Below are positions 1 to 58,173 of a DNA stretch of 58,173 nt, piece by piece (positions within the stretch are counted from its first letter, which is position 1; each line of letters opens with the position of its first letter). The notes under the pieces were generated by a model. That model searched no databases, was not told the DNA's origin, and saw only the letters and a list, made by a program, of their open reading frames with translations. The stretch lies in IMG/VR virus record IMGVR_UViG_3300036853_000164, positions 1 through 58,173 of that record; one strand, given 5' to 3'. The position numbers were made by a program, and so were the translations under genes. This DNA comes from a virus.

Positions 1-6
1 CTGATC

Positions 7-139
7 CTCGTGACCACAATAGGAATAGCTCTAATTCTACTCGCGCTTGCACTCGTCTTGAGAAATCAAGCGGCCGAGTTTGAAGGGCCTATTCCCTATT
101 GGTGGCGGCGAAGTCGGCAATAAGACCCGATGCGTGAGC
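7..139. repeat. Left copy of terminal overlap
   Basis: This stretch recurs at 58041-58173. Positions 14-139 match 58048-58173 exactly, and one mismatch (13 versus 58047) lies just outside. The copy covers the small membrane gene and the first bases of the portal gene, so a coding operon simply continues across the ends. This is what an assembler leaves when it closes a circular or circularly permuted genome. A true packaged terminal repeat of this size is possible but less likely. Confidence 0.9.
10..123 (+). CDS. Small single-pass membrane protein, 37 aa
   Basis: Short ORF from a GTG at 10 to TAA at 121-123. The N-terminal 17 or so residues are hydrophobic (TIGIALILLALALVL) and are followed by a polar tail ending WWRRSRQ, as in a small inner-membrane protein with a positively charged cytoplasmic end. 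The frame is open to the first base of the window. If the left-end sequence is joined to the right end, an ATG at 58036, overlapping the previous stop as ATGA, would read in frame and add a few residues. It sits six bases upstream of the portal gene in the late operon. Function unknown; holin-like or spanin-like roles cannot be excluded. Confidence 0.55.
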   Translation: MTTIGIALILLALALVLRNQAAEFEGPIPYWWRRSRQ

Positions 140-1800
140 GCGTCCGCGACATCATCCGGGTCGGCGACTCGCTGTTCTCCAAGCGCTACCCCGTCATGTC
201 GCTGTGGCAGACCATCGCCGAGAACGTCCACGTCATGCGCGCCGATTTTACGAGACGGCGCTACTTCTCGGAGGAGTTCGGCTCGTACCTTCTGAGCGGG
301 CGGCCGGCGCGCTGCAACCGCGACCTCATGAACGCCTTCTCCTCGATGTTGAGGAGAGATCAGTGGTTCCACGCCCAGACGGATTCCGAGCGTGTCAACG
401 AGGATCGCGACGCCAAGATTTGGCTGGACCGCGCCAGCAAGACCATGCGGCGCGCCATGTACGACCGCCGCGCCGGGTTTGTCCGCGCCACCAAGATTTC
501 CGACGGCGACTTCACGTCGTTCGGCAACGCGGTCATCACCCGCGAGGTGGTCGGCTACGATCATCTGCTCTATCGCAATTGGCATTTGCGCGATGTCGCC
601 TGGGACGAGGCGGTCGACGGCTCGATCAATACGGTGCACTTCGACTGGAAGCCGCAGGCGCGGCAGTTGGTCGAGAAGGCGAAGAAGTGGGACATCTCTC
701 CGAAGGTGATGGAGATCGCCTCGAAGAATGACGAGCAGGGATTTCGCGAGATCAAGTGTCGCCGCATGATCATCCCGGCGGATCAGTATGATCTGCCCGT
801 CAAGGCCGGAAAGCCGTGGGTGTCCGTGTACGTGGACATCGAGAACGAACAGATCATGGAAGAGGTCGCGCTGCGCACCTCTCCCGTGACGATCCCGCGC
901 TGGGAGTTCGGCTCATCCATGTTCGGCGACCAGTACGGCTACTCGCCCTGCGTAGTCTATTCGCTGCCCGATGCACGCATGTACCAGCAGATGATGCTCA
1001 GCATGTTGACGGCATCGGAGATGGCGACCTACCCGCCCATGATCGCCGTGACCGAGGCCATCAACGGCGCCACCAATCTCTACGCCTCCGGCATCACCCA
1101 GGTCGACGCGGACTATGACGAGCGCACCGGCGAAGTGCTGCGGCCGATCAGCCACGACTTTTCCGGCATCAAATTCGGCATGGAGCAGATGGAAAGATTA
1201 GAACAGGCGCTCGATGCGTCGTTCTTCCTCGACAAGATCAGGTTCCCCGAGGTCACCAAGGAAATGACCGCCTATGAAGCGGCGAAATTGTGGGAAAATT
1301 ATCAAAGGGAAACCCTGCCTCTATTCGAGCCGGTCGAGCAGGAATACAACGCGGGCCTGTGCGATGGCACATTCGAGGACTTGCTCAATCTCGGCACGTT
1401 CGGCTCGATCGACGACATGCCGCAGGTATTGCGGGGCCGGGATATCTCCTGGCAATTCGACACGCCGATCACCGTTGCGGTGTCGGCCGGGCTGACCAAG
1501 TCGTTCGAGCAGGTGGTGCAGGTGGTAATCGCAGGTGCCCAGATCCAGCCGACGGTTCGGCTTAATGTGGACTGGGACAAAGCGACGAGGGATGCCATCG
1601 ACGGCACCGGCGCGAAGGCGGAGTGGCTGCTGCCTGAGGATCAGGTCAAGCAACTGGCGGCGCAAGAGCAGCAGCAACAGGCCGCAGCCGCTGCCGCGAA
1701 CCAAGTTGCCCATGGGGCGGACGTCGCGACGCGGGTCGGCAACGCGGCCAAGAGCACTGGCGATGCGATGCAAGCGCTGCAGGGCGCGGGGGTGGGGTAA
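130..1800 (+). CDS. Portal (head-tail connector) protein, T7 gp8-like
   Basis: Protein of 556 aa, the usual length for the T7-type head-tail connector. The N-terminal region with YFSEEFGSYLLSGRP and the central portal core with regularly spaced aromatic residues match this family. The C-terminus is a Gln/Ala-rich tail (EQQQQAAAAAA near residue 515), as is common in podoviral portals. It forms the dodecameric ring at the capsid vertex through which DNA is packaged and to which tail tubular proteins attach. The large terminase lies upstream across the circular junction, and scaffold and capsid follow. The ATG at 130 is the first start after the small membrane gene. Confidence 0.9.
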   Translation: MRERVRDIIRVGDSLFSKRYPVMSLWQTIAENVHVMRADFTRRRYFSEEFGSYLLSGRPARCNRDLMNAFSSMLRRDQWFHAQTDSERVNEDRDAKIWLDRASKTMRRAMYDRRAGFVRATKISDGDFTSFGNAVITREVVGYDHLLYRNWHLRDVAWDEAVDGSINTVHFDWKPQARQLVEKAKKWDISPKVMEIASKNDEQGFREIKCRRMIIPADQYDLPVKAGKPWVSVYVDIENEQIMEEVALRTSPVTIPRWEFGSSMFGDQYGYSPCVVYSLPDARMYQQMMLSMLTASEMATYPPMIAVTEAINGATNLYASGITQVDADYDERTGEVLRPISHDFSGIKFGMEQMERLEQALDASFFLDKIRFPEVTKEMTAYEAAKLWENYQRETLPLFEPVEQEYNAGLCDGTFEDLLNLGTFGSIDDMPQVLRGRDISWQFDTPITVAVSAGLTKSFEQVVQVVIAGAQIQPTVRLNVDWDKATRDAIDGTGAKAEWLLPEDQVKQLAAQEQQQQAAAAAANQVAHGADVATRVGNAAKSTGDAMQALQGAGVG

Positions 1801-2121
1801 TTGCCCGTCCGTAAGCCGCCCTCGGCACGCTGGCCCTGGGACCCCACCGAGTTAGAGCCCCACGAGATCTCCGCCATCAAGTCGATCGCGCACACCATGC
1901 CGATCGCCTGGGGCGCGCTGGAGAAGATCTGCGGCGTCGATGCGATGGAATTCACCGCGGGCGGCGAGGATGGCCGCAGGGCAAGCGACTTCGCGGCGGG
2001 TAAGCGGTTCGTCGGTCGGCTGCTGCGCAACATACGCGACATGAAGATGCCGGGGCCGCGGCCTTCTCCTGGCGATGCCGGGCCGCATGCGGTGCCGAAG
2101 GGCGCGCCGCCGGACCTGTGA
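1801..2121 (+). CDS. Hypothetical protein between portal and scaffold, 106 aa
   Basis: The ORF begins with TTG immediately after the portal stop (TAA-TTG), which suggests translational coupling. Residues 1-75 look like an ordered mixed alpha domain. The last 20 residues are Pro/Gly-rich (PGPRPSPGDAGPHAV) and probably flexible. No recognised domain. Its place between connector and scaffold suggests a role in head assembly, but this is inferred from position only. Confidence 0.65.
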   Translation: MPVRKPPSARWPWDPTELEPHEISAIKSIAHTMPIAWGALEKICGVDAMEFTAGGEDGRRASDFAAGKRFVGRLLRNIRDMKMPGPRPSPGDAGPHAVPKGAPPDL

Positions 2122-2148
2122 ACTTGTGAACATACCATGAGGTGATTG

Positions 2149-3333
2149 ATGCTGCGCAACCGCTTTCTTGGCGGCGTGATGCCGTTTGTGGCCTATGCTC
2201 CGGACGATGGAACGGGGGCGGGCGCTGCAGGAGGGGGCAATGCAGGTATGGGAGGCGATCGTTCTGCTGGTGCCGCTGGTGCTGGCGGGGCCGGCGCTGG
2301 GGATGCTGGTGCTGGCGGGGCGGGTGCATCCGCTGGCGGCACTGGTGGCACTGGTGGCACTGGCGGTGCCGGTAGCGCTGGTGGGAGTGGTGCTGGTGGC
2401 GCGGCGGGCACGACGCTAGCCGGCGGTGCCGACCCTGGCGCCGCAGCTACAGCCGCCGCAACAGCCGCAGCCGCAGCGGCGGCCTCCTCGCGATTCCCCG
2501 ACAACTGGCGCGAGGCCCTTGCCGGCGATGACAAGACGCTGGGCGAACGTCTCAAGCGCTTCGCCTCTCCGAACGACTTGGTCAGATCCTACCGCGAACT
2601 CGAAACCAAGGTCTCGTCCGGCCAGCTCAAGGCGCCGCCCCAGCCGCTCCCGGCAAATGCCACCGACGAGCAGAAGGCCGAATGGCGCAAGACGAACGGG
2701 TTGCCCGAGACACCCGAGGCCTACGTCGAGAAGCTGGCGCTCCCGAACGGCGTGGTGATCGGCGAGGCGGACAAGCCGCTGGTGACCGAGTTCGCCAAGG
2801 ACATGCACGCGGCCGGGGCAACCCAGGAGGAAATGAACCGGGCGATGGCCTCCTACTATCGCCTGCAGGGCGTGGTGGAGGCGCAGCGCGCCGAGGCCGA
2901 TGTGTCAACCCGGGCGACCTCGCAAACCCAACTCATGACCGAGTGGGGCCCGGGCGACTACAAGGTCAACATGAACGCTGTCGGCACGCTGCTCGCCACC
3001 ATGCCGGACGATGTCAAGATCGGGCTACTCGGCGCTCGCACGGCGAGCGGCGAGATGGTCGGGGATACCGTCTGGTTCAACAAGTGGGCCGCCGCACATG
3101 CGCGGGAATTCAATCCGGCCGCCACGTTGATTTCCCCGACGCAGGCCAATGCGCCCCAGGCCATCGCGGACGAGATCAGCGCCATCGAGAAGGTCTACCA
3201 GCGCGCCGTTACTGGCGACCGCGATGCGCACCGGGAATACTACGGCTATGCCGGAAAGCCGGGGCTCGACGCTCGCGAGCGCGAACTGATACACGCGCAG
3301 GAACAGATGAAGGCGCGCGGGCGGGCGGCTTAG
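2149..3333 (+). CDS. Capsid assembly scaffolding protein, T7 gp9-like
   Basis: Protein of 394 aa. Residues about 20-115 are almost entirely Gly/Ala/Thr. From about residue 120 it becomes a helical charged protein (FPDNWREALAGDD, then LVRSYRELETKVSSGQLKAPP), the pattern of T7-type scaffold proteins. These form the internal core that guides capsid shell assembly and then leave. The ATG at 2149 is preceded by GAGGTG. The gene sits directly between portal and capsid genes. The long Gly/Ala segment at the N-terminus is unusual and is encoded by imperfect GGTGGCACT-type repeats near 2335-2400. Confidence 0.85.
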   Translation: MLRNRFLGGVMPFVAYAPDDGTGAGAAGGGNAGMGGDRSAGAAGAGGAGAGDAGAGGAGASAGGTGGTGGTGGAGSAGGSGAGGAAGTTLAGGADPGAAATAAATAAAAAAASSRFPDNWREALAGDDKTLGERLKRFASPNDLVRSYRELETKVSSGQLKAPPQPLPANATDEQKAEWRKTNGLPETPEAYVEKLALPNGVVIGEADKPLVTEFAKDMHAAGATQEEMNRAMASYYRLQGVVEAQRAEADVSTRATSQTQLMTEWGPGDYKVNMNAVGTLLATMPDDVKIGLLGARTASGEMVGDTVWFNKWAAAHAREFNPAATLISPTQANAPQAIADEISAIEKVYQRAVTGDRDAHREYYGYAGKPGLDARERELIHAQEQMKARGRAA

Positions 3334-3683
3334 GACCTTCCATACTTTCGCTGCAGTTCAACAAGCAACGCCAACTCGCTCTGCTCTTTGCGCCACGCCT
3401 TTTCTGTTCTTACCGCGGCCTCCTCCGCTAGGCGGATAATCATCTCCGTCTCAGACTCGGTGCGCTGGTAGGTGACTTCAACGGTCACATAGTCACTCTC
3501 ATACTCGCTCGAAATGCTCAAGGCCGCGGAGTCACGGCATTCGGCCGGTATCCCATCCAATACGTCGGACAATCGTTTGATGGCCTGCGCCAAGGGCACA
3601 TCGAGGCCGCCGTAGTCTTCGTCTGGAAAGATGTCGCCCACATGATGGACTAACGTCTGTCTTTCGGTGGTCACGTCATTCAT
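3330..3683 (-). CDS. Antisense-oriented acidic hypothetical protein, 117 aa
   Basis: Minus-strand ORF filling the space between scaffold and capsid genes. Its stop overlaps the scaffold stop by a few bases. The start ATG (3683) has GGGG seven bases upstream. The product is acidic and helical (YQRTESETEMIIRLAEEAAVRTEKAWRKEQSELALLVELQRKYG), probably cytosolic with a C-terminal coiled coil. No family recognised. A minus-strand gene inside the head operon is best explained as a moron-like gene with its own promoter, possibly active in the prophage. Confidence 0.7.
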   Translation of the reverse strand: MNDVTTERQTLVHHVGDIFPDEDYGGLDVPLAQAIKRLSDVLDGIPAECRDSAALSISSEYESDYVTVEVTYQRTESETEMIIRLAEEAAVRTEKAWRKEQSELALLVELQRKYGRS

Positions 3684-3861
3684 CCCCTTTCCGCGTTAAC
3701 CCGGACAACCCGCTCAAGCGGCCCCGGCGCAGCGCACTCACCCGCCAACGTAACGCCCCGCAGCACAATACGCAGGCCCGGCGCAAGCCGGCAACCCTCG
3801 CGCACGCGCACGCGGACAACCCGATCGGAGGCACGTCGATGCTCACCTATGGAGCAACAAC
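3684..3861. other. Non-coding region upstream of the capsid gene
   Basis: About 180 bases without a convincing gene. It holds an 11-bp direct repeat (CGGACAACCCG at 3702-3712 and 3813-3823) and a small CCGGC-GCAA-GCCGG hairpin around 3777-3790. It must carry any promoter of the minus-strand gene ending at 3330, and may also carry a processing site or promoter for the highly expressed capsid gene. No convincing promoter boxes can be assigned. Confidence 0.4.
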
Positions 3862-4707
3862 GTGGCAGATACCGCCTTCATGGTCCAATACCGAAAGGAA
3901 GCCATCATGGGCTTCGAATTCGGTCAATCGGACCTGCGGACGAGCGTCACCACCGAAGCCGTAATCAAGGGCAACCAGGCAACCTTCCTTGTAGCGGACT
4001 CCGGCGGCGCTTCCGCCTCCTCGCGCGGCGTGAACGGGCTCATCCCCGCACGCGCTGACGACCTCAACCAGTTCACCGCCACCTTGGTCGAGTGGCACGA
4101 CCTCGTGCGACGCACGAGCTTCAACATTTTCGCATCGCAAGGCGATGGCCGCCGCATCATGCAGGCGACCACGCGCAAGGTGCTCAACCGCAAGACCGAT
4201 CTCGACATCATGTCGGCCTTGCAGACCGGCACCAGCTACATCGGCACCTCAGCGGTGACGATGACCTTGGCACTCTTTGTGCGCGCCAAGGTGGCGCTCG
4301 GCGTCAACCAGGTCCCGGTCGAAGAAATGGACAACATGTTCGCGGTTATCTCGCCCGCGGCCATGGGCTATCTGGAGCAGATCAAGGAATTCAACAACGC
4401 GAATTTCGTGGATGTGAAGACCTTGAACGGACCGGCGCGCCGGTTCCGTCGCTGGGCCGGCTTCAATATAATCGAGCACCCGCTCGTTCCCGGCGTCGGC
4501 ACCAGCTCCGAAACCCTGTTCTTCTATCACCGCGACGCCATCGGCCACGCGGTCAACACCGGCGAAATGCAAGCCCTCGCCGGCTACCACGAAGAACAGG
4601 ATTACTCCTGGGCTCGCACCTCCGCGTTCATGGGCTCGACCCTCCTGCAGAACAGAGGCGTGATCCTCTGCCGGCACGACGGCTCCGGCTATGCGACCAC
4701 GGCATAA
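3862..4707 (+). CDS. Major capsid protein
   Basis: Protein of 281 aa placed directly after portal and scaffold. It has the look of a shell protein: an extended N-arm (FMVQYRKEAIMGFEFGQSDLR), balanced alpha/beta content and no membrane or repeat features. Related proteins in alphaproteobacterial phages are annotated as phage capsid protein; an HK97 fold is inferred. The start is taken as GTG 3862, preceded by GGAG seven bases upstream (TATGGAGCAACAAC). ATGs at 3839 and 3849 are in other frames. It forms the icosahedral shell. Confidence 0.85.
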   Translation: MADTAFMVQYRKEAIMGFEFGQSDLRTSVTTEAVIKGNQATFLVADSGGASASSRGVNGLIPARADDLNQFTATLVEWHDLVRRTSFNIFASQGDGRRIMQATTRKVLNRKTDLDIMSALQTGTSYIGTSAVTMTLALFVRAKVALGVNQVPVEEMDNMFAVISPAAMGYLEQIKEFNNANFVDVKTLNGPARRFRRWAGFNIIEHPLVPGVGTSSETLFFYHRDAIGHAVNTGEMQALAGYHEEQDYSWARTSAFMGSTLLQNRGVILCRHDGSGYATTA

Positions 4708-4722
4708 GGGAGGGCATGAAAA

Positions 4723-6132
4723 ATGGCATACGTATCAGGCTCTCTCTCCATGATCCTCGACGACGTCGAGAGCAGCATTACCTACTGGACCTATTACACC
4801 GCTGACAGCTTCGCCCAGGTCGGCGCAGCGAACTACATCACCGACGCCACCACGAAGAGGATGGCTGTCGGCGATATCGTCGATGTGTGGTCCGGCACGC
4901 TCACGAACTTCTCGGCCTCGACCGGCGGCCAGACCCTCGGCGGAGCGACCTTCAGCCCGACCGTCGGCATTACGGCGCGGTTCTCCTCGGTCCCGGCGTG
5001 GGGCCGATTCATGGTGACCGCGGTCGGTGCCGGGACCACGACCTCGGCTGGCGCTGCCACGCTTACCCAGATCGAGCTGCCGTCCAGCGCCCTTGGTACT
5101 GCGCCGCGCAACCTGATCCAGGCGGGCGACTTCACGACCAACCCGTGGCAGGCGGGAACCTCGTTCAACGGCAGTTCGCTAACCCCAGCGATCACCGCTG
5201 ACAGGTGGGTTGCAAACGCGGCCACGTCGACAGTCTGGACCGCGGGCCGTACCGCCAACACCACCGTGCCGGGATTCTCGACGGCGTATGTGTGGGGCCG
5301 GTCGGCAGGCGACACGCATACCACCGGCCTCTCGTTCGGCCAGGTGATCGAGACCGCGAACTCAGTCCGCGTTCAAGGTCTCCCGGTGGCGCTGTCGTTC
5401 TGGGCTGTGGCTAACGCAAACTTCGCGGCCGGCGCAAATGGCGGCACGCTCATCGCTTCGATCGTGTCGGGCGCTGGTAGCGTCGATGACACCTCGGGCA
5501 AAATGTTCTCGTCCGCGTGGACGGGAATGACGACCGTCGCGACGCAGACGATCACCCCGACGACCACGGTCCAGCGCTTTGGACCGATTGGCGGCGTGGT
5601 GCCGACCGGCTGCACGCAGCTCGGCGTGGTGTTCTCGTACTCGGCCACCACGGCGGCGACTTCTCCCGGCATCACCGCAGGCGCCAATGAAAGCGTTCAG
5701 TTCATGGGCATGCAGCTCGAGGCCGGCGGCATGTCTCCGTTCGAGCATCTGGACATGGCCCAGGTCGTGGAAACGGCGACCCGGTATCTCCAGGTCTGGA
5801 ACGAGCCAACGGCGGGCATCGCGGTCGGCCCGGCCGGCTTCTCGGCCGCTTCGATCGCGCTCGTCCACGTCCCGATCGTGACGCCGCTGCGCAAGTCTCC
5901 GACCGTGACGTTCAACACGGGCGGATGGGCAGTGACGGACCAGGGTCAGACTACCCACCGCGTTTCGGCGGGCGGCCTGCAAGGCGCCGTCACGTCAGGG
6001 GCCGGAGCATCATCGATGACGCTGCTGGTCACCTGCGCCGGCACGTTCTCGGCCGGTAACAGCGCGTCGCCGCTGTTCCTGCAAGGGCAGTCGACGGGCC
6101 TCGGCTCGATCGTCGCCAACGCTGACTACTAA
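4723..6132 (+). CDS. Ser/Thr/Ala-rich capsid-associated or fibre protein, 469 aa
   Basis: It follows the capsid gene by 15 bases. Residues 1-110 form a conserved-looking small domain (DDVESSITYWTYYTADSF, then RMAVGDIVDVWSG). Residues about 125-345 resemble a beta-sandwich carbohydrate-binding module found in phage fibres (APRNLIQAGDFTTNPWQAG, then FMGMQLEAGGMSPFEH). The rest is beta-rich and low in charge. The protein is very rich in Thr, Ser, Ala and Gly and would offer many glycosylation sites, which is notable because glycosyltransferase genes follow. Head fibre, decoration protein or tail fibre are all possible; the position favours a head-associated role. Confidence 0.7.
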   Translation: MAYVSGSLSMILDDVESSITYWTYYTADSFAQVGAANYITDATTKRMAVGDIVDVWSGTLTNFSASTGGQTLGGATFSPTVGITARFSSVPAWGRFMVTAVGAGTTTSAGAATLTQIELPSSALGTAPRNLIQAGDFTTNPWQAGTSFNGSSLTPAITADRWVANAATSTVWTAGRTANTTVPGFSTAYVWGRSAGDTHTTGLSFGQVIETANSVRVQGLPVALSFWAVANANFAAGANGGTLIASIVSGAGSVDDTSGKMFSSAWTGMTTVATQTITPTTTVQRFGPIGGVVPTGCTQLGVVFSYSATTAATSPGITAGANESVQFMGMQLEAGGMSPFEHLDMAQVVETATRYLQVWNEPTAGIAVGPAGFSAASIALVHVPIVTPLRKSPTVTFNTGGWAVTDQGQTTHRVSAGGLQGAVTSGAGASSMTLLVTCAGTFSAGNSASPLFLQGQSTGLGSIVANADY

Positions 6133-6142
6133 GCAACCAATG

Positions 6143-6170
6143 CCCCGAGGGATATGTCCCTCGGGGTTTT
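6143..6170 (+). terminator. Rho-independent terminator after the capsid block
   Basis: Perfect 10-bp stem (CCCCGAGGGA / TCCCTCGGGG) with a TATG loop, followed by TTTTCT. It lies just after the 469-aa gene and before the glycosyltransferase cassette, so it should separate high-level head gene expression from the genes downstream. Confidence 0.85.
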
Positions 6171-6188
6171 CTCCAATCTGAGGGGCTC

Positions 6189-8348
6189 ATGAACATCGAA
6201 GTTCCAGAACAGGTCAGACTCAATGCGTCCCGGATCAATAACGTTGCACTCCAGAAAGCTGTACAGGAGAGCGTTCGCGACGGGACGAAGGTGTTGCGCA
6301 CGGCGATCGCCGAGCTGCGCCTGGCGGTGGCGACCAATCCGCTCGACCTCGGCATCAGGATGAACCTCGCCACGTATCTGCATGAGATTTGCGATCTCGA
6401 TGGCGCGGAAGCGATTTGCAGTTTCGTGCTCAAACACGATGAGCGTTGCCTGGCCGCATGGCAGATCATGGGCTCAATCCACGCGATGCGCGGCCGGCTA
6501 TCCGACTCGATCGCTTGCAACCAGCGCTGCTATGATATCGACCCGTCCAGCGGCTCCGCCTGCTGGGGCCTCACCGAGGCTCATCTGCGCGCGGGGGACT
6601 GGGCAGCCGGCCTGCCGCTTTACGAGCGCAGAGACGAGATTCTCCCGAGGGTCACCCTCATTCCGAATGCGCCGCGCTGGGACGGTTCGAAGACCGGGCA
6701 CCTCGCGGTATGGCCCGACCAAGGCTTCGGCGATAGCCTGATATTCGCGAGGTTCCTGCCGTGGGCGCGGGAGCGCTGTGACAAGCTGACGGTGATGGTC
6801 GCCCCGGAAATGCTGCCGCTGATGGGTGGCTTCATGGACCTCGCCACCGTGAAAACAGGGGTGAGTCTCGATGACCACTACGACCATCAAATTCGTATCA
6901 GCAGCCTGCCGTTGGTCTATGGACTGACGCCGGACAACATCCCGCCCGACCCCGGCCTCGTCACCGCCGCAGAGTTCACCGGCCATCTTGACGGCGACTT
7001 CAAGATCGGCATCGCATGGCAGGGCAACCCCAAATTCCCTGCCGATCGGCTGCGCTCTATTCCGTTCGCCGAGTTTCTGCCGTTCGGCTCCGACCCGCGC
7101 AATACGCTCTACAGCCTGCAGGTGGGCCCGGCGGCAAAGGATATTGCCCTGCATGAGGCGCAATCGCTCGTGCGGGACATGTCTGGCGTTCTCGCGGGCG
7201 ACTGGGCGCGCACCGCGGCGATCGTCAAGCAGCTCGACTTGGTGGTTTCGTCCTGCACGGCGGTCGTGCATCTGGCCGGTTCGCTGGGCGTCCGCTGCTT
7301 CGTGATGCTGCCGGCCGCTGCGGATTGGCGCTGGCTGTCTGGCCGCGACGACACGCCCTGGTATCCCCATACAAGGCTATTCCGACAAACCACGCCGGGC
7401 GATTGGTCGGGCGTCGTCAAGCGCGTGCAGGTCGCCATCGACCAGTTTCACGAGCAGCGCAATATGACGCGGCTGCTCAACAAGCAGATCAGCAGCATCG
7501 TCCCGTTCAATCCCAAGACCATGGTCGACATGCGGGCTCCCGGCACAATCGACGAGAAGGAGCCGGACGTCGCCAGGGCCATGCGGAAGATCCTGCGGCC
7601 GGGCGACACGTTCATCGATGTGGGCGCAAACGTCGGGATGCACACCGCGCTGGCGGCCGAACTAGTCGGCATCGACGGCAAGGTGATCGCGGTCGAGCCG
7701 GGCGAGAATGCGTTGCCTGAGTTGCGCCGGAAATGCGAGGGCCTGCCTCAGGTCTACATCATACAGAATCCTGCCTGGTCCCTTATCGGCGACGTCGAGT
7801 TCTATCTCTGCGCCGACGGCTCCGGGGGAAATGCGGTGTGGGATCCCGGCAAATTCCCAATCAATCATCAGACGCGGGCAAATCCGAGCATGAAGGTCAT
7901 GCGGGCGACGACGCTCGATGCCGTGTGCGCCAGACACGCGCCGCGCCTGATCAAAATCGACACCGAGGGCGCCGAGCAGCGCATTCTCGAAGGCGCGTCC
8001 GATCTATTGAGCGGGCCGCGCGCCCCGCCCTTCATCATCGCCGAGTTCCACGAGTTCGGCCTGCGCGAACTGGGCTGCAGTTTCGACAGCCTCCGCGACC
8101 TGATGGGAAGGCATGGCTATCAGACCTTCCATCTGTTCCCCGACGGCTCGCGCCCTTGGCGGGTGCCCGACGGGGAGCGGCTGCGTGCCCCGAAGGAATT
8201 CATCATCAATCTGCTGTTCTCCACCGAGGCCGAGGTCAATGCGCTCTGGACCGAGGCGCCGTCCGGCGATTACCGGACGGTGTACGGGTTCCGGATCGTT
8301 TCGGAGCCGATCGAGGACCACGTCAAGCAGTGGGCGGGGGCTGCATGA
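6189..8348 (+). CDS. TPR - glycosyltransferase - FkbM methyltransferase fusion, 719 aa
   Basis: Three modules in one chain. Residues about 35-160 are tetratricopeptide-like helices (LGIRMNLATYLHEICDLDGAE; AWQIMGSIHAMRGRLSDSI). Residues about 170-425 look like the GT-B glycosyltransferase found in TPR/OGT-like and heptosyltransferase-like proteins (WPDQGFGDSLIFARF near 175, FKIGIAWQGNP near 271, VVSSCTAVVHLAGSLG near 352). Residues about 460-690 are an FkbM-type SAM methyltransferase (FIDVGANVGMHTALAAE near 475, IKIDTEGAE near 588). Expected role: transfer a sugar to a protein or glycan and O-methylate it. The start ATG has GAGGGG upstream, and the stop overlaps the next gene as ATGA. The likely target is a virion surface protein; this is inferred from position. 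Confidence 0.85.
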   Translation: MNIEVPEQVRLNASRINNVALQKAVQESVRDGTKVLRTAIAELRLAVATNPLDLGIRMNLATYLHEICDLDGAEAICSFVLKHDERCLAAWQIMGSIHAMRGRLSDSIACNQRCYDIDPSSGSACWGLTEAHLRAGDWAAGLPLYERRDEILPRVTLIPNAPRWDGSKTGHLAVWPDQGFGDSLIFARFLPWARERCDKLTVMVAPEMLPLMGGFMDLATVKTGVSLDDHYDHQIRISSLPLVYGLTPDNIPPDPGLVTAAEFTGHLDGDFKIGIAWQGNPKFPADRLRSIPFAEFLPFGSDPRNTLYSLQVGPAAKDIALHEAQSLVRDMSGVLAGDWARTAAIVKQLDLVVSSCTAVVHLAGSLGVRCFVMLPAAADWRWLSGRDDTPWYPHTRLFRQTTPGDWSGVVKRVQVAIDQFHEQRNMTRLLNKQISSIVPFNPKTMVDMRAPGTIDEKEPDVARAMRKILRPGDTFIDVGANVGMHTALAAELVGIDGKVIAVEPGENALPELRRKCEGLPQVYIIQNPAWSLIGDVEFYLCADGSGGNAVWDPGKFPINHQTRANPSMKVMRATTLDAVCARHAPRLIKIDTEGAEQRILEGASDLLSGPRAPPFIIAEFHEFGLRELGCSFDSLRDLMGRHGYQTFHLFPDGSRPWRVPDGERLRAPKEFIINLLFSTEAEVNALWTEAPSGDYRTVYGFRIVSEPIEDHVKQWAGAA

Positions 8349-9517
8349 GGATCGCCCTCGACTGGCAGATTTCTAGTTGGTTTGGATGGGGCGTTTATGG
8401 ATTGAACCTCGCCCTTGAGTGGGCGCACGATCCAGAGATTGAGGCGAGCGGCGAAATCCGCAACCTCGAAGACATTGTCATTACTGACAAGGATGGAAGG
8501 GTCGTCATCGACGAAGTCACCGGCAAGATCAAGATAGAGAAAGCGAGCATCGTCGTCGACAGGATGCGCCGCCGCGCGCTGATCCCGTTCGTGCAGCGCA
8601 GCCTCAAGCACGTTCCGCCTGAAGCTGTCTTGATCCAAAATCTCGGCAACGAGCTGCGCAGTCACCACGATCGCAAGCCTGGCGGCATCGGCGCGATCTT
8701 CTTCGAGCAGCCGCTCTCGGCCGAGGCCGTGGAGAAGGCGAAGCGGTACGACGTGATCGTTGCCGGCTCCACTTGGAATGCCGAGGTACTCAAAGGACAT
8801 TGTCTCGACAATGTCGTGACGATCTTCCAGGGCGTCGACCGCAGCCTGTTTCACCCGGCGCCAAAGCGCGGGCTCTATCCTGGCAGGTTCCTGATCTTCA
8901 GCGGGGGCAAGGCCGAGCCGCGCAAGGGGCAGGATCTCGTCGCCAAGGCGTTCCGCGTCTTCGCCGAGCGGCACAAGGATGCTATGCTGGTGACGGCGTG
9001 GCATTCACCATGGCCCGAGTTGCGCAACGGCATGGACCTCGACTTTAGCGACCTCGCCGACCGGGTGATCGATGTGGGCGCCGTGCCCAACGGCCAGATG
9101 GCGCCGATCTATCGCGAGTGCAATGTGGCGCTGTTTCCGAACCGCGCGGAAGGCGGGACGAACCTCGTGGCGATGGAGTGCATTGCGTGCGGGGTGCCGA
9201 CGATCGTGTCGCGTAACACCGGCCATCGCGATCTCGATATACCAGGCACGCTGTTCCTAGAGTACCAACGCCCCCCGGCGGGACAGTGGACTGAGTGGGG
9301 CGAGAGCAGCGTCGCCGAGATCGTCACGGCGCTGGAGGTGGCATACCGCAACAGCTATCCGCGCATCCGTGCGATGAAGCACTACGACCCGCTCGACGGC
9401 AGGTTCCTGTGGGAAGACGCGGCCTCCGAGCTCGCCGCCATCGCCAAGCAACACCAACCGAGGACACATCATGTCGAAGGTCGAAAAGACCGCCACGTCG
9501 AGCACCATGCCGTCTGA
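8345..9517 (+). CDS. Glycosyltransferase, GT4/GT1 type, 390 aa
   Basis: GT-B fold glycosyltransferase. The N-terminal domain starts MRIALDWQISSWFGWGVYG. The C-terminal nucleotide-sugar domain contains FSGGKAEPRKGQDLVAKAF (about 186-204), matching the RKG phosphate-binding region, and NRAEGGTNLVAMECIACGVP (about 266-285), the E-x(8)-E-like donor-site motif of this family. It is translationally coupled to the fusion gene before it, so the two should act on the same glycan. Its last 47 bases overlap the next gene in another frame, and its C-terminus is His/Arg-rich. It acts in the cytoplasm, presumably on capsid or fibre proteins before assembly. Confidence 0.85.
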   Translation: MRIALDWQISSWFGWGVYGLNLALEWAHDPEIEASGEIRNLEDIVITDKDGRVVIDEVTGKIKIEKASIVVDRMRRRALIPFVQRSLKHVPPEAVLIQNLGNELRSHHDRKPGGIGAIFFEQPLSAEAVEKAKRYDVIVAGSTWNAEVLKGHCLDNVVTIFQGVDRSLFHPAPKRGLYPGRFLIFSGGKAEPRKGQDLVAKAFRVFAERHKDAMLVTAWHSPWPELRNGMDLDFSDLADRVIDVGAVPNGQMAPIYRECNVALFPNRAEGGTNLVAMECIACGVPTIVSRNTGHRDLDIPGTLFLEYQRPPAGQWTEWGESSVAEIVTALEVAYRNSYPRIRAMKHYDPLDGRFLWEDAASELAAIAKQHQPRTHHVEGRKDRHVEHHAV

Positions 9518-9971
9518 GAGCGCGCCTGCCGAGCATGCCGCCCCCGTGCCCTTCGCGGCCAACGCCTGGGCGCTCAAGGAGAGCGCGAACCCGGGCTTCT
9601 ACATTTGCGTGCCGGCCGGCACCACGATCGATGATTGCCTGTCGCCGGCCGTATGGGCGAACGTCGCCGGCAAGATGCGGCCCTACAGCACGATCGAGGT
9701 GCACTGGGCGGATGGCGGCCAGTTCGCCGAGTTCTATGTCGAATCCTGCGGGCGCAACTGGGCCGGCGTCTGGCTGATGCGCCACCACGTTCGGCAGACC
9801 GCGGTGGCCCGCCCGATCGACCGGACCGAACTGGCGGTCTCATTCAACGGGCCGGTCGACAAGTACCGCGTCACCCGGCTGAGCGACAACGCGGTGCTGC
9901 AGGCTGGCTTTGCCTCTGAAAGCGAGGCGCGGCGCTGGGCCGACGAATATCGGCGAAAGCTGGCGGCATGA
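9471..9971 (+). CDS. Hypothetical protein, 166 aa
   Basis: The start ATG lies inside the end of the glycosyltransferase gene, and the stop overlaps the next gene (ATGA). Residues 1-25 are Ser/Thr/Ala-rich and probably disordered. A compact domain follows (NPGFYICVPAGTTIDDCLSP, then VHWADGGQFAEFYVESCGRNWAGVWLMRH). No family assigned with confidence. As part of the run of small genes between the glycosylation genes and tail tubular protein A it is probably a virion or assembly protein. Confidence 0.7.
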   Translation: MSKVEKTATSSTMPSESAPAEHAAPVPFAANAWALKESANPGFYICVPAGTTIDDCLSPAVWANVAGKMRPYSTIEVHWADGGQFAEFYVESCGRNWAGVWLMRHHVRQTAVARPIDRTELAVSFNGPVDKYRVTRLSDNAVLQAGFASESEARRWADEYRRKLAA

Positions 9972-10246
9972 CCTTCGACCACGACGCCAAGCGCGTCTCG
10001 GACTCGGTCGTCCACAAGCTCGCCTCCCTCCTGATGGAGGCCAAGCGCGGCAACATCGACGCGGTGGCGGTGATCTCCGTCGACCAGTCCGGCAGGCCGC
10101 GCGTGCATTTCGCGGGGGAGGGCGACCTCGTGCCCTCCGTCAATCTGGGTCTCGACATCCTCAAGGCGACGTTCATGGGCCAGATCGTGAATGCGCCGGG
10201 GGCCGCACAGATGCGTTCGGGCATCGTGCTGCCGGGAGAACAGTGA
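9968..10246 (+). CDS. Hypothetical protein, 92 aa
   Basis: Coupled to the gene before it by ATGA. A small alpha/beta protein (LLMEAKRGNIDAVAVISVDQSGRPRVHF, then DLVPSVNLGLDILKATFMGQ). Similar small proteins are common among podoviral hypothetical genes, but no function is known. No signal peptide or membrane segment. Confidence 0.65.
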   Translation: MTFDHDAKRVSDSVVHKLASLLMEAKRGNIDAVAVISVDQSGRPRVHFAGEGDLVPSVNLGLDILKATFMGQIVNAPGAAQMRSGIVLPGEQ

Positions 10247-10247
10247 C

Positions 10248-10430
10248 ATGCCGAAGGAATTAGCGCTGGCATATGCCGCTTACTGGCAAGCAAAACTTCG
10301 GCGCGAAGAGTGGGATGCGTACTGCAAGATTAAACTATTTGGCGGTCAGGACGGCTTCGCTCGCGAAGGCTGGCGCGCCCCGGTAGTTCGTTGGCTGCGC
10401 CGGTTGGCGTACTGCATAGAGAGAGGCTGA
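10248..10430 (+). CDS. Hypothetical basic protein, 60 aa
   Basis: ATG at 10248 follows the previous stop by one base, with GGGAGAA about ten bases upstream. The product is short, rich in Trp, Tyr, Lys and Arg (YAAYWQAKLRREEWDAYCKIKL). No domain recognised. Confidence 0.55.
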   Translation: MPKELALAYAAYWQAKLRREEWDAYCKIKLFGGQDGFAREGWRAPVVRWLRRLAYCIERG

Positions 10431-10431
10431 C

Positions 10432-10866
10432 ATGGCACTCGGAGCAACAGCGGCGACGAGCATTGTCTTGAGCGCCGTCCAGAGCGGCGGGCGCTTCGTG
10501 GGCAGCCTCGTGAACTTCCTCGCCCAGGACGGCAGCTCGCCCTATTTCCCGGACGTTGGCGATCCGGCCGGCGATGCGCTGCGATACGATTCGGCGCTGC
10601 GCAAGATGGGGTTGTCCATCGGGCAGTGCAACGCAGTGGTCGCGGCCGTCGCGGCCTCGCCGACGAACCCCTGGTTTCAGGGCATGTCGACCACGCAGAG
10701 GCTCGCGCTGCTCGGCGCCGTGGTCGGCAAGATGCAGGCGGCGCTCCTCACGAAGACCTCGGGGCAGAGCAACACGACGAACCTGCTCGCCATCGTGTTC
10801 GACGGCAGCACGCGCGCGATCGAGGGTGGCGATCTCGTCGCCTGGCTCGGGGCGAATATCTTGTGA
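10432..10866 (+). CDS. Hypothetical protein with hydrophobic segments, 144 aa
   Basis: Ala/Gly/Leu/Val-rich, with amphipathic or weakly hydrophobic helices (TAATSIVLSAVQSGGRFVGSLVNFL at the N-terminus and STTQRLALLGAVVGKMQAALL in the middle). It could be a virion protein that inserts in the membrane, or a small structural protein. It precedes an unusual ATT-start gene by ten bases. Confidence 0.6.
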   Translation: MALGATAATSIVLSAVQSGGRFVGSLVNFLAQDGSSPYFPDVGDPAGDALRYDSALRKMGLSIGQCNAVVAAVAASPTNPWFQGMSTTQRLALLGAVVGKMQAALLTKTSGQSNTTNLLAIVFDGSTRAIEGGDLVAWLGANIL

Positions 10867-10876
10867 GGAGGCAACC

Positions 10877-11062
10877 ATTCCCCTCAAATCTGGCTCCAGC
10901 GCCAAAACGCGCAGCACCAACATTCGAGAGTTGCTGCACTCGTTCAAGCAATCGGGCAGCATTGGCAATTCAAAGCCGGGCTCGATGAAAAAGGCCGTGG
11001 CGCAGGCTTCGGCGATTGCCTACCGCAAGGCGCGCGAGACGCTCGCCGGACGGGCGAAGTGA
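10877..11062 (+). CDS. Small basic protein with apparent ATT start, 61 aa
   Basis: The coding frame begins (ATT)PLKSGSSAKTRSTNIRELLHSF, closely resembling a widespread family of short phage and bacterial proteins that start MPLKSG and contain a Ser/Lys-rich N-terminus. No ATG, GTG or TTG lies in frame nearby. ATT at 10877 is preceded by an ideal AGGAGG five bases upstream. The likely start is therefore AUU, a rare initiation codon known from infC. The stop overlaps the next start as TGATG. Function unknown. Confidence 0.65.
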   Translation: MPLKSGSSAKTRSTNIRELLHSFKQSGSIGNSKPGSMKKAVAQASAIAYRKARETLAGRAK

Positions 11063-11265
11063 TGGCGAAAATATCAAAGACTGACGCGGGCTACGGCCCC
11101 GGCCAGCCACACTGCGGCGTGTGCGTTCATTTCGTCGAGGGCGATTCGGAGGACGACGAAAACGACGCCTGCGAACTCGTCATGGGCAAGATCGACGAGG
11201 ACAAGTTGTGCAAGCTGTTTACCTGGCCGCGGCTGCCGACGCTGGCTGAGAGTGGGGGCGAATGA
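11062..11265 (+). CDS. Small Cys-rich protein, possible metal binder, 67 aa
   Basis: ATG at 11062 overlaps the previous stop by one base; a GTG lies one codon earlier. The protein has CGVCVHF and DACELVMGKIDEDKLCKLF, four spaced cysteines that could bind zinc or an iron-sulfur cluster, between acidic stretches. Similar Cys-rich small proteins occur beside tail tubular protein genes in alphaproteobacterial podoviruses. No known function. Confidence 0.65.
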   Translation: MAKISKTDAGYGPGQPHCGVCVHFVEGDSEDDENDACELVMGKIDEDKLCKLFTWPRLPTLAESGGE

Positions 11266-11927
11266 CCACCTCGAAACTATCGATCTACAACCAAAGCCTA
11301 GGCCATCTCCAGGAGCGCAGCATCGCCTCGCTCTCGGAGAACCGCGAGCCGCGGCGCGTGCTCGATGACTACTGGGACCAGGAAACGGCATGGTGCCTGG
11401 AAAGGCACTTCTGGAACTTCGGCTATCGCTCTGACCAGATTGACGCCTCGACCACGATCACGCCGTCGTTCGGGTTCCTCTATGCCTTCAACATCCCCAG
11501 CGATTGGATACGGACGCGCAAACTCTCCGCGGTGCCGACCTTCGATCCGCCCCTGCTGCAATTCGCAGAAGAGGCCGGGTTCTGGTACACCAACATCACG
11601 CCGATCTATGTGCAGTACAATTCGAGCCATTCCCAGTATGGCATGGACATGGGCAAATGGCCGGCGTCGTTCGTCGACTTCGTGGCGCTGCGGCTTGCTC
11701 GGAAAGCAGCGGGTCGAATTACCAACAAGGCCGAATTGCTGTTCGGCCCGGACGGCCTGATCAAGCAAGAGGAAAAGGCCCGCAAGACTGCAGCCTCCAT
11801 CTGCGCCATGAATGAGCCGGTCGGCTTCCAGCCGCAATCCAGTTGGATACGCTCGCGGCGCGGGTTTGCGACGCAGATGCCGGGGCCGGGCGGGGACTCG
11901 CCGACGGGCGGGAGCCTGATCCCGTAA
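11262..11927 (+). CDS. Tail tubular protein A, T7 gp11-like
   Basis: Protein of 221 aa, close to the usual size (about 200 aa). The N-terminus matches the family well: LSIYNQSLGHLQERSIASL, then VLDDYWDQETAWCLERHFWNFG, and a YAFNIPSDWIRTRKLS motif. It forms the ring (gatekeeper) between the portal and the tail nozzle. The gene is immediately followed by tail tubular protein B, as expected. Confidence 0.9.
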   Translation: MTTSKLSIYNQSLGHLQERSIASLSENREPRRVLDDYWDQETAWCLERHFWNFGYRSDQIDASTTITPSFGFLYAFNIPSDWIRTRKLSAVPTFDPPLLQFAEEAGFWYTNITPIYVQYNSSHSQYGMDMGKWPASFVDFVALRLARKAAGRITNKAELLFGPDGLIKQEEKARKTAASICAMNEPVGFQPQSSWIRSRRGFATQMPGPGGDSPTGGSLIP

Positions 11928-11928
11928 C

Positions 11929-14900
11929 ATGAGGGTCAACGCCCCGCTGATGGCTCTAAACAGGGGCGAATGTTCGAAGCTCGCCCTCGCCCGCGTCGAC
12001 CTCGCCAAGCTGCAGCTCGCCGCGGAATGTCAACTCAACTGGATGCCTTGGGTGATGGGTGCCATGATGCTGCGGCCCGGTCTCAACTATGTCGGCGAGG
12101 TCGACGGCGACAATCCGGCTTGGCTGATCGACTTCATCTACTCAAAGACCGACACGGCGCTGCTCGAACTCACCGCGAACAAGTTGCGGGTGTGGATCAA
12201 TGACGCGCTCCTGACCCGCGTCGCTGTATCGACGACCGTCCTCGATCCCACCTTTACCGGCACCGGAAGCCACTGGACGACGAGCGACACAACGGACGGC
12301 TGCACGGCCACGGTGACGGGCGGCGTCGCGACGCTCACCGCATCGGCCCGCGGCGGCCTCTCCCGCATCAAGCAGACGTTGACGATCGCCGCGCCCGACC
12401 AGAACGTGGAACACGCGCTGCGCGTCGTCGTCACCGACGGCCCGGTCACCATACGGGTCGGCTCCTCGGACGGCCTGCAGGACTACATGACCTCGACGGC
12501 GATCGACGAGGGCACGCATTCGCTGGTATTCACCCCGACCGGCGGCAGCGCCTTCTTGCAGATCGAGAGCACCGATACGTGGGCGAAGACGCTCACGGGC
12601 TGCACGATCGAGGCGGCCGGCATTGTGTCGATCACGACGCCATGGGGCGCCTCTACCCTCTCGACCCTGCGCTGGGCGAACTCGCTCGACGTCGTCTATG
12701 TCGCCCAGTACGGCGGCCAGCAGTACAAGATCGAACGGCGCGGCACCCGGCCAGGGGCCCGGGGCTGGTCGGTGGTCAAATACAAGACGGCCAACGGGCC
12801 GTTTCTCAACCTGCCGACCTTGCCGAATGTGACCCTCACGCCCTCGGTCTATGAGGGCAACGGAACATTGACGGCGTCGCGGCCGTTTTTCCAGACAGGC
12901 CATGTCGGCGCGCTGTTCCAGCTGTTCACCAACGGGCAAGATGTCAAAACCTTCCTCGGTGCGGCGGGGGCATTCACGGATCCGGTCGTGATCGATGGGT
13001 TTGGCCCCGATCGGAAGTTCGGGATCACGACCACCGGCACATGGTCGGGCACGCTCACGATCCAACGGTCATTGGTGGGCCCGACTACCGGCTTTGAGAT
13101 CGCCACCAACAACGCGACGGCACCGACGATAACGACGAATGCCACCAAACTTTTCGACGACACTTCGTCGGGCTACAACGGCGCCAAGCTTTGGGTCAGG
13201 GTCGGCTTTGTCGCGGCGGCCGATTACACGAGCGGCGCGGCGGGCGTCCAGTTCACCAATCCCAGCGGCGCCACTTTCGGCCTCGTGACAGGCGGCGCCG
13301 TCGACAATGGCGGCCAGTATGGCATCTGCCGCGTGACCGGCTACACCTCGCCGACGCAAGTCTCGATCGAGGTGCTGTCCTATGGCGCGCTCAATGGCGG
13401 CGGCGGGTTTAGTTCGCTGCGCGGCACCACCAATTGGGCAGAGGGCGCATGGAGCGGCGTCCAGGGCTGGCCGAACTCGGTGGCGTTCCATGAGGGCCGG
13501 CTCGGCTGGTTCTCGGCGGCGCAATTCCCGATGGCATTGAGCCAGTCCAACAATTACACCGGCTTCGCCTCGATCGATATGTTTGGCGAGTCCTTGGGCG
13601 ATGCCGGTGTCATCCTGCAGAGCTTTGGCGAAGGTCCCGCCGACCGGGTTAACTTCGCGCTGGGCCTGCAACGCCTTTTGCTCGGCCGCGAGGAATCGAT
13701 TGCCTCGGTCCGGTCCAGTTCTTTCGACGCGCCGCTGACCCCGACCGACTGCGCGATCAAGAATTGCTCCGACCAAGGCGCGACCAGGCTGCCGGCGGTC
13801 ACGGCGGGCAAGCGTGGCATTTATGCCGGTACGGGTGGTCGAGTTTACGAACTGGCATTTGCCCCCCAGGAAGCGGACTACGGCGAGCGCGACCTCACGC
13901 GGCTCAACACCGAGATCGGAATTCCCGGCTTTGTCGACGTCGCGCTGGCGCGTCAGACCGACCGCACCCTGTACCTGCCGCGCGGCGATGGCATGGCTGC
14001 CTGCCTGCTCTACGACCCTGGCGACGAGGTCGAGGCGTGGTGGCGGCTCATGACGCTCGGCATCATCGAAAACGTGCGGCGGCTGCCAAACTACGACAAC
14101 ACGGGGCCCGACGATTACACATACTTCGTGGTCAAGCGCACCGTGAACGGGTCCACCAAGCGCTTCATTGAGAAGATGGCGCAGCGCACCGATTGCATTG
14201 GCGGCCTGTCGAATCAGCAACTGGACAGCGCCTATGTCTATTCCGGCGTCGCGGTCTCCTCGATTACGATTTCCTGGCTGCCGAGCACGACTGTTTCGGT
14301 ATGGGCGGACGGCGCGTTTATCGGCACGGGAACGACGGACGGTTCGGGTATCCTTTCGCCCCTTCCAGATGGCCTCGCGCATACGAGTATCGTCGCCGGC
14401 TTGACCGGGGGCACGTTCACCTATTCCGGGGCAGAGGCCTCCGTCATCACCGGGCTTGACGCCTATGACCTGCTTCCGGGGGAGTTCTTTGCCGATCAGC
14501 AGCCTTCGGGCCGGATGATCCGCATCGGCACGCTCACGCCCTCCGGCGGGTCGGTCACGCTGCCGAACGGCATACAGTCCGCGAACGTCGTCGGCTTCTT
14601 CGGCTACCAGGCGCCGTTCATGTCGGCGAAGCTCGCCTATGGCGCCCAGCGCGGCTCGGCACTCACGCAAAAGAAACGGATCGACCACATCGGCCTGGCG
14701 GGCTTCGATATGAGCGCAGTCGGCCTGCAATTCGGCCAGCGGTTCGATCGGCTCGATTCGCTGCCCCTGATCGAGGATGGCGCGGCGGTATCTACCGGCG
14801 GCGTTTGGAGCGAGTTCGACCAGCCGATGATCGAGCTACCCGGGGAATACGACACCGACGCGCGGCTATGTCTGCTGGCGCAAGCGCCGTATCCGGCGAA

Positions 14901-14943
14901 GGTTGGCGGAATTGTTCTGGGGGTGGCTACGAACGAGATGTGA
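11929..14943 (+). CDS. Tail tubular protein B (nozzle), T7 gp12-like
   Basis: Protein of 1004 aa, within the range for podoviral nozzle proteins (about 800-1000). It starts with LMALNRGECSKLALARVDLAKLQLAAECQLNWMPWVMGAM and RPGLNYVG, a signature of this family. Later segments include NSVAFHEGRLGWFSAA and the C-terminal AYGAQRGSALTQKKRIDHIG. It forms the tail nozzle through which DNA leaves. A Thr/Ser/Gly-rich beta domain (residues about 90-220) may be surface-exposed. The last 17 bases overlap a minus-strand gene. Confidence 0.9.
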   Translation: MRVNAPLMALNRGECSKLALARVDLAKLQLAAECQLNWMPWVMGAMMLRPGLNYVGEVDGDNPAWLIDFIYSKTDTALLELTANKLRVWINDALLTRVAVSTTVLDPTFTGTGSHWTTSDTTDGCTATVTGGVATLTASARGGLSRIKQTLTIAAPDQNVEHALRVVVTDGPVTIRVGSSDGLQDYMTSTAIDEGTHSLVFTPTGGSAFLQIESTDTWAKTLTGCTIEAAGIVSITTPWGASTLSTLRWANSLDVVYVAQYGGQQYKIERRGTRPGARGWSVVKYKTANGPFLNLPTLPNVTLTPSVYEGNGTLTASRPFFQTGHVGALFQLFTNGQDVKTFLGAAGAFTDPVVIDGFGPDRKFGITTTGTWSGTLTIQRSLVGPTTGFEIATNNATAPTITTNATKLFDDTSSGYNGAKLWVRVGFVAAADYTSGAAGVQFTNPSGATFGLVTGGAVDNGGQYGICRVTGYTSPTQVSIEVLSYGALNGGGGFSSLRGTTNWAEGAWSGVQGWPNSVAFHEGRLGWFSAAQFPMALSQSNNYTGFASIDMFGESLGDAGVILQSFGEGPADRVNFALGLQRLLLGREESIASVRSSSFDAPLTPTDCAIKNCSDQGATRLPAVTAGKRGIYAGTGGRVYELAFAPQEADYGERDLTRLNTEIGIPGFVDVALARQTDRTLYLPRGDGMAACLLYDPGDEVEAWWRLMTLGIIENVRRLPNYDNTGPDDYTYFVVKRTVNGSTKRFIEKMAQRTDCIGGLSNQQLDSAYVYSGVAVSSITISWLPSTTVSVWADGAFIGTGTTDGSGILSPLPDGLAHTSIVAGLTGGTFTYSGAEASVITGLDAYDLLPGEFFADQQPSGRMIRIGTLTPSGGSVTLPNGIQSANVVGFFGYQAPFMSAKLAYGAQRGSALTQKKRIDHIGLAGFDMSAVGLQFGQRFDRLDSLPLIEDGAAVSTGGVWSEFDQPMIELPGEYDTDARLCLLAQAPYPAKVGGIVLGVATNEM

Positions 14944-15142
14944 CGGGCGCCGTCTTAATGAATAACGTTTTGCCGCCAGGGGCGATAACGGCTTCCGTGA
15001 TGACATGATCGTATCGGGCGCCACGGTGCAGCTGCCACAGTTTCCCGCCTCTTTCGTCAATCTCCTCAAAGCCAGCTGCAATCAACCGCTTTTCTATGCG
15101 GCGACGGTCTAGCAAGTCCCGCGTTAATTGCGTCACCATCAT
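14927..15142 (-). CDS. Antisense-oriented small protein, 71 aa
   Basis: Minus-strand ORF starting at ATG 15142 (or 15139), with GGAGGG eight bases upstream on that strand. The product has a natural composition (DLLDRRRIEKRLIAAGFEEIDE, then GGKLWQLHRGARYDHVITEAVIAPGGKTLFIK) suggesting a small alpha/beta fold. It is divergent from the GNAT gene, and the two start codons overlap. It is set between tail and internal virion genes on the opposite strand, so it must have its own promoter. No family recognised. Confidence 0.6.
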   Translation of the reverse strand: MMVTQLTRDLLDRRRIEKRLIAAGFEEIDERGGKLWQLHRGARYDHVITEAVIAPGGKTLFIKTAPVTSRS

Positions 15143-15614
15143 GCGCGTCACCCTCCGTCCAACCATTGCCGAAGATATCCAGTTCGTTACCGACAAGCCA
15201 CTCCCCGCCCGCATCCAGGGGATAACCGCCGAACTCGACGGCCGCGTGCTCGGCATCGGCGGCTTCTCCTTCCGGGAGGGCGGCTCAATCGTTGCCTTCG
15301 TCGCCATGACCGATGAGGCCCGGGAATATCCCGTCGCCATCCATCGCGCGGGACTTGCCGCAATGGCGCTGGCGCGACGTGAGGGATATCCCCGGATCGT
15401 CGCCGAAGCGGAGTCGGACAATCCTGCGGCGGAGCGGTGGCTGGTGCGGCTAGGGTTTCGGCGCACGGTGCTGATGGGCCGAGAGGCTTTCATATGGGAG
15501 CGCGCCGGCCAGAACTGTCACCTGAAACCGGCGGCTCCAGGACCGTCAAACTGTTCCAGTTCGCTGAGCGAGGGGACCGTGAGCAGCCAGCCGCGCTCCT
15601 CGATGGTGGCATAA
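15141..15614 (+). CDS. GNAT-like acetyltransferase domain protein, 157 aa
   Basis: Residues 1-125 fit a GNAT fold: GITAELDGRVLGIGGFSF (central strands), AAMALARREGYPRIVAEAESDNPAAERWLVRLGFRR (the C-terminal part with the typical N-P/A-x(2)-Y/W-L region). The canonical R/Q-x-x-G-x-G/A loop is weak, so activity is uncertain. Such GNAT-like genes sit after tail tubular protein B in many podoviruses. No clear ribosome binding site precedes ATG 15141. The last 30 residues are read antisense to the end of a minus-strand gene and may be non-functional. Confidence 0.75.
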   Translation: MRVTLRPTIAEDIQFVTDKPLPARIQGITAELDGRVLGIGGFSFREGGSIVAFVAMTDEAREYPVAIHRAGLAAMALARREGYPRIVAEAESDNPAAERWLVRLGFRRTVLMGREAFIWERAGQNCHLKPAAPGPSNCSSSLSEGTVSSQPRSSMVA

Positions 15615-15838
15615 ATAAGCGCGGTGATCTCGACCGCTCTCTTTACGACTTCGTCGGGCTCAAGCCTCCTATAAAGCGGCTCGCCGCTCTTGCTCTCTCC
15701 ATCTGGAAACGCGGCAAGGGCTAGACTCCTCGCGATGTCGAGCGCGGTTGAGCCTCGCGGGTCGAGCTTGGTCCGGTCATGCAACATGACCTGAGCATGA
15801 GGCGGCTTGAGCGTTATTTTCATCTCTGGGGGCTGCAC
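15518..15838 (-). CDS. Antisense-oriented hypothetical protein, 106 aa
   Basis: Minus-strand ORF with a GTG start (15838) and AAGGAG five bases upstream. The sequence is regular (GSTALDIARSLALAAFPDGE, EPLYRRLEPDEVVKRAVEITALIYATIEERGWLLTVPSL), mostly helical and soluble. It overlaps the 3 prime end of the GNAT gene by 97 bases tail to tail. It is the third minus-strand gene set into the late operon. Function unknown. Confidence 0.65.
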   Translation of the reverse strand: MQPPEMKITLKPPHAQVMLHDRTKLDPRGSTALDIARSLALAAFPDGESKSGEPLYRRLEPDEVVKRAVEITALIYATIEERGWLLTVPSLSELEQFDGPGAAGFR

Positions 15839-15956
15839 CTGGACTCCTTTCGTGTGGGAGCGCGGCGACCCTAATCCGGCGTCACCGACGGATCACCCTC
15901 ACCACGGCGGATGAGCGGCGCGTAATCGGCCGCCGCAATTCAAGGTCATAGCTGGA

Positions 15957-16514
15957 ATGTTCACCGACCGCTATAGCGCTGGCCTGTGGGAACGCGCCAC
16001 CTTCGATCCGCTGTCGATGACGGCGATAGGGCTTTCGGTCGCCGGAGGCGCCCTGTCCGCGGGCGGGACGCTCGCCGCCGGCAATACAGCGGCCCAAGCC
16101 GGCAAGTTGGAGAAGGCGGCGGCGGACTACAAGGCGACACAGCTGCGCCAGAATGCGGCCCTCGCGATCAGGGGCGGCCAAGTGCAGGCGGCGGACACAG
16201 AACTTAAGACCAAGGCGGCGATCTCGTCGTCCACCGCGCGGGCTGCAGCATCGGGAGTCGATGCCGGGGTCGGCTCGCCGGCAACCAACGTCGGCGAGAT
16301 CGCGAAGCGGGGCAGCTACCTCGCGAGCATGGATTTGTGGCGGGGCCGGTCTCAGGCTAGCGGGCTCCTAAACGCGGCGCAGGCGGCAACCTACGAAGGG
16401 GACGTCGCCGAACTTGAGGGGGAGGAGAAGAAAAAGGCGTCATATCTCGCAGCCGCCGGCACGCTGGCCGGCTCGGCGGGCTCCTCTCTCGGCACCTATG
16501 CGAAAAATAGCTGA
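15957..16514 (+). CDS. Internal virion protein, T7 gp14-like, 185 aa
   Basis: The protein has a Gly/Ala-rich hydrophobic segment (IGLSVAGGALSAGGTLAAG) followed by a helical Ala/Gln/Lys-rich body (AAQAGKLEKAAADYKATQLRQNAALAIRGG) and a C-terminal Gly/Ala segment. This is the pattern of gp14-type internal core proteins, which are ejected and form the outer-membrane end of the DNA channel. The start could also be ATG 16017 (166 aa). The two large internal proteins follow directly, as in T7. Confidence 0.75.
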   Translation: MFTDRYSAGLWERATFDPLSMTAIGLSVAGGALSAGGTLAAGNTAAQAGKLEKAAADYKATQLRQNAALAIRGGQVQAADTELKTKAAISSSTARAAASGVDAGVGSPATNVGEIAKRGSYLASMDLWRGRSQASGLLNAAQAATYEGDVAELEGEEKKKASYLAAAGTLAGSAGSSLGTYAKNS

Positions 16515-19189
16515 TGGCAAGGCTGCCAGGCGCACTTGAGCTCGGCGAGACGCCATCGATCGGGCCTCGTCCGGTCGCCAACGTCGATGTTTCGGGTTTT
16601 GCCCGCGGCGGGGCCGCGCTTGCGGCCGGCGCGGAAAAACTGGGCCAGGGCATCTCGCAGGTCGGCCGGGAGGTCAGCGAGGTCCAGCAGAAGTGGAATG
16701 AGTCGCGAGCATTCGACGCGCACGCGGGCGCGGCGGCGGAACTCCTCAGCCTGCATAGTGAACTACAAAAGAGCAAGGATTACGGCACCCTCGATTCTCA
16801 GTACCAGGATCAATCGAAGCAGATCGTTGATCGCTGGGCGCAGACCATCCCATCGGGGCGGTTGCGCGAACATTTCCTTGCCTCGCAGGGCGAAGCGGTG
16901 GCCCGCGGCGCGGCATCCGTCAGCCAGATGGCCTTCCACGGGATGGCGCAGTCCGACGCCGACAGGCGCAAGGCCGCGCTGATGGACATCGAGTCCAAGA
17001 TCGGCGAGGACCCGACAAACGCCTTCTTGCCCGACGCCATGAGAGGCCTAGGCCTGAGCGTCGATAGCGCGGTCGCTGCCGGATACGAAACCAAAGAGCG
17101 CGGGGATCTGGAAAAGCGAGCGGCGGCCGTGCAGATCGCGATCCGGACAAACGAAGTCGAGTATAACCGCGATCCCGTGGGCTGGCTGCAGGCGCACGGT
17201 TACGAGCCGCGCCAGTCCAGGGCGCTCGCCAAGCTGCAGGATCTTTCGGAGCGCTCGACGTTCCGGGGCGGCGCTCTGCCACCGGACGCGGTGAAGGGCT
17301 TTATTTTCCATCACACCAGCGGCAGCGGCACGGCGGAAGGGGTTGTCGACACCCTCAATCAGCGCGGTCTTGGCGTTCAATATGTGATGGATCGCGACGG
17401 TTCGATCTATCGCACGCTGCCGAACGGGGCGCGCGGCGCCCATATGCTGCCGTCCAAGATCAACGACCTCTCCAATGCCAACACCGAAGGCATGGAGATC
17501 ATCGCCAAGAATAACAGTGACGTGACTCCAGCGCAGGTCGCATCGGCCAAACGGTTTGCAGAGGACTATCAGAAGTCGCATCCCGGCGTGGCGTTCTTCG
17601 GGCACGGCGAGGTCAATCCAGGCCACAAGGAAGCAGACGAGGGCATGGCCGTCGTCAACGCCGTGCGCGACGGGGGCGGCGTCGGTGGCGGGGGCGGGGA
17701 CACTTCCGGCTTCAACAGGATCGACCCACTTACGCAGATGCGGATGGTGACGCAGGCGCGGTCACTGGCGCAGCGGCGCGCGAGCGACGAGGTTGCGGTC
17801 AACAATCTCGCGATCAATGACCGCACGCAGCAATATGAACGGCTTCTGATCGATGCCTCCGCGGGGCGTGGCGCGATGCCGCCGCGGGAGATGATCGAAT
17901 CTGACCTGGTGCTCTCCGGAAATGAGGCGCACCGCAATACGCTGTTGCGCCAGTGGGATAACGCCAACAAGCAAGATGAGGCTTTCCAGTCATGGTGGGA
18001 GCGCTTCAAGAATCCCGACGCTGGCCCGTTCAATCAAGTCGACACTGACGACAAAAAGCAGGCTGACAAAGCCTACCACATACTCGTGAACGGCGACCCG
18101 GAAAGGGAATTGCCGGTCCTGCAGTCCATTGTGGACCGTACCGGCATCGTGCCCGAGAGCGCGGCCACGGCGATGGCTGGCGCGCTGGTCTCCAATAGCC
18201 CGCAACGTATTGGCGCGGCGGCGCAGATGGCATTGAACCTGACGGCGCGTAACCCGCAGATATTTGCGGGGGTAAAAGATGGCAAGGAGCTGGCGGCAGC
18301 GGCCGTGGCTTACGAGCACTACTCGCAATACTTTGGGCCTGAGCGCGCGGGCCAAATCATCGCGGAGCACAATTCGCCAGAGTACAAGGCAAAAGTCGCC
18401 GCTCGCATCAAAGGCGAGGATGTCAACGAAATCATCAAGAAGCAGCTTACCCCCGGCGATTTAGAGAAGGGTTTTGGGGAAGGGTGGGGCGGCGTTGAAA
18501 CTGGATTCTGGGCAGGCAAGGAACCCCTGCGGCACCCTTTCACTACAGGCCGCCCCAACGTCGAGTTCACCGAAGAGGGCAAAGACGCGGCCTTCGCCGA
18601 CTATGCGGAGCTGTTCAAAGACAATTACCAGAATTATGGAGACATCGCCCTCGCCAAGACGCAGGCGATCGAGCAAATGAAAAAGATTTGGGGCGTATCG
18701 CATATCACGGGCAAGGCGACCGGCGCGCTGATGCGTTTCCCGCCAGAGCAGGCGCCGGCTTATGCCGGCATCCCCGACCTATCGACGCGGATCGCTGATC
18801 AGGCCATTGAGGCTATCAAAGCTGAGAGCGCGCCGTCGGGGCCGCAACTCGAATCGGGCGCTCCCGTCGGACTTCCGGTCAGCCGGGACCAGATCATTTT
18901 GACGCCGGTGCCCCGCGGGCAAACAGCGCAAGCCTACATGGCAGGGCAGCCTGTGCCTTATCTGCTTTCCTGGCGCGACAAGGACGGGACGACGCACATG
19001 CTCAATCCTGGACGCGCCTTCGTCTTCGACGGCCACGCCGAGCGGGAGAAGATCAGCGAGGAGCGGCGTCTCGGACTGGAGAAGGGGGCTGCGCGCGCGC
19101 GCGAGGGGAATACCTACATCGTCGGCACGCCTTCGCCGGCAGAGCGCCTGCGGTCGGGCCAGCCGCTCGAGCTAGGCGCAGTTCAATAA
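16514..19189 (+). CDS. Internal virion protein with amidase domain, 891 aa
   Basis: Large protein in the place of T7 gp15/gp16. Residues about 258-385 are an N-acetylmuramoyl-L-alanine amidase (Amidase_2) domain: FIFHHTSGSGTAEGVVDTL with the zinc-binding His-His, YVMDRDGSIYRTLPNGARGAHM, ANTEGMEIIAKN, and GHGEVNPGHKEADEG with the second zinc His and an acidic residue. The flanking regions are helical. It should be ejected with the DNA and open the peptidoglycan during entry. This replaces the transglycosylase of T7 gp16. The start overlaps the stop of the previous gene by one base. Confidence 0.85.
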   Translation: MARLPGALELGETPSIGPRPVANVDVSGFARGGAALAAGAEKLGQGISQVGREVSEVQQKWNESRAFDAHAGAAAELLSLHSELQKSKDYGTLDSQYQDQSKQIVDRWAQTIPSGRLREHFLASQGEAVARGAASVSQMAFHGMAQSDADRRKAALMDIESKIGEDPTNAFLPDAMRGLGLSVDSAVAAGYETKERGDLEKRAAAVQIAIRTNEVEYNRDPVGWLQAHGYEPRQSRALAKLQDLSERSTFRGGALPPDAVKGFIFHHTSGSGTAEGVVDTLNQRGLGVQYVMDRDGSIYRTLPNGARGAHMLPSKINDLSNANTEGMEIIAKNNSDVTPAQVASAKRFAEDYQKSHPGVAFFGHGEVNPGHKEADEGMAVVNAVRDGGGVGGGGGDTSGFNRIDPLTQMRMVTQARSLAQRRASDEVAVNNLAINDRTQQYERLLIDASAGRGAMPPREMIESDLVLSGNEAHRNTLLRQWDNANKQDEAFQSWWERFKNPDAGPFNQVDTDDKKQADKAYHILVNGDPERELPVLQSIVDRTGIVPESAATAMAGALVSNSPQRIGAAAQMALNLTARNPQIFAGVKDGKELAAAAVAYEHYSQYFGPERAGQIIAEHNSPEYKAKVAARIKGEDVNEIIKKQLTPGDLEKGFGEGWGGVETGFWAGKEPLRHPFTTGRPNVEFTEEGKDAAFADYAELFKDNYQNYGDIALAKTQAIEQMKKIWGVSHITGKATGALMRFPPEQAPAYAGIPDLSTRIADQAIEAIKAESAPSGPQLESGAPVGLPVSRDQIILTPVPRGQTAQAYMAGQPVPYLLSWRDKDGTTHMLNPGRAFVFDGHAEREKISEERRLGLEKGAARAREGNTYIVGTPSPAERLRSGQPLELGAVQ

Positions 19190-22100
19190 ATGCCGATCGT
19201 CGACCTTGCCCCGCAGCCGCTCACCGCCATCACCGGCCGCCCGGAAGGCTTCGCCGTCACTCCTGGCAAAGACGAACTCGACCACGGCTCGGACACGCCG
19301 GACTTTGGGCGCTATCCGCGACTGGCTGGCGCCGATACGCCGGATGTCGGTGGGCCCGATTCCGTCCTCGGCGCCGCCTTCCGCCAGGGCAACATCATCG
19401 GCTCGTCGATTGCGCGCCAGGACCAGGGTGTCGGCTATGGCGCACGCGACCCGAGCTTCAATCCCTGGGACGCGATCAAGGGCACCAAGTACGAGCCGCA
19501 CTGGGACAAGTTCGTCGACACGTTCAATCCGGCGGAGGCGGACGCCCGTAAGCGCCAGATCGACATGGAGGATGAGGACCGGCGCACGCTCGCCGGGGCG
19601 CCTTGGTACAAGAGCTTCCCGGCACAATTACTTGCGGGGGCGGCCGATATCCCCTCGCTGCTACCTGGCGGCGCCTTCGTGCGCGGGGCGAAAGGCGGCA
19701 TCTCGGTCGCGGGCAGCGCCGCCGTGACTGGCGCCGCGGCCGGGGTCGGCGTTGGCCTGCAGGAGGCCGTGCTGCACGGCACCCAGCAGACGCGCACGTT
19801 CGGCGAGTCGGCAATGAATATCGGCGCGTCGGTGTTTCTCAGTGGGCTGCTCGGGGCGGCCGGGGCGAAGTTTCTGTCACGGGCGGAATGGAACCGCTCG
19901 ATCGATCTGCTCAACCGTGACCTCGGCCGTTCCGAACCTCCGGCCGGCTTCACCGCATATCACGCATCGCCCCATGATTTCGATGCATTCGACATTGGGA
20001 AGCTCGGCGCCGGAGAAGGCGCACAGGTCTACGCGCGCGGATTGTACTTTGCAGAGAATCCCGATGTGAGCGGCCCCGGAGGGTTCTACGAGCAGATGTT
20101 CAAAGGCGCCAGGGGCGAGGCTACGTCCTATCGGGTCCGCATTCTCGCCAATAAAGAGGACCTGCTCGACTGGGATCGGCCGCTGAGCGAGCAGCCAGCA
20201 AAGGTGCGGAAGCTGGTTGATGATGCTGGTCTCAAAGAGAAGATCGAGACCGGAGAAAATACCGGCGCTGGCATCTACAAGGCGCTCGAAGATCATCAAC
20301 TGGAGCAGTTGATGAGCGAGCATGTGAAGCAGCATGGGGAGGAATCATATCCCGATTCCGTTGCGGTTGCTCGCGCCCTTGAGGAGTTTCCGCAGAAACT
20401 GCGGGAGAGCGGGATTCCTGGGGTCAAGTATCTCGACGCCGGCTCTCGCAATGCCGGCGAGGGCACCCGCAACTTCGTTGTTTTTCACCACGAAAACGTT
20501 CAGATCACGCACAAGAACGGCACACCTATAGCGCCGCCTGAAACCATCAGGTCAGCCGCCATCAAGTTTCGCGGTCATGTCTACGAGGGCGACGTCCATG
20601 TCACCGCCGTTGAGAACGCAGCTAAAAAGCTGGGCATTTCGGTAGAGGATCTCATTGACGAGGCAAACGCCCACGTTGGGGCTAAAGAGGCACTGTCGGA
20701 CCTGAAGGGCTTCGTCACGTCGACCGGACGATATATCGATCGCGAGGAAGCCAGAAAGATCGCGGAGAGGAACGACCTGCTGAGCGACTTCGCCAAGACG
20801 GAGTCGAAGTCCACGCTCAGCATGGAGGAAATCGCGCTGGAGCACCGCCCGGGCTTCGGGCAGCCCTCTATCGATCGGGCCATCGGCGGCGCGCCCGCCT
20901 CGGCCGGTGCCGCCGCCGTGGAGGCGCCCACTCTGGAGGGCAACCGCATCGCTGGACGCACCGCGCGGGCACTTGCCGCGGTGACGCGGCCTCTCAACCC
21001 ATTCATGCGGGTGATGCAAAGCCCTGCCGCAACGTCGCGGTCGACGATCCAGCGGCTTGCCGAGTTTGCCGGCTACACCGATGGGAATTTCGCCGAGCGG
21101 GCATCGCCCAAAGCCGCAGAAACAGCGATCAAGCGATGGCAGGGCGCGCTGACGGTCGGCATCGAGGACAGCAACAAGATTTACGAGGACTACTGGAAAT
21201 CTGGTGGGGGCTCGAAAGTGGGCCTCAAGTTCTCGGAGTGGGGCGTGTCGGCGCCCCCGGGCATCCTGAAGCCGGATGAATTCCGCGACGCGGTCGGAAA
21301 GGCGATGCGCCGGGAGGATAAGTCTGACAACCCCTACGTCGCGAAGGCCGCCGGCAATTGGCGCAAGCTTGTCGTCGAGCCGCTCAAGGACGAAGCTATC
21401 AAGATGGGGCTGCTGCCAGAGGACGTGAACGTGGCTTTTGCCCCGTCCTACTTCTCGCGCATGTGGAACCGCAATCGCATCATCGGGGAGGAGGACCGAT
21501 TCAAAGGGCTCGTTACCGAGTTCATGAACGACCACATCATCAAGGAATACGACACTGCGACGGCCGCGACCAAGGGGCGACTGCAGAAGCTCGATCAGGA
21601 GATCATGGACCTCACGCTGTCGCCGGAAGGCCGCACCGAGCAACTCGGCAAGGTCGAGGCGGCGCTAGCGGCCCATGAGGAAGCTGGCGACGCCTATCTC
21701 GGGCTGACGGAAAAAGCGGACCGGCTGGGCGAGCTCGATGCCGAGATGCGGCGGGCGAAGAACGCCAAGGACAAGGCGGCATATCAGACGGCGAAGTCAG
21801 AAAAGGACACCATCATAGAGCAGGGCGGCGAAGCCCTGAAAGACTTCAGGACCGAACGCGCGGCGTTGCGGAAGCGGCGAAGCGATATCGACCTCGGCGC
21901 CGCCGGCCTTGCCGAGCGTTCTCAGCAGATCATGGAGAACCTAGCCAACCTGGAGGAGGACACACAGCGCAGCCTCGGCCGCTTGGTCAAGAAGGGTCAG
22001 AAGCTAGAACGCGAACTCGACAAGCTCGACCCGGATGTGCTGGCGGAGCGCATCTCGGCGCTGAAGGACAACTTCGCGGCCATCGCCCAGCGGTCCGACG

Positions 22101-24316
22101 CCGCGGCAGACCGGGCGGCCAAGGCCATTGCCGACATGAAGGAAACGGCTGCCAAGCGGGCGGCGAAGGCTGGAGAGGAAGCGCAAGTCGCGGGCGCCAA
22201 CGTCGTCCACGGCAATCCCGAGGAGGCTGCCGCCAACCGGGCCGCGGCCAAGGCGGCCCGCGAGAAGGCGAACGCCGCGCTGGAGGAGGCCGAGGCCAAG
22301 GTCACTGCGCGCCTGGAAAAGGAGGCCGCAACCCAGCGCGCCCGGTCCGAGCGCATGACGAAGATTGCAGACCGGCTGGCGGTCGCCGAAGGCTTCGACC
22401 GGGAAGGGGCTGTCGCCGAGTTGCGGGCGGGCATAGAGAAGGCAATCGCGGAAGCTTCTGATACGGCCCTGGCTCGGGGCGAGCGTGCCCAGCGCATGCT
22501 TGAGCGCGTGGCCGCCCTCGATCCCCAGCGCATCAAGGACCGCGTCGCCACCGTCGAGCAAATGAAGAAGGATATTCAGCGCGCCTATTATGACCGCTGG
22601 GAAACCAAGCGCCTCGGCGAGAACATCGACCTCTACGCCCCCAATGCGCGGCGCCCGGATTTCAGCGAATACGCCAAGGAGATCGCCGAGCACATCTACA
22701 ACACGTTCACGGGCAGGGCAGAAGAGGCCGGCATCCGACCGGAGTTTGCCCCGGTCACGACGCGCGGCCCGATGAAGGAAAGGACGCTTCCGATCCCGGA
22801 CCTCTATGTGAGCCCGCAGTTCGGTGCGATCGAGGACTTCCTCACGCATGACGTTGAAGAAGTGATGAAGCGCTACACCCGCGTCATGGGGGCGGACGTG
22901 GAAGTGCAGCGGCAATTCGGCTCGCTAGACCTCAAAGACGAGATGGCGGCCATCCATCGCAACTATGATGGGCTGCGCGCCGAGGCGCCAGACGAGAAAG
23001 CGCGCATCGCGCTGAGCGAGGCAGAGAAGGCCGACAAGCGGGACATCACGGAGACCCTGAACAACATCCGCGGCACCCGTGCTCCGCACGCATGGGAGCA
23101 GGGCAACTGGGGCGCCATCGTCCGCAGCGCCAATCATTTCGAATACATCCTGCACATGGGCCACACGACACTGAACAGCCTGCAGGACGCGGTTCGTCCG
23201 GCGATGGTTCACGGGCTCATGCCGTACATGAGGACGATCGGTCAACTCGCGACGAACCTTCAGGCCATCAAGCTTCAGGTGCGCGATGGCAAGCTTATGG
23301 GCAACATCGCGGAGACGGTGAACTCGGCCAGGCTCTCGACCATCGCCGACCTGGGCGACCCGATGGCGCGGCGCGGCCCGATCGAATCGTTCATGGCAAA
23401 CATGACCGACCTGGCGTCCAAGTGGAACGGCATCAGGCTGTGGACTGACTGGATGAAGTCCATCGCTTCAGCGATGACGCAGAACCGCCTCCTCGAAAAC
23501 GCGATGAACTTCGCGAAGCTCGATAAATCCGAATCGGCCTATATGCATTTTCTCGGCATCGACGCCGGCATGGCAGAGCGCATCGCCGCGCGCTTCGAGG
23601 CCCACGGGCAGGAATTGCGCGGCGTCAAGTGGGCCAACATCGCGGAATGGGGCAAGACTGATGCGGCGGCGCGCGACGCCTTCGCGGCGGCGATGAACAA
23701 GGATGTGGACTCCATCATTGTTATCCCGTCCAAGGCCGACGTGCCCCTGCTCGCACATCGGCCGGAGGGCAAGATTCTCCTCCAGTTCAAGTCGTTCACA
23801 CTCGCCTCGCATCAGCGGGTGATGTTGCGCGGGTTGCAGGAGAAGCCGAGTCGGTTCATCGGCGGCGCCGTCGCTATGTCGGCACTCGGCATGCTCCAGG
23901 TCTACCTTGCCGCACTGTCGGGCAATCGCACGTCTGAGCTGCGCAACATGGCCGACGATCCCGGGTGGTGGCTCGGCGAGGCAATCGACAAGGCGTCATT
24001 CCTGCCCGTGTTCATGGAGGCGTCGAACGATTTCGAGAAGTTCACAACCATGAACCCGGTCAAGGCGCCGCTGAAGGTCTTCGACAAGGGGGCGGCGGAA
24101 TCGCAGAAGGTCCAGGGTGCGCAGCCGATTTCCGTCCTGGGCCCCATGGTCGGGTCGGCGGTCGACTTGGGAACCGTGCTCTCAATGGGCGCCAACATCA
24201 AAGAGGGTAAGCCGATCCGCAAAGGGCAAGTGAATGCCGCGGAAAGGCTGATGCCGTTCAATAGCTATCTCGGCATTCGCGAGGCGATGAAGTACCTGTT
24301 CAATCCACCGCACTAG
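19190..24316 (+). CDS. Giant internal virion protein with ART-like domain, 1708 aa
   Basis: The largest protein of the genome, at the gp16 position. Residues about 253-446 resemble the ADP-ribosyltransferase-like domains of polyvalent phage proteins: FTAYHASPHDFDAFDIGKLGAGEG, ARGLYFAENPDVSG and GIPGVKYLDAGSRNAGEGTRNFVVF, giving the H and Y positions of an H-Y-x active site. Residues about 785-1130 are a long charged coiled coil. The C-terminal third (from about 1300) is helical with a hydrophobic stretch (AVAMSALGMLQVYLAALSG). It should be ejected into the cell, so the ART-like part could modify a host target. Transfer activity is inferred, not shown. Confidence 0.8.
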   Translation: MPIVDLAPQPLTAITGRPEGFAVTPGKDELDHGSDTPDFGRYPRLAGADTPDVGGPDSVLGAAFRQGNIIGSSIARQDQGVGYGARDPSFNPWDAIKGTKYEPHWDKFVDTFNPAEADARKRQIDMEDEDRRTLAGAPWYKSFPAQLLAGAADIPSLLPGGAFVRGAKGGISVAGSAAVTGAAAGVGVGLQEAVLHGTQQTRTFGESAMNIGASVFLSGLLGAAGAKFLSRAEWNRSIDLLNRDLGRSEPPAGFTAYHASPHDFDAFDIGKLGAGEGAQVYARGLYFAENPDVSGPGGFYEQMFKGARGEATSYRVRILANKEDLLDWDRPLSEQPAKVRKLVDDAGLKEKIETGENTGAGIYKALEDHQLEQLMSEHVKQHGEESYPDSVAVARALEEFPQKLRESGIPGVKYLDAGSRNAGEGTRNFVVFHHENVQITHKNGTPIAPPETIRSAAIKFRGHVYEGDVHVTAVENAAKKLGISVEDLIDEANAHVGAKEALSDLKGFVTSTGRYIDREEARKIAERNDLLSDFAKTESKSTLSMEEIALEHRPGFGQPSIDRAIGGAPASAGAAAVEAPTLEGNRIAGRTARALAAVTRPLNPFMRVMQSPAATSRSTIQRLAEFAGYTDGNFAERASPKAAETAIKRWQGALTVGIEDSNKIYEDYWKSGGGSKVGLKFSEWGVSAPPGILKPDEFRDAVGKAMRREDKSDNPYVAKAAGNWRKLVVEPLKDEAIKMGLLPEDVNVAFAPSYFSRMWNRNRIIGEEDRFKGLVTEFMNDHIIKEYDTATAATKGRLQKLDQEIMDLTLSPEGRTEQLGKVEAALAAHEEAGDAYLGLTEKADRLGELDAEMRRAKNAKDKAAYQTAKSEKDTIIEQGGEALKDFRTERAALRKRRSDIDLGAAGLAERSQQIMENLANLEEDTQRSLGRLVKKGQKLERELDKLDPDVLAERISALKDNFAAIAQRSDAAADRAAKAIADMKETAAKRAAKAGEEAQVAGANVVHGNPEEAAANRAAAKAAREKANAALEEAEAKVTARLEKEAATQRARSERMTKIADRLAVAEGFDREGAVAELRAGIEKAIAEASDTALARGERAQRMLERVAALDPQRIKDRVATVEQMKKDIQRAYYDRWETKRLGENIDLYAPNARRPDFSEYAKEIAEHIYNTFTGRAEEAGIRPEFAPVTTRGPMKERTLPIPDLYVSPQFGAIEDFLTHDVEEVMKRYTRVMGADVEVQRQFGSLDLKDEMAAIHRNYDGLRAEAPDEKARIALSEAEKADKRDITETLNNIRGTRAPHAWEQGNWGAIVRSANHFEYILHMGHTTLNSLQDAVRPAMVHGLMPYMRTIGQLATNLQAIKLQVRDGKLMGNIAETVNSARLSTIADLGDPMARRGPIESFMANMTDLASKWNGIRLWTDWMKSIASAMTQNRLLENAMNFAKLDKSESAYMHFLGIDAGMAERIAARFEAHGQELRGVKWANIAEWGKTDAAARDAFAAAMNKDVDSIIVIPSKADVPLLAHRPEGKILLQFKSFTLASHQRVMLRGLQEKPSRFIGGAVAMSALGMLQVYLAALSGNRTSELRNMADDPGWWLGEAIDKASFLPVFMEASNDFEKFTTMNPVKAPLKVFDKGAAESQKVQGAQPISVLGPMVGSAVDLGTVLSMGANIKEGKPIRKGQVNAAERLMPFNSYLGIREAMKYLFNPPH

Positions 24317-24319
24317 TAG

Positions 24320-24385
24320 TTTGGGTGCTAGCCGATCGAGAGACGGCACAGCCGTGAGGCCGGATGAGACGACCGGACACCCAAA
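24320..24385. other. Three-way-junction-like inverted repeat between converging genes
   Basis: An 8-bp closing stem (TTTGGGTG 320-327 / CACCCAAA 378-385, numbers within 24 kb) encloses two small hairpins: ACGGC-ACA-GCCGT (343-355) and CCGG-N9-CCGG (360-376). It lies exactly between the stop of the 1708-aa gene and the stop of the minus-strand gene. It is probably a bidirectional terminator or transcript-end structure, although no U-tract follows on either strand. Confidence 0.5.
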
Positions 24386-24386
24386 G

Positions 24387-24617
24387 CTAGGGATCGATTG
24401 AGTTCGCGATCCATGGGATGCCCCAGCAGACAATAAATATCAGGCCAACCCCGAAGAGCGCCGCGCCCGTCGCCGGTCCGACCGCATCGCCGTAGTGCGG
24501 TTCCCAAGTGAAGTTCCGGTCGATCATCCAAATGATGATGGTTGCCAATATCCAAGCAGCGGACCCGATCACGGCCGCTCGCCGCCAAAATCTCTTGTTG
24601 GCCCACAACCGCATCAT
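24387..24617 (-). CDS. Two-pass small membrane protein, 76 aa, antisense-oriented
   Basis: Minus-strand gene with GGGAGGGG just upstream of tandem ATGs (24617 and 24614). Two membrane segments are visible: AAVIGSAAWILATIIIWMI (about 14-32) and TGAALFGVGLIFIVCWGIPWI (about 50-70), joined by a loop with WEPHYGDAVG. Fourth minus-strand gene set into the late arm. Its position between virion genes and its membrane nature suggest a prophage-expressed protein, for example in superinfection exclusion, but this is speculation. Confidence 0.7.
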   Translation of the reverse strand: MMRLWANKRFWRRAAVIGSAAWILATIIIWMIDRNFTWEPHYGDAVGPATGAALFGVGLIFIVCWGIPWIANSIDP

Positions 24618-24668
24618 GCCCCTCCCTGATCTTCGCGGTCAGTCTCCTATCTGAATAAAGGGTTTTTC

Positions 24669-26423
24669 ATGGCCGCAATCGATCGCCTTAATGGCTTGGC
24701 GAGTGAAACGACCTTGGCGATCAAAGCGCCCTGCGCAGCGGCCACGACGGCGAACATCACGCTATCCGGCATCCAGACGATCGACGGCGTGTCGGTCGGC
24801 AACGACTCCGAGCGCGTGCTGGTCAAAGATCAGACCGACGCCACGCAGAACAACATCTACATCGCGTCATCCGGCAACTGGACTTATGCCGAGGACGCGG
24901 GCGGGAATACGGACTGGGCTACCGGAACGCTTGTCTATGTGTCTGGCGGCCTGACGAATGCCGGCGCGTACCAGCAGACCGGCACCGATTCGCCGATCGT
25001 CATCGGCACATCGGACCTTGCCTTCACGCCGACCGTGGGCGCCGGGGCACTGACCCGGACTAAGCTTTCGGCGAACCTCACCCTCTACGTCGACAGCGGC
25101 ACGCTCGGCAACGACGCCAACAGCGGCCTGACCAGCGCCACTCCATTCAAGACGATCCAGGCGGCCTATGACCACCTGGCGGACACCTACGATGTCTCCG
25201 GCTACATCGCGACGATTCAGTGCGCCGCGGGGACGTACACCAGCGGCCTGCTCACCAATAAGGCCGTGATCGGCGCCAATGGGCCGAAGTCGGTGCGCCT
25301 GCTCGGTGGCGCGACCACCTCGAATTTCGTGATCTCGACCACGGGCAAGGACTGCATCAATCTCGGCGGGGCGCCGGCGACGGGGACCGCAGCCGCCAAT
25401 TCCTTCGGCAGCACCGTTCTGACCATCGGCGGCTTCAAGCTCACCACGTCGTCCAGCGGCAGCGGGATCGTGGTTTCGGGCGGCGGCGCAGCTCTCGTGC
25501 TCGGTGATCCAGTCTCGGGCTACAAGATCGAGTTCGGCTCCTGCGTCAACGATCACATGATCTTCGCGCACAACGCCTGGGGAATCGTCGGGACGGATTA
25601 TTCGATCTCCGGCGGCGCCGCCATCCACGCCGCCACGGAGTCCGGTGCCGTGCTCGCGCTGCACGGCGCCACGGTAACCATCACCGGCACGCCGGCCTTC
25701 TCGACTGCGTTCGCCTACGCCAGCACCGGCTCGAAGCTCTACATGGACTCGATGACGTTCAACGGGTCTGCGTCCGGCGTGCGCTGGCTCGCCCTCTCGC
25801 TCGGCCTCATCTATACCCTCAACGACTCCGCGACCTACATCCCCGGCAACACCTCAGGCGCCGAAGCGCTCGGCGGCAAGATCATCCAGGCCTCGGTCAA
25901 TCAATACTGGGGCGTGGCAAGCGGAGGGACGGGGACCACGCTCGCAGCCACGGGCGGCACGAGTCAGGTACTTCAACAGACCTCGACCGGGGCCGCTATC
26001 ACCGTCGGCCGGCTCTCATTGAGCGATATTTCGGGGGCGCCGCTCCCGGAGATGATCGGCGGCAAGGCGCTCGGGGTGAATTTCAATTCCGCCAACACCG
26101 ACAACGCCATCACGATCACGTCGCCGACGACGAATTATCAGGTCACTGGCGTCATCATCTGCAACGCCAACCATACGCTGACCACGGCGACGTTCGGCGT
26201 CTTCGGTGCAGCGGCGGCGGGCGCCCCTACGATTCAGAACGCCGCCACTGCATGCACGGCGACATCGAACACGGCGAACACCAACAACAACATGCAAGCG
26301 GTGACACCGACGAATTCGACCACGCTGCTGCTCAATCTGGCGACGATCTATTTCCGCATCGGCACTGCGGAGGGGGCCGCCACGACGGCAGACGTTTATA
26401 TCATCATTCAACCACTGTTCTAA
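24669..26423 (+). CDS. Tail spike or fibre protein, 584 aa
   Basis: Beta-rich, low-charge protein. The N-terminus (GLASETTLAIKAPCAAATTANITLSG, VLVKDQTDATQNNIYI) is a typical phage tail fibre attachment domain. Residues about 135-400 look like a right-handed beta-helix (YVDSGTLGNDANSGLTSATPF, TIQAAYDHL, a pectin-lyase-like opening). The C-terminal third is Thr/Asn-rich. It should bind or cut a surface polysaccharide of the host. AAAGGG lies six bases before ATG 24669. Confidence 0.8.
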   Translation: MAAIDRLNGLASETTLAIKAPCAAATTANITLSGIQTIDGVSVGNDSERVLVKDQTDATQNNIYIASSGNWTYAEDAGGNTDWATGTLVYVSGGLTNAGAYQQTGTDSPIVIGTSDLAFTPTVGAGALTRTKLSANLTLYVDSGTLGNDANSGLTSATPFKTIQAAYDHLADTYDVSGYIATIQCAAGTYTSGLLTNKAVIGANGPKSVRLLGGATTSNFVISTTGKDCINLGGAPATGTAAANSFGSTVLTIGGFKLTTSSSGSGIVVSGGGAALVLGDPVSGYKIEFGSCVNDHMIFAHNAWGIVGTDYSISGGAAIHAATESGAVLALHGATVTITGTPAFSTAFAYASTGSKLYMDSMTFNGSASGVRWLALSLGLIYTLNDSATYIPGNTSGAEALGGKIIQASVNQYWGVASGGTGTTLAATGGTSQVLQQTSTGAAITVGRLSLSDISGAPLPEMIGGKALGVNFNSANTDNAITITSPTTNYQVTGVIICNANHTLTTATFGVFGAAAAGAPTIQNAATACTATSNTANTNNNMQAVTPTNSTTLLLNLATIYFRIGTAEGAATTADVYIIIQPLF

Positions 26424-26443
26424 ACCCAGGCGGAGAATCCGGC

Positions 26444-26857
26444 TTGACCCAAAAAGACATCGTCTCGTGTTCGCTGGTGGGGCTCGCGCTCGCCCTCGCG
26501 ATTCTGTTGAGCTCGTCGCTGATCGCGCGGTCGGCCTGGCAGAACGTGGCCGGGGAATGGGAACCATACCGCCTCAACGAATCGCAACATCGGTGGTTCA
26601 AATCGATCAAATCGCCGACCGGCATACCGTGCTGCGATATTTCCGACGGCCATCCGACCGAGATGCAGCGGCGCGACGACGGCATTTACATCCCCGACCC
26701 GATCCACCTGGACGAGCCTCGGCAATGGATCAAGGTGCCTGATGCGGCGGTCGTCAAAGGCGCGATAAATCCAATCGGTGTCGCGACGGTTTGGTGGGTC
26801 CAGGAGTCTGCGGACGCGATACATATCCGCTGCTTCGTGCGGGACTCCGAAGGGTAA
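26444..26857 (+). CDS. Exported or membrane-anchored protein, 137 aa
   Basis: TTG start at 26444 with GGCGGAG eight bases upstream. Residues about 8-27 form a membrane segment (LVGLALALAILLSSSLIA). A soluble domain with GIPCCDISDGHPTEMQRRDDGIYIPDP and VATVWWVQESADAIHIRCF follows. The CC and ISDGHPTE pattern occurs in small alphaproteobacterial proteins of unknown function. The product should face the periplasm. Confidence 0.65.
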   Translation: MTQKDIVSCSLVGLALALAILLSSSLIARSAWQNVAGEWEPYRLNESQHRWFKSIKSPTGIPCCDISDGHPTEMQRRDDGIYIPDPIHLDEPRQWIKVPDAAVVKGAINPIGVATVWWVQESADAIHIRCFVRDSEG

Positions 26858-27016
26858 ATGGCCGACAGCACCATCAAGCGCGGCCGTATGCGCAAGCCCG
26901 CAAAGCCCGCAAAGCCGCGCAAGCGCCCGATCGATCGCGTCGCGCGCAGGAAAGCGTTCATCCGAACTGAGCGGCGGGCATCGGCGCAAATGAGCATGAG
27001 GTGGTTGGGACAATGA
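26858..27016 (+). CDS. Small highly basic protein, 52 aa
   Basis: The short ORF starts at ATG 26858 beside the previous stop (TAA-ATG) and overlaps the lysin gene (ATGA at its end). It is extremely rich in Arg and Lys (RGRMRKPAKPAKPRKRPIDRVARRK), so it may bind nucleic acid or be a linker in translation coupling. Function unknown. Confidence 0.5.
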   Translation: MADSTIKRGRMRKPAKPAKPRKRPIDRVARRKAFIRTERRASAQMSMRWLGQ

Positions 27017-27687
27017 AAACGCACGTCCTGGATACCCCGAACAACGTCATCGGCCACTTCGACCGCTTGCATGCCGCCGGCTTCGACACGATCATACGTT
27101 ATCTCGCGCCGTCCGCAACTTCGTGGAAGGTTGTCCAAGAGGCTGAGGCCAGGGCGATTGCCGCCGCCGGGTTCAAGCTGGCGCTCGTTTTCGAAGGGGA
27201 TGGCCATGCTCATGGCGCTGCCACAGGCAGGCGTGATGGAAAGGCAGCGCTCACCCAGGCTGAGGCTGCGGGAGCGCCGGAAGGCGCGGTGATCTATTAC
27301 ACCGAGGACTACGACCCCAACCCGGCCGAATTTCCTGGAATTATTGCGGCGTTCAAGGCCTTCAAAGCCGTCATGAAAGGGCAGTATCGTGTCGGCGCCT
27401 ACTGTTCGGGTGCGTTGGCAAAAGCACTTATCGCGGCCGAGGTGGTAGACTTCACAAAAAACAAAACCACAGACGAGGCCATTCCCCTGATCTGGATCAC
27501 GCAGTCCCTCGGCTTCCGCGGATCGCGCGACTATCTCAACAGCGGCGAGCCGTTCGTCATGTTCCAATTGCTGCCCGGGAAGGCAGGCGGGCTGGACGAA
27601 GACCCGGACATCACATTCCACAACTATTTAAACGAGGACATAGATATCGGCGCTTTTGTGCCGTTTACTGAAGGAGCGACTGCATGA
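27013..27687 (+). CDS. DUF1906 glycoside hydrolase-like lysin, 224 aa
   Basis: The protein matches the Rv2525c/DUF1906 glycoside-hydrolase-like TIM barrel: ITHVLDTP-like start, FDTIIRYLAPS, FKLALVFEGDG, GAVIYYTEDYDPNPAEF (acidic catalytic-side residues), YRVGAYCSGA and PLIWITQSLGFRGS. Its place just before a holin-like gene supports a role as endolysin that cuts cell-wall glycan. It has no signal peptide, so it needs a holin. The ATG at 27013 is used rather than the GTG at 27001 because of the ATGA overlap. Confidence 0.8.
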   Translation: MKTHVLDTPNNVIGHFDRLHAAGFDTIIRYLAPSATSWKVVQEAEARAIAAAGFKLALVFEGDGHAHGAATGRRDGKAALTQAEAAGAPEGAVIYYTEDYDPNPAEFPGIIAAFKAFKAVMKGQYRVGAYCSGALAKALIAAEVVDFTKNKTTDEAIPLIWITQSLGFRGSRDYLNSGEPFVMFQLLPGKAGGLDEDPDITFHNYLNEDIDIGAFVPFTEGATA

Positions 27688-28019
27688 ACCAAAACACATG
27701 GATTAGTTGGATCACGACTGGGATCGGTCTGATCGGCGCGGCAGCGGCCACAAATGGTTGGATCACTTCCCAGACCGCGACCACGATTGCCGGCGCCGCC
27801 GCGACGGTAGTTCCGCTCGTTTGGGGTTGGTTCATCCATTCCGATGTCAAGGTGGCGGAGACGGCAGGCGCCATTCCTGGTGTGAAGCCGGTGCAGGTCA
27901 CCGCCGCAGCATCGCCCGAACTCCAAAGGGCCGCCGCGGACAGTAATATCAAGACTGTCGTGCCTGCCGCTTCCGAGCCCTTCGTATCTTCAAACATCAC
28001 GCAGAAACGATCTTTCTGA
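27684..28019 (+). CDS. Holin-like membrane protein, 111 aa
   Basis: Coupled to the lysin gene by ATGA. The N-terminal half has two membrane segments (WISWITTGIGLIGAAAATNGWI and TTIAGAAATVVPLVWGWFI), followed by a soluble tail. Size, topology and pairing with the lysin fit a holin or small anti-holin. The tail contains Val/Ala/Pro-rich sequence that resembles the region after the second segment in several phage holins. Confidence 0.7.
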   Translation: MNQNTWISWITTGIGLIGAAAATNGWITSQTATTIAGAAATVVPLVWGWFIHSDVKVAETAGAIPGVKPVQVTAAASPELQRAAADSNIKTVVPAASEPFVSSNITQKRSF

Positions 28020-28035
28020 AACCAAGGAGAACAAT

Positions 28036-28305
28036 ATGAAGACGTTCGTAATGCTGACAGTGGCTTGTTTGGTTTACGGCCTGGCAACGCCCGCTAGGGC
28101 GCAGGATGATTCGCCGTGTGAGAAGCTGACGGACTTTGCGTATAGGTGTCCGAAGCCAACACGTCCAGATGGCCCGCCGAAGTGTCACCTCTACGGTCCG
28201 GATGACCAGATTTGTGACCGGCCTTTGACGGCCGTTCCGCAGGTTACGTACACGAAGCCCTCCAACTGCGGTTGGAACAAGGCCGGCAAATACATCTGCT
28301 GGTAA
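28036..28305 (+). CDS. Secreted Cys-rich protein, 89 aa
   Basis: Clear Sec signal peptide (residues 1-22, ending ATPARA before QDDSP) and AAGGAGAACAAT upstream of the ATG. The mature part has six cysteines (CEKL, YRCPKP, KCHLYG, QICDRP, NCGW, ICW), probably in disulfides in the periplasm. No family recognised. An exported small protein next to lysis genes may be a lysis-time or lysogenic conversion factor. Confidence 0.65.
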   Translation: MKTFVMLTVACLVYGLATPARAQDDSPCEKLTDFAYRCPKPTRPDGPPKCHLYGPDDQICDRPLTAVPQVTYTKPSNCGWNKAGKYICW

Positions 28306-28315
28306 GGAGAGAAAA

Positions 28316-28705
28316 ATGATCACCCGTCGTCAATTCGGTCACCGCCTGATGGTGGGGACATCTGTTCCCGTCGTTCTTTCGATCGCCGCTTGTAGCCAAC
28401 TTACTGGCGGCCTTACGCTTGGCGAGCTCGCCGCCAAGATTCAAACCGTCTGCGGTTTCCGGACATCGATAGATTATCTCGCCGCTGTCGCTGTCTCATT
28501 CGTGGGGGCGTCCTTCAACCCAGCAGCGGCGCTCGCCGCCGATCTGGCAAAGAAGATCGAGGATGGGGTGTGCGGAGCGGTCATGGCGCACCCCACTGCG
28601 CAAACGAACGCTCTCCGCCTAGAGTCCGCGACTGCCGGGCACGTCATCACCGTCATCGTCAACGGTGTCCAGGTGAAAGGCGAGCTGACCGCCAAGCGCC
28701 CGTGA
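28316..28705 (+). CDS. Predicted Tat-type lipoprotein, 129 aa
   Basis: Residues 3-7 (TRRQF) look like a twin-arginine motif, and a lipobox follows (SIAAC at about 24-28). The mature part is Ala-rich with a short helical domain and a C-terminal strand (HVITVIVNGVQVKGEL). It should be anchored in a membrane facing the periplasm. Phage lipoproteins of this size can block superinfection or act as outer spanin; neither is shown here. Its stop overlaps the next gene (GTGA). Confidence 0.65.
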   Translation: MITRRQFGHRLMVGTSVPVVLSIAACSQLTGGLTLGELAAKIQTVCGFRTSIDYLAAVAVSFVGASFNPAAALAADLAKKIEDGVCGAVMAHPTAQTNALRLESATAGHVITVIVNGVQVKGELTAKRP

Positions 28706-29013
28706 AGTGGGTAATCAAATGGTGGCGCGCGCTGCGCCGCTTTGGCCATGACGGTCCTTGGCAAGAGCCGAAGGAGCATCTTGCTCCCGAGGTTGATGCT
28801 CGTACGGCGATAATCAAAATGTGGGGAACAGAGGTGGCCATGACCGACATGATCAAACGTGACGATGTGCTCGCGTTGCTCGAGCGAGGCGGCACCATCG
28901 ACGATATTCGCAAGTTGCCTTCTTGGCCGGCCCCCAACCCCGAGGGGCGCGATGGTAGAAATATAATGGGGCAGACTGAGGACGAGTTTTGGGACATGGT
29001 TGATAGAAGGTAG
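28702..29013 (+). CDS. Hypothetical protein, 103 aa
   Basis: GTG start at 28702 overlapping the previous stop (GTGA). The N-terminus is Trp/Arg-rich (MKWVIKWWRALRRFG). A short helical domain follows (TDMIKRDDVLALLERGGTIDDIRKLPSW), then a Pro-rich region. Cytosolic. No family recognised. An internal ATG at 28831 could yield a shorter form. Confidence 0.55.
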   Translation: MKWVIKWWRALRRFGHDGPWQEPKEHLAPEVDARTAIIKMWGTEVAMTDMIKRDDVLALLERGGTIDDIRKLPSWPAPNPEGRDGRNIMGQTEDEFWDMVDRR

Positions 29014-29018
29014 CGCGC

Positions 29019-29288
29019 ATGTCGATATTCGATGATCTAAATCTGTTTGCCCGTCTGGAGAACGAGGGGGACATCGCTGCCATCGCCGGGGTTACTCCCG
29101 CGCTGCAGGCGGACATCATCGGCCTTGGTGACGATCTCATTCGGATCGGCAACAGGCTGAAGAAGATCGGCGCTGACGTTACGCCCATCGTGGTCGCGGG
29201 GCGCAAAATCCAAGCAGCACTGGCACCACCGGCGCACGGCGGAACGGCGGACTCCGGCCCAGGCTTTGATGGCCATAGCGGCCCATAG
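29019..29288 (+). CDS. Hypothetical protein, 89 aa
   Basis: Small soluble protein of helical character (GDIAAIAGVTPALQADIIGLGDDLIRIGNRLKKIGADVTPIV) with a Gly/Pro/Ser tail. The periodic hydrophobic pattern suggests a two- or three-helix bundle. No recognised domain. It is followed by two related short proteins. Confidence 0.55.
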   Translation: MSIFDDLNLFARLENEGDIAAIAGVTPALQADIIGLGDDLIRIGNRLKKIGADVTPIVVAGRKIQAALAPPAHGGTADSGPGFDGHSGP

Positions 29289-29305
29289 GTGTAGGGGTAA
29301 CGATA

Positions 29306-29530
29306 ATGTGGATCAGCGCTAATGCTTGGTACGCGTTGGTGGACTCGATCAACAACACCGAGGCGACCGTCCTTAGACTTGAAACGAAGATGGCGGCCCT
29401 GGGCAAAGCTATTGCCCTGCTTGGGAAATTGCCGCCTGACGTGCAGGCAAAACTCAACAAGATTTTCGACACTGCGACCGGGGACAGTGCGAAGATCGAC
29501 GCTGCCACATCCCCTGATCAGAAGGAGTGA
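29306..29530 (+). CDS. Small helical protein, paralogue of next gene, 74 aa
   Basis: Starts MWISANAWYALVDSINNTEATV, then a helical core and LPPDVQAKLNKIFDTATGDSAKIDAA near the C-terminus. The same motif LPPxVQAKxNxIFD is repeated in the following gene, so the two genes appear to be tandem duplicates. Function unknown. Confidence 0.6.
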   Translation: MWISANAWYALVDSINNTEATVLRLETKMAALGKAIALLGKLPPDVQAKLNKIFDTATGDSAKIDAATSPDQKE

Positions 29531-29533
29531 TCC

Positions 29534-29755
29534 ATGGTTGACCATACCCCAGACGAAACCCTCGCCGCAGTGACCGCCGCAGACTCGAAGGTTGACAGCA
29601 TTATCGCCTTTGCTGCCGGCCTGAAGCAACAGTTGAAGGATGCCCTCGCTGGAGTGACGTTGCCGCCGGCAGTGCAGGCGAAAATCAACAGCATCTTCGA
29701 TCTCTCGACGGCGGACGCCGCCAAGGTCGATGCTGCAATGGAAGCAAATACGTAA
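29534..29755 (+). CDS. Small helical protein, paralogue of previous gene, 73 aa
   Basis: AAGGAG lies in the end of the preceding gene, upstream of ATG 29534. The C-terminal half (LPPAVQAKINSIFDLSTADAAKVDAA) aligns with the end of the previous gene. The N-terminal half (DETLAAVTAADSKVDSIIAFAAGLKQQLKDAL) is helical. It is the last gene before a strong terminator. Confidence 0.6.
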   Translation: MVDHTPDETLAAVTAADSKVDSIIAFAAGLKQQLKDALAGVTLPPAVQAKINSIFDLSTADAAKVDAAMEANT

Positions 29756-29815
29756 CACGTCCTGACGCAACGCGAAAACCCCACGCCCCCCCCCTCGCAC
29801 CGTCAGGATTGTGAG

Positions 29816-29856
29816 CGGCCCCGATCTTCCTCCTTGGAAACCGGGGCCGTTTTTTT
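29816..29856 (+). terminator. Rho-independent terminator
   Basis: Stem CGGCCCCG (29816-29823) pairs with CGGGGCCG (29842-29849), followed by seven T. The loop is 18 bases. A C-tract (about 29778-29794) lies upstream. It ends the lysis/export transcription unit. Confidence 0.85.
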
Positions 29857-29874
29857 AACCAAAGGAGAACGGCC

Positions 29875-30105
29875 ATGCTCACGGCTCTTGTTAATCTCGT
29901 TGTATATCTTCTTGTGGCCGGCATCATTATCGGGCTGTTGCTGTACCTCGTTAACATCTCTCCGGTCCCAGAACCCTATAAAGGTTGGCTTTGGTTTCTG
30001 GTGATGGCGATCGGAATTCTTATTGTGATCTATGCGCTTATAAACCTGATCGGGGGCGGAGGGGTTGGGGGCCTGAGTATACCGTCGTTGCCCAGAATTA
30101 AGTAG
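29875..30105 (+). CDS. Two-pass membrane protein, 76 aa
   Basis: AAAGGAG lies upstream of ATG 29875. Two membrane helices are visible (LVNLVVYLLVAGIIIGLLLYL and LWFLVMAIGILIVIYALINLI), separated by NISPVPEPYKGW, with a Gly-rich end. It resembles small Thivi_2564-type membrane proteins of bacteria. It could be a second holin-like protein, but direct evidence is lacking. Confidence 0.65.
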   Translation: MLTALVNLVVYLLVAGIIIGLLLYLVNISPVPEPYKGWLWFLVMAIGILIVIYALINLIGGGGVGGLSIPSLPRIK

Positions 30106-30114
30106 GTGGCGCTT

Positions 30115-30228
30115 ATGTACCGGCACTGGCGGCAGTCCAGCCCGTTCCGCGATTCGATGATCCGCATCGCAATCGCGTTCGGCTTTGTGGCCGTTATCGT
30201 CGTGGCCGCTTGGCTGCTCGGAGAGTGA
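30115..30228 (+). CDS. Small single-pass membrane protein, 37 aa
   Basis: Short ORF of 37 codons with GGTGG about nine bases before the ATG. A polar N-terminus (YRHWRQSSPFRDSM) precedes one membrane helix (IRIAIAFGFVAVIVVAAWLL). Too short for automatic calling, but composition and placement between two membrane genes support it. Confidence 0.5.
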   Translation: MYRHWRQSSPFRDSMIRIAIAFGFVAVIVVAAWLLGE

Positions 30229-30232
30229 GCGT

Positions 30233-30415
30233 TTGGATGACGTTCCCGACCTCAAAGCGTGGCAAGCGGCGCTATCAGCTTTCCAGGAGGCGGCTGGAAC
30301 AGATTGCAATGTTAAATTGCAGTACACGATCGCGTGGGCTGCGGCGATGAGCGCGGTGATGGCGTTCAACAGGGAAATGAGGTCGCGGGACAGACCGATG
30401 GCTTCCGATGGCTGA
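30233..30415 (+). CDS. Hypothetical protein, 60 aa
   Basis: TTG start at 30233 with GGAGAG about seven bases upstream, inside the end of the small membrane gene. The product is helical (DLKAWQAALSAFQEAAGTDCN, YTIAWAAAMSAVMAFNREM), soluble. The stop overlaps the next gene. Function unknown. Confidence 0.5.
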   Translation: MDDVPDLKAWQAALSAFQEAAGTDCNVKLQYTIAWAAAMSAVMAFNREMRSRDRPMASDG

Positions 30416-30992
30416 ATCTTCCGATGGCCTCAAGGAACTGAGAAGCGCCGTCGCCGATCTGCATAAAGCGATTGACCTGGTGCGCGATCAGCGCGGCGTG
30501 TGGCAGCTACCACAGACACAGACGTTGCCGGTACAGGCAACTGGCTGGAATTTTGAGACATTCGAAAAGTTCATCAATCAGCGCTTCGCCGACTTGTCGC
30601 TACAGCTCCGCGAGCGCTACGAGGCACAGCAAACCGGAGTCACGGCCGCTCTTGCTGCCGCCGAGAAGGCGGTAAACGCCGCGCTGATCGCCGCCGAGAA
30701 GGCGGTCGACAAGGCAGAGGGCGCGCAGCAGCTCCGCAACGAGGCGCAGAACGAGTTCAGAAAATCACTTTCAGATCTTTCCGGCTTGATGTGGACGATC
30801 AAGGAAGGGCAGGCGGCCGTCGACGCCGTAAGGCGCGAATTCAATCTCACTCAAAAACAATCGGAAGAACGCATCAACAAACTTGAGGCCGGCGCGTCCA
30901 ACATTCAGGGGCGCATCTGGGCAATCAGCGCCGTGTGGGCGATCATCACACTAGGGGTCATCATCGGATCAAGGTTTATAGGTGGTCACTAA
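30408..30992 (+). CDS. Coiled-coil protein with C-terminal membrane helix, 194 aa
   Basis: Long coiled coil from about residue 60 to 165 (ALAAAEKAVNAALIAAEKAVDKAEGAQ; EERINKLEAGASNIQ) and a C-terminal membrane helix (WAISAVWAIITLGVIIGS). The topology resembles tail-anchored or spanin-like proteins that reach toward the outer membrane or bind other coiled coils. The next gene encodes an N-terminally anchored coiled coil, so the two may pair. Confidence 0.65.
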   Translation: MAESSDGLKELRSAVADLHKAIDLVRDQRGVWQLPQTQTLPVQATGWNFETFEKFINQRFADLSLQLRERYEAQQTGVTAALAAAEKAVNAALIAAEKAVDKAEGAQQLRNEAQNEFRKSLSDLSGLMWTIKEGQAAVDAVRREFNLTQKQSEERINKLEAGASNIQGRIWAISAVWAIITLGVIIGSRFIGGH

Positions 30993-31039
30993 AACGCCGA
31001 GAGAAAAACAAGAGCGCAGAAATCAATGAGCCTCGGAAA

Positions 31040-31447
31040 ATGGGAATACCGGTAGTGCCGTCGGACGGGAATGCTGTTTTGACTCTGCTCGGCTACATTT
31101 CAACTTTCATCGTCACCCTGGTTGGCGCGGCCGTGACGGTGACGTTTAAGCTGGCGGCTGAGCGCCGTGCGGTAGAGGAAAAGATGGAGGCGAGGTTCGA
31201 GGCTGCGCGCGCGGAACGAAGACGAGAGATCGAGGCAGCAGAGCGAAACGCCGGAGAAGGAATAAAGGCAGTGAGAGAAAAGGCGAACGAAATAGAATTG
31301 TGGACGCGTGATAATCTGGTTCGCAGGGAAGACTTCAAGATCGCCGTCGAGGGCCTATCGAGGACGGTGGAGAGAATAGACAACAAGCTCGACCGGATCG
31401 CTCAGAACATCCGAGAGGACCGGATCGATCGGGACGCCTCGTCGTGA
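31040..31447 (+). CDS. Membrane-anchored coiled-coil protein, i-spanin-like, 135 aa
   Basis: One membrane helix near the N-terminus (LLGYISTFIVTLVGAAVTVTF) is followed by a highly charged coiled coil to the end (EEKMEARFEAARAERRREIEAAE, then RIDNKLDRIAQNIREDR). This is the layout of inner-membrane spanins. The start is ATG 31040; an earlier 15-codon ORF (GTG 30983) covers the gap. It is the last gene of the plus-strand late arm. Function by topology only. Confidence 0.6.
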   Translation: MGIPVVPSDGNAVLTLLGYISTFIVTLVGAAVTVTFKLAAERRAVEEKMEARFEAARAERRREIEAAERNAGEGIKAVREKANEIELWTRDNLVRREDFKIAVEGLSRTVERIDNKLDRIAQNIREDRIDRDASS

Positions 31448-31471
31448 AATGGGTGCGGGCCGCGGGCGCCA

Positions 31472-31496
31472 GTCGGAATCAGCCGACGAGCTTTTC
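31472..31496 (+). terminator. Candidate terminator at converging gene ends
   Basis: A 5-bp stem (GTCGG 472-476 / CCGAC 483-487) followed by GAGCTTTTC lies between the plus-strand spanin-like gene and the minus-strand gene ending at 31502. The stem is short, so confidence is moderate. Confidence 0.4.
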
Positions 31497-31501
31497 TGGG
31501 G

Positions 31502-31960
31502 TCAGTACGGCCAATTAAACCCTAGCAAAGTCCTGATCTTTTGAAATCCGCTTTGCCGCCAGCCCGATAAGTGAAGGCGGGCAACCTCCCGATCGTAATT
31601 ACGCTGGCGTTGCGTCATGATCTTGACGGACATGGACCAGGAGCGCTTGTTGGCGATGTCCGGATCGAGGTGACAGACGATCCGCGCCCGGTCGCGAAGC
31701 TCGAAATCGACGACTTCGGGGAGGCCAAATAGCTTGATGTATTCGGTGGCGCCGATGATGCGGTTTTCGTAGGGCAGTTCATTGACCGCCGCGGGCGCCC
31801 CATAGGGCGCCCCATAGGAAAGGCCGATCGAGGCATTACCAAGGCCAGGCGCGCCCGCCATCCCGATCGTTTGGCCGACCTCGGCATCAATGGCCGCCTT
31901 CGCCGCAAGCGGTGTCGCGCCGATAACTCCAAAGAATCGGCGGCGGGTTGCTTGAGGCAT
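31502..31960 (-). CDS. Hypothetical protein with Tat-like N-terminus, 152 aa
   Basis: Last gene of the minus-strand operon. ATG 31960 follows the stop of the preceding gene by one base; TTG 31975 is an alternative. The N-terminus (RRRFFGVIGATPLAAKAA) looks like a twin-arginine signal but has a weak hydrophobic core. The rest is soluble with a tandem YGAPYGAPAA and an Arg/Gln-rich end. No family recognised. Confidence 0.6.
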   Translation of the reverse strand: MPQATRRRFFGVIGATPLAAKAAIDAEVGQTIGMAGAPGLGNASIGLSYGAPYGAPAAVNELPYENRIIGATEYIKLFGLPEVVDFELRDRARIVCHLDPDIANKRSWSMSVKIMTQRQRNYDREVARLHLSGWRQSGFQKIRTLLGFNWPY

Positions 31961-31961
31961 C

Positions 31962-32324
31962 TTAATACGGCTCAATGGTCACGCTGCCATAGAATGGCGA
32001 CCCCCACTGCGCCACCCAGTCGATCCACCTGGCGATTTCCTTCTTGTCCTTCTCCGAGGTGGCGGCAAGGATTTCCTTGACCTTGGGGACAGGGAAGTTG
32101 CCCTTGAACTCGCCCTCCCGCGGGGCGGCCACCTTGACGACGCCGAGGCCTTCGACGTCGCACTTGAAGCCGTCGCCCGCCTCCTTGGCGCGCTTCTTCA
32201 GCTCGGACTTGATCTCCTCCAGCCGGGCCCGGTCGGGGGCGATCTTGATGTCGATCTTCAGGGCCTCGCGGACGAGGGCGTCGAGGTCGGTGGATTCGGT
32301 TACCTTCAGGGCGGCGGCGGGCAT
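31962..32324 (-). CDS. Hypothetical soluble protein, 120 aa
   Basis: The N-terminal half is a charged helix (IKIAPDRARLEEIKSELKKRAKEAGDGF). The second half is an alpha/beta part with VKVAAPREGEFKGNFPV and ARWIDWVAQWGSPFYGSVTIEPY. The layout resembles phage proteins found beside recombination genes, but no function can be assigned. Confidence 0.65.
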   Translation of the reverse strand: MPAAALKVTESTDLDALVREALKIDIKIAPDRARLEEIKSELKKRAKEAGDGFKCDVEGLGVVKVAAPREGEFKGNFPVPKVKEILAATSEKDKKEIARWIDWVAQWGSPFYGSVTIEPY

Positions 32325-32391
32325 GGGATTCCCCGGATCATGGCGGCCGGGAGAATCGCAGGGAAAGGATTAAAAGTCTAGGGCGGAGTTC

Positions 32392-32577
32392 CTAGGCGAC
32401 GCCCTTCCGCGCGTCAACCATGGCTCGATATATTCGCTCAACCAATAGACTATCCCACTCCATCAACTCATCCGTTATTCCCGACTCCCCCAGAACCCGG
32501 CAACCCGCCTCAATCATTTCCGGCGTAACGGCGTCATAGGTCCTACGGACACAATCCACGGCTTCTTCTTTCGTCAT
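32392..32577 (-). CDS. Hypothetical protein, 61 aa
   Basis: ATG 32577 overlaps the previous stop by one base (TGATG). It contains CVRRTYDAVTPEMIEAGCRVLGESGI, a motif common in short phage proteins of this type, followed by LVERIYRAMVDARK. Probably soluble and helical. Function unknown. Confidence 0.6.
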   Translation of the reverse strand: MTKEEAVDCVRRTYDAVTPEMIEAGCRVLGESGITDELMEWDSLLVERIYRAMVDARKGVA

Positions 32578-33056
32578 CACTCGCCCTTTCCCTCTGGTGG
32601 ACGGGGAGCGAGGGTCGCGTCGGTAGCGGTGCGCTCAAGGAAGGCGCGGGCAATCTCAGCATTACTCATCAGGTTGTCGACACACTGACGCTTCCCGGCG
32701 ATGATCTCAATCACCTCCCGTGCGGCGGCAAGGTCGGTCTCGGCGCGCTCCAGTCGAACGGACAAATCAGCTTTTTCATTGCAGACGCGGTATAGCTTAC
32801 CGATCTGCTCGCTCTTGCTCGCGATCTCCCGCTCCGCTTCAGCGAGCTCGGCGCGGAGGCGGGCGATTTCTGACTCCAGTCGCGCAAAGACATGCTCGGA
32901 CCGAAGTTCCTCGTTCTCGGCGCTGAGGCGATCGTTCTCCTCCTGCAGCCGCCTCGGCAAAACCGCCAGCTCGGCGCGGAGGCGGTCGTATTCTTCGCGG
33001 GTGACGATCTCTATTCTGGCCGCCCGCACTATTGGTAGCTCAAGATCGTCGCTCAT
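32577..33056 (-). CDS. Coiled-coil protein, 159 aa
   Basis: Nearly all of residues 20-130 form a heptad-rich coiled coil (YDRLRAELAVLPRRLQEENDRL; FARLESEIARLRAELAEAERE). The C-terminus is helical with NLMSNAEIARAFLERT. Similar coiled-coil proteins are frequent accessory genes in temperate phages. ATG 33056 overlaps the reading frame end region of the RBS cassette described in the findings. Confidence 0.65.
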   Translation of the reverse strand: MSDDLELPIVRAARIEIVTREEYDRLRAELAVLPRRLQEENDRLSAENEELRSEHVFARLESEIARLRAELAEAEREIASKSEQIGKLYRVCNEKADLSVRLERAETDLAAAREVIEIIAGKRQCVDNLMSNAEIARAFLERTATDATLAPRPPEGKGE

Positions 33057-33083
33057 GTTCCGCTCCCCTGCCTCCGTGTCGCG

Positions 33084-33209
33084 CTATCGGGGCGCAGTGT
33101 TGGAACGAGATCGCGGGACACACGGATGTGTGTTGATCCAGCGGGCATAGAATTCTTCAAAGTCTCCCACTGCGTCCGCACAGGCAACATTGTTTGGCTC
33201 ACGCCTCAT
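33084..33209 (-). CDS. Small protein, 41 aa
   Basis: Short ORF between two coupled genes. ATG 33209 overlaps the stop of the preceding gene (ATGA), with GGAGCGGAGC just upstream. The product contains ADAVGDFEEFYARWINTHPC. Although short, the RBS and stop/start overlap match its neighbours, which supports translation. Confidence 0.5.
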   Translation of the reverse strand: MRREPNNVACADAVGDFEEFYARWINTHPCVPRSRSNTAPR

Positions 33210-33412
33210 GCTCCGCTCCTCTGCCTACCTGGTTGGGCGTAGTACCGCGACCAAATCCCGGCCGGTTCAACAATGTGACAGAATTCCCCGTCGCTGCGTT
33301 CGCGAATTACCTCGATCCAGACGCCTCCCATTTCAACATCGACGACGGTGTGCCCTCCGCTTTTACGAAGCCTCACGCCCATGACCGGCACGTCCATTTC
33401 AGTCTCGCTCAT
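33206..33412 (-). CDS. Small beta-rich protein, 68 aa
   Basis: Start taken at ATG 33412, preceded by GGGGAGCGGAGC and overlapping the previous stop (ATGA). The product (VPVMGVRLRKSGGHTVVDVEMGGVWIEVIRE, then EFCHIVEPAGIWSRYY) is probably a small beta barrel. Function unknown. Confidence 0.6.
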   Translation of the reverse strand: MSETEMDVPVMGVRLRKSGGHTVVDVEMGGVWIEVIRERSDGEFCHIVEPAGIWSRYYAQPGRQRSGA

Positions 33413-33618
33413 GCTCCGCTCCCCTGCGATTCCCTCTGAGGAAATATCCCGGCGCCGCAATCAGGGCATCGCCACCCGATGGTCATGTCGTCATTAAAGT
33501 CGTAGATCGCGATGCCGCGGTTAAAGTGCGTGGCGTTGCCGTAGCTCGCGCGGCGATCCTCTGGGATTGCGGCACCCTGCCAGGACGCGCGGCATCTTGG
33601 GCATTTTTCTAGGGTCAT
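33409..33618 (-). CDS. Zinc-ribbon protein, 69 aa
   Basis: Two Cys pairs (CPRCRASW at the N-terminus, CPDCGAGIFP near the C-terminus) form a zinc-ribbon pattern around a short beta region (NRGIAIYDFNDDMTIGWR). The start is ATG 33618, with GTG one codon before; GGAGGAG lies upstream. Likely a small nucleic-acid or protein-binding protein. Confidence 0.65.
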   Translation of the reverse strand: MTLEKCPRCRASWQGAAIPEDRRASYGNATHFNRGIAIYDFNDDMTIGWRCPDCGAGIFPQRESQGSGA

Positions 33619-33643
33619 CACGTCGCGCTCCTCCTCAAGGCAA

Positions 33644-33832
33644 TCACCGCCGCCTCACCTCGATGACGTAGGTCTCTGCGCACTTCACGCAGATCGCCCG
33701 CATGTCCCCAGCGCCAGCGGGTAGCATCTCGCCATCATGGCGAGTGGGGTTATGCCTGTCATAGGCAAGCGGCGCGTCGTAGAAGGTTTTGCATTTGCAC
33801 ACGTCACAGAGCCAGTAGTCAATTAGTGCCAT
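33644..33832 (-). CDS. Small zinc-ribbon-like protein, 62 aa
   Basis: The ATG at 33832 has GAGGAGGAG eight bases upstream; a GTG at 33841 is the alternative. CDVCKC near the N-terminus and CVKC near residue 50 could bind zinc. The middle is His/Asp-rich (YDRHNPTRHDGEM). Function unknown. Confidence 0.6.
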   Translation of the reverse strand: MALIDYWLCDVCKCKTFYDAPLAYDRHNPTRHDGEMLPAGAGDMRAICVKCAETYVIEVRRR

Positions 33833-33847
33833 TATTCGCACTCCTCC

Positions 33848-34369
33848 TCAGGGGTGTGCCGATCTAGCCGAATCTGGACTGACCTGGGCAGTCGCGCGCC
33901 TCGCCATCTTCATTGACCTGAGACTAGTAGGCTTTGGCTTCGCCTTTACCAGGAGCTTCGGTCCGGGCTTTCCCCGTCTCGGCTTCGGCGCCATGGCATT
34001 GAGAAGCTCCAGAAGGCTCTCAAGGCCCCATTCGTTCATCGCCGAATTCACGATGTTGCAGACGATGCGAAGATTGCCGTCGACATAGCCGAGAGCCGGC
34101 ACGATGCGATCGAGACTCGGCCCGAACGGGTCTTTGCGATACCCCTCCCGATAGCCCCTCGGGGCCTTGAGCGGAATGCCGCTTACCGCGCATCGCCAAT
34201 TCTGGTCAACGAGGAGCCGATCAATCAGGTGATCGTCGATATTGCAGGGGACGCTCTTCGTGCGCGAACGCTCACGCGCGGCGTTCTTAGTCTGCACGCA
34301 ATACCGCCAGAATGCCTGACGCTCTTCTGGGCTTATTTGCGCTAATCTGGGTAGTTGCATTTTTGCCAC
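33848..34369 (-). CDS. HNH-type endonuclease-like protein, 173 aa
   Basis: The core (NWRCAVSGIPL, FGPSLDRIVPALGYVDGNLRIVCNIVNSAMNEWG) matches HNH variants with a D-R-I block and an N-x-R/Q-x-V-C-x(3)-N motif. The first His of a classic HNH is replaced by S-L-D, as in several phage families. The C-terminal 45 residues are basic and probably disordered. It could be a homing-type nuclease or a packaging helper. First gene after a 145-bp AT-rich gap. Confidence 0.65.
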   Translation of the reverse strand: MAKMQLPRLAQISPEERQAFWRYCVQTKNAARERSRTKSVPCNIDDHLIDRLLVDQNWRCAVSGIPLKAPRGYREGYRKDPFGPSLDRIVPALGYVDGNLRIVCNIVNSAMNEWGLESLLELLNAMAPKPRRGKPGPKLLVKAKPKPTSLRSMKMARRATAQVSPDSARSAHP

Positions 34370-34514
34370 AAATCTATTCCTTTAATATATTCAAATAGTT
34401 AAGATGTGCGCGACTTACATTTCCAATACGTCTGTTCATTTAGTTTCCAATGAGTTAGGCGGTCGAATCTGGCGTTTCGCAGCTATTTCTGTTCCTTAAA
34501 GGTTCGGATGAAGC
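34370..34514. other. AT-rich intergenic gap within minus-strand operon
   Basis: About 145 bases with no gene and clearly higher A+T content (TTTAATATATTCAAATAG near 34381). It likely holds a minus-strand promoter for the downstream small genes, but boxes cannot be assigned with confidence. Confidence 0.4.
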
Positions 34515-34712
34515 TCACACGAAGCCCTTGTCGATCGCCAGCCATTCCGGCATCGTGACGATGAACAAGCCCTTTTGAGGGGCCGGTTCGATCTCGATCT
34601 GGCTTTTCGGAAGCCATTTGGCTTCGTCGCCGCGTCCGGCGTCAGATACGAGGACGGCCCCGGCCGTCTCCGCATGCTTCGACACGGTGATGTCGATCAG
34701 GTCACTTTTCAT
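34515..34712 (-). CDS. Hypothetical protein, 65 aa
   Basis: A short conserved-looking phage protein with WLPKSQIEIEP and IVTMPEWLAIDKGFV at the C-terminus, a motif met in many temperate phage genomes beside recombination genes. Starts ATG 34712, coupled to the gene upstream (ATGA). Function unknown. Confidence 0.7.
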   Translation of the reverse strand: MKSDLIDITVSKHAETAGAVLVSDAGRGDEAKWLPKSQIEIEPAPQKGLFIVTMPEWLAIDKGFV

Positions 34713-34912
34713 TTCCCTTCCCTCCGCATCTTCGCCTTGTCCATCGCCGTCCGGTCCAGCACTGGGGCAGCCTCGTTCTTTAGAAAAACCTCGACGGCAA
34801 GATTGCCGAAGTTCCTGGTGTCCACGCGGACGTGATCAATCTCGCGGCCGGTCGCGTTCACGAAATCGATCAGCGCCCGCTGGATGGCATTCTCCAATTC
34901 GTCGACGGTCAT
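34709..34912 (-). CDS. Hypothetical protein, 67 aa
   Basis: ATG 34912 overlaps the recombinase stop (ATGA), so it is translated after it. The product (VDELENAIQRALIDFVNATGREIDHVRVDTRNFGNLAVEVFL) is a small alpha/beta protein. No family recognised. The coupling suggests a role near recombination or only common regulation. Confidence 0.6.
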   Translation of the reverse strand: MTVDELENAIQRALIDFVNATGREIDHVRVDTRNFGNLAVEVFLKNEAAPVLDRTAMDKAKMRREGK

Positions 34913-35841
34913 TCCCCGCCTCGCTTCTTGTCCCGCGCCCGTTCGATCGCCGTCCGGTCCAGCACATGCACCGCGGCCAGCGCGTTCTCCCGCTGGATCG
35001 AGTAGCGGCAGTACCGCGTCACCATCTGGGCCGACATGCCGATCATGTCGCTGATCTGCGGGATGGTCGCCCCGGCCCGGCGCAATCGCACCACGGCGGT
35101 TCCCCGCAGCCCGTGCATGACAAGCCCAGCCTCCTTGAGCGGCGCCAGGGCGGGCTTGGTGTTGCGCTCCCGCAGCCATTGGTTGGAGAGCTGCTGACGG
35201 GTGAACGGGTGACCGTACTCCTTGAGCAGAATGAAGCCCGGCCGGCGCTCCCATGAGGCGATTGCCGCCTGCAGCGCGGCCGTGAACGGCACCCATAGTT
35301 CGAGCCCCGTCTTGACCTGGGTGACGTTGATGCCGGGCCGGCCCTCCACCTCCTCGATGTCGGTCCAGCGCATCTTGACGAGGTCTGAGCCGCGCTGGCC
35401 GGTGTTGGCGGCGAGCGTGACGACGCGGGCGAGGTGCGTACGGCAGTGTTGCTCGGCGAGGGCCACCTGCTCGTCTGTCCACGGGATATGACCGCCGGTG
35501 CCGCCTGGCGCCTCGGTCCCGAGCGTAATCTGGCGGGGCAGAAGGTCCCGGACCAGGGCCCACTTCTCTAGGGATTTAATCGCAGTCTGCGCGCACTTTT
35601 GTTGCGCTGGCCGATCGGCGAGGCCGTCGAGGAACGCCTGCACGAGCGCTGGGCGCATTTCATCCACAGGAATCGCACCGAGAATGTCCGACCGTTCGGC
35701 GAGGTTGAGCAGGTGCCGGTAATGAACTTGCGTCGAGCGCGAGAGCGCTTCGAACTTGGGCGACATGAGGAAAGCGCGGACGACAGCCGCAAAACTCCCC
35801 GTCTTGATCTTAGTGACCTTGGGCCGCCCGTCGTGTTGCAT
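34909..35841 (-). CDS. Tyrosine recombinase (early operon), 310 aa
   Basis: Core-binding domain in residues 1-115 (FEALSRSTQVHYRHLLNLAE), catalytic domain after. Visible catalytic residues: Arg in NTGQRGSDLVKMRW, Lys in TQVKTG, H-x-x-R in MHGLRGTAVV and the Tyr in TRYCRY. The usual G-H before the Tyr is G-M here (IGMSAQMVTRY), so one active-site residue is replaced. The start is ATG 35841, which overlaps the HTH gene upstream. It may be a second integrase or a resolvase of altered activity. The intact integrase lies at 48.6 kb. Confidence 0.8.
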   Translation of the reverse strand: MQHDGRPKVTKIKTGSFAAVVRAFLMSPKFEALSRSTQVHYRHLLNLAERSDILGAIPVDEMRPALVQAFLDGLADRPAQQKCAQTAIKSLEKWALVRDLLPRQITLGTEAPGGTGGHIPWTDEQVALAEQHCRTHLARVVTLAANTGQRGSDLVKMRWTDIEEVEGRPGINVTQVKTGLELWVPFTAALQAAIASWERRPGFILLKEYGHPFTRQQLSNQWLRERNTKPALAPLKEAGLVMHGLRGTAVVRLRRAGATIPQISDMIGMSAQMVTRYCRYSIQRENALAAVHVLDRTAIERARDKKRGGE

Positions 35842-36079
35842 TTGTAATGCTCGCTGCAATATCAATCTTGGACGGTGCCATGGTAGCGTCGTCAGGGGCA
35901 AGGTGACGCTCGACTTCCTTCCATGACCATAGCCGTTTGCCCCCGACCTTCTTCGGTGCGGGAAATAGTCCCATCTTCACCCAGTTCTCGATCGTGGACT
36001 CGCCGGCGCTGATGTGCGCGGAAAGCGTCGCCAAGTCTTGAAATGGGGGGATGAAGCCGGGCGGGCGGTCGTAGCTCAT
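35810..36079 (-). CDS. Excisionase-like HTH protein, 89 aa
   Basis: MerR/AlpA-like winged-helix pattern: FQDLATLSAHISAGESTIENWVKMGLFPAPKKVGGKRLWSWKEVERHL, with the wing around KRLWSW. Proteins like this direct excision or act as regulators, and this one is immediately upstream of a recombinase with a 32-bp overlap. Likely recombination directionality factor for one of the recombinases. Confidence 0.7.
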   Translation of the reverse strand: MSYDRPPGFIPPFQDLATLSAHISAGESTIENWVKMGLFPAPKKVGGKRLWSWKEVERHLAPDDATMAPSKIDIAASITNATRRAAQGH

Positions 36080-36123
36080 GGTGCCACGTCGCCTCTGGGC
36101 GGAAGGAGGAAGCGGAGAGTCAT
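36076..36123 (-). CDS. Mini-ORF bridging two genes, 15 aa
   Basis: ATG 36123 overlaps the DUF1643 stop (ATGA), and its TGA overlaps the HTH gene start (ATGA). It encodes MTLRFLLPPRGDVAP. It exactly carries ribosomes from one gene to the next, so it may be a coupling or leader peptide. The upstream region of the HTH gene also has GGAAGGAGG at about 36100-36108. Confidence 0.4.
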   Translation of the reverse strand: MTLRFLLPPRGDVAP

Positions 36124-36623
36124 GGCCAGACCTCCAGCGCGGTCCCACTCTTGATGTAGAGAGGGTGCTTCGGAGCGCCTGATTTCGTCTTGCCGAAGCA
36201 ATACGCGGCAGGCCGGCGAGAGCGCACCGCGTTGCGAACGTCGATCGAGGCCGCGCCGATTGCCATCGGATGAGCGCCCCAGGCATAGATCGCGATATCG
36301 TAGCGCCCGACTGCATCCTCGACAATTGCTAGGTTTCTGGGGCCGACCGGATCGGTGGCCTTGCACAGCGCTTCCGGATCGGTTGCCCGGAAGGCAAATA
36401 GATTGACGACCTCAAAGCTGCCGTAGCTGAGGCCGCGCAACAGTCGTGTCAGGGACCGGATCGTGGCATCATCAACCTCGGCATCTGCGGTGCTCGGATT
36501 GAGCATGATGACCAGCGCCCGAGGTTTGGCGTGGTCCCATGTCCGGCGCAACAGGTAACGATAAGTGCCACAATCCGACATGACGGCATCGCGCTCTATG
36601 AAGAGGTCGCCCATCTCAGTCAT
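36120..36623 (-). CDS. DUF1643 family protein, 167 aa
   Basis: Matches DUF1643 well: CGTYRYLLRRTWDHAKPRALVIMLNPSTADAEVDDATIRSLTRLL, GSFEVVNLFAFRATDP, and AIYAWGAHP. Members are common in phages and bacteria, without a known reaction. The fold may be related to nucleotide- or nucleic-acid-binding proteins. ATG 36623 has GGAGG six bases upstream. Confidence 0.85.
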   Translation of the reverse strand: MTEMGDLFIERDAVMSDCGTYRYLLRRTWDHAKPRALVIMLNPSTADAEVDDATIRSLTRLLRGLSYGSFEVVNLFAFRATDPEALCKATDPVGPRNLAIVEDAVGRYDIAIYAWGAHPMAIGAASIDVRNAVRSRRPAAYCFGKTKSGAPKHPLYIKSGTALEVWP

Positions 36624-36660
36624 GCAGCCTCCGGCGGCCGGCAGCAGCGGAGTTCCGTTT

Positions 36661-37389
36661 TCATGTCGCGGACCTCGGATATTCCCTGATCATGAGATCG
36701 TTTGGGATCGGAGCGAATGGCTTTCGCTTGCCGCCCATCTGTTTCACAAAGAAGTAGATGCCCTGGCGGCGGCATTGGTCGCGAAGACGGCGCGCCCATT
36801 CGAGGTCAAATGCTCGCGCATGCGGGCCAGATTCCCCACCGACGATCAGCCAATCGAGCGGCGCATCGCGGTCAAGCATAAGAGGTCCGAGCGCTGGCTC
36901 GTAGGAAATGAAACGTACCGCGGCCGGTACTTTGTAGAGGTGATTGGCGCGCCGATCGTACTCGTCCTGATTTTCCGCCGTCATGCCCAGCCAGACGTTG
37001 GGCCAAAGGCCGTCATTCCATCCGGCGGGCAACATCTTTGCGATGTTCTGCGGCCGCTTGGTGAGAATCAGCCAGTCGAGATTCGGGGTCTCGTCGATGA
37101 CGCGCCAAGCGTCGGCCCGCCATTCATTAGGCACTTGATTGTCGAAGAAATCGGCGAGGCTGTTCGTGAAGACCTTTGGCCGCGTTGCGGCGCCAGCAGC
37201 GCGCTTGTTCCACTTGTGCGGCTCGGCCCATGTCTTGGTGCGGCGCCGCTCGCCCTGCCATAGCTCGGGATGGCCGGCACGCTTCGCCCATGTCTCAGCG
37301 TAGCAGAAGTCGCAGGCCGCCGAGAGCTTGGCGCAACCTACCCAAAAGTTGTGCGTGAAATCGCACCATTCTATTTTTGTTTCACCCAT
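36661..37389 (-). CDS. Phage Gp37/Gp68 (DUF5131) family protein, 242 aa
   Basis: The N-terminus (KIEWCDFTHNFWVGCAKLSAACDFCYAETWAKR) is the signature of this family: cysteines in a C-x(7)-C-x(2)-C arrangement that suggests a radical-SAM-like iron-sulfur site. FVKQMGGKRKP near the end is also typical, and LDWLIVGGESGPHARAF lies in the middle. Reaction unknown. The start ATG 37389 overlaps the previous gene stop by 8 bases. Confidence 0.85.
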   Translation of the reverse strand: MGETKIEWCDFTHNFWVGCAKLSAACDFCYAETWAKRAGHPELWQGERRRTKTWAEPHKWNKRAAGAATRPKVFTNSLADFFDNQVPNEWRADAWRVIDETPNLDWLILTKRPQNIAKMLPAGWNDGLWPNVWLGMTAENQDEYDRRANHLYKVPAAVRFISYEPALGPLMLDRDAPLDWLIVGGESGPHARAFDLEWARRLRDQCRRQGIYFFVKQMGGKRKPFAPIPNDLMIREYPRSAT

Positions 37390-37705
37390 GGTCGCGCCTC
37401 GCTCCAATCTCAATCACCCGCACCAGTCCAATCACTTGCTGGGCACAGTCGTTGCTCTGGCTCTTGAGCCGCGCTGCGCAGGCCTCGGTTGTCCAATCCT
37501 CTTTCGGGCCCAAGCCGCGCTCGAACGCCGTCGCCATGTCGTCGATGGCGCCGAGCCACGCATTACGCAGCACGCGCGGTCCTTCCGTAGGTTCGGCGCG
37601 GCCCCTTGCGCTGTCCGGGACACCGGGGCCGCGCCGACAGCCTGCTTCAACGCCGTTTGCGGTCGGCGCCACAGGGCTGATGGTGTTGGTGTTGCGGATG
37701 GTCAT
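37382..37705 (-). CDS. Hypothetical protein, 107 aa
   Basis: ATG 37705 overlaps the previous stop (ATGA). The first 45 residues are polar and Gly/Pro/Arg-rich, probably disordered. The rest is helical (NAWLGAIDDMATAFERGLGPKEDW, DCAQQVIGLVRVIEIGARR). Soluble. No family recognised. Confidence 0.55.
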   Translation of the reverse strand: MTIRNTNTISPVAPTANGVEAGCRRGPGVPDSARGRAEPTEGPRVLRNAWLGAIDDMATAFERGLGPKEDWTTEACAARLKSQSNDCAQQVIGLVRVIEIGARRDHG

Positions 37706-38142
37706 GTCGGCTCGCCCTTCTCGGTGGCGGAGCGGAGGGCGGCATTCTTTTTCATTTGGCCGCGCCAATTGACTGAGGGTTCGTGTTCCCAAGAGTAGAG
37801 TTGGGCTGCCAGCGCCTCCATCATCGACGAGGATGTTTCCAGTGCCTCCGCCAGCTCCGCCTTCTCACGGCGGAGGCGGGCGATCTCGGCGTGCATGTCG
37901 GGGGCGGCGGCAATCAGGCGGGCATTAGCCTCGATGTTGTCGGGGAAGTTATGGACGGCCGCTAGTGTTGGCAGGATCATGCCACCGTTCTCAGAGCCCG
38001 TGATGTGGTAGCCCCAAAAGACGTTCCCGTTGGCGTCAATGTCCTTGGCCTTATAGAGAGACCTATTGATCGGTGGACGGCGCGTTTCAGCATACCGCCA
38101 CGGCCCCGGCGTAAACCCGCTGATCTCGCTCACGTCGTTCAT
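37702..38142 (-). CDS. Phage protein of ANARLIAAAPDM type, 146 aa
   Basis: Contains GFTPGPWRYAE and ANARLIAAAPDMHAEIARLRRE, a combination common in temperate phage accessory proteins (a GPW-type N-terminus with a helical tail). The rest is a short coiled coil (KAELAEALETSSSMMEALAAQ). Function unknown. Coupled on both sides by ATGA. Confidence 0.75.
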   Translation of the reverse strand: MNDVSEISGFTPGPWRYAETRRPPINRSLYKAKDIDANGNVFWGYHITGSENGGMILPTLAAVHNFPDNIEANARLIAAAPDMHAEIARLRREKAELAEALETSSSMMEALAAQLYSWEHEPSVNWRGQMKKNAALRSATEKGEPT

Positions 38143-38393
38143 TGCAAACTCCTCTTCACTGCCGAGCTGCCATCGCGACGCAGTGCGTTGAGCTCGAATA
38201 GCTCGTCATGCAGTCGTTGGTTCTGCTCGGTCAGGGCGCGGTTGAGGTCCGCGCTGCCTTGAAGCTTGAGCTTGACCCGAGCGATCTCGTCTGCGTCGTC
38301 GGAGCGTCGCGCCATGCTGACAAGTGCAATGGCTAAGGCCGTCACGATAGAGCCGCCCCACATGCCGCCGAGAAAGAGCATCGTTTCGATCAT
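38139..38393 (-). CDS. Membrane-anchored coiled-coil protein, 84 aa
   Basis: ATG 38393 overlaps the previous stop. A membrane helix (MLFLGGMWGGSIVTALAIALVSM) is followed by a coiled coil (EIARVKLKLQGSADLNRALTEQNQRLHDELFEL). Possibly a small inner-membrane regulator. No family recognised. Confidence 0.6.
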   Translation of the reverse strand: MIETMLFLGGMWGGSIVTALAIALVSMARRSDDADEIARVKLKLQGSADLNRALTEQNQRLHDELFELNALRRDGSSAVKRSLQ

Positions 38394-38734
38394 CGCAGCA
38401 CCACCCCTCCGGTAAGCTTGCGCTTCCATTTCGACGCCCGGCCGAAGGGGAGAACTCTACGGCCGGGCGCCTTCGCGCCGAGATGGAAGCGTTTCATGCG
38501 CTCTGCCTTGGCGATCTTCGTGATGTCTTTAGCCGTCTTCGTGCGATGACAAGCTCGGCACAAAGGAACGCAATTACCGAGATCGCTGTTAGAAGAAAGT
38601 CCATAAGGTATTCCATGATCGTACTCGCAATTTCCCGGAAACAGCTTTGCGGTACACATAGAACAGCACCCCTTGGCCCGCTCGAAAGCTGCGACTTTCA
38701 CCTTGGCACTAAACCTACGAGCCACTGCGTTCAC
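38390..38734 (-). CDS. HNH endonuclease, 114 aa
   Basis: Compact HNH nuclease: CCSMCTAKLFPGNCEYDHGIPYGLSSNSDLGNCVPLCRACHRTKTAKD, with a zinc-binding C-x(2)-C...C-x(2)-C pair, the D-H of the catalytic motif and N near LGNCVPLC. The rest is basic. The start is most likely GTG 38734 (or GTG 38725), because no ATG exists upstream of the motif with proper spacing. Such nucleases act in packaging or as mobile nucleases. Confidence 0.75.
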   Translation of the reverse strand: MNAVARRFSAKVKVAAFERAKGCCSMCTAKLFPGNCEYDHGIPYGLSSNSDLGNCVPLCRACHRTKTAKDITKIAKAERMKRFHLGAKAPGRRVLPFGRASKWKRKLTGGVVLR

Positions 38735-39380
38735 CGATTGGCTTGAGCGCCTCCTCCACCGACATGAAATTCCGAAAAATTCTGTCGTAGAGGGTTGCGC
38801 GTTTGATCCCGTATCGTTTCGCGGCAACACTTAATGGCACCATCTCGCCATCGATGCAGATGGAGAGCGTGTTGCGCTTGTTGTTCGCCTGTTCGCCCAA
38901 TGTCGCCCAATAGCAATTCGAGGGCTCGTAGTTGCCGTTTACATCTCGCCTTTCCAGCGAGTGCTTCCGTGAAGGCGCGGCGCCGATGTCTTCAAGGAAG
39001 CACTCGATCCCGGCGCGGAGCCCGTCGCCATTGAGCCATCGATCGCAGATCGAAATTCCGCGGCCTCCATAGTGTTTCCAGGCTGGCGCTCGCGAATCGA
39101 AACATCTGTCTTTCATGTCGTGATAGGCAACATATTCCTTGGTGCCAGCCCTGCCATGGCGCGTATTCGCCGCTTTCACCCTCTCGATCCGTAGACACCC
39201 GCAAGATTTCGTGTGGCCGCGCGGTAGTTGGTCGCCTCTGATGTCTTTGGTTGCGCCACAGTCGCATCGGCATTGCCACTGAGAGCGAGCCCCATCGATG
39301 TTCGTCGAGCGGCAAAGGACGACGAGCCGTCCGAACCGTAAGCCGGTTAAATCGGGGGTCCGCCGAGTCATTTCCGTCAC
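38715..39380 (-). CDS. AP2/HNH-type homing endonuclease-like protein, 221 aa
   Basis: The N-terminal zinc part (GLRFGRLVVLCRS, CRCDCGATKDIRGDQLPRGHTKSCGCLR) is followed by YHDMKDRCFDSRAPAWKHYGGRGISICDRWL and SLERRDVNGNYEPSNCYWATLGEQANNKR. This three-part pattern is frequent in phage-encoded DNA-binding or homing-type proteins. The C-terminal 50 residues look like an HTH (VAAKRYGIKRATLYDRI). Start GTG 39380 overlaps the ATPase stop; ATG 39371 is an alternative. Confidence 0.7.
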   Translation of the reverse strand: MTEMTRRTPDLTGLRFGRLVVLCRSTNIDGARSQWQCRCDCGATKDIRGDQLPRGHTKSCGCLRIERVKAANTRHGRAGTKEYVAYHDMKDRCFDSRAPAWKHYGGRGISICDRWLNGDGLRAGIECFLEDIGAAPSRKHSLERRDVNGNYEPSNCYWATLGEQANNKRNTLSICIDGEMVPLSVAAKRYGIKRATLYDRIFRNFMSVEEALKPIGERSGS

Positions 39381-40561
39381 CCCGCCGAATAGAAATCGAC
39401 ATAGGACGACTCGACGGCCCCGTTAGGCTTGGCGCGGCGGAGGAAGCCGGGCAGGTCGAGGTCGTCATCCGCCGGCTTTGCGGAATTTTCCGGGATTTCG
39501 TCGTTGATCTCGGGCTTGGCGTCCGGCTTGGCATAGCGGGAGGGCTTGCCTTCGAGCTCGACATGCAAAGAGTCGTAGCCGGCGCGCAGACGCTCGAGCG
39601 GCATGACTTCCTCGATCTCCACCCAGGACGCCTTGAAGTGCGCCCGCAGCAATTCGATCTTCGCCTTCTTGTCGGCGGCGCCCGTGCTCGGATGATGGAG
39701 CACAAGCAAGTCCTGGATTTCGTCGATCACGATCTTGCGCTGCACCGGCATCCAGTCGCGCTTCTCGGTCTTCAAGATGTGCTGGCTGTCGCTCGACGTG
39801 TCGACGCCGACATGGTTGCCGCCCAACTTCAGCATTTCGATGTGCGGCAGGAAATCCTCGAAGCCGGGATTGATGATCTTGGCGCCATCCAGCAGCGTCG
39901 AGCGGTCTTTCTGCACGGTCGCCTGATGCGCGACGATGTTGGTGCGGAGGTCCTCGATCTGTTCCATGAGAACCAAAAGCGACGGCTCGAAGCCAGTTTC
40001 GCCCTCGGTCTTCATCTTGGTGCCGGTCTTTTCGATCTGGCGCTTGCCGTTGTCGTCCTTGTAGTCGGTGAATTCGTAGCCAGCGCGACCGCACATGATG
40101 ATGTGAAGCTTGGAATTGATGAAGAGGTCGGTGAACTTGGCCCAGCCGTGCTCGCCCTTGAGATAGGACCAGTCGTCCATTTGCAGGAAAGTGCGCTGCT
40201 TCTTACGCATGTAACTCTCGCACAGCTCGCGCCAGGGATGGGTGATGGAGTCGATGATCAGGACGGCGGCGGCATCTTCGGCTTCGCGCACCACGGTCAA
40301 GAGATCGGCGAAGGTCCGGCGCTTGGCGACCACGAACGGAACGCCGGCCGCCTCGAAATCAGGGATCAGCCAGTCCGATCCCGTCTCGGTGTCAAAGAAT
40401 GCGACCGGCTTGTTCCTGACATCGATCCCCTTCGCCTGCATGTACTTGTGCAGGCCGATCGCGACCTTGCCCGCAGTCTTGGTCTTGCCGCCACCCTGGA
40501 AGCCAAGGATTCCCATTTTCAGAAAAGCGGAAGTGACTTTAGCTGGCTGTAGAAGTGACAT
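39377..40561 (-). CDS. RecA-fold ATPase, Sak4-like, 394 aa
   Basis: Walker A at residues 20-27 (GFQGGGKT), Walker B around residue 100 (AAVLIIDSITH), and AFFDTETGSDWLIPDF after the first strand. The order matches phage AAA/RecA-type ATPases of the Sak4 group, which act in single-strand annealing recombination. The C-terminal 90 residues are charged and may bind partners. Position at the head of the recombination genes supports this role. ATG 40561 has GGGGGA seven bases upstream. Confidence 0.75.
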   Translation of the reverse strand: MSLLQPAKVTSAFLKMGILGFQGGGKTKTAGKVAIGLHKYMQAKGIDVRNKPVAFFDTETGSDWLIPDFEAAGVPFVVAKRRTFADLLTVVREAEDAAAVLIIDSITHPWRELCESYMRKKQRTFLQMDDWSYLKGEHGWAKFTDLFINSKLHIIMCGRAGYEFTDYKDDNGKRQIEKTGTKMKTEGETGFEPSLLVLMEQIEDLRTNIVAHQATVQKDRSTLLDGAKIINPGFEDFLPHIEMLKLGGNHVGVDTSSDSQHILKTEKRDWMPVQRKIVIDEIQDLLVLHHPSTGAADKKAKIELLRAHFKASWVEIEEVMPLERLRAGYDSLHVELEGKPSRYAKPDAKPEINDEIPENSAKPADDDLDLPGFLRRAKPNGAVESSYVDFYSAG

Positions 40562-40564
40562 GGT

Positions 40565-40741
40565 TTAATCCCCCGTGTTTGGCGCTTCACAATTTTCCGT
40601 CAAATCTCTGATTGCTTCGGCTTCGGTTCGTCCGTAGCCGTAGTTCCCCATCTCGAAGCCGTCGTAGTGCGCGCTCCAATCGAACGAGCGCGTCGGGATG
40701 GGCGGGTAGACGTGGGTGGTTACGATCTTCGGCGCGGGCAT
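40565..40741 (-). CDS. Short phage protein, 58 aa
   Basis: ORF of 58 codons. The sequence includes PPIPTRSFDWSAHYDGFEMG and YGYGRTEAEAIRDL, a combination that recurs in many phage genomes as a small protein beside recombination genes. ATG 40741 overlaps the previous stop by one base (TGATG). Function unknown. GAAGGAG-like motif absent; coupling drives translation. Confidence 0.75.
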   Translation of the reverse strand: MPAPKIVTTHVYPPIPTRSFDWSAHYDGFEMGNYGYGRTEAEAIRDLTENCEAPNTGD

Positions 40742-41094
40742 CACTCAAACTCTCGCTCGAGTTCCCTCATCTGCTCCGCCGCGATCTTGAACGTGTCGAT
40801 GATATCGCCGCGCGTGTCGCTCAAAATCCCCATGACGCTCACCTCGAACGTGATCCCCGACGTGCGGTGCTTGGCATCGGCCAGGACCGCGGTCAGATAA
40901 GTCTCCACCGCAGTAAAGAGCCCCTGCACATGCTCAGCTCTCTCTTCCATGTCGGCGGAGTCGGCCTCGCCGATGATGTTGACGGGGTGGTTGTCGGCGA
41001 GCGCGACCAGGAGATCGCTGAAGGCGACGCGGATGGTCGGGGCTGGGCGCTTGGCGGAAGCGAAGTGGATGCGGTCTTGGGTGTGGGTGGTCAT
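40741..41094 (-). CDS. First gene of minus-strand early operon, 117 aa
   Basis: ATG 41094 with GGGGAG nearby (CAGGGGAGCACAC). Soluble mixed protein (TIRVAFSDLLVALADNHPVNIIGEADS; TYLTAVLADAKHRTSGITFEV; FKIAAEQMRELEREFE). It is the first gene after the operator region, so it is likely made very early. No family recognised. Confidence 0.65.
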   Translation of the reverse strand: MTTHTQDRIHFASAKRPAPTIRVAFSDLLVALADNHPVNIIGEADSADMEERAEHVQGLFTAVETYLTAVLADAKHRTSGITFEVSVMGILSDTRGDIIDTFKIAAEQMRELEREFE

Positions 41095-41121
41095 GTGTGC
41101 TCCCCTGGTTGATGGGAGCAC

Positions 41122-41138
41122 TGTGCATTATGTGCACA
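41122..41138. promoter_or_regulatory. Operator O1
   Basis: Perfect inverted repeat TGTGCA-N5-TGCACA of 17 bp upstream of the minus-strand early operon. Same half-sites and 5-bp spacer as three other sites around the repressor gene. On the minus strand TTGACT lies about 41144-41149. Likely bound by the XRE repressor and the Cro-like protein. Confidence 0.75.
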
Positions 41139-41155
41139 ATCCAGTCAAGATAAAA

Positions 41156-41172
41156 AGTGCGTATCCCGCACA
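41156..41172. promoter_or_regulatory. Operator O2
   Basis: AGTGCG-N5-CGCACA, one mismatch from a perfect inverted repeat, same 17-bp design. Its centre is 34 bp (about three helical turns) from O1, fitting cooperative binding. It lies between the repressor gene end and the minus-strand early promoter. Confidence 0.7.
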
Positions 41173-41181
41173 AATAATAGG

Positions 41182-41481
41182 TCAGCCAACCTTACGTTTG
41201 AAGGTGCGGGCAATTTCTAACAATTGCTCTTGCAAGTCCAGCGGCAGTTCACGGAACTCGTTTACAAGCGAGGGAGCCGCCGGATTGCGGCTCAAGAGGT
41301 CGTGCGGCGCGCAATGATAAACCTTCGCAGCCGCTTCCAAAAACGCCTGATTGTACGGCTCTTTGCCAGTTTCGAGCTTGCTTAGATAACTGCGGTCGAT
41401 GCCGATTTGCGCCGCCGCACCCTCTTGGGTGAGACCCTTGTGCTTCCGGTGTTCCCTGAAAAAATTAGTCTTTTCGGCCAT
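41182..41481 (-). CDS. XRE-family repressor, 99 aa
   Basis: HTH_XRE domain in residues 6-62: FREHRKHKGLTQEGAAAQIGIDRSYLSKLETGKEPYNQAFLEAAAKVYHC. The recognition helix is around IDRSYLSKLETG. No S24 peptidase follows, so RecA-stimulated self-cleavage is not expected, unlike lambda CI. The start ATG 41481 lacks a strong SD. It diverges from the Cro-like gene, with four operators around it, so it is the likely lysogeny repressor. The frame remains open upstream, but this looks fortuitous. Confidence 0.8.
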   Translation of the reverse strand: MAEKTNFFREHRKHKGLTQEGAAAQIGIDRSYLSKLETGKEPYNQAFLEAAAKVYHCAPHDLLSRNPAAPSLVNEFRELPLDLQEQLLEIARTFKRKVG

Positions 41482-41533
41482 GGGAACAGTCTTGTCCCAC
41501 GCCGGAATACCGTCCACGGACCCACTTGCACAT

Positions 41534-41566
41534 TGTGCTTGACATGCACTGTGCCCATATCGCACA
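41534..41566. promoter_or_regulatory. Operators O3 and O4 with rightward promoter
   Basis: O3 (41534-41550) is TGTGCT-N5-TGCACT and O4 (41550-41566) is TGTGCC-N5-CGCACA. They overlap by one base and their centres are 16 bp apart. A perfect -35 hexamer TTGACA (41539-41544) lies inside O3, ten bases after a further TGCACA half-site. Repressor binding would cover the -35 region and block the rightward promoter. The -10 box is unclear. Confidence 0.75.
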
Positions 41567-41575
41567 TTCGGCGAC

Positions 41576-41782
41576 ATGAAATGCATCACGCTATCGCAAT
41601 GGATGGAATGGCGCGGCCTCACCGACGAGCAATTTGCGGAACTCGTTGGCGTCGACCGCACGGCCATCAACCGCATCAAGCGCGGCGTCAATCGCCCGTC
41701 CTGGGAGTTGGCGGCCAGGATCAAGGTTGCGACTGAGGGCGCGGTGACCGCAGATTCGTTTTTGCCGGAGGTTGCGGCGTGA
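41576..41782 (+). CDS. Cro-like HTH protein, 68 aa
   Basis: Cro/CI-type helix-turn-helix over residues 5-55: LSQWMEWRGLTDEQFAELVGVDRTAINRIKRGVNRPSWELAARIKVATEGAVT. Small size and divergent placement opposite the repressor fit a Cro role. First gene of the plus-strand early operon. No SD is evident before ATG 41576, so the mRNA may be nearly leaderless. Confidence 0.8.
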   Translation: MKCITLSQWMEWRGLTDEQFAELVGVDRTAINRIKRGVNRPSWELAARIKVATEGAVTADSFLPEVAA

Positions 41783-41821
41783 TCGGCCTCGTAAACCCGC
41801 ACAACGAACCGATCGCCCGAC

Positions 41822-42004
41822 ATGGGCGTAATGGTCGCGATTCGCATGGTGGATGCCCCATGCCGCTGCAACAATACGCGCGGGGCGTTCATCGTGTTCT
41901 TTTTCGCCCGCGCCCCCATGATGAACGGCGGCTCGGTTGCCGTCCAGCAAGATTCGCATTTTGCCGCATCCCCTCAAATGTGGGGGCTGTGGAAATCCAC
42001 GTAA
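41822..42004 (+). CDS. Weakly supported small ORF, 60 aa
   Basis: The region 41783-42209 (about 430 bases) has no strong gene. This ORF begins at ATG 41822 and carries a short hydrophobic stretch (GAFIVFFFARAPMM). No SD precedes it. A longer GTG-start frame (41779-42210) has Arg/His/Pro-rich, shadow-like composition and was not accepted. Confidence 0.25.
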   Translation: MGVMVAIRMVDAPCRCNNTRGAFIVFFFARAPMMNGGSVAVQQDSHFAASPQMWGLWKST

Positions 42005-42084
42005 GCCCTCCTGACGTTCCTCCCCGTCAGCCCCGCTCACGGGCTGGCCACCTCGGGAGGCGTAAGTCCGTTTCCCGTTTTTCT

Positions 42085-42174
42085 TCACCCGATCAGCCAC
42101 ACCATCACCAAAAGGCACAGCGCGACCCAGGCGGAGATCAGAAGCCATCGGATGATCGTGCGACGCAATTCCAT
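42085..42174 (-). CDS. Tiny single-pass membrane protein, 29 aa, minus strand
   Basis: Minus-strand ORF with GAGGG about five bases before ATG 42174. It encodes a basic N-terminus (ELRRTIIR) and one membrane helix (WLLISAWVALCLLVMVWLIG), a typical small membrane protein. It lies in the otherwise empty space between the Cro-like gene and the next early gene. Confidence 0.4.
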   Translation of the reverse strand: MELRRTIIRWLLISAWVALCLLVMVWLIG

Positions 42175-42209
42175 CGGTTCCCTCGGGTTTCATTCGGGGA
42201 ACTTGTGTG

Positions 42210-42677
42210 ATGTACGCCCCCATGACAAATCTTGGCACTGCAGCGCGCCGCACACGATTTGAATATTGCGCGCACTGGGAACGCTTGGCTGCCGCGGTGG
42301 AGAAAATATTTCCCCGCAAAACGGCGTTTCATCTCAGCGCCTTGACCGGCCTTCGCCCGCGGGCCTGCTTCGAATTCCTGGGGCGTCGCTCCGGACTGTC
42401 GTCTGATGCACTGGTGCCAATGCTGCGCACCAAGCACGGCCCGGCCGTGTTGCGTGCGCTCCTCGGCGACGACTGCCGCGAGCCGTGGTGGATCGAGTTT
42501 CAAGTGATGTGGCGTCGCGTCGAAAACGAGCAATGGGAACGCGACCTGCGAGGCATTGATGATCAACATGCTCAAGCGCCTGCTCCACGCCGTCACCAAG
42601 CTGTTCGTGAAGTTAGACAAGCGGGCGCATCAACCGCGTCCGCGCCGTCATCCGTTCTGAAAGGGCGCCACCCATGA
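42210..42677 (+). CDS. Hypothetical protein, 155 aa
   Basis: ATG 42210 (GTG one codon before). The stop overlaps the next start (ATGA). Residues 10-105 look real (RTRFEYCAHWERLAAAVEKIFPRKTAFHLSALTGLRPRACFEFLGRRSGLSSDALVPML), reminiscent of a small HTH protein. The last 40 residues are Ala/Arg/Gln-rich. In that part an alternative frame (42559-42660) encodes a 33-aa basic peptide, MINMLKRLLHAVTKLFVKL..., so the true end is uncertain. Confidence 0.6.
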   Translation: MYAPMTNLGTAARRTRFEYCAHWERLAAAVEKIFPRKTAFHLSALTGLRPRACFEFLGRRSGLSSDALVPMLRTKHGPAVLRALLGDDCREPWWIEFQVMWRRVENEQWERDLRGIDDQHAQAPAPRRHQAVREVRQAGASTASAPSSVLKGRHP

Positions 42678-43030
42678 GTGACCGCAAGCTTGCCGATGCC
42701 CGCACGATTCATCCCCGCGCTCTTGCCGATTTGGGCGAGGAAGCCTGCATCGTCACGCTCGGCGTGGCAAGGGATTTGCGGAGTGGGGCGATACCGCCGG
42801 AACAGTACGATCAAAATTATTTTGACCGCTGGCAGACCGAATGTGGAACGGCGTGCTGCATAGCCGGCTGGATGACCATTCGCGGCGTTAATTACGCCCA
42901 ACTATTGAGGGTGCGAGGCGGCCTCTTTGGGACTTCCTATCGTAGACGAACTCCGAACGAGGCCGCCGACGCGATCGAACGCTACATCTGCGACGGCTCC
43001 CACGACCCTTGGGAATTACACGTCGCCTGA
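42674..43030 (+). CDS. Hypothetical protein, 118 aa
   Basis: ATG 42674 is coupled to the gene before it. Contains CGTACCIAGWMTIRG, followed by NEAADAIERYICDGSHDPWELH, a combination common in phage and bacterial proteins of unknown function, with two adjacent Cys. Soluble. Part of the early plus-strand operon. Confidence 0.7.
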   Translation: MSDRKLADARTIHPRALADLGEEACIVTLGVARDLRSGAIPPEQYDQNYFDRWQTECGTACCIAGWMTIRGVNYAQLLRVRGGLFGTSYRRRTPNEAADAIERYICDGSHDPWELHVA

Positions 43031-43097
43031 AATCCTAGTTCGTTCGCGTTTCCACGTACTCGCCCGATTTCATTTCCTCCGCACAGGGGATCGCGGA

Positions 43098-43583
43098 ATG
43101 CTTGCACCGACTGAACCAACCTGGACCGACGAGCGCGTCGCGCAGCTGCGGGAGCTGCAGGCCAAGCAATGGAGCGGGAGCCGCATCGCTGCCGAGCTCC
43201 GCCTCACGCGCAATCAGGTGATCGGCAAGCTCACCAGGCTCGGGCTCAGATGCACAAGCCAGCCGCCGACGCACAGTGGTCGCAACCCGGCGCGCAAGGC
43301 TCACCCCTTCAAGCGCAAGCCGAAGAAGATGGCCGGCACTGTGCGATATGGTGAGCCGGAGATGATGGCAAAGCGATTTGAGCTTGCCGACCTCCCGCTC
43401 GAGCCTCTCCCCGCAAGCCGGCGCTCGATCTTTGAACTGACCGAGGAGACGTGCAGATGGCCGATCGGTGATCCGCAGTCTTCTAACTTTTTCTTCTGCG
43501 GCGACCGTTCGATCGAGGGATTTCCGTACTGCGGACATCACACTCGGATGGCGTACGAGCCTTTGCAATCAAGGAGGCGATGA
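43098..43583 (+). CDS. gcrA: GcrA family cell-cycle regulator, 161 aa
   Basis: The N-terminal HTH (PTWTDERVAQLRELQAKQWSGSRIAAELR-LTRNQVIGKLTRLGL) is the GcrA signature, and the C-terminal part (SIFELTEETCRWPIGDP, FFFCGDRSIEGFPYCGHHTRMAY) is the conserved sigma70-binding domain, with Cys/His residues. GcrA recruits RNA polymerase at methylated promoters in Alphaproteobacteria. A phage copy may redirect host cell-cycle transcription. ATG 43098 has AGGGGA seven bases upstream. Length is close to host GcrA (about 170 aa). Confidence 0.9.
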   Translation: MLAPTEPTWTDERVAQLRELQAKQWSGSRIAAELRLTRNQVIGKLTRLGLRCTSQPPTHSGRNPARKAHPFKRKPKKMAGTVRYGEPEMMAKRFELADLPLEPLPASRRSIFELTEETCRWPIGDPQSSNFFFCGDRSIEGFPYCGHHTRMAYEPLQSRRR

Positions 43584-43584
43584 C

Positions 43585-43655
43585 GTGATCGCTGCTCTCT
43601 TTGAGGCCGCCGCATGAAAGCCCCGCCCCGCATCGTCGAGGAATTCGAGCGATGA
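43585..43655 (+). other. Two mini-ORFs linking gcrA and the DUF3850 gene
   Basis: GTG 43585 opens a 10-codon ORF (VIAALFEAAA) with AAGGAGG upstream. Its stop overlaps ATG 43614 of a 13-codon ORF (MKAPPRIVEEFER), whose stop overlaps the start of the next gene (ATGA both times). They may pass ribosomes along or be relics of deleted genes. Confidence 0.45.
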
Positions 43656-43987
43656 AAACACATGAGCTGAAATCGTGGCCTGATTACTTCGAGCCTGTAT
43701 TCCACGGCCAAAAGTGTTTTGAGCTCCGCAATAATGACCGGCGCTTCTCTGTCGGCGACAGACTGTTGATCCGCGAATGGGACGACCGGACCGGAAAGTA
43801 CACTGGCCGCGAAGTACGAAAGATCGTGAGTTATATGCTTGAGGGCGTCGGCCCTGGAGCGATCACACCGTTGCATGGGCTATCACGTGGTTACGTGATT
43901 TTATCCCTAGCGTCAGAGCCGACGGCCTATCAGATCGAGCATAAGCCGGACAAAGACGAATCCGGCGACGACATGCTGCCATGGTGA
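43652..43987 (+). CDS. DUF3850 (ASCH/PUA-like) protein, 111 aa
   Basis: Matches DUF3850: HELKSWPDYFEPVFHGQKCFELRNNDRRFSVGDRLLIREWDD and HGLSRGYVILSLAS. The fold is ASCH-like and related to PUA RNA-binding domains, so an RNA-associated role is possible. Common in phages. Coupled to the mini-ORF upstream. Confidence 0.85.
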   Translation: MKTHELKSWPDYFEPVFHGQKCFELRNNDRRFSVGDRLLIREWDDRTGKYTGREVRKIVSYMLEGVGPGAITPLHGLSRGYVILSLASEPTAYQIEHKPDKDESGDDMLPW

Positions 43988-43994
43988 GGACGCG

Positions 43995-44315
43995 ATGACC
44001 GACCTATTCGAATGGGGCAATGCCTTCCGCCGCACCGATCCGGTGACATCCTCCGCCGCGGCGCAATCCATGCATGCTATCGCCCAGGCGCACCATGCCG
44101 CTATCCTCGGGGTGTTGCGTGCCGCTGGCCGCCCCATGGCCGCCGAGCAGATCAGCGACCGTTGCGACCTCGATTATGTCGCCATCAACCGCCGTTTGAC
44201 CGAGTTGGAACGAGCCGGCCTGATTTACAAAACCACGGAGCGGCACCGCAATCGAAGCGGGCGGGCCGCGTTCCGGTATGCGCTGAAGGTGGAGGTGAGC
44301 AAACCATGCGCTTAA
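43995..44315 (+). CDS. Winged-helix DNA-binding protein, 106 aa
   Basis: Residues about 12-95 form a winged helix (DPVTSSAAAQSMHAIAQAHHAAILGVLRAAGRPMAAEQISDRCDLDYVAINRRLTELERAGLIYKTTERHRNRSGRAAF) of MarR/ArsR-like design, a frequent early phage regulator. Overlaps the next gene by ten bases. Confidence 0.75.
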   Translation: MTDLFEWGNAFRRTDPVTSSAAAQSMHAIAQAHHAAILGVLRAAGRPMAAEQISDRCDLDYVAINRRLTELERAGLIYKTTERHRNRSGRAAFRYALKVEVSKPCA

Positions 44316-44632
44316 TAACAGATGTACTGAGAGATATCCGCAAAGGGCGCCCGGTCGAGGAAGCCACCATGGCGCTCGCCGATGTGGTCAAGGCTGTCGA
44401 CGAAACCGGCAAGCCCGGCTCCGTGACTATCGTGCTCACGGTCAAACCAGCGAAGCACGGCGGCCCGGAAAAGGTTCTAGTCGCGGAAGTCAAGGCCAAG
44501 AAACCGATCGCCGAGATTGCGCCGGCCATCTTCTTCTCGGACGCCGATGGCGACCTGCACCGAACCGACCCGACGCAAGAGGAAATGAAATTCGAAACCG
44601 CCAAGGGCGCACCCGCGCCAACCTCGGCATAA
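44306..44632 (+). CDS. Hypothetical protein, 108 aa
   Basis: MRLITDVLRDIRKGRPVEEATMALADVVKAVDETGKPGSVTIVLTVKPAK then an alpha/beta region with AEVKAKKPIAEIAPAIFFSDADGDLHRTDP. This pattern appears in phage proteins immediately before DUF2303 genes. A DNA-metabolism role is likely from context, but not shown. Confidence 0.7.
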   Translation: MRLITDVLRDIRKGRPVEEATMALADVVKAVDETGKPGSVTIVLTVKPAKHGGPEKVLVAEVKAKKPIAEIAPAIFFSDADGDLHRTDPTQEEMKFETAKGAPAPTSA

Positions 44633-44645
44633 AAGGAGGGGATAG

Positions 44646-45464
44646 ATGACGGAAGCCAAGGAAATCGCAGAACTTGCCGTAAAGGCAGTAGAAAAGGCCC
44701 ATTTCGTGAGGAGCGAGGACGGCCGCGAGTTCCTCGTCGTGCCGCATGGCCACCACCAGGTCGAAGTCACTCTTCCTGATGCATTGCCGCTCTATGATCC
44801 GCATTTCATCAAGCAGGCCGTGACGCTGCAGACGACGGATTCGTTGAGCGATTATGTCAATCGCTACAAGAGCGCTGACACGCTTCTCTTTGCCGACATC
44901 AGCCAAAATCTGATCCGCGCGCAAGTCGACTATCATCCGGCGCCAACGAACGACCCGCCGGCCGGGCGCATCGCGCACGCTGCGACGCTCCAGTTAGCCT
45001 ATTCGACCGAATGGCACGAGTGGAACAAAATTTCCGGGCGCCTCATGGAGCAATTGGAGTTCGCGCGTTTCGTCGAGGAAAACGGTGCCGATGTGCGGGC
45101 GCCCACTGGCGCCGAACTACTCGAATGCGTCCGCGACCTCCAGGCTCACCGCAAGGTGAACTTTATCAAAGCCGTCCGCACCTCGTCGGAAAACGAGAAC
45201 TTCGAATATAGCGACGAGACGACCGCGACCTCGAAGAAAGGCGCGGTCGAGGTGCCGACAAAATTCAAGCTCGGCATTCCCGTTTATTTTGGAGAGCCGG
45301 ACGTCGAGGTCTTCGCCTTTCTGCGGTGGAAACTGACGGAGGGGAATCTGACTCTCGGCATCCAACTGCACCGGACCGAGCATGTGCGCCAGGCCGTATT
45401 CAAGGCCATCGTTCTGGCCGTCGGCGAGCGGACCTCCTGCCCTGTGGTATTCGGGAAAATCTGA
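44646..45464 (+). CDS. DUF2303 (YfdQ-like) protein, 272 aa
   Basis: Matches DUF2303: FLVVPHGHHQVEV, VTLQTTDSLSDYVNRYKSADTLLFADISQN, YHPAPTNDPPAGRIAHAATLQLAYSTEWHEWNKISGRLMEQLEFARFVEEN. Members occur in temperate phages near replication genes; function unknown. Full length (about 270 aa). GGAGGGG before ATG 44646. Confidence 0.85.
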   Translation: MTEAKEIAELAVKAVEKAHFVRSEDGREFLVVPHGHHQVEVTLPDALPLYDPHFIKQAVTLQTTDSLSDYVNRYKSADTLLFADISQNLIRAQVDYHPAPTNDPPAGRIAHAATLQLAYSTEWHEWNKISGRLMEQLEFARFVEENGADVRAPTGAELLECVRDLQAHRKVNFIKAVRTSSENENFEYSDETTATSKKGAVEVPTKFKLGIPVYFGEPDVEVFAFLRWKLTEGNLTLGIQLHRTEHVRQAVFKAIVLAVGERTSCPVVFGKI

Positions 45465-45506
45465 TCATGATCTCGCCGCCACAAGCCCCGGCGGGCTTGG
45501 CGAGCC

Positions 45507-45538
45507 GCGCCCCCGTTATTTCAGCGTAACGGGGGCGC
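45507..45538. terminator. Strong hairpin, probable terminator
   Basis: Perfect 12-bp stem (GCGCCCCCGTTA / TAACGGGGGCGC) with an 8-base loop between the DUF2303 and HNH genes. The following sequence is CATTTAAT, a short T-rich stretch. It may terminate the first part of the early transcript and be a target of antitermination. Confidence 0.65.
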
Positions 45539-45560
45539 ATTTAATGGCAGGGAGGGGACG

Positions 45561-46130
45561 ATGAGTGAGGAAAAGCAGGTTGAGCGCAAGCCTCTCTCCA
45601 AAAAGACACGCTTCGAGATATTCAAGCGCGATCGGTTCACTTGTCAGTATTGCGGACGAAAGCCGCCCGATGTTGTCCTTGAGGTTGACCACGTTGTCGC
45701 GGTGGTCGCAGGCGGTAGCAGCGAAGAGCACAACCTGCTTACGTCATGCTTCGATTGCAATCGCGGCAAGGCCAGCAATCCACTCGATATTCCGCCCCCA
45801 CTCGATCTGATGGAAAAACGGCGCCTAATCGAGGAGCGCCGCGAGCAAGTCAGAAGCTTTGAGGAATTCCTGGCTGAAATCAGGAATGAGGACGAGGACC
45901 GCGTCGACCAGGTTATCGCGGTCTATGACTATATGTTCAATGGACTGGAGCGGTTTTATTTTAGCCGCGCATCAATCCGCAACTTTCTCCAGCACCTTCC
46001 GCTTCCCGAAGTCCAAGAAGCCATGGAGCTCGCCTGCGAGCGCATGAGGGCGGGGAATGTGTTCCGATACTTCTGCGCCGTTTGCTGGAACAAGATCAGA
46101 GCGGGGCGGGGCGATGGCGAGGATTCGTAG
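45561..46130 (+). CDS. HNH endonuclease, 189 aa
   Basis: Classical HNH motif: LSKKTRFEIFKRDRFTCQYCGRKPPDVVLEVDHVVAVVAGGSSEEHNLLTSCFDCNRGKASN, with two C-x(2)-C pairs and D-H plus N residues in place. The C-terminal half is helical (MEKRRLIEERREQVRSFEEF). The start has GGAGGGGACG before ATG 45561. Overlaps the next gene by 17 bases. It may assist recombination or packaging. Confidence 0.85.
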   Translation: MSEEKQVERKPLSKKTRFEIFKRDRFTCQYCGRKPPDVVLEVDHVVAVVAGGSSEEHNLLTSCFDCNRGKASNPLDIPPPLDLMEKRRLIEERREQVRSFEEFLAEIRNEDEDRVDQVIAVYDYMFNGLERFYFSRASIRNFLQHLPLPEVQEAMELACERMRAGNVFRYFCAVCWNKIRAGRGDGEDS

Positions 46131-46989
46131 CGTTCATCCCGGCCTCTTCACGGACGAAGCCTTCATGTCGCTTTCCATGGAAGCGCGCGTCCTCATCATC
46201 GGTATATGGACCGAGGCGGACGATAACGGCGTCTTTGAATGGAAGCCGATTACCCTCAAGGCCCGTATCCTGCCGGCCGACAATGTGGACACTGTCACCC
46301 TACTGGCGGAACTGGCGCGCCTTGATTTCGTCAACAGGTTCGAAAATGGCGCATCCACATACGGAGCGGTTCGGAACTTCCACAAGTATCAGAGGCCTAA
46401 AAAGCCGAAAATTAAGTACGTGTTGCCTGATGAATTGAGAACCTATGTCGGAATTAGAAGTGGTGATGTCAGCGAAGTAGAGAACCAGTTCCCCACCGAG
46501 GAGGAACTTCCCTCGCAGAGGGAGGAGGGAGGAGGGAGGTTGGAGGAGGACGATGTATCCTCGCTTCGCTCGGAAGCGCGCGCGCGCGAAAATGAAATCG
46601 AGCGAAAGCCGCAAGCGCGCCTCACTGACCTCTGGAAACCACTTGAGGCGGGCTACCTCTATGCCAAATCAATTGGTTTGACGGACGCCGAAATCGTTCG
46701 CGAGGCGGAACGCTTCCGCAATCACGCCAAGCAATCCGACCGGGTATGCTCGGATTGGGATGCCGCGTGGCGGAACTGGGCGTTGAAGGCCCTTGAATTG
46801 CTTGGTCGCTCGATGCCGTCAACGCAGTCAAACGCCCCAGTCGGAATTCACGTCAAGGCAGATACGCCTCAATGGGATGCGTGGCGACGCCATCGCGGAA
46901 AATCCGCCCCGCGCGACAAAGACAACGGATGGTTTTTCCCGAGTGAGTGGCCCCCAGGAGCCGAGCCAAAGGAGGCGAAAGTTGCCTGA
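46114..46989 (+). CDS. Replication initiator-like protein, 291 aa
   Basis: The N-terminal domain (RIRSVHPGLFTDEAFMSLSMEARVLIIGIWTEADDNGVFEWKPITLKARIL, then YGAVRNFHKYQRPKKPKIKYVLP) is typical of phage O-like or DnaD-related replication proteins. A charged linker with a GGAGG-rich DNA tract follows, then a C-terminal part with WDAAWRNWALKALELLG. The gene probably binds the phage origin and loads host helicase, since no phage polymerase is visible. Confidence 0.75.
   Translation: MARIRSVHPGLFTDEAFMSLSMEARVLIIGIWTEADDNGVFEWKPITLKARILPADNVDTVTLLAELARLDFVNRFENGASTYGAVRNFHKYQRPKKPKIKYVLPDELRTYVGIRSGDVSEVENQFPTEEELPSQREEGGGRLEEDDVSSLRSEARARENEIERKPQARLTDLWKPLEAGYLYAKSIGLTDAEIVREAERFRNHAKQSDRVCSDWDAAWRNWALKALELLGRSMPSTQSNAPVGIHVKADTPQWDAWRRHRGKSAPRDKDNGWFFPSEWPPGAEPKEAKVA
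46517..46550 (+). other. Purine-rich GGAGG tract inside the replication gene
   Basis: Consecutive GGAGGAGGGAGG-type repeats lie in the linker-coding part of the replication gene, preceded by a small CCCTC-GCA-GAGGG hairpin (46510-46522). Phage origins often lie inside such linker regions, as in lambda gene O. Origin function is only inferred. Confidence 0.35.
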
Positions 46990-47200
46990 CCAAAAACCCA
47001 TATTATGGGGCCGCCCCCGCAAGCTCACTCCCGCCGGAGAGCGCGCTGTGGCGCGTGCCTTTGCCAAGGGCACCGCCCTCAAGGCCATCGCCCATCAGTT
47101 CCACATCAGCATCCCCCTCGTTTCCAAGCTGGCGCGAGAGGCCGGGCTACCTCTTCGTCCGCGGGGAGCGAAGCGCGTCCAGATCGGGGGGCCCGCATGA
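46982..47200 (+). CDS. HTH-type small protein, 72 aa
   Basis: TTG start at 46982 with an ideal AAGGAGG six bases upstream, overlapping the previous stop. The product (GRPRKLTPAGERAVARAFAKGTALKAIAHQFHISIPLVSKLAREAGLPLRPRG) is a helix-turn-helix resembling resolvase C-terminal domains. Likely DNA binding. Confidence 0.7.
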   Translation: MPDQKPILWGRPRKLTPAGERAVARAFAKGTALKAIAHQFHISIPLVSKLAREAGLPLRPRGAKRVQIGGPA

Positions 47201-47439
47201 CCGTCCACCAATCCCCGCCCCGCACTGCCCTCCACCTGTGCTCCGCCGTGGCCTGGGTGCCCGCCGGCGACGACCTCAACGACTGGCTCACGCTTGGGTG
47301 GGTGCAGCTTCCGCCCGAGGACTGGATCAGGATCGGGTGGGTGCCGGTGCATCTGTGCCTGTCCGCGGACGTGCGCAGCACGCTGGTCGGCTGGCCTTGT
47401 TTGTGTGAGGTGGCGGTGCCGGTGAGGAGGGTGGCGTGA
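47197..47439 (+). CDS. Hypothetical protein, 80 aa
   Basis: ATGA overlap with the gene before. Trp/Leu/Val-rich (VAWVPAGDDLNDWLTLGWVQLPPEDWIRIGWVPVHLCL), probably a small beta protein. Function unknown. Coupled to the next gene by GTGA. Confidence 0.55.
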   Translation: MTVHQSPPRTALHLCSAVAWVPAGDDLNDWLTLGWVQLPPEDWIRIGWVPVHLCLSADVRSTLVGWPCLCEVAVPVRRVA

Positions 47440-47645
47440 GCGGAATGATCTTTGGCACCACACTGGCACCCGGTGTCGAGGCTGGTGTACCGGCACCAGT
47501 GACGGCCGACCTCTCCATGCATTCCCGCGCACGGAGAAAAGGCCGACCGGTTAAATCTTGGTGGCAAGTTCGATGTGGCCGCCAAGTGATGCTGTCTCGC
47601 CACACACGCACACAAGTCATTGAACCGAAACACAAACAGATGTAG
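47436..47645 (+). CDS. Hypothetical basic protein, 69 aa
   Basis: GTG start at 47436 overlapping the previous stop. Lys/Arg/His-rich second half (RRKGRPVKSWWQVRCGRQVMLSRHTRTQV). No domain recognised; the ORF could be a spacer between real genes. Confidence 0.4.
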   Translation: MSGMIFGTTLAPGVEAGVPAPVTADLSMHSRARRKGRPVKSWWQVRCGRQVMLSRHTRTQVIEPKHKQM

Positions 47646-47677
47646 CGTTTCCGCTTCCCCTCGGGAGGGGCGCAATA

Positions 47678-48217
47678 TTGAAGTGGCACGCCATCCGCTC
47701 CACCCCCTCCGGCGAATTCCGCGCCATGCTCGGGATCGACTATGCTCGGATCGAGGTGTTCTTGCCGGTGGAAAAGATGTGGGGGCCCGAACGCAAGGGC
47801 CGCAAGACCAAGGTGCTTCGACCACTGATCCCGCGCTACCTATTTGCCCGGTTCGACGCCGGCCGCGACCTTACCAGGATCCTCGAGGTTGACGGTGTCG
47901 ACGATGTTCTGCGGATCGACGGCAAGCTCGGGTATGCCAACGAGGAGCTGGTCGCGGAGCTGAAGCGCTCCCAAGAGGTGGGCGGCTTTGATAGGACCGC
48001 TCGGCACCTGAACCTGACGGCCGGCGAGCGGCTAAAGATTGGCGACCGCCGGATAGGCGATATCGAGGGCCATTTCGAGAACTGGCGCGACGACCCTGCG
48101 GTTACGAAATTTGCCCGCAAGCTCAGGGCGACGCGCGCGAAAGATCGAATAAAGTTCGCCCTGGCCAACGGCATGATCATGAACGTGCCGGCGAACAAGG
48201 CGGAGAAGGCGGGGTGA
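47678..48217 (+). CDS. NusG-like antitermination protein, 179 aa
   Basis: Residues 1-95 match the NusG N-terminal domain (WHAIRSTPSGEFRAMLGI, VFLPVEKMWGPERKGRKTKVLRPLIPRYLFARFD). Residues about 110-150 fit a KOW-like domain (LTAGERLKIGDRRIGDIEGHFENW). Start is TTG 47678 with GGGAGGGG upstream. As the last gene of the early operon it is well placed to let RNA polymerase pass terminators and start late expression, similar to a phage antiterminator. Confidence 0.8.
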   Translation: MKWHAIRSTPSGEFRAMLGIDYARIEVFLPVEKMWGPERKGRKTKVLRPLIPRYLFARFDAGRDLTRILEVDGVDDVLRIDGKLGYANEELVAELKRSQEVGGFDRTARHLNLTAGERLKIGDRRIGDIEGHFENWRDDPAVTKFARKLRATRAKDRIKFALANGMIMNVPANKAEKAG

Positions 48218-48564
48218 GGTACATTTAGGTATATTTAGGTAACAATCCGTCGCAATTGACGGCGGCCATGGAATTTGATTGTCTGTAGGGCAGCCGAGGA
48301 TAATGGTTGCGCCAACCGGGCAACTGACATCGGCTGCGGCCTCGACCACGGCCGGATCGGGTTGGGAAAAATTCTTGGCCCGGTAGGCTTGTCTCCAAAA
48401 TTTTCAGAAATGCGTGACGCGACGCGGCGCTGAAATACTGTGCCGGGAATGCTCGCGCATGTCTCGCCGGCGCGCGCGGATGTACCGCCGCCGGCAGCCT
48501 CAAACTTCAGTCGTCCGAGTGCCCGATACCCCCCGTTGTCATGCGCTATCGGGAGGCAGTTTTA
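48218..48564. other. Intergenic region before the integrase
   Basis: About 345 bases with no convincing gene. It begins with tandem (A/T)ATTTAGGTA repeats (48221-48242). Near the integrase start a 7-bp stem (CCCGATA 48522-48528 / TATCGGG 48547-48553) includes part of the Shine-Dalgarno GGGAGG, which could reduce integrase translation. A promoter is likely but not identifiable. Confidence 0.4.
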
Positions 48565-49509
48565 ATGCCCGACAACCTCCCGATCATCCATACCTCAGAG
48601 CTATCGCAAGCCACTGACGCAGCAAGGGAATTTCTCCAATCTTCGCGCGCAGACAACACGTTGCGCGCCTATCGCGCGGCCTGGGCGGACTTCGAATCAT
48701 TTTGCCGACGCTCTGGCCTTCAGTCCCTGCCCGCCGAGCCGCAAACAGTGGCGTTTTACCTCGCTTCCTTGCCAGGTCGCGGCCTCAAGGCCTCGACCAT
48801 CAAGTTGCGCCGCTCGGCGATCATGTACGCCCACCGGCCGACGGGGCAGAACCCGGTCGACCATCCCGGCGTCGCCCAAGTCCTTGATGGTATCCGGCGG
48901 ACGCTGGCTACGGCGCCGACCAAAAAGACCGCGCTCACCGTCCAGGTGCTCGAGCGAGTGCTGCGTAAGATCCCGGATGACCTCGCCGGCGTCCGCGATC
49001 GCGCCCTGCTCCTCGTGGGATTTGCGGCCGCGCTTCGGCGCTCCGAGCTCGCCGCCCTCGATGTCACCGACATCCAACGCCACCCGAAGGGGTTGGTGGT
49101 AAAAATCCGCCGGTCGAAAACCGATCAGCACGGCGAGGGTATGGTGAAGGTCATCCCGCGGGGCAAGCGCCTCCACGTCATCGAGGCGCTCGACGCCTGG
49201 ATTGCTGCCGGCAAGATCACGCACGGGCCCTTGTTTCGGTTAGCGCGCGGGATCACGGTCGGATCGAGCAGGATCACCGACGGCCAGATCGCCCGCGTGA
49301 TCAAGTGCCGTCTGCGCAGGGCGGGGTTCGACGCCCGCACCTATTCGGGCCATTCGCTGCGGTCCGGATTCATCACATCGGCAGCGGAAGCGGGCGCATC
49401 GCTCCAATCCATCGCTGATGTGGCCGGCCATGAGAAGTTGGACACCACGCGCGGATATGTGCAGGTGGCGGACGCTTTCCAGGATCATGCGGGGCGGAAG
49501 TTCCTCTAG
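48565..49509 (+). CDS. int: Tyrosine integrase (XerC/D-like), 314 aa
   Basis: N-terminal SAM-like binding domain (AAREFLQSSRADNTLRAYRAAWADFESFC) and catalytic domain. All catalytic residues are present: Arg in ALRRSELAALD, Lys in IRRSKTDQ, H-x-x-R in YSGHSLRSGF, His in AGHEKLDTT and Tyr in TRGYVQ. The ATG 48565 has GGGAGG upstream. The gene lies directly beside the tRNA-like attP core, so this is the integrase that inserts the phage into the host tRNA gene. Confidence 0.9.
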   Translation: MPDNLPIIHTSELSQATDAAREFLQSSRADNTLRAYRAAWADFESFCRRSGLQSLPAEPQTVAFYLASLPGRGLKASTIKLRRSAIMYAHRPTGQNPVDHPGVAQVLDGIRRTLATAPTKKTALTVQVLERVLRKIPDDLAGVRDRALLLVGFAAALRRSELAALDVTDIQRHPKGLVVKIRRSKTDQHGEGMVKVIPRGKRLHVIEALDAWIAAGKITHGPLFRLARGITVGSSRITDGQIARVIKCRLRRAGFDARTYSGHSLRSGFITSAAEAGASLQSIADVAGHEKLDTTRGYVQVADAFQDHAGRKFL

Positions 49510-49550
49510 AAAGCTTCTGTGATATAAAGCGGTCGGCAGCGCAAGCACCT

Positions 49551-49573
49551 GCAGGTTCGATTCCTGCCACCGG
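49551..49573 (+). other. Putative attP core, tRNA 3 prime end mimic
   Basis: Starting 42 bases after the integrase stop, the sequence forms a perfect tRNA T-arm (GCAGG-TTCGATT-CCTGC, 49551-49567) followed by CACCGG, the 3 prime half of an acceptor stem. No other tRNA parts precede it. Phages that integrate into tRNA genes carry such a segment in attP to rebuild the tRNA. The acceptor end fits tRNAs beginning GCCGGTG, such as some tRNA-Thr, but the exact isotype is uncertain. Confidence 0.75.
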
Positions 49574-49621
49574 TTTGACCGAGGGATTGGTATCCTTGCG
49601 CTGCTACCATTGTGAGGCAGC

Positions 49622-49729
49622 ATGCTTGAGCAGATCGGCACCGTCATCGGCGTTTTTGCCGCCATTACCGTCTTTTGGTTTATCTTTGTTCGGCCGCTTC
49701 CGTGCCCTCACTGCGGGCGACGCCCCTGA
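49622..49729 (+). CDS. Small membrane protein with Cys pair, 35 aa
   Basis: GAGG lies four bases before ATG 49622. One membrane helix (IGTVIGVFAAITVFWFIFV) is followed by RPLPCPHCGRRP, a C-x(2)-C end. Small but consistent. Its position between attP and small terminase is unexplained. Confidence 0.55.
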   Translation: MLEQIGTVIGVFAAITVFWFIFVRPLPCPHCGRRP

Positions 49730-49742
49730 GCATCTTGTGAGC

Positions 49743-49763
49743 GGCCCCGTCGCACTCGGGGCC
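49743..49763. terminator. Hairpin, possible terminator
   Basis: Stem GGCCCCG (49743-49749) and CGGGGCC (49757-49763) with a 7-base loop, followed by TCGTCTC. It resembles the stem of the terminator at 29816-29856 but lacks a T-run, so termination is uncertain. Confidence 0.45.
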
Positions 49764-49922
49764 TCGTCTCAGAGGGTCGTATGGTAGGGGCAACCCCTTC
49801 AATTTGCATCACCTCCTCTCGCTGATCTTTGACGGGTGCGCGCAAATATGATTTTCCTTGCTTACTTGGGCGGCTGGTGCATTGGGCGCCGCACGCCTTC
49901 ACAATACGCAAGGAGGGGCAAC

Positions 49923-50054
49923 ATGCCTCGCGGAATTCCTAATAAGACGAAAACCAAGCTGAAGGCGAAGACAGGCCTGCGCAGCGCGACTGCGGCGAAG
50001 CCGGCCCGCGCCAAGACGATGAAGAAGACGATGACCCGCCGGAAGGCGAAGTAA
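49923..50054 (+). CDS. Small Lys/Thr-rich basic protein, 43 aa
   Basis: Strong AAGGAGGGG precedes ATG 49923. The product is extremely rich in Lys, Thr, Arg and Ala (PNKTKTKLKAKTGLRSATAAKPARAKTMKKTMTRRK), like small histone-like or nucleic-acid-binding proteins. It opens the late arm ahead of the small terminase gene. Confidence 0.6.
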   Translation: MPRGIPNKTKTKLKAKTGLRSATAAKPARAKTMKKTMTRRKAK

Positions 50055-50130
50055 CCGATCGCGCGAGAGCGCGACGAGCGCGGTCCGGCTATATCCCCAC
50101 ACCCCCCACCCTGTCGGCCGCGCTCCCTAT

Positions 50131-50634
50131 TTGACCAAAACCCCCAAGACGAAATCAAAGCCAAAGCGAAAGCCGTGGCGCCCGACGATTTTCACGTCCG
50201 CGCTGGCTGATCGCATTTGCGAGCGCATTGCCGATGGCGAAAGCCTCCGGGCGATCTGCCGCGATGCGAAGATGCCGGGACGGACCGCGGTGCTCGGTTG
50301 GCTGCGCTCGAACCAGGACTTTGCGAGCCAGTACGCGCGCGCGAGAGAGGATCAGGCGGACCACTACGCCGAACAGGTGGTGGATATCGCCGACGCCGCC
50401 ACCATCAAGGGTGAGAAGGTTGCCCGCCTCCGGGTCGATGCCCGCAAGTGGGCGGCCGGCAAGCTCGCCCCCAAGAAATACGGCGACCGCGTCACCGCCG
50501 AGGTCTCCGGCCCCGACGGTGGCCCGATCGAGACCAAGGAACTCTCCGAGCTCGATGCCGTGCGCCGGATCAATTTCCTGCTGCGCAAGGCCGCCAGCGC
50601 GGCCCCCAGCGCCCCTCCGAAGGAGAAGCCATGA
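50131..50634 (+). CDS. Terminase small subunit, 167 aa
   Basis: TTG start at 50131. The N-terminal HTH region (RPTIFTSALADRICERIADGESLRAICRDAKMPGRTAVLGWLRSNQDFASQYARAREDQADHYAEQVVDIAD) is typical of the small terminases of Sf6/P22 type and related phages. WAAGKLAPKKYGDRV is also conserved. It binds the packaging site and recruits the large subunit. Its stop overlaps the next gene (ATGA). Here it is separated from the large subunit by 4 kb of fibre genes. Confidence 0.85.
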   Translation: MTKTPKTKSKPKRKPWRPTIFTSALADRICERIADGESLRAICRDAKMPGRTAVLGWLRSNQDFASQYARAREDQADHYAEQVVDIADAATIKGEKVARLRVDARKWAAGKLAPKKYGDRVTAEVSGPDGGPIETKELSELDAVRRINFLLRKAASAAPSAPPKEKP

Positions 50635-51041
50635 GACTCCGTCCCATCCTGGCAACGGCCCTCCTGTCGCTCTGGGCGGCCCTGGCGCCGGCCCAGGCGC
50701 AGGAGCAGGTCAACGACGTCGTCTGCGGCTCGGCCGTCAACGGCTGCGTGCTGCTGGCCTCGCCTGGGCGGTTCTTCGGCGCCTATGCCGAGTGCACCTC
50801 GGCGTGCTGGTTGATGGTCTTCAACTCGACCACGATCCCCACCAACGGCGCCACGACGGCCGGCAAGGCCTCCGGCAACATGGTCGACTGCATCGACATT
50901 GCGGCCAACGGCAGCCGGTCGGTCAACTACATCTACAACCCGATCGTGTTGAATGTCGGGATCACCATCGCCATCAGCTCGACGGCGTGCGCCACGCTGA
51001 CCTTGAGTGCGGTGGCGTTCATTCACGGGACGGTGCAATGA
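50631..51041 (+). CDS. Exported protein next to fibre genes, 136 aa
   Basis: AAGGAG lies five bases before ATG 50631. A clear Sec signal peptide occupies residues 1-23 (MRLRPILATALLSLWAALAPAQA). The mature part is beta-rich with four or more Cys (VCGSAVNGCVLL, YAECTSACWLM). It resembles small phage fibre-associated proteins, but with a leader for export. First of four genes in this module with such leaders. Confidence 0.7.
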   Translation: MRLRPILATALLSLWAALAPAQAQEQVNDVVCGSAVNGCVLLASPGRFFGAYAECTSACWLMVFNSTTIPTNGATTAGKASGNMVDCIDIAANGSRSVNYIYNPIVLNVGITIAISSTACATLTLSAVAFIHGTVQ

Positions 51042-52117
51042 AAGCCCTCGCGCTCTCGGCTCTTGCGCTCGCGCTGCTTGGTGCGCCGGCCTGTGCGCAG
51101 GTCGTCAGCGGCGGCGGCTCGTCCTCGCTCGTCATCGGCAACCCGGTAGTAGGTGGCGCCAACGGCTGCCTTGCCTATCAGAACGCATCAGGCAATATCG
51201 CCTGCGATGCCTCTGTCACGCGCGACGCAAACGGAAAGATCAACGTCCCGTCAGGACAGGGCTATTACTTTGGCACTGTCGGGCAGGGCATCGCCGGCAT
51301 GAATTCAACGGGCGCGGGCAACCTGTTTTTTCTAACCAATTCCGTAAATGCTGCGCAACTTGTCAACTCTGCCACTAACACCAATGAATGGAAGTGGCAG
51401 GGCAACGCGGTCACGCTGACAAACTTCGCCGCCGCCACGCTTCACATGGGGTCGGTTGACGCGGCGTCTCCGGTTGCTCAGACATTCGGCGTCCAGGGCG
51501 TGTCGACCGGCACAATGGACACGGCAGGGGCCAACTGGACGCATCAGGCATCGCAGAGCACGGGCTCTGGGGCAGGCGGGAGTTTCATCTTCCAGGTTTC
51601 CCCGGCGGGCGGCTCCGGAACGACGAAGAATGCATTTGCTACAGCTCTGACGATTGATTCAACTAAACTCGCCACCTTCGCGGGCAGCATCAGCGCGACG
51701 CTCGCATCTGCGACCGGCACCAACGCCGTTTGTAATACGCCTGGCACGTCGACCGCGTTGACGGTGCAGGTGTGGGCTACGGGTTGCGCGGCAAGTTCCG
51801 CGCGGTTCAAAGATGAGATTGCCGCGCTTGATCGGCAGAAGGCTCTCGAGATGGTGCTGAGGCTGCAACCGGTGTCGTATTTCTATAAGCCTGAATTCAA
51901 CATGGGTGCCGACAAGCACATCGGGTTCACGGCTGAGCAGGTCGCGACAGTCGATCCTTTCCTCGTCACCTTCGAGGACGATGGTGCGACCCCGCACGCA
52001 GTCAAATACAACGAGATGGCCCCGTTGTTCGCCGCAGCAATTCAGCAGTTGAAGGCTGAAATAGATGCGATTAAGGCCGCTAGGCCCGAAGTCGGTTCGA
52101 CGAAGGTAGCCCGGTAA
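51038..52117 (+). CDS. Tail fibre protein with S74 chaperone domain, 359 aa
   Basis: An N-terminal Sec signal peptide (MKALALSALALALLGAPACAQ) is followed by a long beta-rich, Gly/Thr/Ala-rich stalk. The C-terminal 100 residues are a peptidase S74 intramolecular chaperone: SSARFKDEIAALDRQKALEMVLRLQPVSYFY (Ser and Lys at the cleavage site near residue 253), HIGFTAEQVATVDP and AVKYNEMAPLFAAAIQQLK. It trims itself after trimerisation. A signal peptide on a tail fibre is unusual. Confidence 0.85.
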   Translation: MKALALSALALALLGAPACAQVVSGGGSSSLVIGNPVVGGANGCLAYQNASGNIACDASVTRDANGKINVPSGQGYYFGTVGQGIAGMNSTGAGNLFFLTNSVNAAQLVNSATNTNEWKWQGNAVTLTNFAAATLHMGSVDAASPVAQTFGVQGVSTGTMDTAGANWTHQASQSTGSGAGGSFIFQVSPAGGSGTTKNAFATALTIDSTKLATFAGSISATLASATGTNAVCNTPGTSTALTVQVWATGCAASSARFKDEIAALDRQKALEMVLRLQPVSYFYKPEFNMGADKHIGFTAEQVATVDPFLVTFEDDGATPHAVKYNEMAPLFAAAIQQLKAEIDAIKAARPEVGSTKVAR

Positions 52118-52119
52118 CC

Positions 52120-52455
52120 GTGGATTATGTTCTCCCCGTCCCGTGGGCGTCCGCGCATGTCACTGGCGTCAACTCTGTCGGCACCTCGCCGGTGCAGATC
52201 ATCCCAAGCAATTCGTGGCGGCGGGCGATCAAGTTCCATAACCCCGGCACGGTGACCGTGTACTGCTACCCATCCGAAGTCGGGGGATCGCCGTCTCTTT
52301 CTGCTCTTGGCGGCTGCTTCGTGATATTTCCAGGCAGTGAGGTGACTTTCTATGGCGGAGGCTCGGGCGCGGGAGGAGCTGTGACTGGGGCATGGTTCGC
52401 GTTTGCGGCGAGCGGCGGCGGCAATCCGCTGACGGTCATGGAGATGGTGTCCTGA
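52120..52455 (+). CDS. Small beta-rich fibre-associated protein, 111 aa
   Basis: GTG start at 52120, two bases after the fibre stop. The product (PVQIIPSNSWRRAIKFHNPGTVTVYCYP, CFVIFPGSEVTFYGGG) looks like a small beta-sandwich or barrel. It has no signal peptide, in contrast to its neighbours. Its stop is next to the following gene. Confidence 0.65.
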   Translation: MDYVLPVPWASAHVTGVNSVGTSPVQIIPSNSWRRAIKFHNPGTVTVYCYPSEVGGSPSLSALGGCFVIFPGSEVTFYGGGSGAGGAVTGAWFAFAASGGGNPLTVMEMVS

Positions 52456-52457
52456 CG

Positions 52458-54098
52458 TTGCGATCGCTCGCGCTTGCTAGCGCCTTGTGGGTGCTGGTTC
52501 CCGGCGTGGCCGCGGCTCAGAACGAGGTCGGCCCGACCCCTCCATGTGGAGATGTTTCCAATCGATTGGCGACGACGGCATTTGCCCAATGTGCCGGGGG
52601 GGCGATCGTTCTCTACGCCACCAGTTTCTCTGGTGTGACCGCTGGCGAGCAGATATCGGCTTGTGTAGCGGCGCTCCCGGCGAGAGGCGGGATTTGTGAT
52701 GCACGGGGCGTCACGTCCGGAGCCACCATTCCCGCCATCACTCTGGCCAACAGCGGTGCCACGGTGCTCGGCCCTTGCGGGCTGATCACGGTGACCGGCA
52801 CAATCCAAATCTACAACCCAAGCGGAGTCCAGGGATTTCGGTGGCTCGGCTGCGGCGGCACCGTGAACAACACAGGGACGAGTTTTACATGGGCCGGAAA
52901 TGCGATCGATCCGTTGTTTAGAATTCGCGGGGTCAGAGATTCGGAGTTCTCTTACTTTGGGGTGAATTCGAGTATCAACGCCCCGCTGGCTACCGCTATC
53001 AGGCTGGAGACGGCGACCGGTACTACGTCCACCAGGCGAATTTTTCGCGACATCACCATCAACGGGACTAATTCCGCGGTCAACGGCCTGACGCTAGGGA
53101 TGCAATGGTGTACCGGGGACAATTGCGGGGGCGCCGGCGGAGACGCCAACAACGATATTGACTGGGTCGAAAACGCCACAGTCATCAACTACTTCAACAC
53201 CGCATTCTCCATCGAGGGGACACAAGTCAAGACAATTCAATTTGTCAATTCACAGTTTTCCAATGGTCAACGAGGCGTAGCTACAAATCAGGGTGTGATC
53301 CAGGCCGGAAGCTTTCGATGGAAGGGCGGTGGCGGCGGGAGCAACACGGTAGCTGATTTTGATCTCGGTGCTCCCACGGACACGATCGTAATCGAGGGGT
53401 GCAACACCGAGGGGTCCAATCGGCTCCTGAACATAGCAAACGCGACAAGCTCGACATTTCCAATTACCATCCTAGGGTGCAGATGGGCAGCTAACAATCT
53501 GAATGTAGACAACTTCGTGGTCAATTATCGGGATCACGGGCCGCTGAATCTGATTGGAAATAGCATCGAAGCCCCGGCGACTAGCCGGACACCTAAATTC
53601 CAAATCGATAACGGAGGAGGCGTTTCGGCAGGCAACGCGATTGGTAACAGCATCGCGTGGCAGACGAGCATAACGGTGGCGAGTCAGCCTTTTGTGTGCA
53701 CTCCAACACCCTGCTGGAACACGAAGGGCAACATTCTCACCAATAGCAGCAACGTCCCTCAATTCATGCTCTACGACTACAATGCGCCTGGAACTCTGCC
53801 GACCGGCAATACAGGAACATGCTCGACCGGGGTGACGGTTGCAGGGGATGCGAGGCGGGGCACATGGACATCGACAGCCGCCTGCGCCCTGACGACGGGC
53901 ACGATCATCCTGTCGGGCCTGCCTACTCAACCGACCGGCTATCTGTGCAGGATGAGCGATCAAACGACAGCTGGTGTCGTCATTGAGGAAACAGCATCAG
54001 GGACAACCTCCGTGACGTTCACGGTTCGGGCGCTTCCGACAGGAACCATTCAGGTCGCGGCCAATGACGTGCTGCAATATGAATGCTCGGGATACTGA
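52458..54098 (+). CDS. Beta-helix receptor-binding/tail spike protein with signal peptide, 546 aa
   Basis: TTG start at 52458. Residues 1-20 are a Sec signal peptide (LRSLALASALWVLVPGVAAA). The body is a predicted right-handed beta-helix (AGEQISACVAALPARGGICDARG near the start, then repeated IxxxxI/N/G strands such as GFRWLGCGGTVNN, FRIRGVRDSEFSYFGVN, IRLETATGTTS, ITINGTNSAVNGLTL). Such proteins bind or degrade surface polysaccharides. The leader suggests passage through the inner membrane or reuse of a host secreted pectate-lyase-like gene. Confidence 0.75.
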   Translation: MRSLALASALWVLVPGVAAAQNEVGPTPPCGDVSNRLATTAFAQCAGGAIVLYATSFSGVTAGEQISACVAALPARGGICDARGVTSGATIPAITLANSGATVLGPCGLITVTGTIQIYNPSGVQGFRWLGCGGTVNNTGTSFTWAGNAIDPLFRIRGVRDSEFSYFGVNSSINAPLATAIRLETATGTTSTRRIFRDITINGTNSAVNGLTLGMQWCTGDNCGGAGGDANNDIDWVENATVINYFNTAFSIEGTQVKTIQFVNSQFSNGQRGVATNQGVIQAGSFRWKGGGGGSNTVADFDLGAPTDTIVIEGCNTEGSNRLLNIANATSSTFPITILGCRWAANNLNVDNFVVNYRDHGPLNLIGNSIEAPATSRTPKFQIDNGGGVSAGNAIGNSIAWQTSITVASQPFVCTPTPCWNTKGNILTNSSNVPQFMLYDYNAPGTLPTGNTGTCSTGVTVAGDARRGTWTSTAACALTTGTIILSGLPTQPTGYLCRMSDQTTAGVVIEETASGTTSVTFTVRALPTGTIQVAANDVLQYECSGY

Positions 54099-54102
54099 GG
54101 CA

Positions 54103-54342
54103 ATGATACGCATCGCCGCTATTCTGCTCTGCCTTGCCACATCAGCCATCGCCCAACCAATGCCCGCCCTGGACCCAGCCATCCAGCTCGGCGTCTGCCG
54201 CCAGGACCGCTCCCGCTTCTTCCTCGAAAGTGAGCAGGCGCGCTCGTACGTGGAGCAGTATACAGCCGAAATCGCCGACCTGAAAAAGAAGCTCGCCGAG
54301 GCGGAGGCGAAGCTTTCCCTCGCCCCACCATCAAAGGAGTAA
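54103..54342 (+). CDS. Small exported protein with coiled coil, 79 aa
   Basis: ATG 54103 with TGAGG upstream. A signal peptide (IRIAAILLCLATSAIAQ) precedes a short coiled coil (EQARSYVEQYTAEIADLKKKLAEAEAK). It may be anchored in or exported to the periplasm. Follows the beta-helix gene by four bases and is one of four leader-bearing products here. Confidence 0.6.
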   Translation: MIRIAAILLCLATSAIAQPMPALDPAIQLGVCRQDRSRFFLESEQARSYVEQYTAEIADLKKKLAEAEAKLSLAPPSKE

Positions 54343-54346
54343 CCCA

Positions 54347-54706
54347 ATGGCCCTCTCTGATCTGCGCGACAAGGTCCTTCTGTGGATGCACGGGCGCCGG
54401 CTCGGCATCGTCGGCGACGGGCAGAGTAGCGCCGTCCTCGTGCTCGATGGCAAGGCGGTCGGCTCGACGCGCTCCGGTCCGGCCGCAATTTCGCTGCTCG
54501 CGACCAGCGGGTCTGGCGCCGGCGCAGTGACGCTTACCGGGGCGGTTGCGGGCGACAATGTGGCAAAGGTGTACGATCAGAATGCGGCCAACTGGGCCGA
54601 TGTGACCTCGTCATTCGAGGGCACCATCACCGTCGCCAACCAGATTCAGCAAACCGCGTCGACTTCTGGTCATCAGATCATCGTCTATCTGCAGCCGCAG
54701 AGCTAA
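54347..54706 (+). CDS. Hypothetical structural-like protein, 119 aa
   Basis: AAAGGAG before ATG 54347. The product has Gly/Ala/Thr-rich beta stretches (SLLATSGSGAGAVTLTGAVAGDNVAKVYDQ) after an N-terminal WMHGRRLGIVGDG-like part. It ends with HQIIVYLQPQS, a motif typical of small virion proteins. Precedes the large terminase. Confidence 0.65.
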   Translation: MALSDLRDKVLLWMHGRRLGIVGDGQSSAVLVLDGKAVGSTRSGPAAISLLATSGSGAGAVTLTGAVAGDNVAKVYDQNAANWADVTSSFEGTITVANQIQQTASTSGHQIIVYLQPQS

Positions 54707-54781
54707 ACCCTGTCTCTCCTCGACGACCTGCTCGGCCAGGTCCGCACGCCCAGCCCCGAGTTCGAGGCGCTCCTGCGCAAG

Positions 54782-56422
54782 GTGGCGCGGGAGAACCCGG
54801 AGGCCGCACGGGAGGCGGCAGAGGCCGCGTGGTCGGCCAATCCTGGCCCGCAGTCCGACGCCTATCACAGCCTCGCGGACGAGACCTTCTACGGCGGCCA
54901 AGCCGGCGGCGGCAAAACCGATCTCATCATCGGCTTGGCCATCACCGCGCATCGCCGCTCGCTCATCCTGCGCCGCATCAACAAGGATGCGGTCAAGCTG
55001 GTCGAGCGCGCCGAGGAGATCATCGGCCATCGTAACGGCTACAACGGCCAGCTGCAGCGGTGGAAGCTCGGCAAGCGCCTGATCGAGTTCGGCGGCTGCG
55101 AGCAGGAGGGGGACAAGCAGCGCTACAAGGGCGATCCGCATGACCTGATCGCCTTCGACGAGGGCTGTGATTTCCTGGAGGCTCAGTTCAGGTTCATCAT
55201 CGGCTGGAACCGGGCGGCCGACCCCGGCCAGCGCTGCCGGGTGCTGGTGACGTCCAACCCGCCGACCACGGCCGCCGGCCTGTGGGTCATCAAATACTGG
55301 GGCGCATGGCTCGACCCGAACCACCCGAATCCGGCGTTGCCGGGCGAGTTGCGCTGGTACACGACGGTCAACGGCGTCGATACCGAGGTGGACGGGGCCG
55401 GGCCCCATGTGATTGAGGGCGAGCGCGAGCCGGTGATGGCGCGTTCGCGCACCTACATACCGGCGGCACTCTCGGACAACCCCGATCTCGCGGCGACGAA
55501 TTACGGCTCGGTGCTCGCGGCCCTGCCCGACGAGCTCCGCCGCGCCTACCGCGATGGTGACTGGTCCGTCGGCCAGCGCGACGACGATTTTCAGGTAATT
55601 CCCACCGCCTGGATCGAGGCCGCTATGCAGCGGTGGACCGACAAAGTGCCGCGCACCGGAATGACCGCGATGGCGGTCGACGTGGCGCCAGGCGGCGGCG
55701 ACCAGCGGGTGATCTGCTGGCGATACGATGGATGGTACGCGCCGTTCGTGGCGGAACGGGTGGTCGACAAGACGGGCCGGCTCACGGCCTCTGAGGTGGT
55801 CAAGCACCGCCGCAATCATTGCCCTGTCGTGGTCGATCTCGGTGGCGGTTGGGGCGGCGACGCGCTGATCGCCATGAAGGACAACGGCATCGAGGTGGTG
55901 CCGTTCAATGGCGTGCAGGTCTCGCATGGGCGCACGCGAGACGGCAAGATCAAGTTCCGGAACAAGCGAGCCGAGGCAACTTGGAAATTCCGCGAGGCGC
56001 TGGACCCTTCCCAAGAGGGCGGCTCAATCGTGGCGCTGCCGCCCGATACCGAGCTCAAGGCGGACTTGGCCTCGTACCGTTGGGAAAACACCCTCAACGG
56101 CATCCTGATCGAGGACAAGGAGAAGATGCGGGAGCGGCTGGGCCGGTCTCCCGACAAAGGGGATGCCGCGATCATGTGCCTCTCGGAAGGCGCTCGTGCG
56201 GTGGAACGGATGGGCCGCGCCGGCCGCAATGCCATGCCGATCAAGGCGAATATCGGCGGCCGGCAATTGGCGACGGTGAGGCGGTTCGTGGCTATCGCGC
56301 TGGAATGGCTCAGGGGGCCTGCGGCGTGGCGCCGGGTGGAGGTGCTGCTTGCGCGGGATCAGGTCGACGCCGTGCGCCGGGTGAACCTCATGCTGCGGAG
56401 CGCTGGTTATGACGTCTGCTGA
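54782..56422 (+). CDS. Terminase large subunit, 546 aa
   Basis: ATPase with Walker A (GGQAGGGKTD near residue 38), Walker B (LIAFDEGCDF near 122) and a C-terminal nuclease with acidic residues (MAVDVAPGGGDQRVI near 297, VVVDLGGGWGGDALI near 349). It packages DNA through the portal. The frame stays open to 54707 with a plausible N-terminal extension (LSLLDDLLGQVRTPSPEFEALL) that lacks a standard start except CTG at 54710, so the real start may be there. Confidence 0.9.
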   Translation: MARENPEAAREAAEAAWSANPGPQSDAYHSLADETFYGGQAGGGKTDLIIGLAITAHRRSLILRRINKDAVKLVERAEEIIGHRNGYNGQLQRWKLGKRLIEFGGCEQEGDKQRYKGDPHDLIAFDEGCDFLEAQFRFIIGWNRAADPGQRCRVLVTSNPPTTAAGLWVIKYWGAWLDPNHPNPALPGELRWYTTVNGVDTEVDGAGPHVIEGEREPVMARSRTYIPAALSDNPDLAATNYGSVLAALPDELRRAYRDGDWSVGQRDDDFQVIPTAWIEAAMQRWTDKVPRTGMTAMAVDVAPGGGDQRVICWRYDGWYAPFVAERVVDKTGRLTASEVVKHRRNHCPVVVDLGGGWGGDALIAMKDNGIEVVPFNGVQVSHGRTRDGKIKFRNKRAEATWKFREALDPSQEGGSIVALPPDTELKADLASYRWENTLNGILIEDKEKMRERLGRSPDKGDAAIMCLSEGARAVERMGRAGRNAMPIKANIGGRQLATVRRFVAIALEWLRGPAAWRRVEVLLARDQVDAVRRVNLMLRSAGYDVC

Positions 56423-56597
56423 CGACAGGCCGATGCGCTTGAGTGCTCGCGGCGTGGTGGTGGCGCAGCTTGCGACGTTCACCCCCGAGAGGCCGGTGGC
56501 AGACCTTCTGAAGGCGGCTGACGCTTTGCTTCGGGACCTGCAGGCGCATGGATACTTGGCCGATGAAGCGCGACCGCCCCTTCATCCAGGCCGGTGA
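56409..56597 (+). CDS. Hypothetical protein, 62 aa
   Basis: Overlaps the end of the large terminase gene. Arg-rich small helical protein (VADLLKAADALLRDLQAHGYLADE). Its end overlaps the next gene in another frame. Function unknown. Confidence 0.5.
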   Translation: MTSADDRPMRLSARGVVVAQLATFTPERPVADLLKAADALLRDLQAHGYLADEARPPLHPGR

Positions 56598-56793
56598 CCC
56601 GCACCGGCCCTATAGCGAAATCCTGGCCGAGCGCCGCATCACCGATCCCGCGGCCGTCGTCCGGGGCCAAATCGCCTTGCTCGAAGCTGAGGCCACAGCG
56701 CACGCCGACCCCGCCGAGCGCAAGCGCCTGCAATGCGAGGCGGAGGAGTTGCGTTGCCAGCTCGAGCACCGGCCGCCTCCGAGGGAGTTCTGA
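56548..56793 (+). CDS. Hypothetical protein, 81 aa
   Basis: Start at ATG 56548 (or ATG 56563). It contains YSEILAERRITDPAAVVRGQIALLEAEATAHADPAERKRLQCEAEELRCQLEHR, a coiled-coil-like helix. Such small helical proteins lie after terminases in several podoviruses. Function unknown. Confidence 0.6.
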   Translation: MDTWPMKRDRPFIQAGDPHRPYSEILAERRITDPAAVVRGQIALLEAEATAHADPAERKRLQCEAEELRCQLEHRPPPREF

Positions 56794-56795
56794 CG

Positions 56796-56954
56796 ATGGA
56801 CATGGATGTGATTGGCGGGATCGCCCTCATCATCGGACTTTTGTTGTTTGCCCTTTGCTGTGGCAATTTCGCAACGTGCGAGCCCTTGCTTCACAGGCCC
56901 GGCTCCCGTCCCGGCGCGGGCTTCCGAAGCTGGTGGCGCAAAGAGGATCGGTGA
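56796..56954 (+). CDS. Small membrane protein, 52 aa
   Basis: ATG 56796 with GAGGGAG upstream. One membrane helix (VIGGIALIIGLLLFALCCG) and a basic tail with SWWRKEDR. TGATG overlap with the next gene. Function unknown. Confidence 0.55.
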   Translation: MDMDVIGGIALIIGLLLFALCCGNFATCEPLLHRPGSRPGAGFRSWWRKEDR

Positions 56955-57184
56955 TGACCAATATCTTCAAAGGCCCCGCGATGCCGGCCATCCCGGAGCC
57001 GAAGCCGCCCCCGCCGATCCCGGACATCAATTCGCCAGCAAACCTGGCGGCGCAGCGCCTTGCCACAGCCAAGGCGAATTCGGCCGGGCGCACGTCGACA
57101 CAGCTCACGTCGTCGCCTGGGGCCGGGACGCTGGCGGGCTCCGCAATGGGCGGCGCCTATACGGGGACGAAGGCGGGAGGGTGA
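56954..57184 (+). CDS. Small Pro-rich virion-type protein, 76 aa
   Basis: Contains AMPAIPEPKPPPPIPDINSPANL, then AAQRLATAKANSAGRTSTQLTSSPGAG. The G-R-T/S-S-T-x-L-T segment near the end recurs in podoviral proteins located just before the portal (gp7.3-like or adaptor-like). Probably a tail or connector-associated protein. Confidence 0.65.
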   Translation: MTNIFKGPAMPAIPEPKPPPPIPDINSPANLAAQRLATAKANSAGRTSTQLTSSPGAGTLAGSAMGGAYTGTKAGG

Positions 57185-57185
57185 G

Positions 57186-57701
57186 GTGGCGAACGTAAAT
57201 GACTACGATCCAGGCGTGGACGGCCTGATCCCCAGCCGCCAGTCCATGGCCGCAAAGTCAAAGTTGAAGGTCATTCAGTCTGCGGCCGAGGAGCCGCTGC
57301 TCGCCGCGCTGCTGGCACGCCTGCCGGGCCCCGGTCAGCCGTTCCCCGCGGACAAGCGCGCGAATTGGCTCCGCATGTGGGAGATGGCGTTGGATGATCT
57401 TTATGGCGTGACGGACGAACTCTTCTATCCGCCTGCCGACGCGCCGAAACAGGATGGCTCGCCGGGCACCTTCGGTCCCGGAGTTACGATCCCGATGGCC
57501 AAGCCACAGCCCGCGCTCCCCTTCTACATCGACCCCGCCGGCTATGCCCGCCGCTCCAATGGCGCCCCCATCAATCCGCAGGATGCCGCGGGCGCCACCA
57601 TCTACGACCAGCGAGGTGAGGCTGGCGACCTCCGTGCCATCATCTGGGCCGACGGCCGCACCGGCGTCGCCGGCCTGCAGCTCGATATCGCCGCGGCATG
57701 A
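57186..57701 (+). CDS. Hypothetical protein upstream of portal, 171 aa
   Basis: GTG start at 57186, two bases after the stop before it. Helical beginning (AAEEPLLAALLARLPGPGQPF, RANWLRMWEMALDDLYG), followed by a Gly/Pro-rich region and a small beta part with IDPAGYARRSNGAPINPQDA. Unknown, probably packaging- or head-related. Its end overlaps an alternative start of the next gene. Confidence 0.65.
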   Translation: MANVNDYDPGVDGLIPSRQSMAAKSKLKVIQSAAEEPLLAALLARLPGPGQPFPADKRANWLRMWEMALDDLYGVTDELFYPPADAPKQDGSPGTFGPGVTIPMAKPQPALPFYIDPAGYARRSNGAPINPQDAAGATIYDQRGEAGDLRAIIWADGRTGVAGLQLDIAAA

Positions 57702-57754
57702 CCTGGAAATCTTGGTCTTTGCGCGATGTGCGCTGGACTGCAAGAGGAGAACCC

Positions 57755-58039
57755 ATGGGGCACAAGCTTCTGATTGAGCCGCCGTTCGTGCTGATGAGGT
57801 ACAACAACGACCAGGAGACGCGCGGCCCTGGCGGTCTCATTCCGCCTTGGGCAGAGCCGAAGTTATTCGTGCTTACCGGCAATGAGGAGCATGATTGCGT
57901 CCAGGTGCATCCTATCGCATGGGTGGTCGCAAAGACGCTTGCGCCCGAGGCCATGGCGCGTCTCTCCCAGCAACTCCGCGATGCCCGAGCCGCTGATGTT
58001 GGCGCCAAGCACCGCGCTGTGACTCCCGCGGCGGCATGA
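57755..58039 (+). CDS. Hypothetical protein, 94 aa
   Basis: AAGAGGAG lies six bases before ATG 57755, favouring it over the ATG at 57698 (113 aa). The product includes GPGGLIPPWAEPKLFVLTGNEEHDCVQVHPIAWVVAK and an Ala-rich end. Unknown function. Its TGA (58037-58039) overlaps the ATG at 58036 of the small membrane gene that continues at the left end of the window. Confidence 0.65.
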   Translation: MGHKLLIEPPFVLMRYNNDQETRGPGGLIPPWAEPKLFVLTGNEEHDCVQVHPIAWVVAKTLAPEAMARLSQQLRDARAADVGAKHRAVTPAAA

Positions 58040-58040
58040 T

Positions 58041-58173
58041 CTCGTGCCCACAATAGGAATAGCTCTAATTCTACTCGCGCTTGCACTCGTCTTGAGAAAT
58101 CAAGCGGCCGAGTTTGAAGGGCCTATTCCCTATTGGTGGCGGCGAAGTCGGCAATAAGACCCGATGCGTGAGC
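58041..58173. repeat. Right copy of terminal overlap
   Basis: This copy repeats positions 7-139. It again contains the small membrane gene frame (GTG 58044 to TAA 58157). One base is missing relative to the left end just before it, so the ATG at 58036 reads into a stop (TAG) after six codons in this copy, while in the left copy the same stretch would be open. The two ends thus disagree at a single site. Confidence 0.85.

Follow-up and report, generated by a model that had tools for sequence, protein, structure and literature searches.

In Caulobacter, the TPR domain of FlmG binds flagellin and its glycosyltransferase (GT) domain glycosylates that flagellin in the cytoplasm (PMC7591256). Virion glycosylation by a phage is already known from mycobacteriophages, where GTs of Che8 (gp110), Corndog (gp38) and Myrna are described as glycosylating capsid and tail-tube protein (Freeman et al. 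2023, as cited in PMC12363180 and PMC12619734). The locus analysed in this study belongs to an uncultured, temperate phage of an alphaproteobacterial host, and the window referred to below is the whole stretch of DNA studied (IMGVR_UViG_3300036853_000164, positions 1 to 58,173, one strand; an IMG/VR virus record of 58,173 nucleotides). Genomic comparisons suggest that the enzymes encoded behind its capsid genes form a late-expressed, soluble protein-glycosylation module that probably modifies the phage's own virion surface, with the C-domain of a fibre protein as the likeliest target and the capsid as a possible one.

Gene order and enzymes of the cassette

In the original prediction, a TPR-GT-FkbM fusion and a GT4 gene separate the capsid block from the tail tubular genes and directly follow a terminator and a Ser/Thr-rich protein; both the arrangement and the placement were borne out (Table 1). 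The terminator between the fibre gene and the fusion gene is a strong, perfect hairpin (CCCCGAGGGATATGTCCCTCGGGG, then TTTT) and lies in a region with dG -25.7 and z -2.4; a hairpin is present at the equivalent position in 8/8 cassette carriers, with differing stem sequences. The reading frame first listed for GT4 (7733-9517) is over-extended, and its real start is the ATG at 8345, which overlaps the upstream stop (ATGA). Because four relatives keep the genes of the cassette region, with amino-acid identities of 46-64%, chance ORFs are ruled out. The GC content of the cassette (63.1%) matches that of its flanks (64%), with no foreign signature in base composition, and therefore recent acquisition is not indicated. 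The description of the operon as T7-like had to be abandoned, as the genome carries two tyrosine integrases and the early region of the window holds no ORF of the size of a single-subunit RNAP; the other lifestyle genes found were an HTH repressor-like gene and a GcrA homologue. A genome scan with an MCP alignment returned no prophage.

Table 1. Positions of the cassette and neighbouring features in the window
Feature	Coordinates	Strand	Evidence
Major capsid protein (MCP), Phage_capsid_2 / phrog_3437	3862..4707	+	PF19821 E=1.5e-19 (Pfam); phrog_3437 E=4e-52
Ser/Thr-rich head-fibre-like protein, proposed substrate	4723..6132	+	phrog_18004 E=3e-9, predicted structure, composition
Rho-independent terminator/attenuator separating structural genes from enzymes	6142..6169	+	Hairpin and T-run
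TPR (~30-150) - GT-B (~160-420) - FkbM (~455-690) fusion, 719 aa	6189..8348	+	Pfam, homology, Foldseek
GT4-family glycosyltransferase, 390 aa	8345..9517	+	PF13692 E=8e-13 (Pfam); phrog_2170 E=1e-20; conserved relatives
Conserved late gene g9471, cassette flank	9471..9971	+	phrog_26742
Tail tube A-like protein, right border of the slot	11262..11927	+	phrog_394 E=2e-31
Tail tube B/nozzle protein	11929..14943	+	phrog_376 E=8e-104

An FkbM domain (PF05050) was detected by Pfam on residues 477-645 of the fusion (E=9e-14, 52.4 bits against a gathering cut-off of 22.7), and its SAM motifs DVGA and KIDTEGAE are kept in homologues of the window lineage and in phage L110. Pfam TPR models were sub-threshold on the window fusion (E~3e-4), and TPR_19 was significant on the L110 orthologue (E=1e-11). 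Since the GT-B domain has no Pfam match, including none to a GT41 model, its identity was taken from homology to TPR-glycosyltransferases and from Foldseek, in which SPINDLY and OGT came out on top (E 1e-8 to 1e-6) with low global TM-scores for a low-confidence AF2 model (pLDDT 62 overall, the GT domain too weak for residue-level claims). Searches of the PDB by sequence matched only the TPR part, plus a generic SAM-methyltransferase similarity, and profile matches to OGT and SPY also span the TPR part only. A TPR domain is also seen in the AF2 model, and together with the GT-B assignment this gives the architecture of an FlmG-type enzyme, soluble with an N-terminal TPR followed by GT-B; no membrane segments were found in the cassette proteins. 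The second enzyme matches Glyco_trans_1_4 at 49.3 bits (cut-off 27), which assigns it to GT4, and has an EGxTNLVAME region in common with its bacterial relatives. The FkbM domain itself is confirmed, but the predicted O-methylation of the glycan is just one option for its role, and no FkbM was detected in the related phage L136; in L012, TPR-GT and FkbM are encoded as separate genes.

The fibre protein and exchange of the module

The protein upstream of the hairpin had been described as Ser/Thr-rich and capsid-associated. Its composition (24.5% S+T, the highest of the 23 window proteins tested) and location agree with this, and its nature is corrected to head-fibre-like, with an N-terminal anchor (~1-115, phrog_18004) and an all-beta CBM/tail-fibre-like C-domain (~129-469). 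The AF2 model is all-beta and Foldseek matched it to CBM22, CBM4, CBM16 and phage tail fibres, while the C-domain of the L028 orthologue matches tail-fibre phrog_4492 (E=1e-36); PDB sequence searches were uninformative both for this protein and for the small post-capsid protein of L162. The fibre fold does not depend on glycosylation, since a long fibre protein is encoded by many relatives that lack the cassette.

IMG/VR scans with the fusion or GT4 as single proteins gave no matches, and a TPR-GT alignment from six phages was too divergent for profile scanning; the relatives were reached by a scan with an alignment of the window GT4 and bacterial GT4s. The search for the enzyme pair beside capsid genes of other phages, proposed with the original prediction, found the order portal..MCP-fibre-TPR-GT-FkbM-GT4-g9471-tail tubes, with FkbM fused or separate, intact in four diverged relatives (L011, L012, L014, L023). 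The divergence of g9471 tracks the capsid lineage, not the cassette. L110 has an unrelated SU10-type MCP (E=4e-94), and the gene after it carries the fibre C-domain (59% identity) on a different N-terminus and is followed by a TPR-GT-FkbM fusion. When two close relatives that lack the cassette enzymes (L028 and L032) were compared with the carriers, they were also found to lack the cassette-type fibre C-domain. Their flank identities (L028/L032) are 87/82% for MCP, 56/44% for the fibre N-terminus, 54/51% for g9471 and 63/67% for tail tube A, and their fibre C-domains are 37/38% identical, against a range of 46-66% for carriers and 81% for L027, a near-twin. Both group with cassette carriers in the MCP tree (98/96) and fall outside the cassette clade in the fibre C-domain tree (99/97), and the capsid-gene grouping is rejected for the fibre C-domain (AU p=3.9e-7). 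These comparisons place the start of the exchanged segment inside the fibre gene, at a domain boundary, and indicate that the outer domain of the fibre has travelled together with the enzymes, as a block, among unrelated phages.

The slot itself differs in content among relatives, being empty or holding the cassette or other putative GTs. In L028 it is filled by two putative GT-As plus a methyltransferase (MT), in L039 by two putative GT-As, and such sets are possibly functional replacements of the cassette. Co-transfer of neighbouring genes can also arise by hitch-hiking.

Of 99 viral TPR-GT loci (73 non-redundant), 87 have the TPR-GT 0.15-1.2 kb downstream of the MCP gene (criterion, MCP <2 kb upstream), a count that includes partly homologous lineages and was obtained with query sequences that are themselves capsid-adjacent; 11 of the remaining 12 loci are truncated, with <0.7 kb of sequence on the upstream side. 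The post-capsid position was taken separately by at least three TPR-GT clades, and several unrelated capsid families are involved. Cyanophage homologues adjoin tail fibres, not capsid genes, and the TPR-GT of L168 adjoins neither. Among bacteria, the GT4 relatives adjoin T1SS and repeat-protein or adhesin genes in the cases inspected, and 52 of 80 have a TPR-GT within 9 kb, many of these fused to GT4. Homologues had been proposed as a check, in case they were always tied to host-surface glycans; those in phages are nearly always by capsid or tail-fibre genes, and the bacterial ones inspected are next to secreted surface proteins.

Possible functions of the cassette

The enzymes, their order, their co-inheritance with the fibre C-domain and their recurrence behind capsid genes are seen directly, and from them we infer a substrate, sugar, linkage, methylation target, time of expression and benefit. 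In the cytoplasm, the TPR superhelix would dock on the fibre or capsid protein soon after its synthesis, the GT-B domain would move a first sugar from a host nucleotide-sugar onto Ser/Thr, the GT4 enzyme would lengthen it, and the fused FkbM domain would methylate the glycan. The terminator-attenuator would hold enzyme output under that of the abundant structural proteins. Because a TPR domain is present, protein substrates are favoured. The claim of self-glycosylation of virion proteins by the phage is, at the level of genomics, well supported by the module swap, synteny and recurrence, except for its T7-like and O-methylation details. The purposes proposed with it, concealment of receptor-binding surfaces or attachment to host glycans, would be candidate benefits.

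The same genes could instead alter LPS or capsule glycans of the host, for serotype conversion or superinfection exclusion, and travel with a receptor-binding fibre domain that needs the same glycan. The GT4 family is common in LPS synthesis, the phage is temperate, and the CBM-like C-domain, found in tail fibres too, may bind a host glycan. However, the cassette has no membrane segments and no GtrA/GtrB-like partner, its TPR domain indicates protein substrates, a late structural operon behind a terminator would be poorly timed for host conversion, and the bacterial relatives inspected lie beside secreted proteins, not in LPS loci, all of which makes host-surface modification unlikely. A Gtr serotype-conversion cluster (GtrA flippase, GtrB bactoprenol GT and membrane GT) was considered as well and is unlikely, as the cassette proteins have no Pfam matches to such components and no TM segments.

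That the enzymes are selfish or neutral cargo, morons in a tolerant intergenic slot that hitch-hike with the neighbouring fibre domain, seems quite improbable given enzyme motifs that are preserved across five genomes despite identities of only ~50%, TPR-GTs behind the MCP across several unrelated capsid families, and a transfer breakpoint that coincides with the domain boundary within the fibre gene; another GT/MT set may also occupy the slot where the cassette is absent. The variability of the slot would fit such cargo, as would the ability of adjacency by itself to drag genes along. DNA hypermodification, in which the GTs would decorate modified phage bases against restriction, is highly improbable: phage GTs acting on DNA are known (among those cited in PMC12619734), but these genes sit in a head/tail operon, their nearest kin are TPR protein glycosyltransferases, and no hydroxymethylase or base-modification gene was found among the window proteins scanned, some small ORFs lying outside the scan.

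Comparison with known systems

No description of a TPR glycosyltransferase with a phage capsid, and no report of an enzyme and a fibre domain moving together between unrelated phages, was found in the open-access literature. Our judgement is evenly balanced on a broader reading, in which OGT/FlmG-like TPR-GTs would be a widespread virion-glycosylation strategy among uncultured tailed phages, recruited repeatedly to the position directly behind an MCP and its decoration/fibre gene. In the present lineage, enzyme and acceptor domain would form an exchangeable enzyme-substrate pair whose breakpoint falls within the gene for the acceptor, and glycan coats would thereby be swapped as modules between unrelated capsid lineages. 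If this is true, TPR-guided, protein-docking glycosylation is common in environmental tailed phages, and many soil and water virions bear glycan coats, some methylated, that may affect receptor binding, stability and recognition. Additionally, natural swaps would supply enzyme-substrate pairs for testing substrate choice by bacterial-type O-glycosyltransferases.

The mycobacteriophage systems are alike in having phage-encoded GTs with virion proteins as targets, which are deduced here from genomics; they serve other hosts, the available excerpts on them do not describe a TPR fusion, an FkbM fusion or fibre-domain co-inheritance, and the likeness is drawn from their published description. Alphaproteobacterial and cyanobacterial TPR-GT/GT4/FkbM clusters (e.g. 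L009, L010, L171, L173, L008) contain the same GT4 family at ~35-46% identity, with TPR-GTs, some FkbM neighbours, GT4-TPR-GT fusions in several genomes and, in some, type-I-secreted repeat proteins alongside. However, these are cellular loci with large secreted proteins, and no single-chain TPR-GT-FkbM fusion occurs among the bacterial matches listed. The GT41 enzymes OGT and SPINDLY, the top Foldseek matches of the fusion model, combine a TPR superhelix with a GT-B that acts on Ser/Thr, whereas the phage fusion has no Pfam GT41 match, a shorter TPR and an extra FkbM. FlmG, compared through its published description, differs in its flagellin substrate, in having no FkbM domain described and in not being a phage gene, but it shares the N-terminal TPR protein-binding domain, the C-terminal GT-B, cytoplasmic modification of a Ser/Thr protein assembled on a surface and an alphaproteobacterial setting (PMC7591256).

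Exchange of enzymes and proposed acceptor as a module

The genes considered here are a TPR-glycosyltransferase-FkbM fusion and a GT4-type glycosyltransferase (the cassette), which follow the gene for a Ser/Thr-rich fibre protein, their proposed substrate. Two close relatives, L028 and L032, group with the cassette carriers on the major capsid protein (MCP) tree (98/96 support), and no TPR-GT, FkbM or GT4 gene was found in either. By segment identity, their MCP, fibre N-domain, g9471 (the late gene flanking the cassette) and tail tube A resemble the window's to the same degree as the carriers' do, whereas their fibre C-domains share 37-38% identity with the window's versus 46-66% in carriers (81% in L027). 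The fibre C-domains of L028 and L032 fall outside the cassette clade (99/97 support), and a fibre tree constrained to the grouping seen for the MCP was rejected (AU p=3.9e-7). On the fibre tree the cassette label can be explained with two changes (mean over shuffles 7.1; none of 500 shuffles as low), on the MCP tree with four. The divergence of the C-domain while the flanks stay close places the start of the replacement inside the fibre gene and its end past GT4. The C-domains of carriers, with L030 counted among them, also contain slightly more Ser+Thr (23.1% vs 20.5%; Mann-Whitney p=0.008, kinship ignored).

The same pairing was seen on another capsid. The viral locus L110 has an SU10-type MCP (PF17236, E=4e-94), of a different family from the window's; the next gene carries the fibre C-domain (59% identity) on a different short N-terminus, and a 743-aa TPR-GT-FkbM fusion comes after it. 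L110 lies within the cassette clade of the fibre tree. At the cassette position, L028 encodes a SAM methyltransferase along with two GT-A-like proteins, and L039, another relative without the cassette, encodes two GT-A-like proteins (weak to moderate PHROG/Pfam matches in both). These genes are plausible non-homologous replacements of the cassette. phrog_1574, to which no function is assigned, may represent a GT-A family.

Enzyme genes, fibre protein and gene order

Both enzyme genes were present as the original prediction described them, as open reading frames with Pfam domains, and the GT4 start codon overlaps the fusion-gene stop (ATGA). The FkbM domain (PF05050, E=9e-14) and the GT4 protein (PF13692, E=8e-13) exceed the Pfam cut-offs; the TPRs are weak in the window fusion and clear in its L110 orthologue. 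Homologues and Foldseek support a predicted GT-B-type glycosyltransferase of the TPR-glycosyltransferase kind as the middle domain. Foldseek matched the fusion model, which is of only moderate quality, to SPINDLY and OGT; we do not assign the fusion to GT41 proper.

Features of the window and of related loci
Feature	Position	Strand	Remarks
TPR-GT-FkbM fusion gene	6189-8348		719 aa
GT4 gene	8345-9517		starts at ATG 8345 rather than where the longer ORF opens upstream
Tyrosine integrase gene	34909-35901	-	
GcrA cell-cycle regulator homologue	42927-43583		PF07750, E=6e-35
NusG-like protein	47678-48217		PF02357
Second, different tyrosine integrase gene	48541-49509	+	
Putative glycosyltransferases and methyltransferase	L028 12284-15264		phrog_1574, phrog_14945; in cassette position
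Putative glycosyltransferases	L039 8215-9800		phrog_1574/phrog_14945 families; in cassette position

Upstream of the enzymes the order is portal, MCP and then the 469-aa fibre protein encoded at 4723-6132, whose Ser+Thr content (24.5%) was the highest among 23 window proteins tested (one tail fibre reached 22.9%). Its N-terminal domain is phrog_18004, the sole part detected in many relatives, and its long all-beta C-domain matches the tail-fibre family phrog_4492 in one related phage (E=1e-36). The fold modelled by AF2 is all-beta, at a mean pLDDT of 67. Its PDB matches were carbohydrate-binding modules (CBM22/CBM4/CBM16) and a K2-2 tailspike; its BFVD matches were either tail fibres of phages or carbohydrate-binding proteins of the CenC-like kind. 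The protein is best described as a putative fibre or decoration protein that is anchored to the capsid and exposes a Ser/Thr-rich, CBM-like domain; gene order would place it on the head.

An IMG/VR scan with the GT4 alignment gave 15 viral loci. Four distinct viruses (L011, L012, L014 and L023, with L013 a duplicate of L012) retain the complete order from portal through MCP, fibre, TPR-GT, FkbM, GT4 and g9471 to the tail tubes, with TPR-GT and FkbM as separate genes in L012. The L027 sequence breaks off within the TPR-GT gene. In the more distant L136, TPR-GT and GT4 were present and a search for FkbM detected none. A perfect hairpin with a T-run lies between the fibre and enzyme genes, and a hairpin plus T-run was found directly 3' of the fibre stop codon in 8/8 carriers tested (including L030, which stops just past it) and in at least one non-carrier (L032). 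The retention of the hairpin despite differing stem sequences suggests a maintained terminator or attenuator separating abundant virion proteins from the enzymes.

Recurrence in phages and bacteria

Two scans seeded with TPR-GTs of other phages returned 95 rows, which with earlier loci made 99 loci (73 non-redundant). In 87/99 a same-strand MCP gene preceded the TPR-GT by 154-1231 bp, a figure to be read knowing that the queries were themselves capsid-adjacent and that loci within one clade are not independent; in 11 of the other 12 the sequence available upstream was shorter than 0.7 kb. These MCPs fall into phrog_334, phrog_1328 (SU10-like) and phrog_617, making four families with the window's. 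On a quick tree (SH-aLRT only), capsid-linked enzymes occupy at least three separate phage clades, and the window clade is nested among alphaproteobacterial enzymes. Cyanophage homologues adjoin tail fibres. Among 50,697 GenBank phage records, only one (MW202512, metagenomic) was found with a TPR-GT shortly behind a capsid gene, and this near-absence may be why the arrangement is little described. A family of unknown function, phrog_28018, is found repeatedly a few genes downstream of capsid-linked TPR-GTs (L161 5320-6006, L162 12487-13209, L002 14256-14951). Judged by eye, its N-terminal sequence FIGYDPNETVAYHV looks GT8-like; a role as partner glycosyltransferase is possible.

GT4 relatives are mainly alphaproteobacterial, and a TPR-GT lay within 9 kb of one in 52/80 loci; many cyanobacterial and Gemmatimonadota cases have both on one polypeptide. 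Next to the GT4 loci inspected lie genes for type I secretion (HlyD, C39-peptidase ABC transporter) and for large repeat proteins; in Niveispirillum the gene directly upstream encodes a cadherin/Ig-repeat adhesin at least 2626 aa long. TPR-GTs occurred in 100/385 sampled genomes from the class of the Agrobacterium locus L173, and none of the matches listed in those genomes reached the FkbM part of the fusion. Cyanobacterial chains of 2400-3300 aa (L224, L227, L231, L233, L243, L246) unite several TPR-GT domains with a GT4 domain, and in some related loci (L224, L244, L248) an FkbM gene is next.

Lifestyle and comparison with known systems

The last 126 bases of the IMG/VR record (58048-58173) exactly repeat positions 14-139, which very probably makes the record a complete, closed genome of ~58.03 kb (about 58,034 bp). 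Bases 1-13 fall outside the match and may be an assembly error. A PF12236-type portal, tail tubes A and B and internal virion proteins, together with two tyrosine integrases, an HTH regulator, the GcrA homologue and the NusG-like protein, indicate a temperate podovirus. The T7-like operon originally proposed holds only for the structural module. The GcrA homologue marks a likely alphaproteobacterial host class; this regulator, carried on a phage, perhaps acts on host cell cycle or transcription. The NusG-like protein is a possible antiterminator, of note given the terminator ahead of the cassette.

Gene content, gene overlap, conservation, co-inheritance and recurrence are direct observations. 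The module swaps, synteny and recurrence support the proposal that the cassette glycosylates the phage's own virion, while the lifestyle (temperate) and the anatomy of the proposed substrate (a CBM-like fibre) required revision. The substrate, sugar, linkage, methylation target and benefit of the cassette are what we infer.

No description of an enzyme-acceptor module swap or of broad capsid linkage was found in the literature searched. The best functional model is FlmG of Caulobacter, which binds flagellin through its TPR domain and, in the cytoplasm, glycosylates it through its GT domain (PMC7591256). For mycobacteriophages, glycosylation of the virion by phage-encoded enzymes has been established, according to the statements citing Freeman et al. 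2023 in PMC12363180 and PMC12619734. The cassette would work like an FlmG-type system combined with virion glycosylation of the kind ascribed there to mycobacteriophages.
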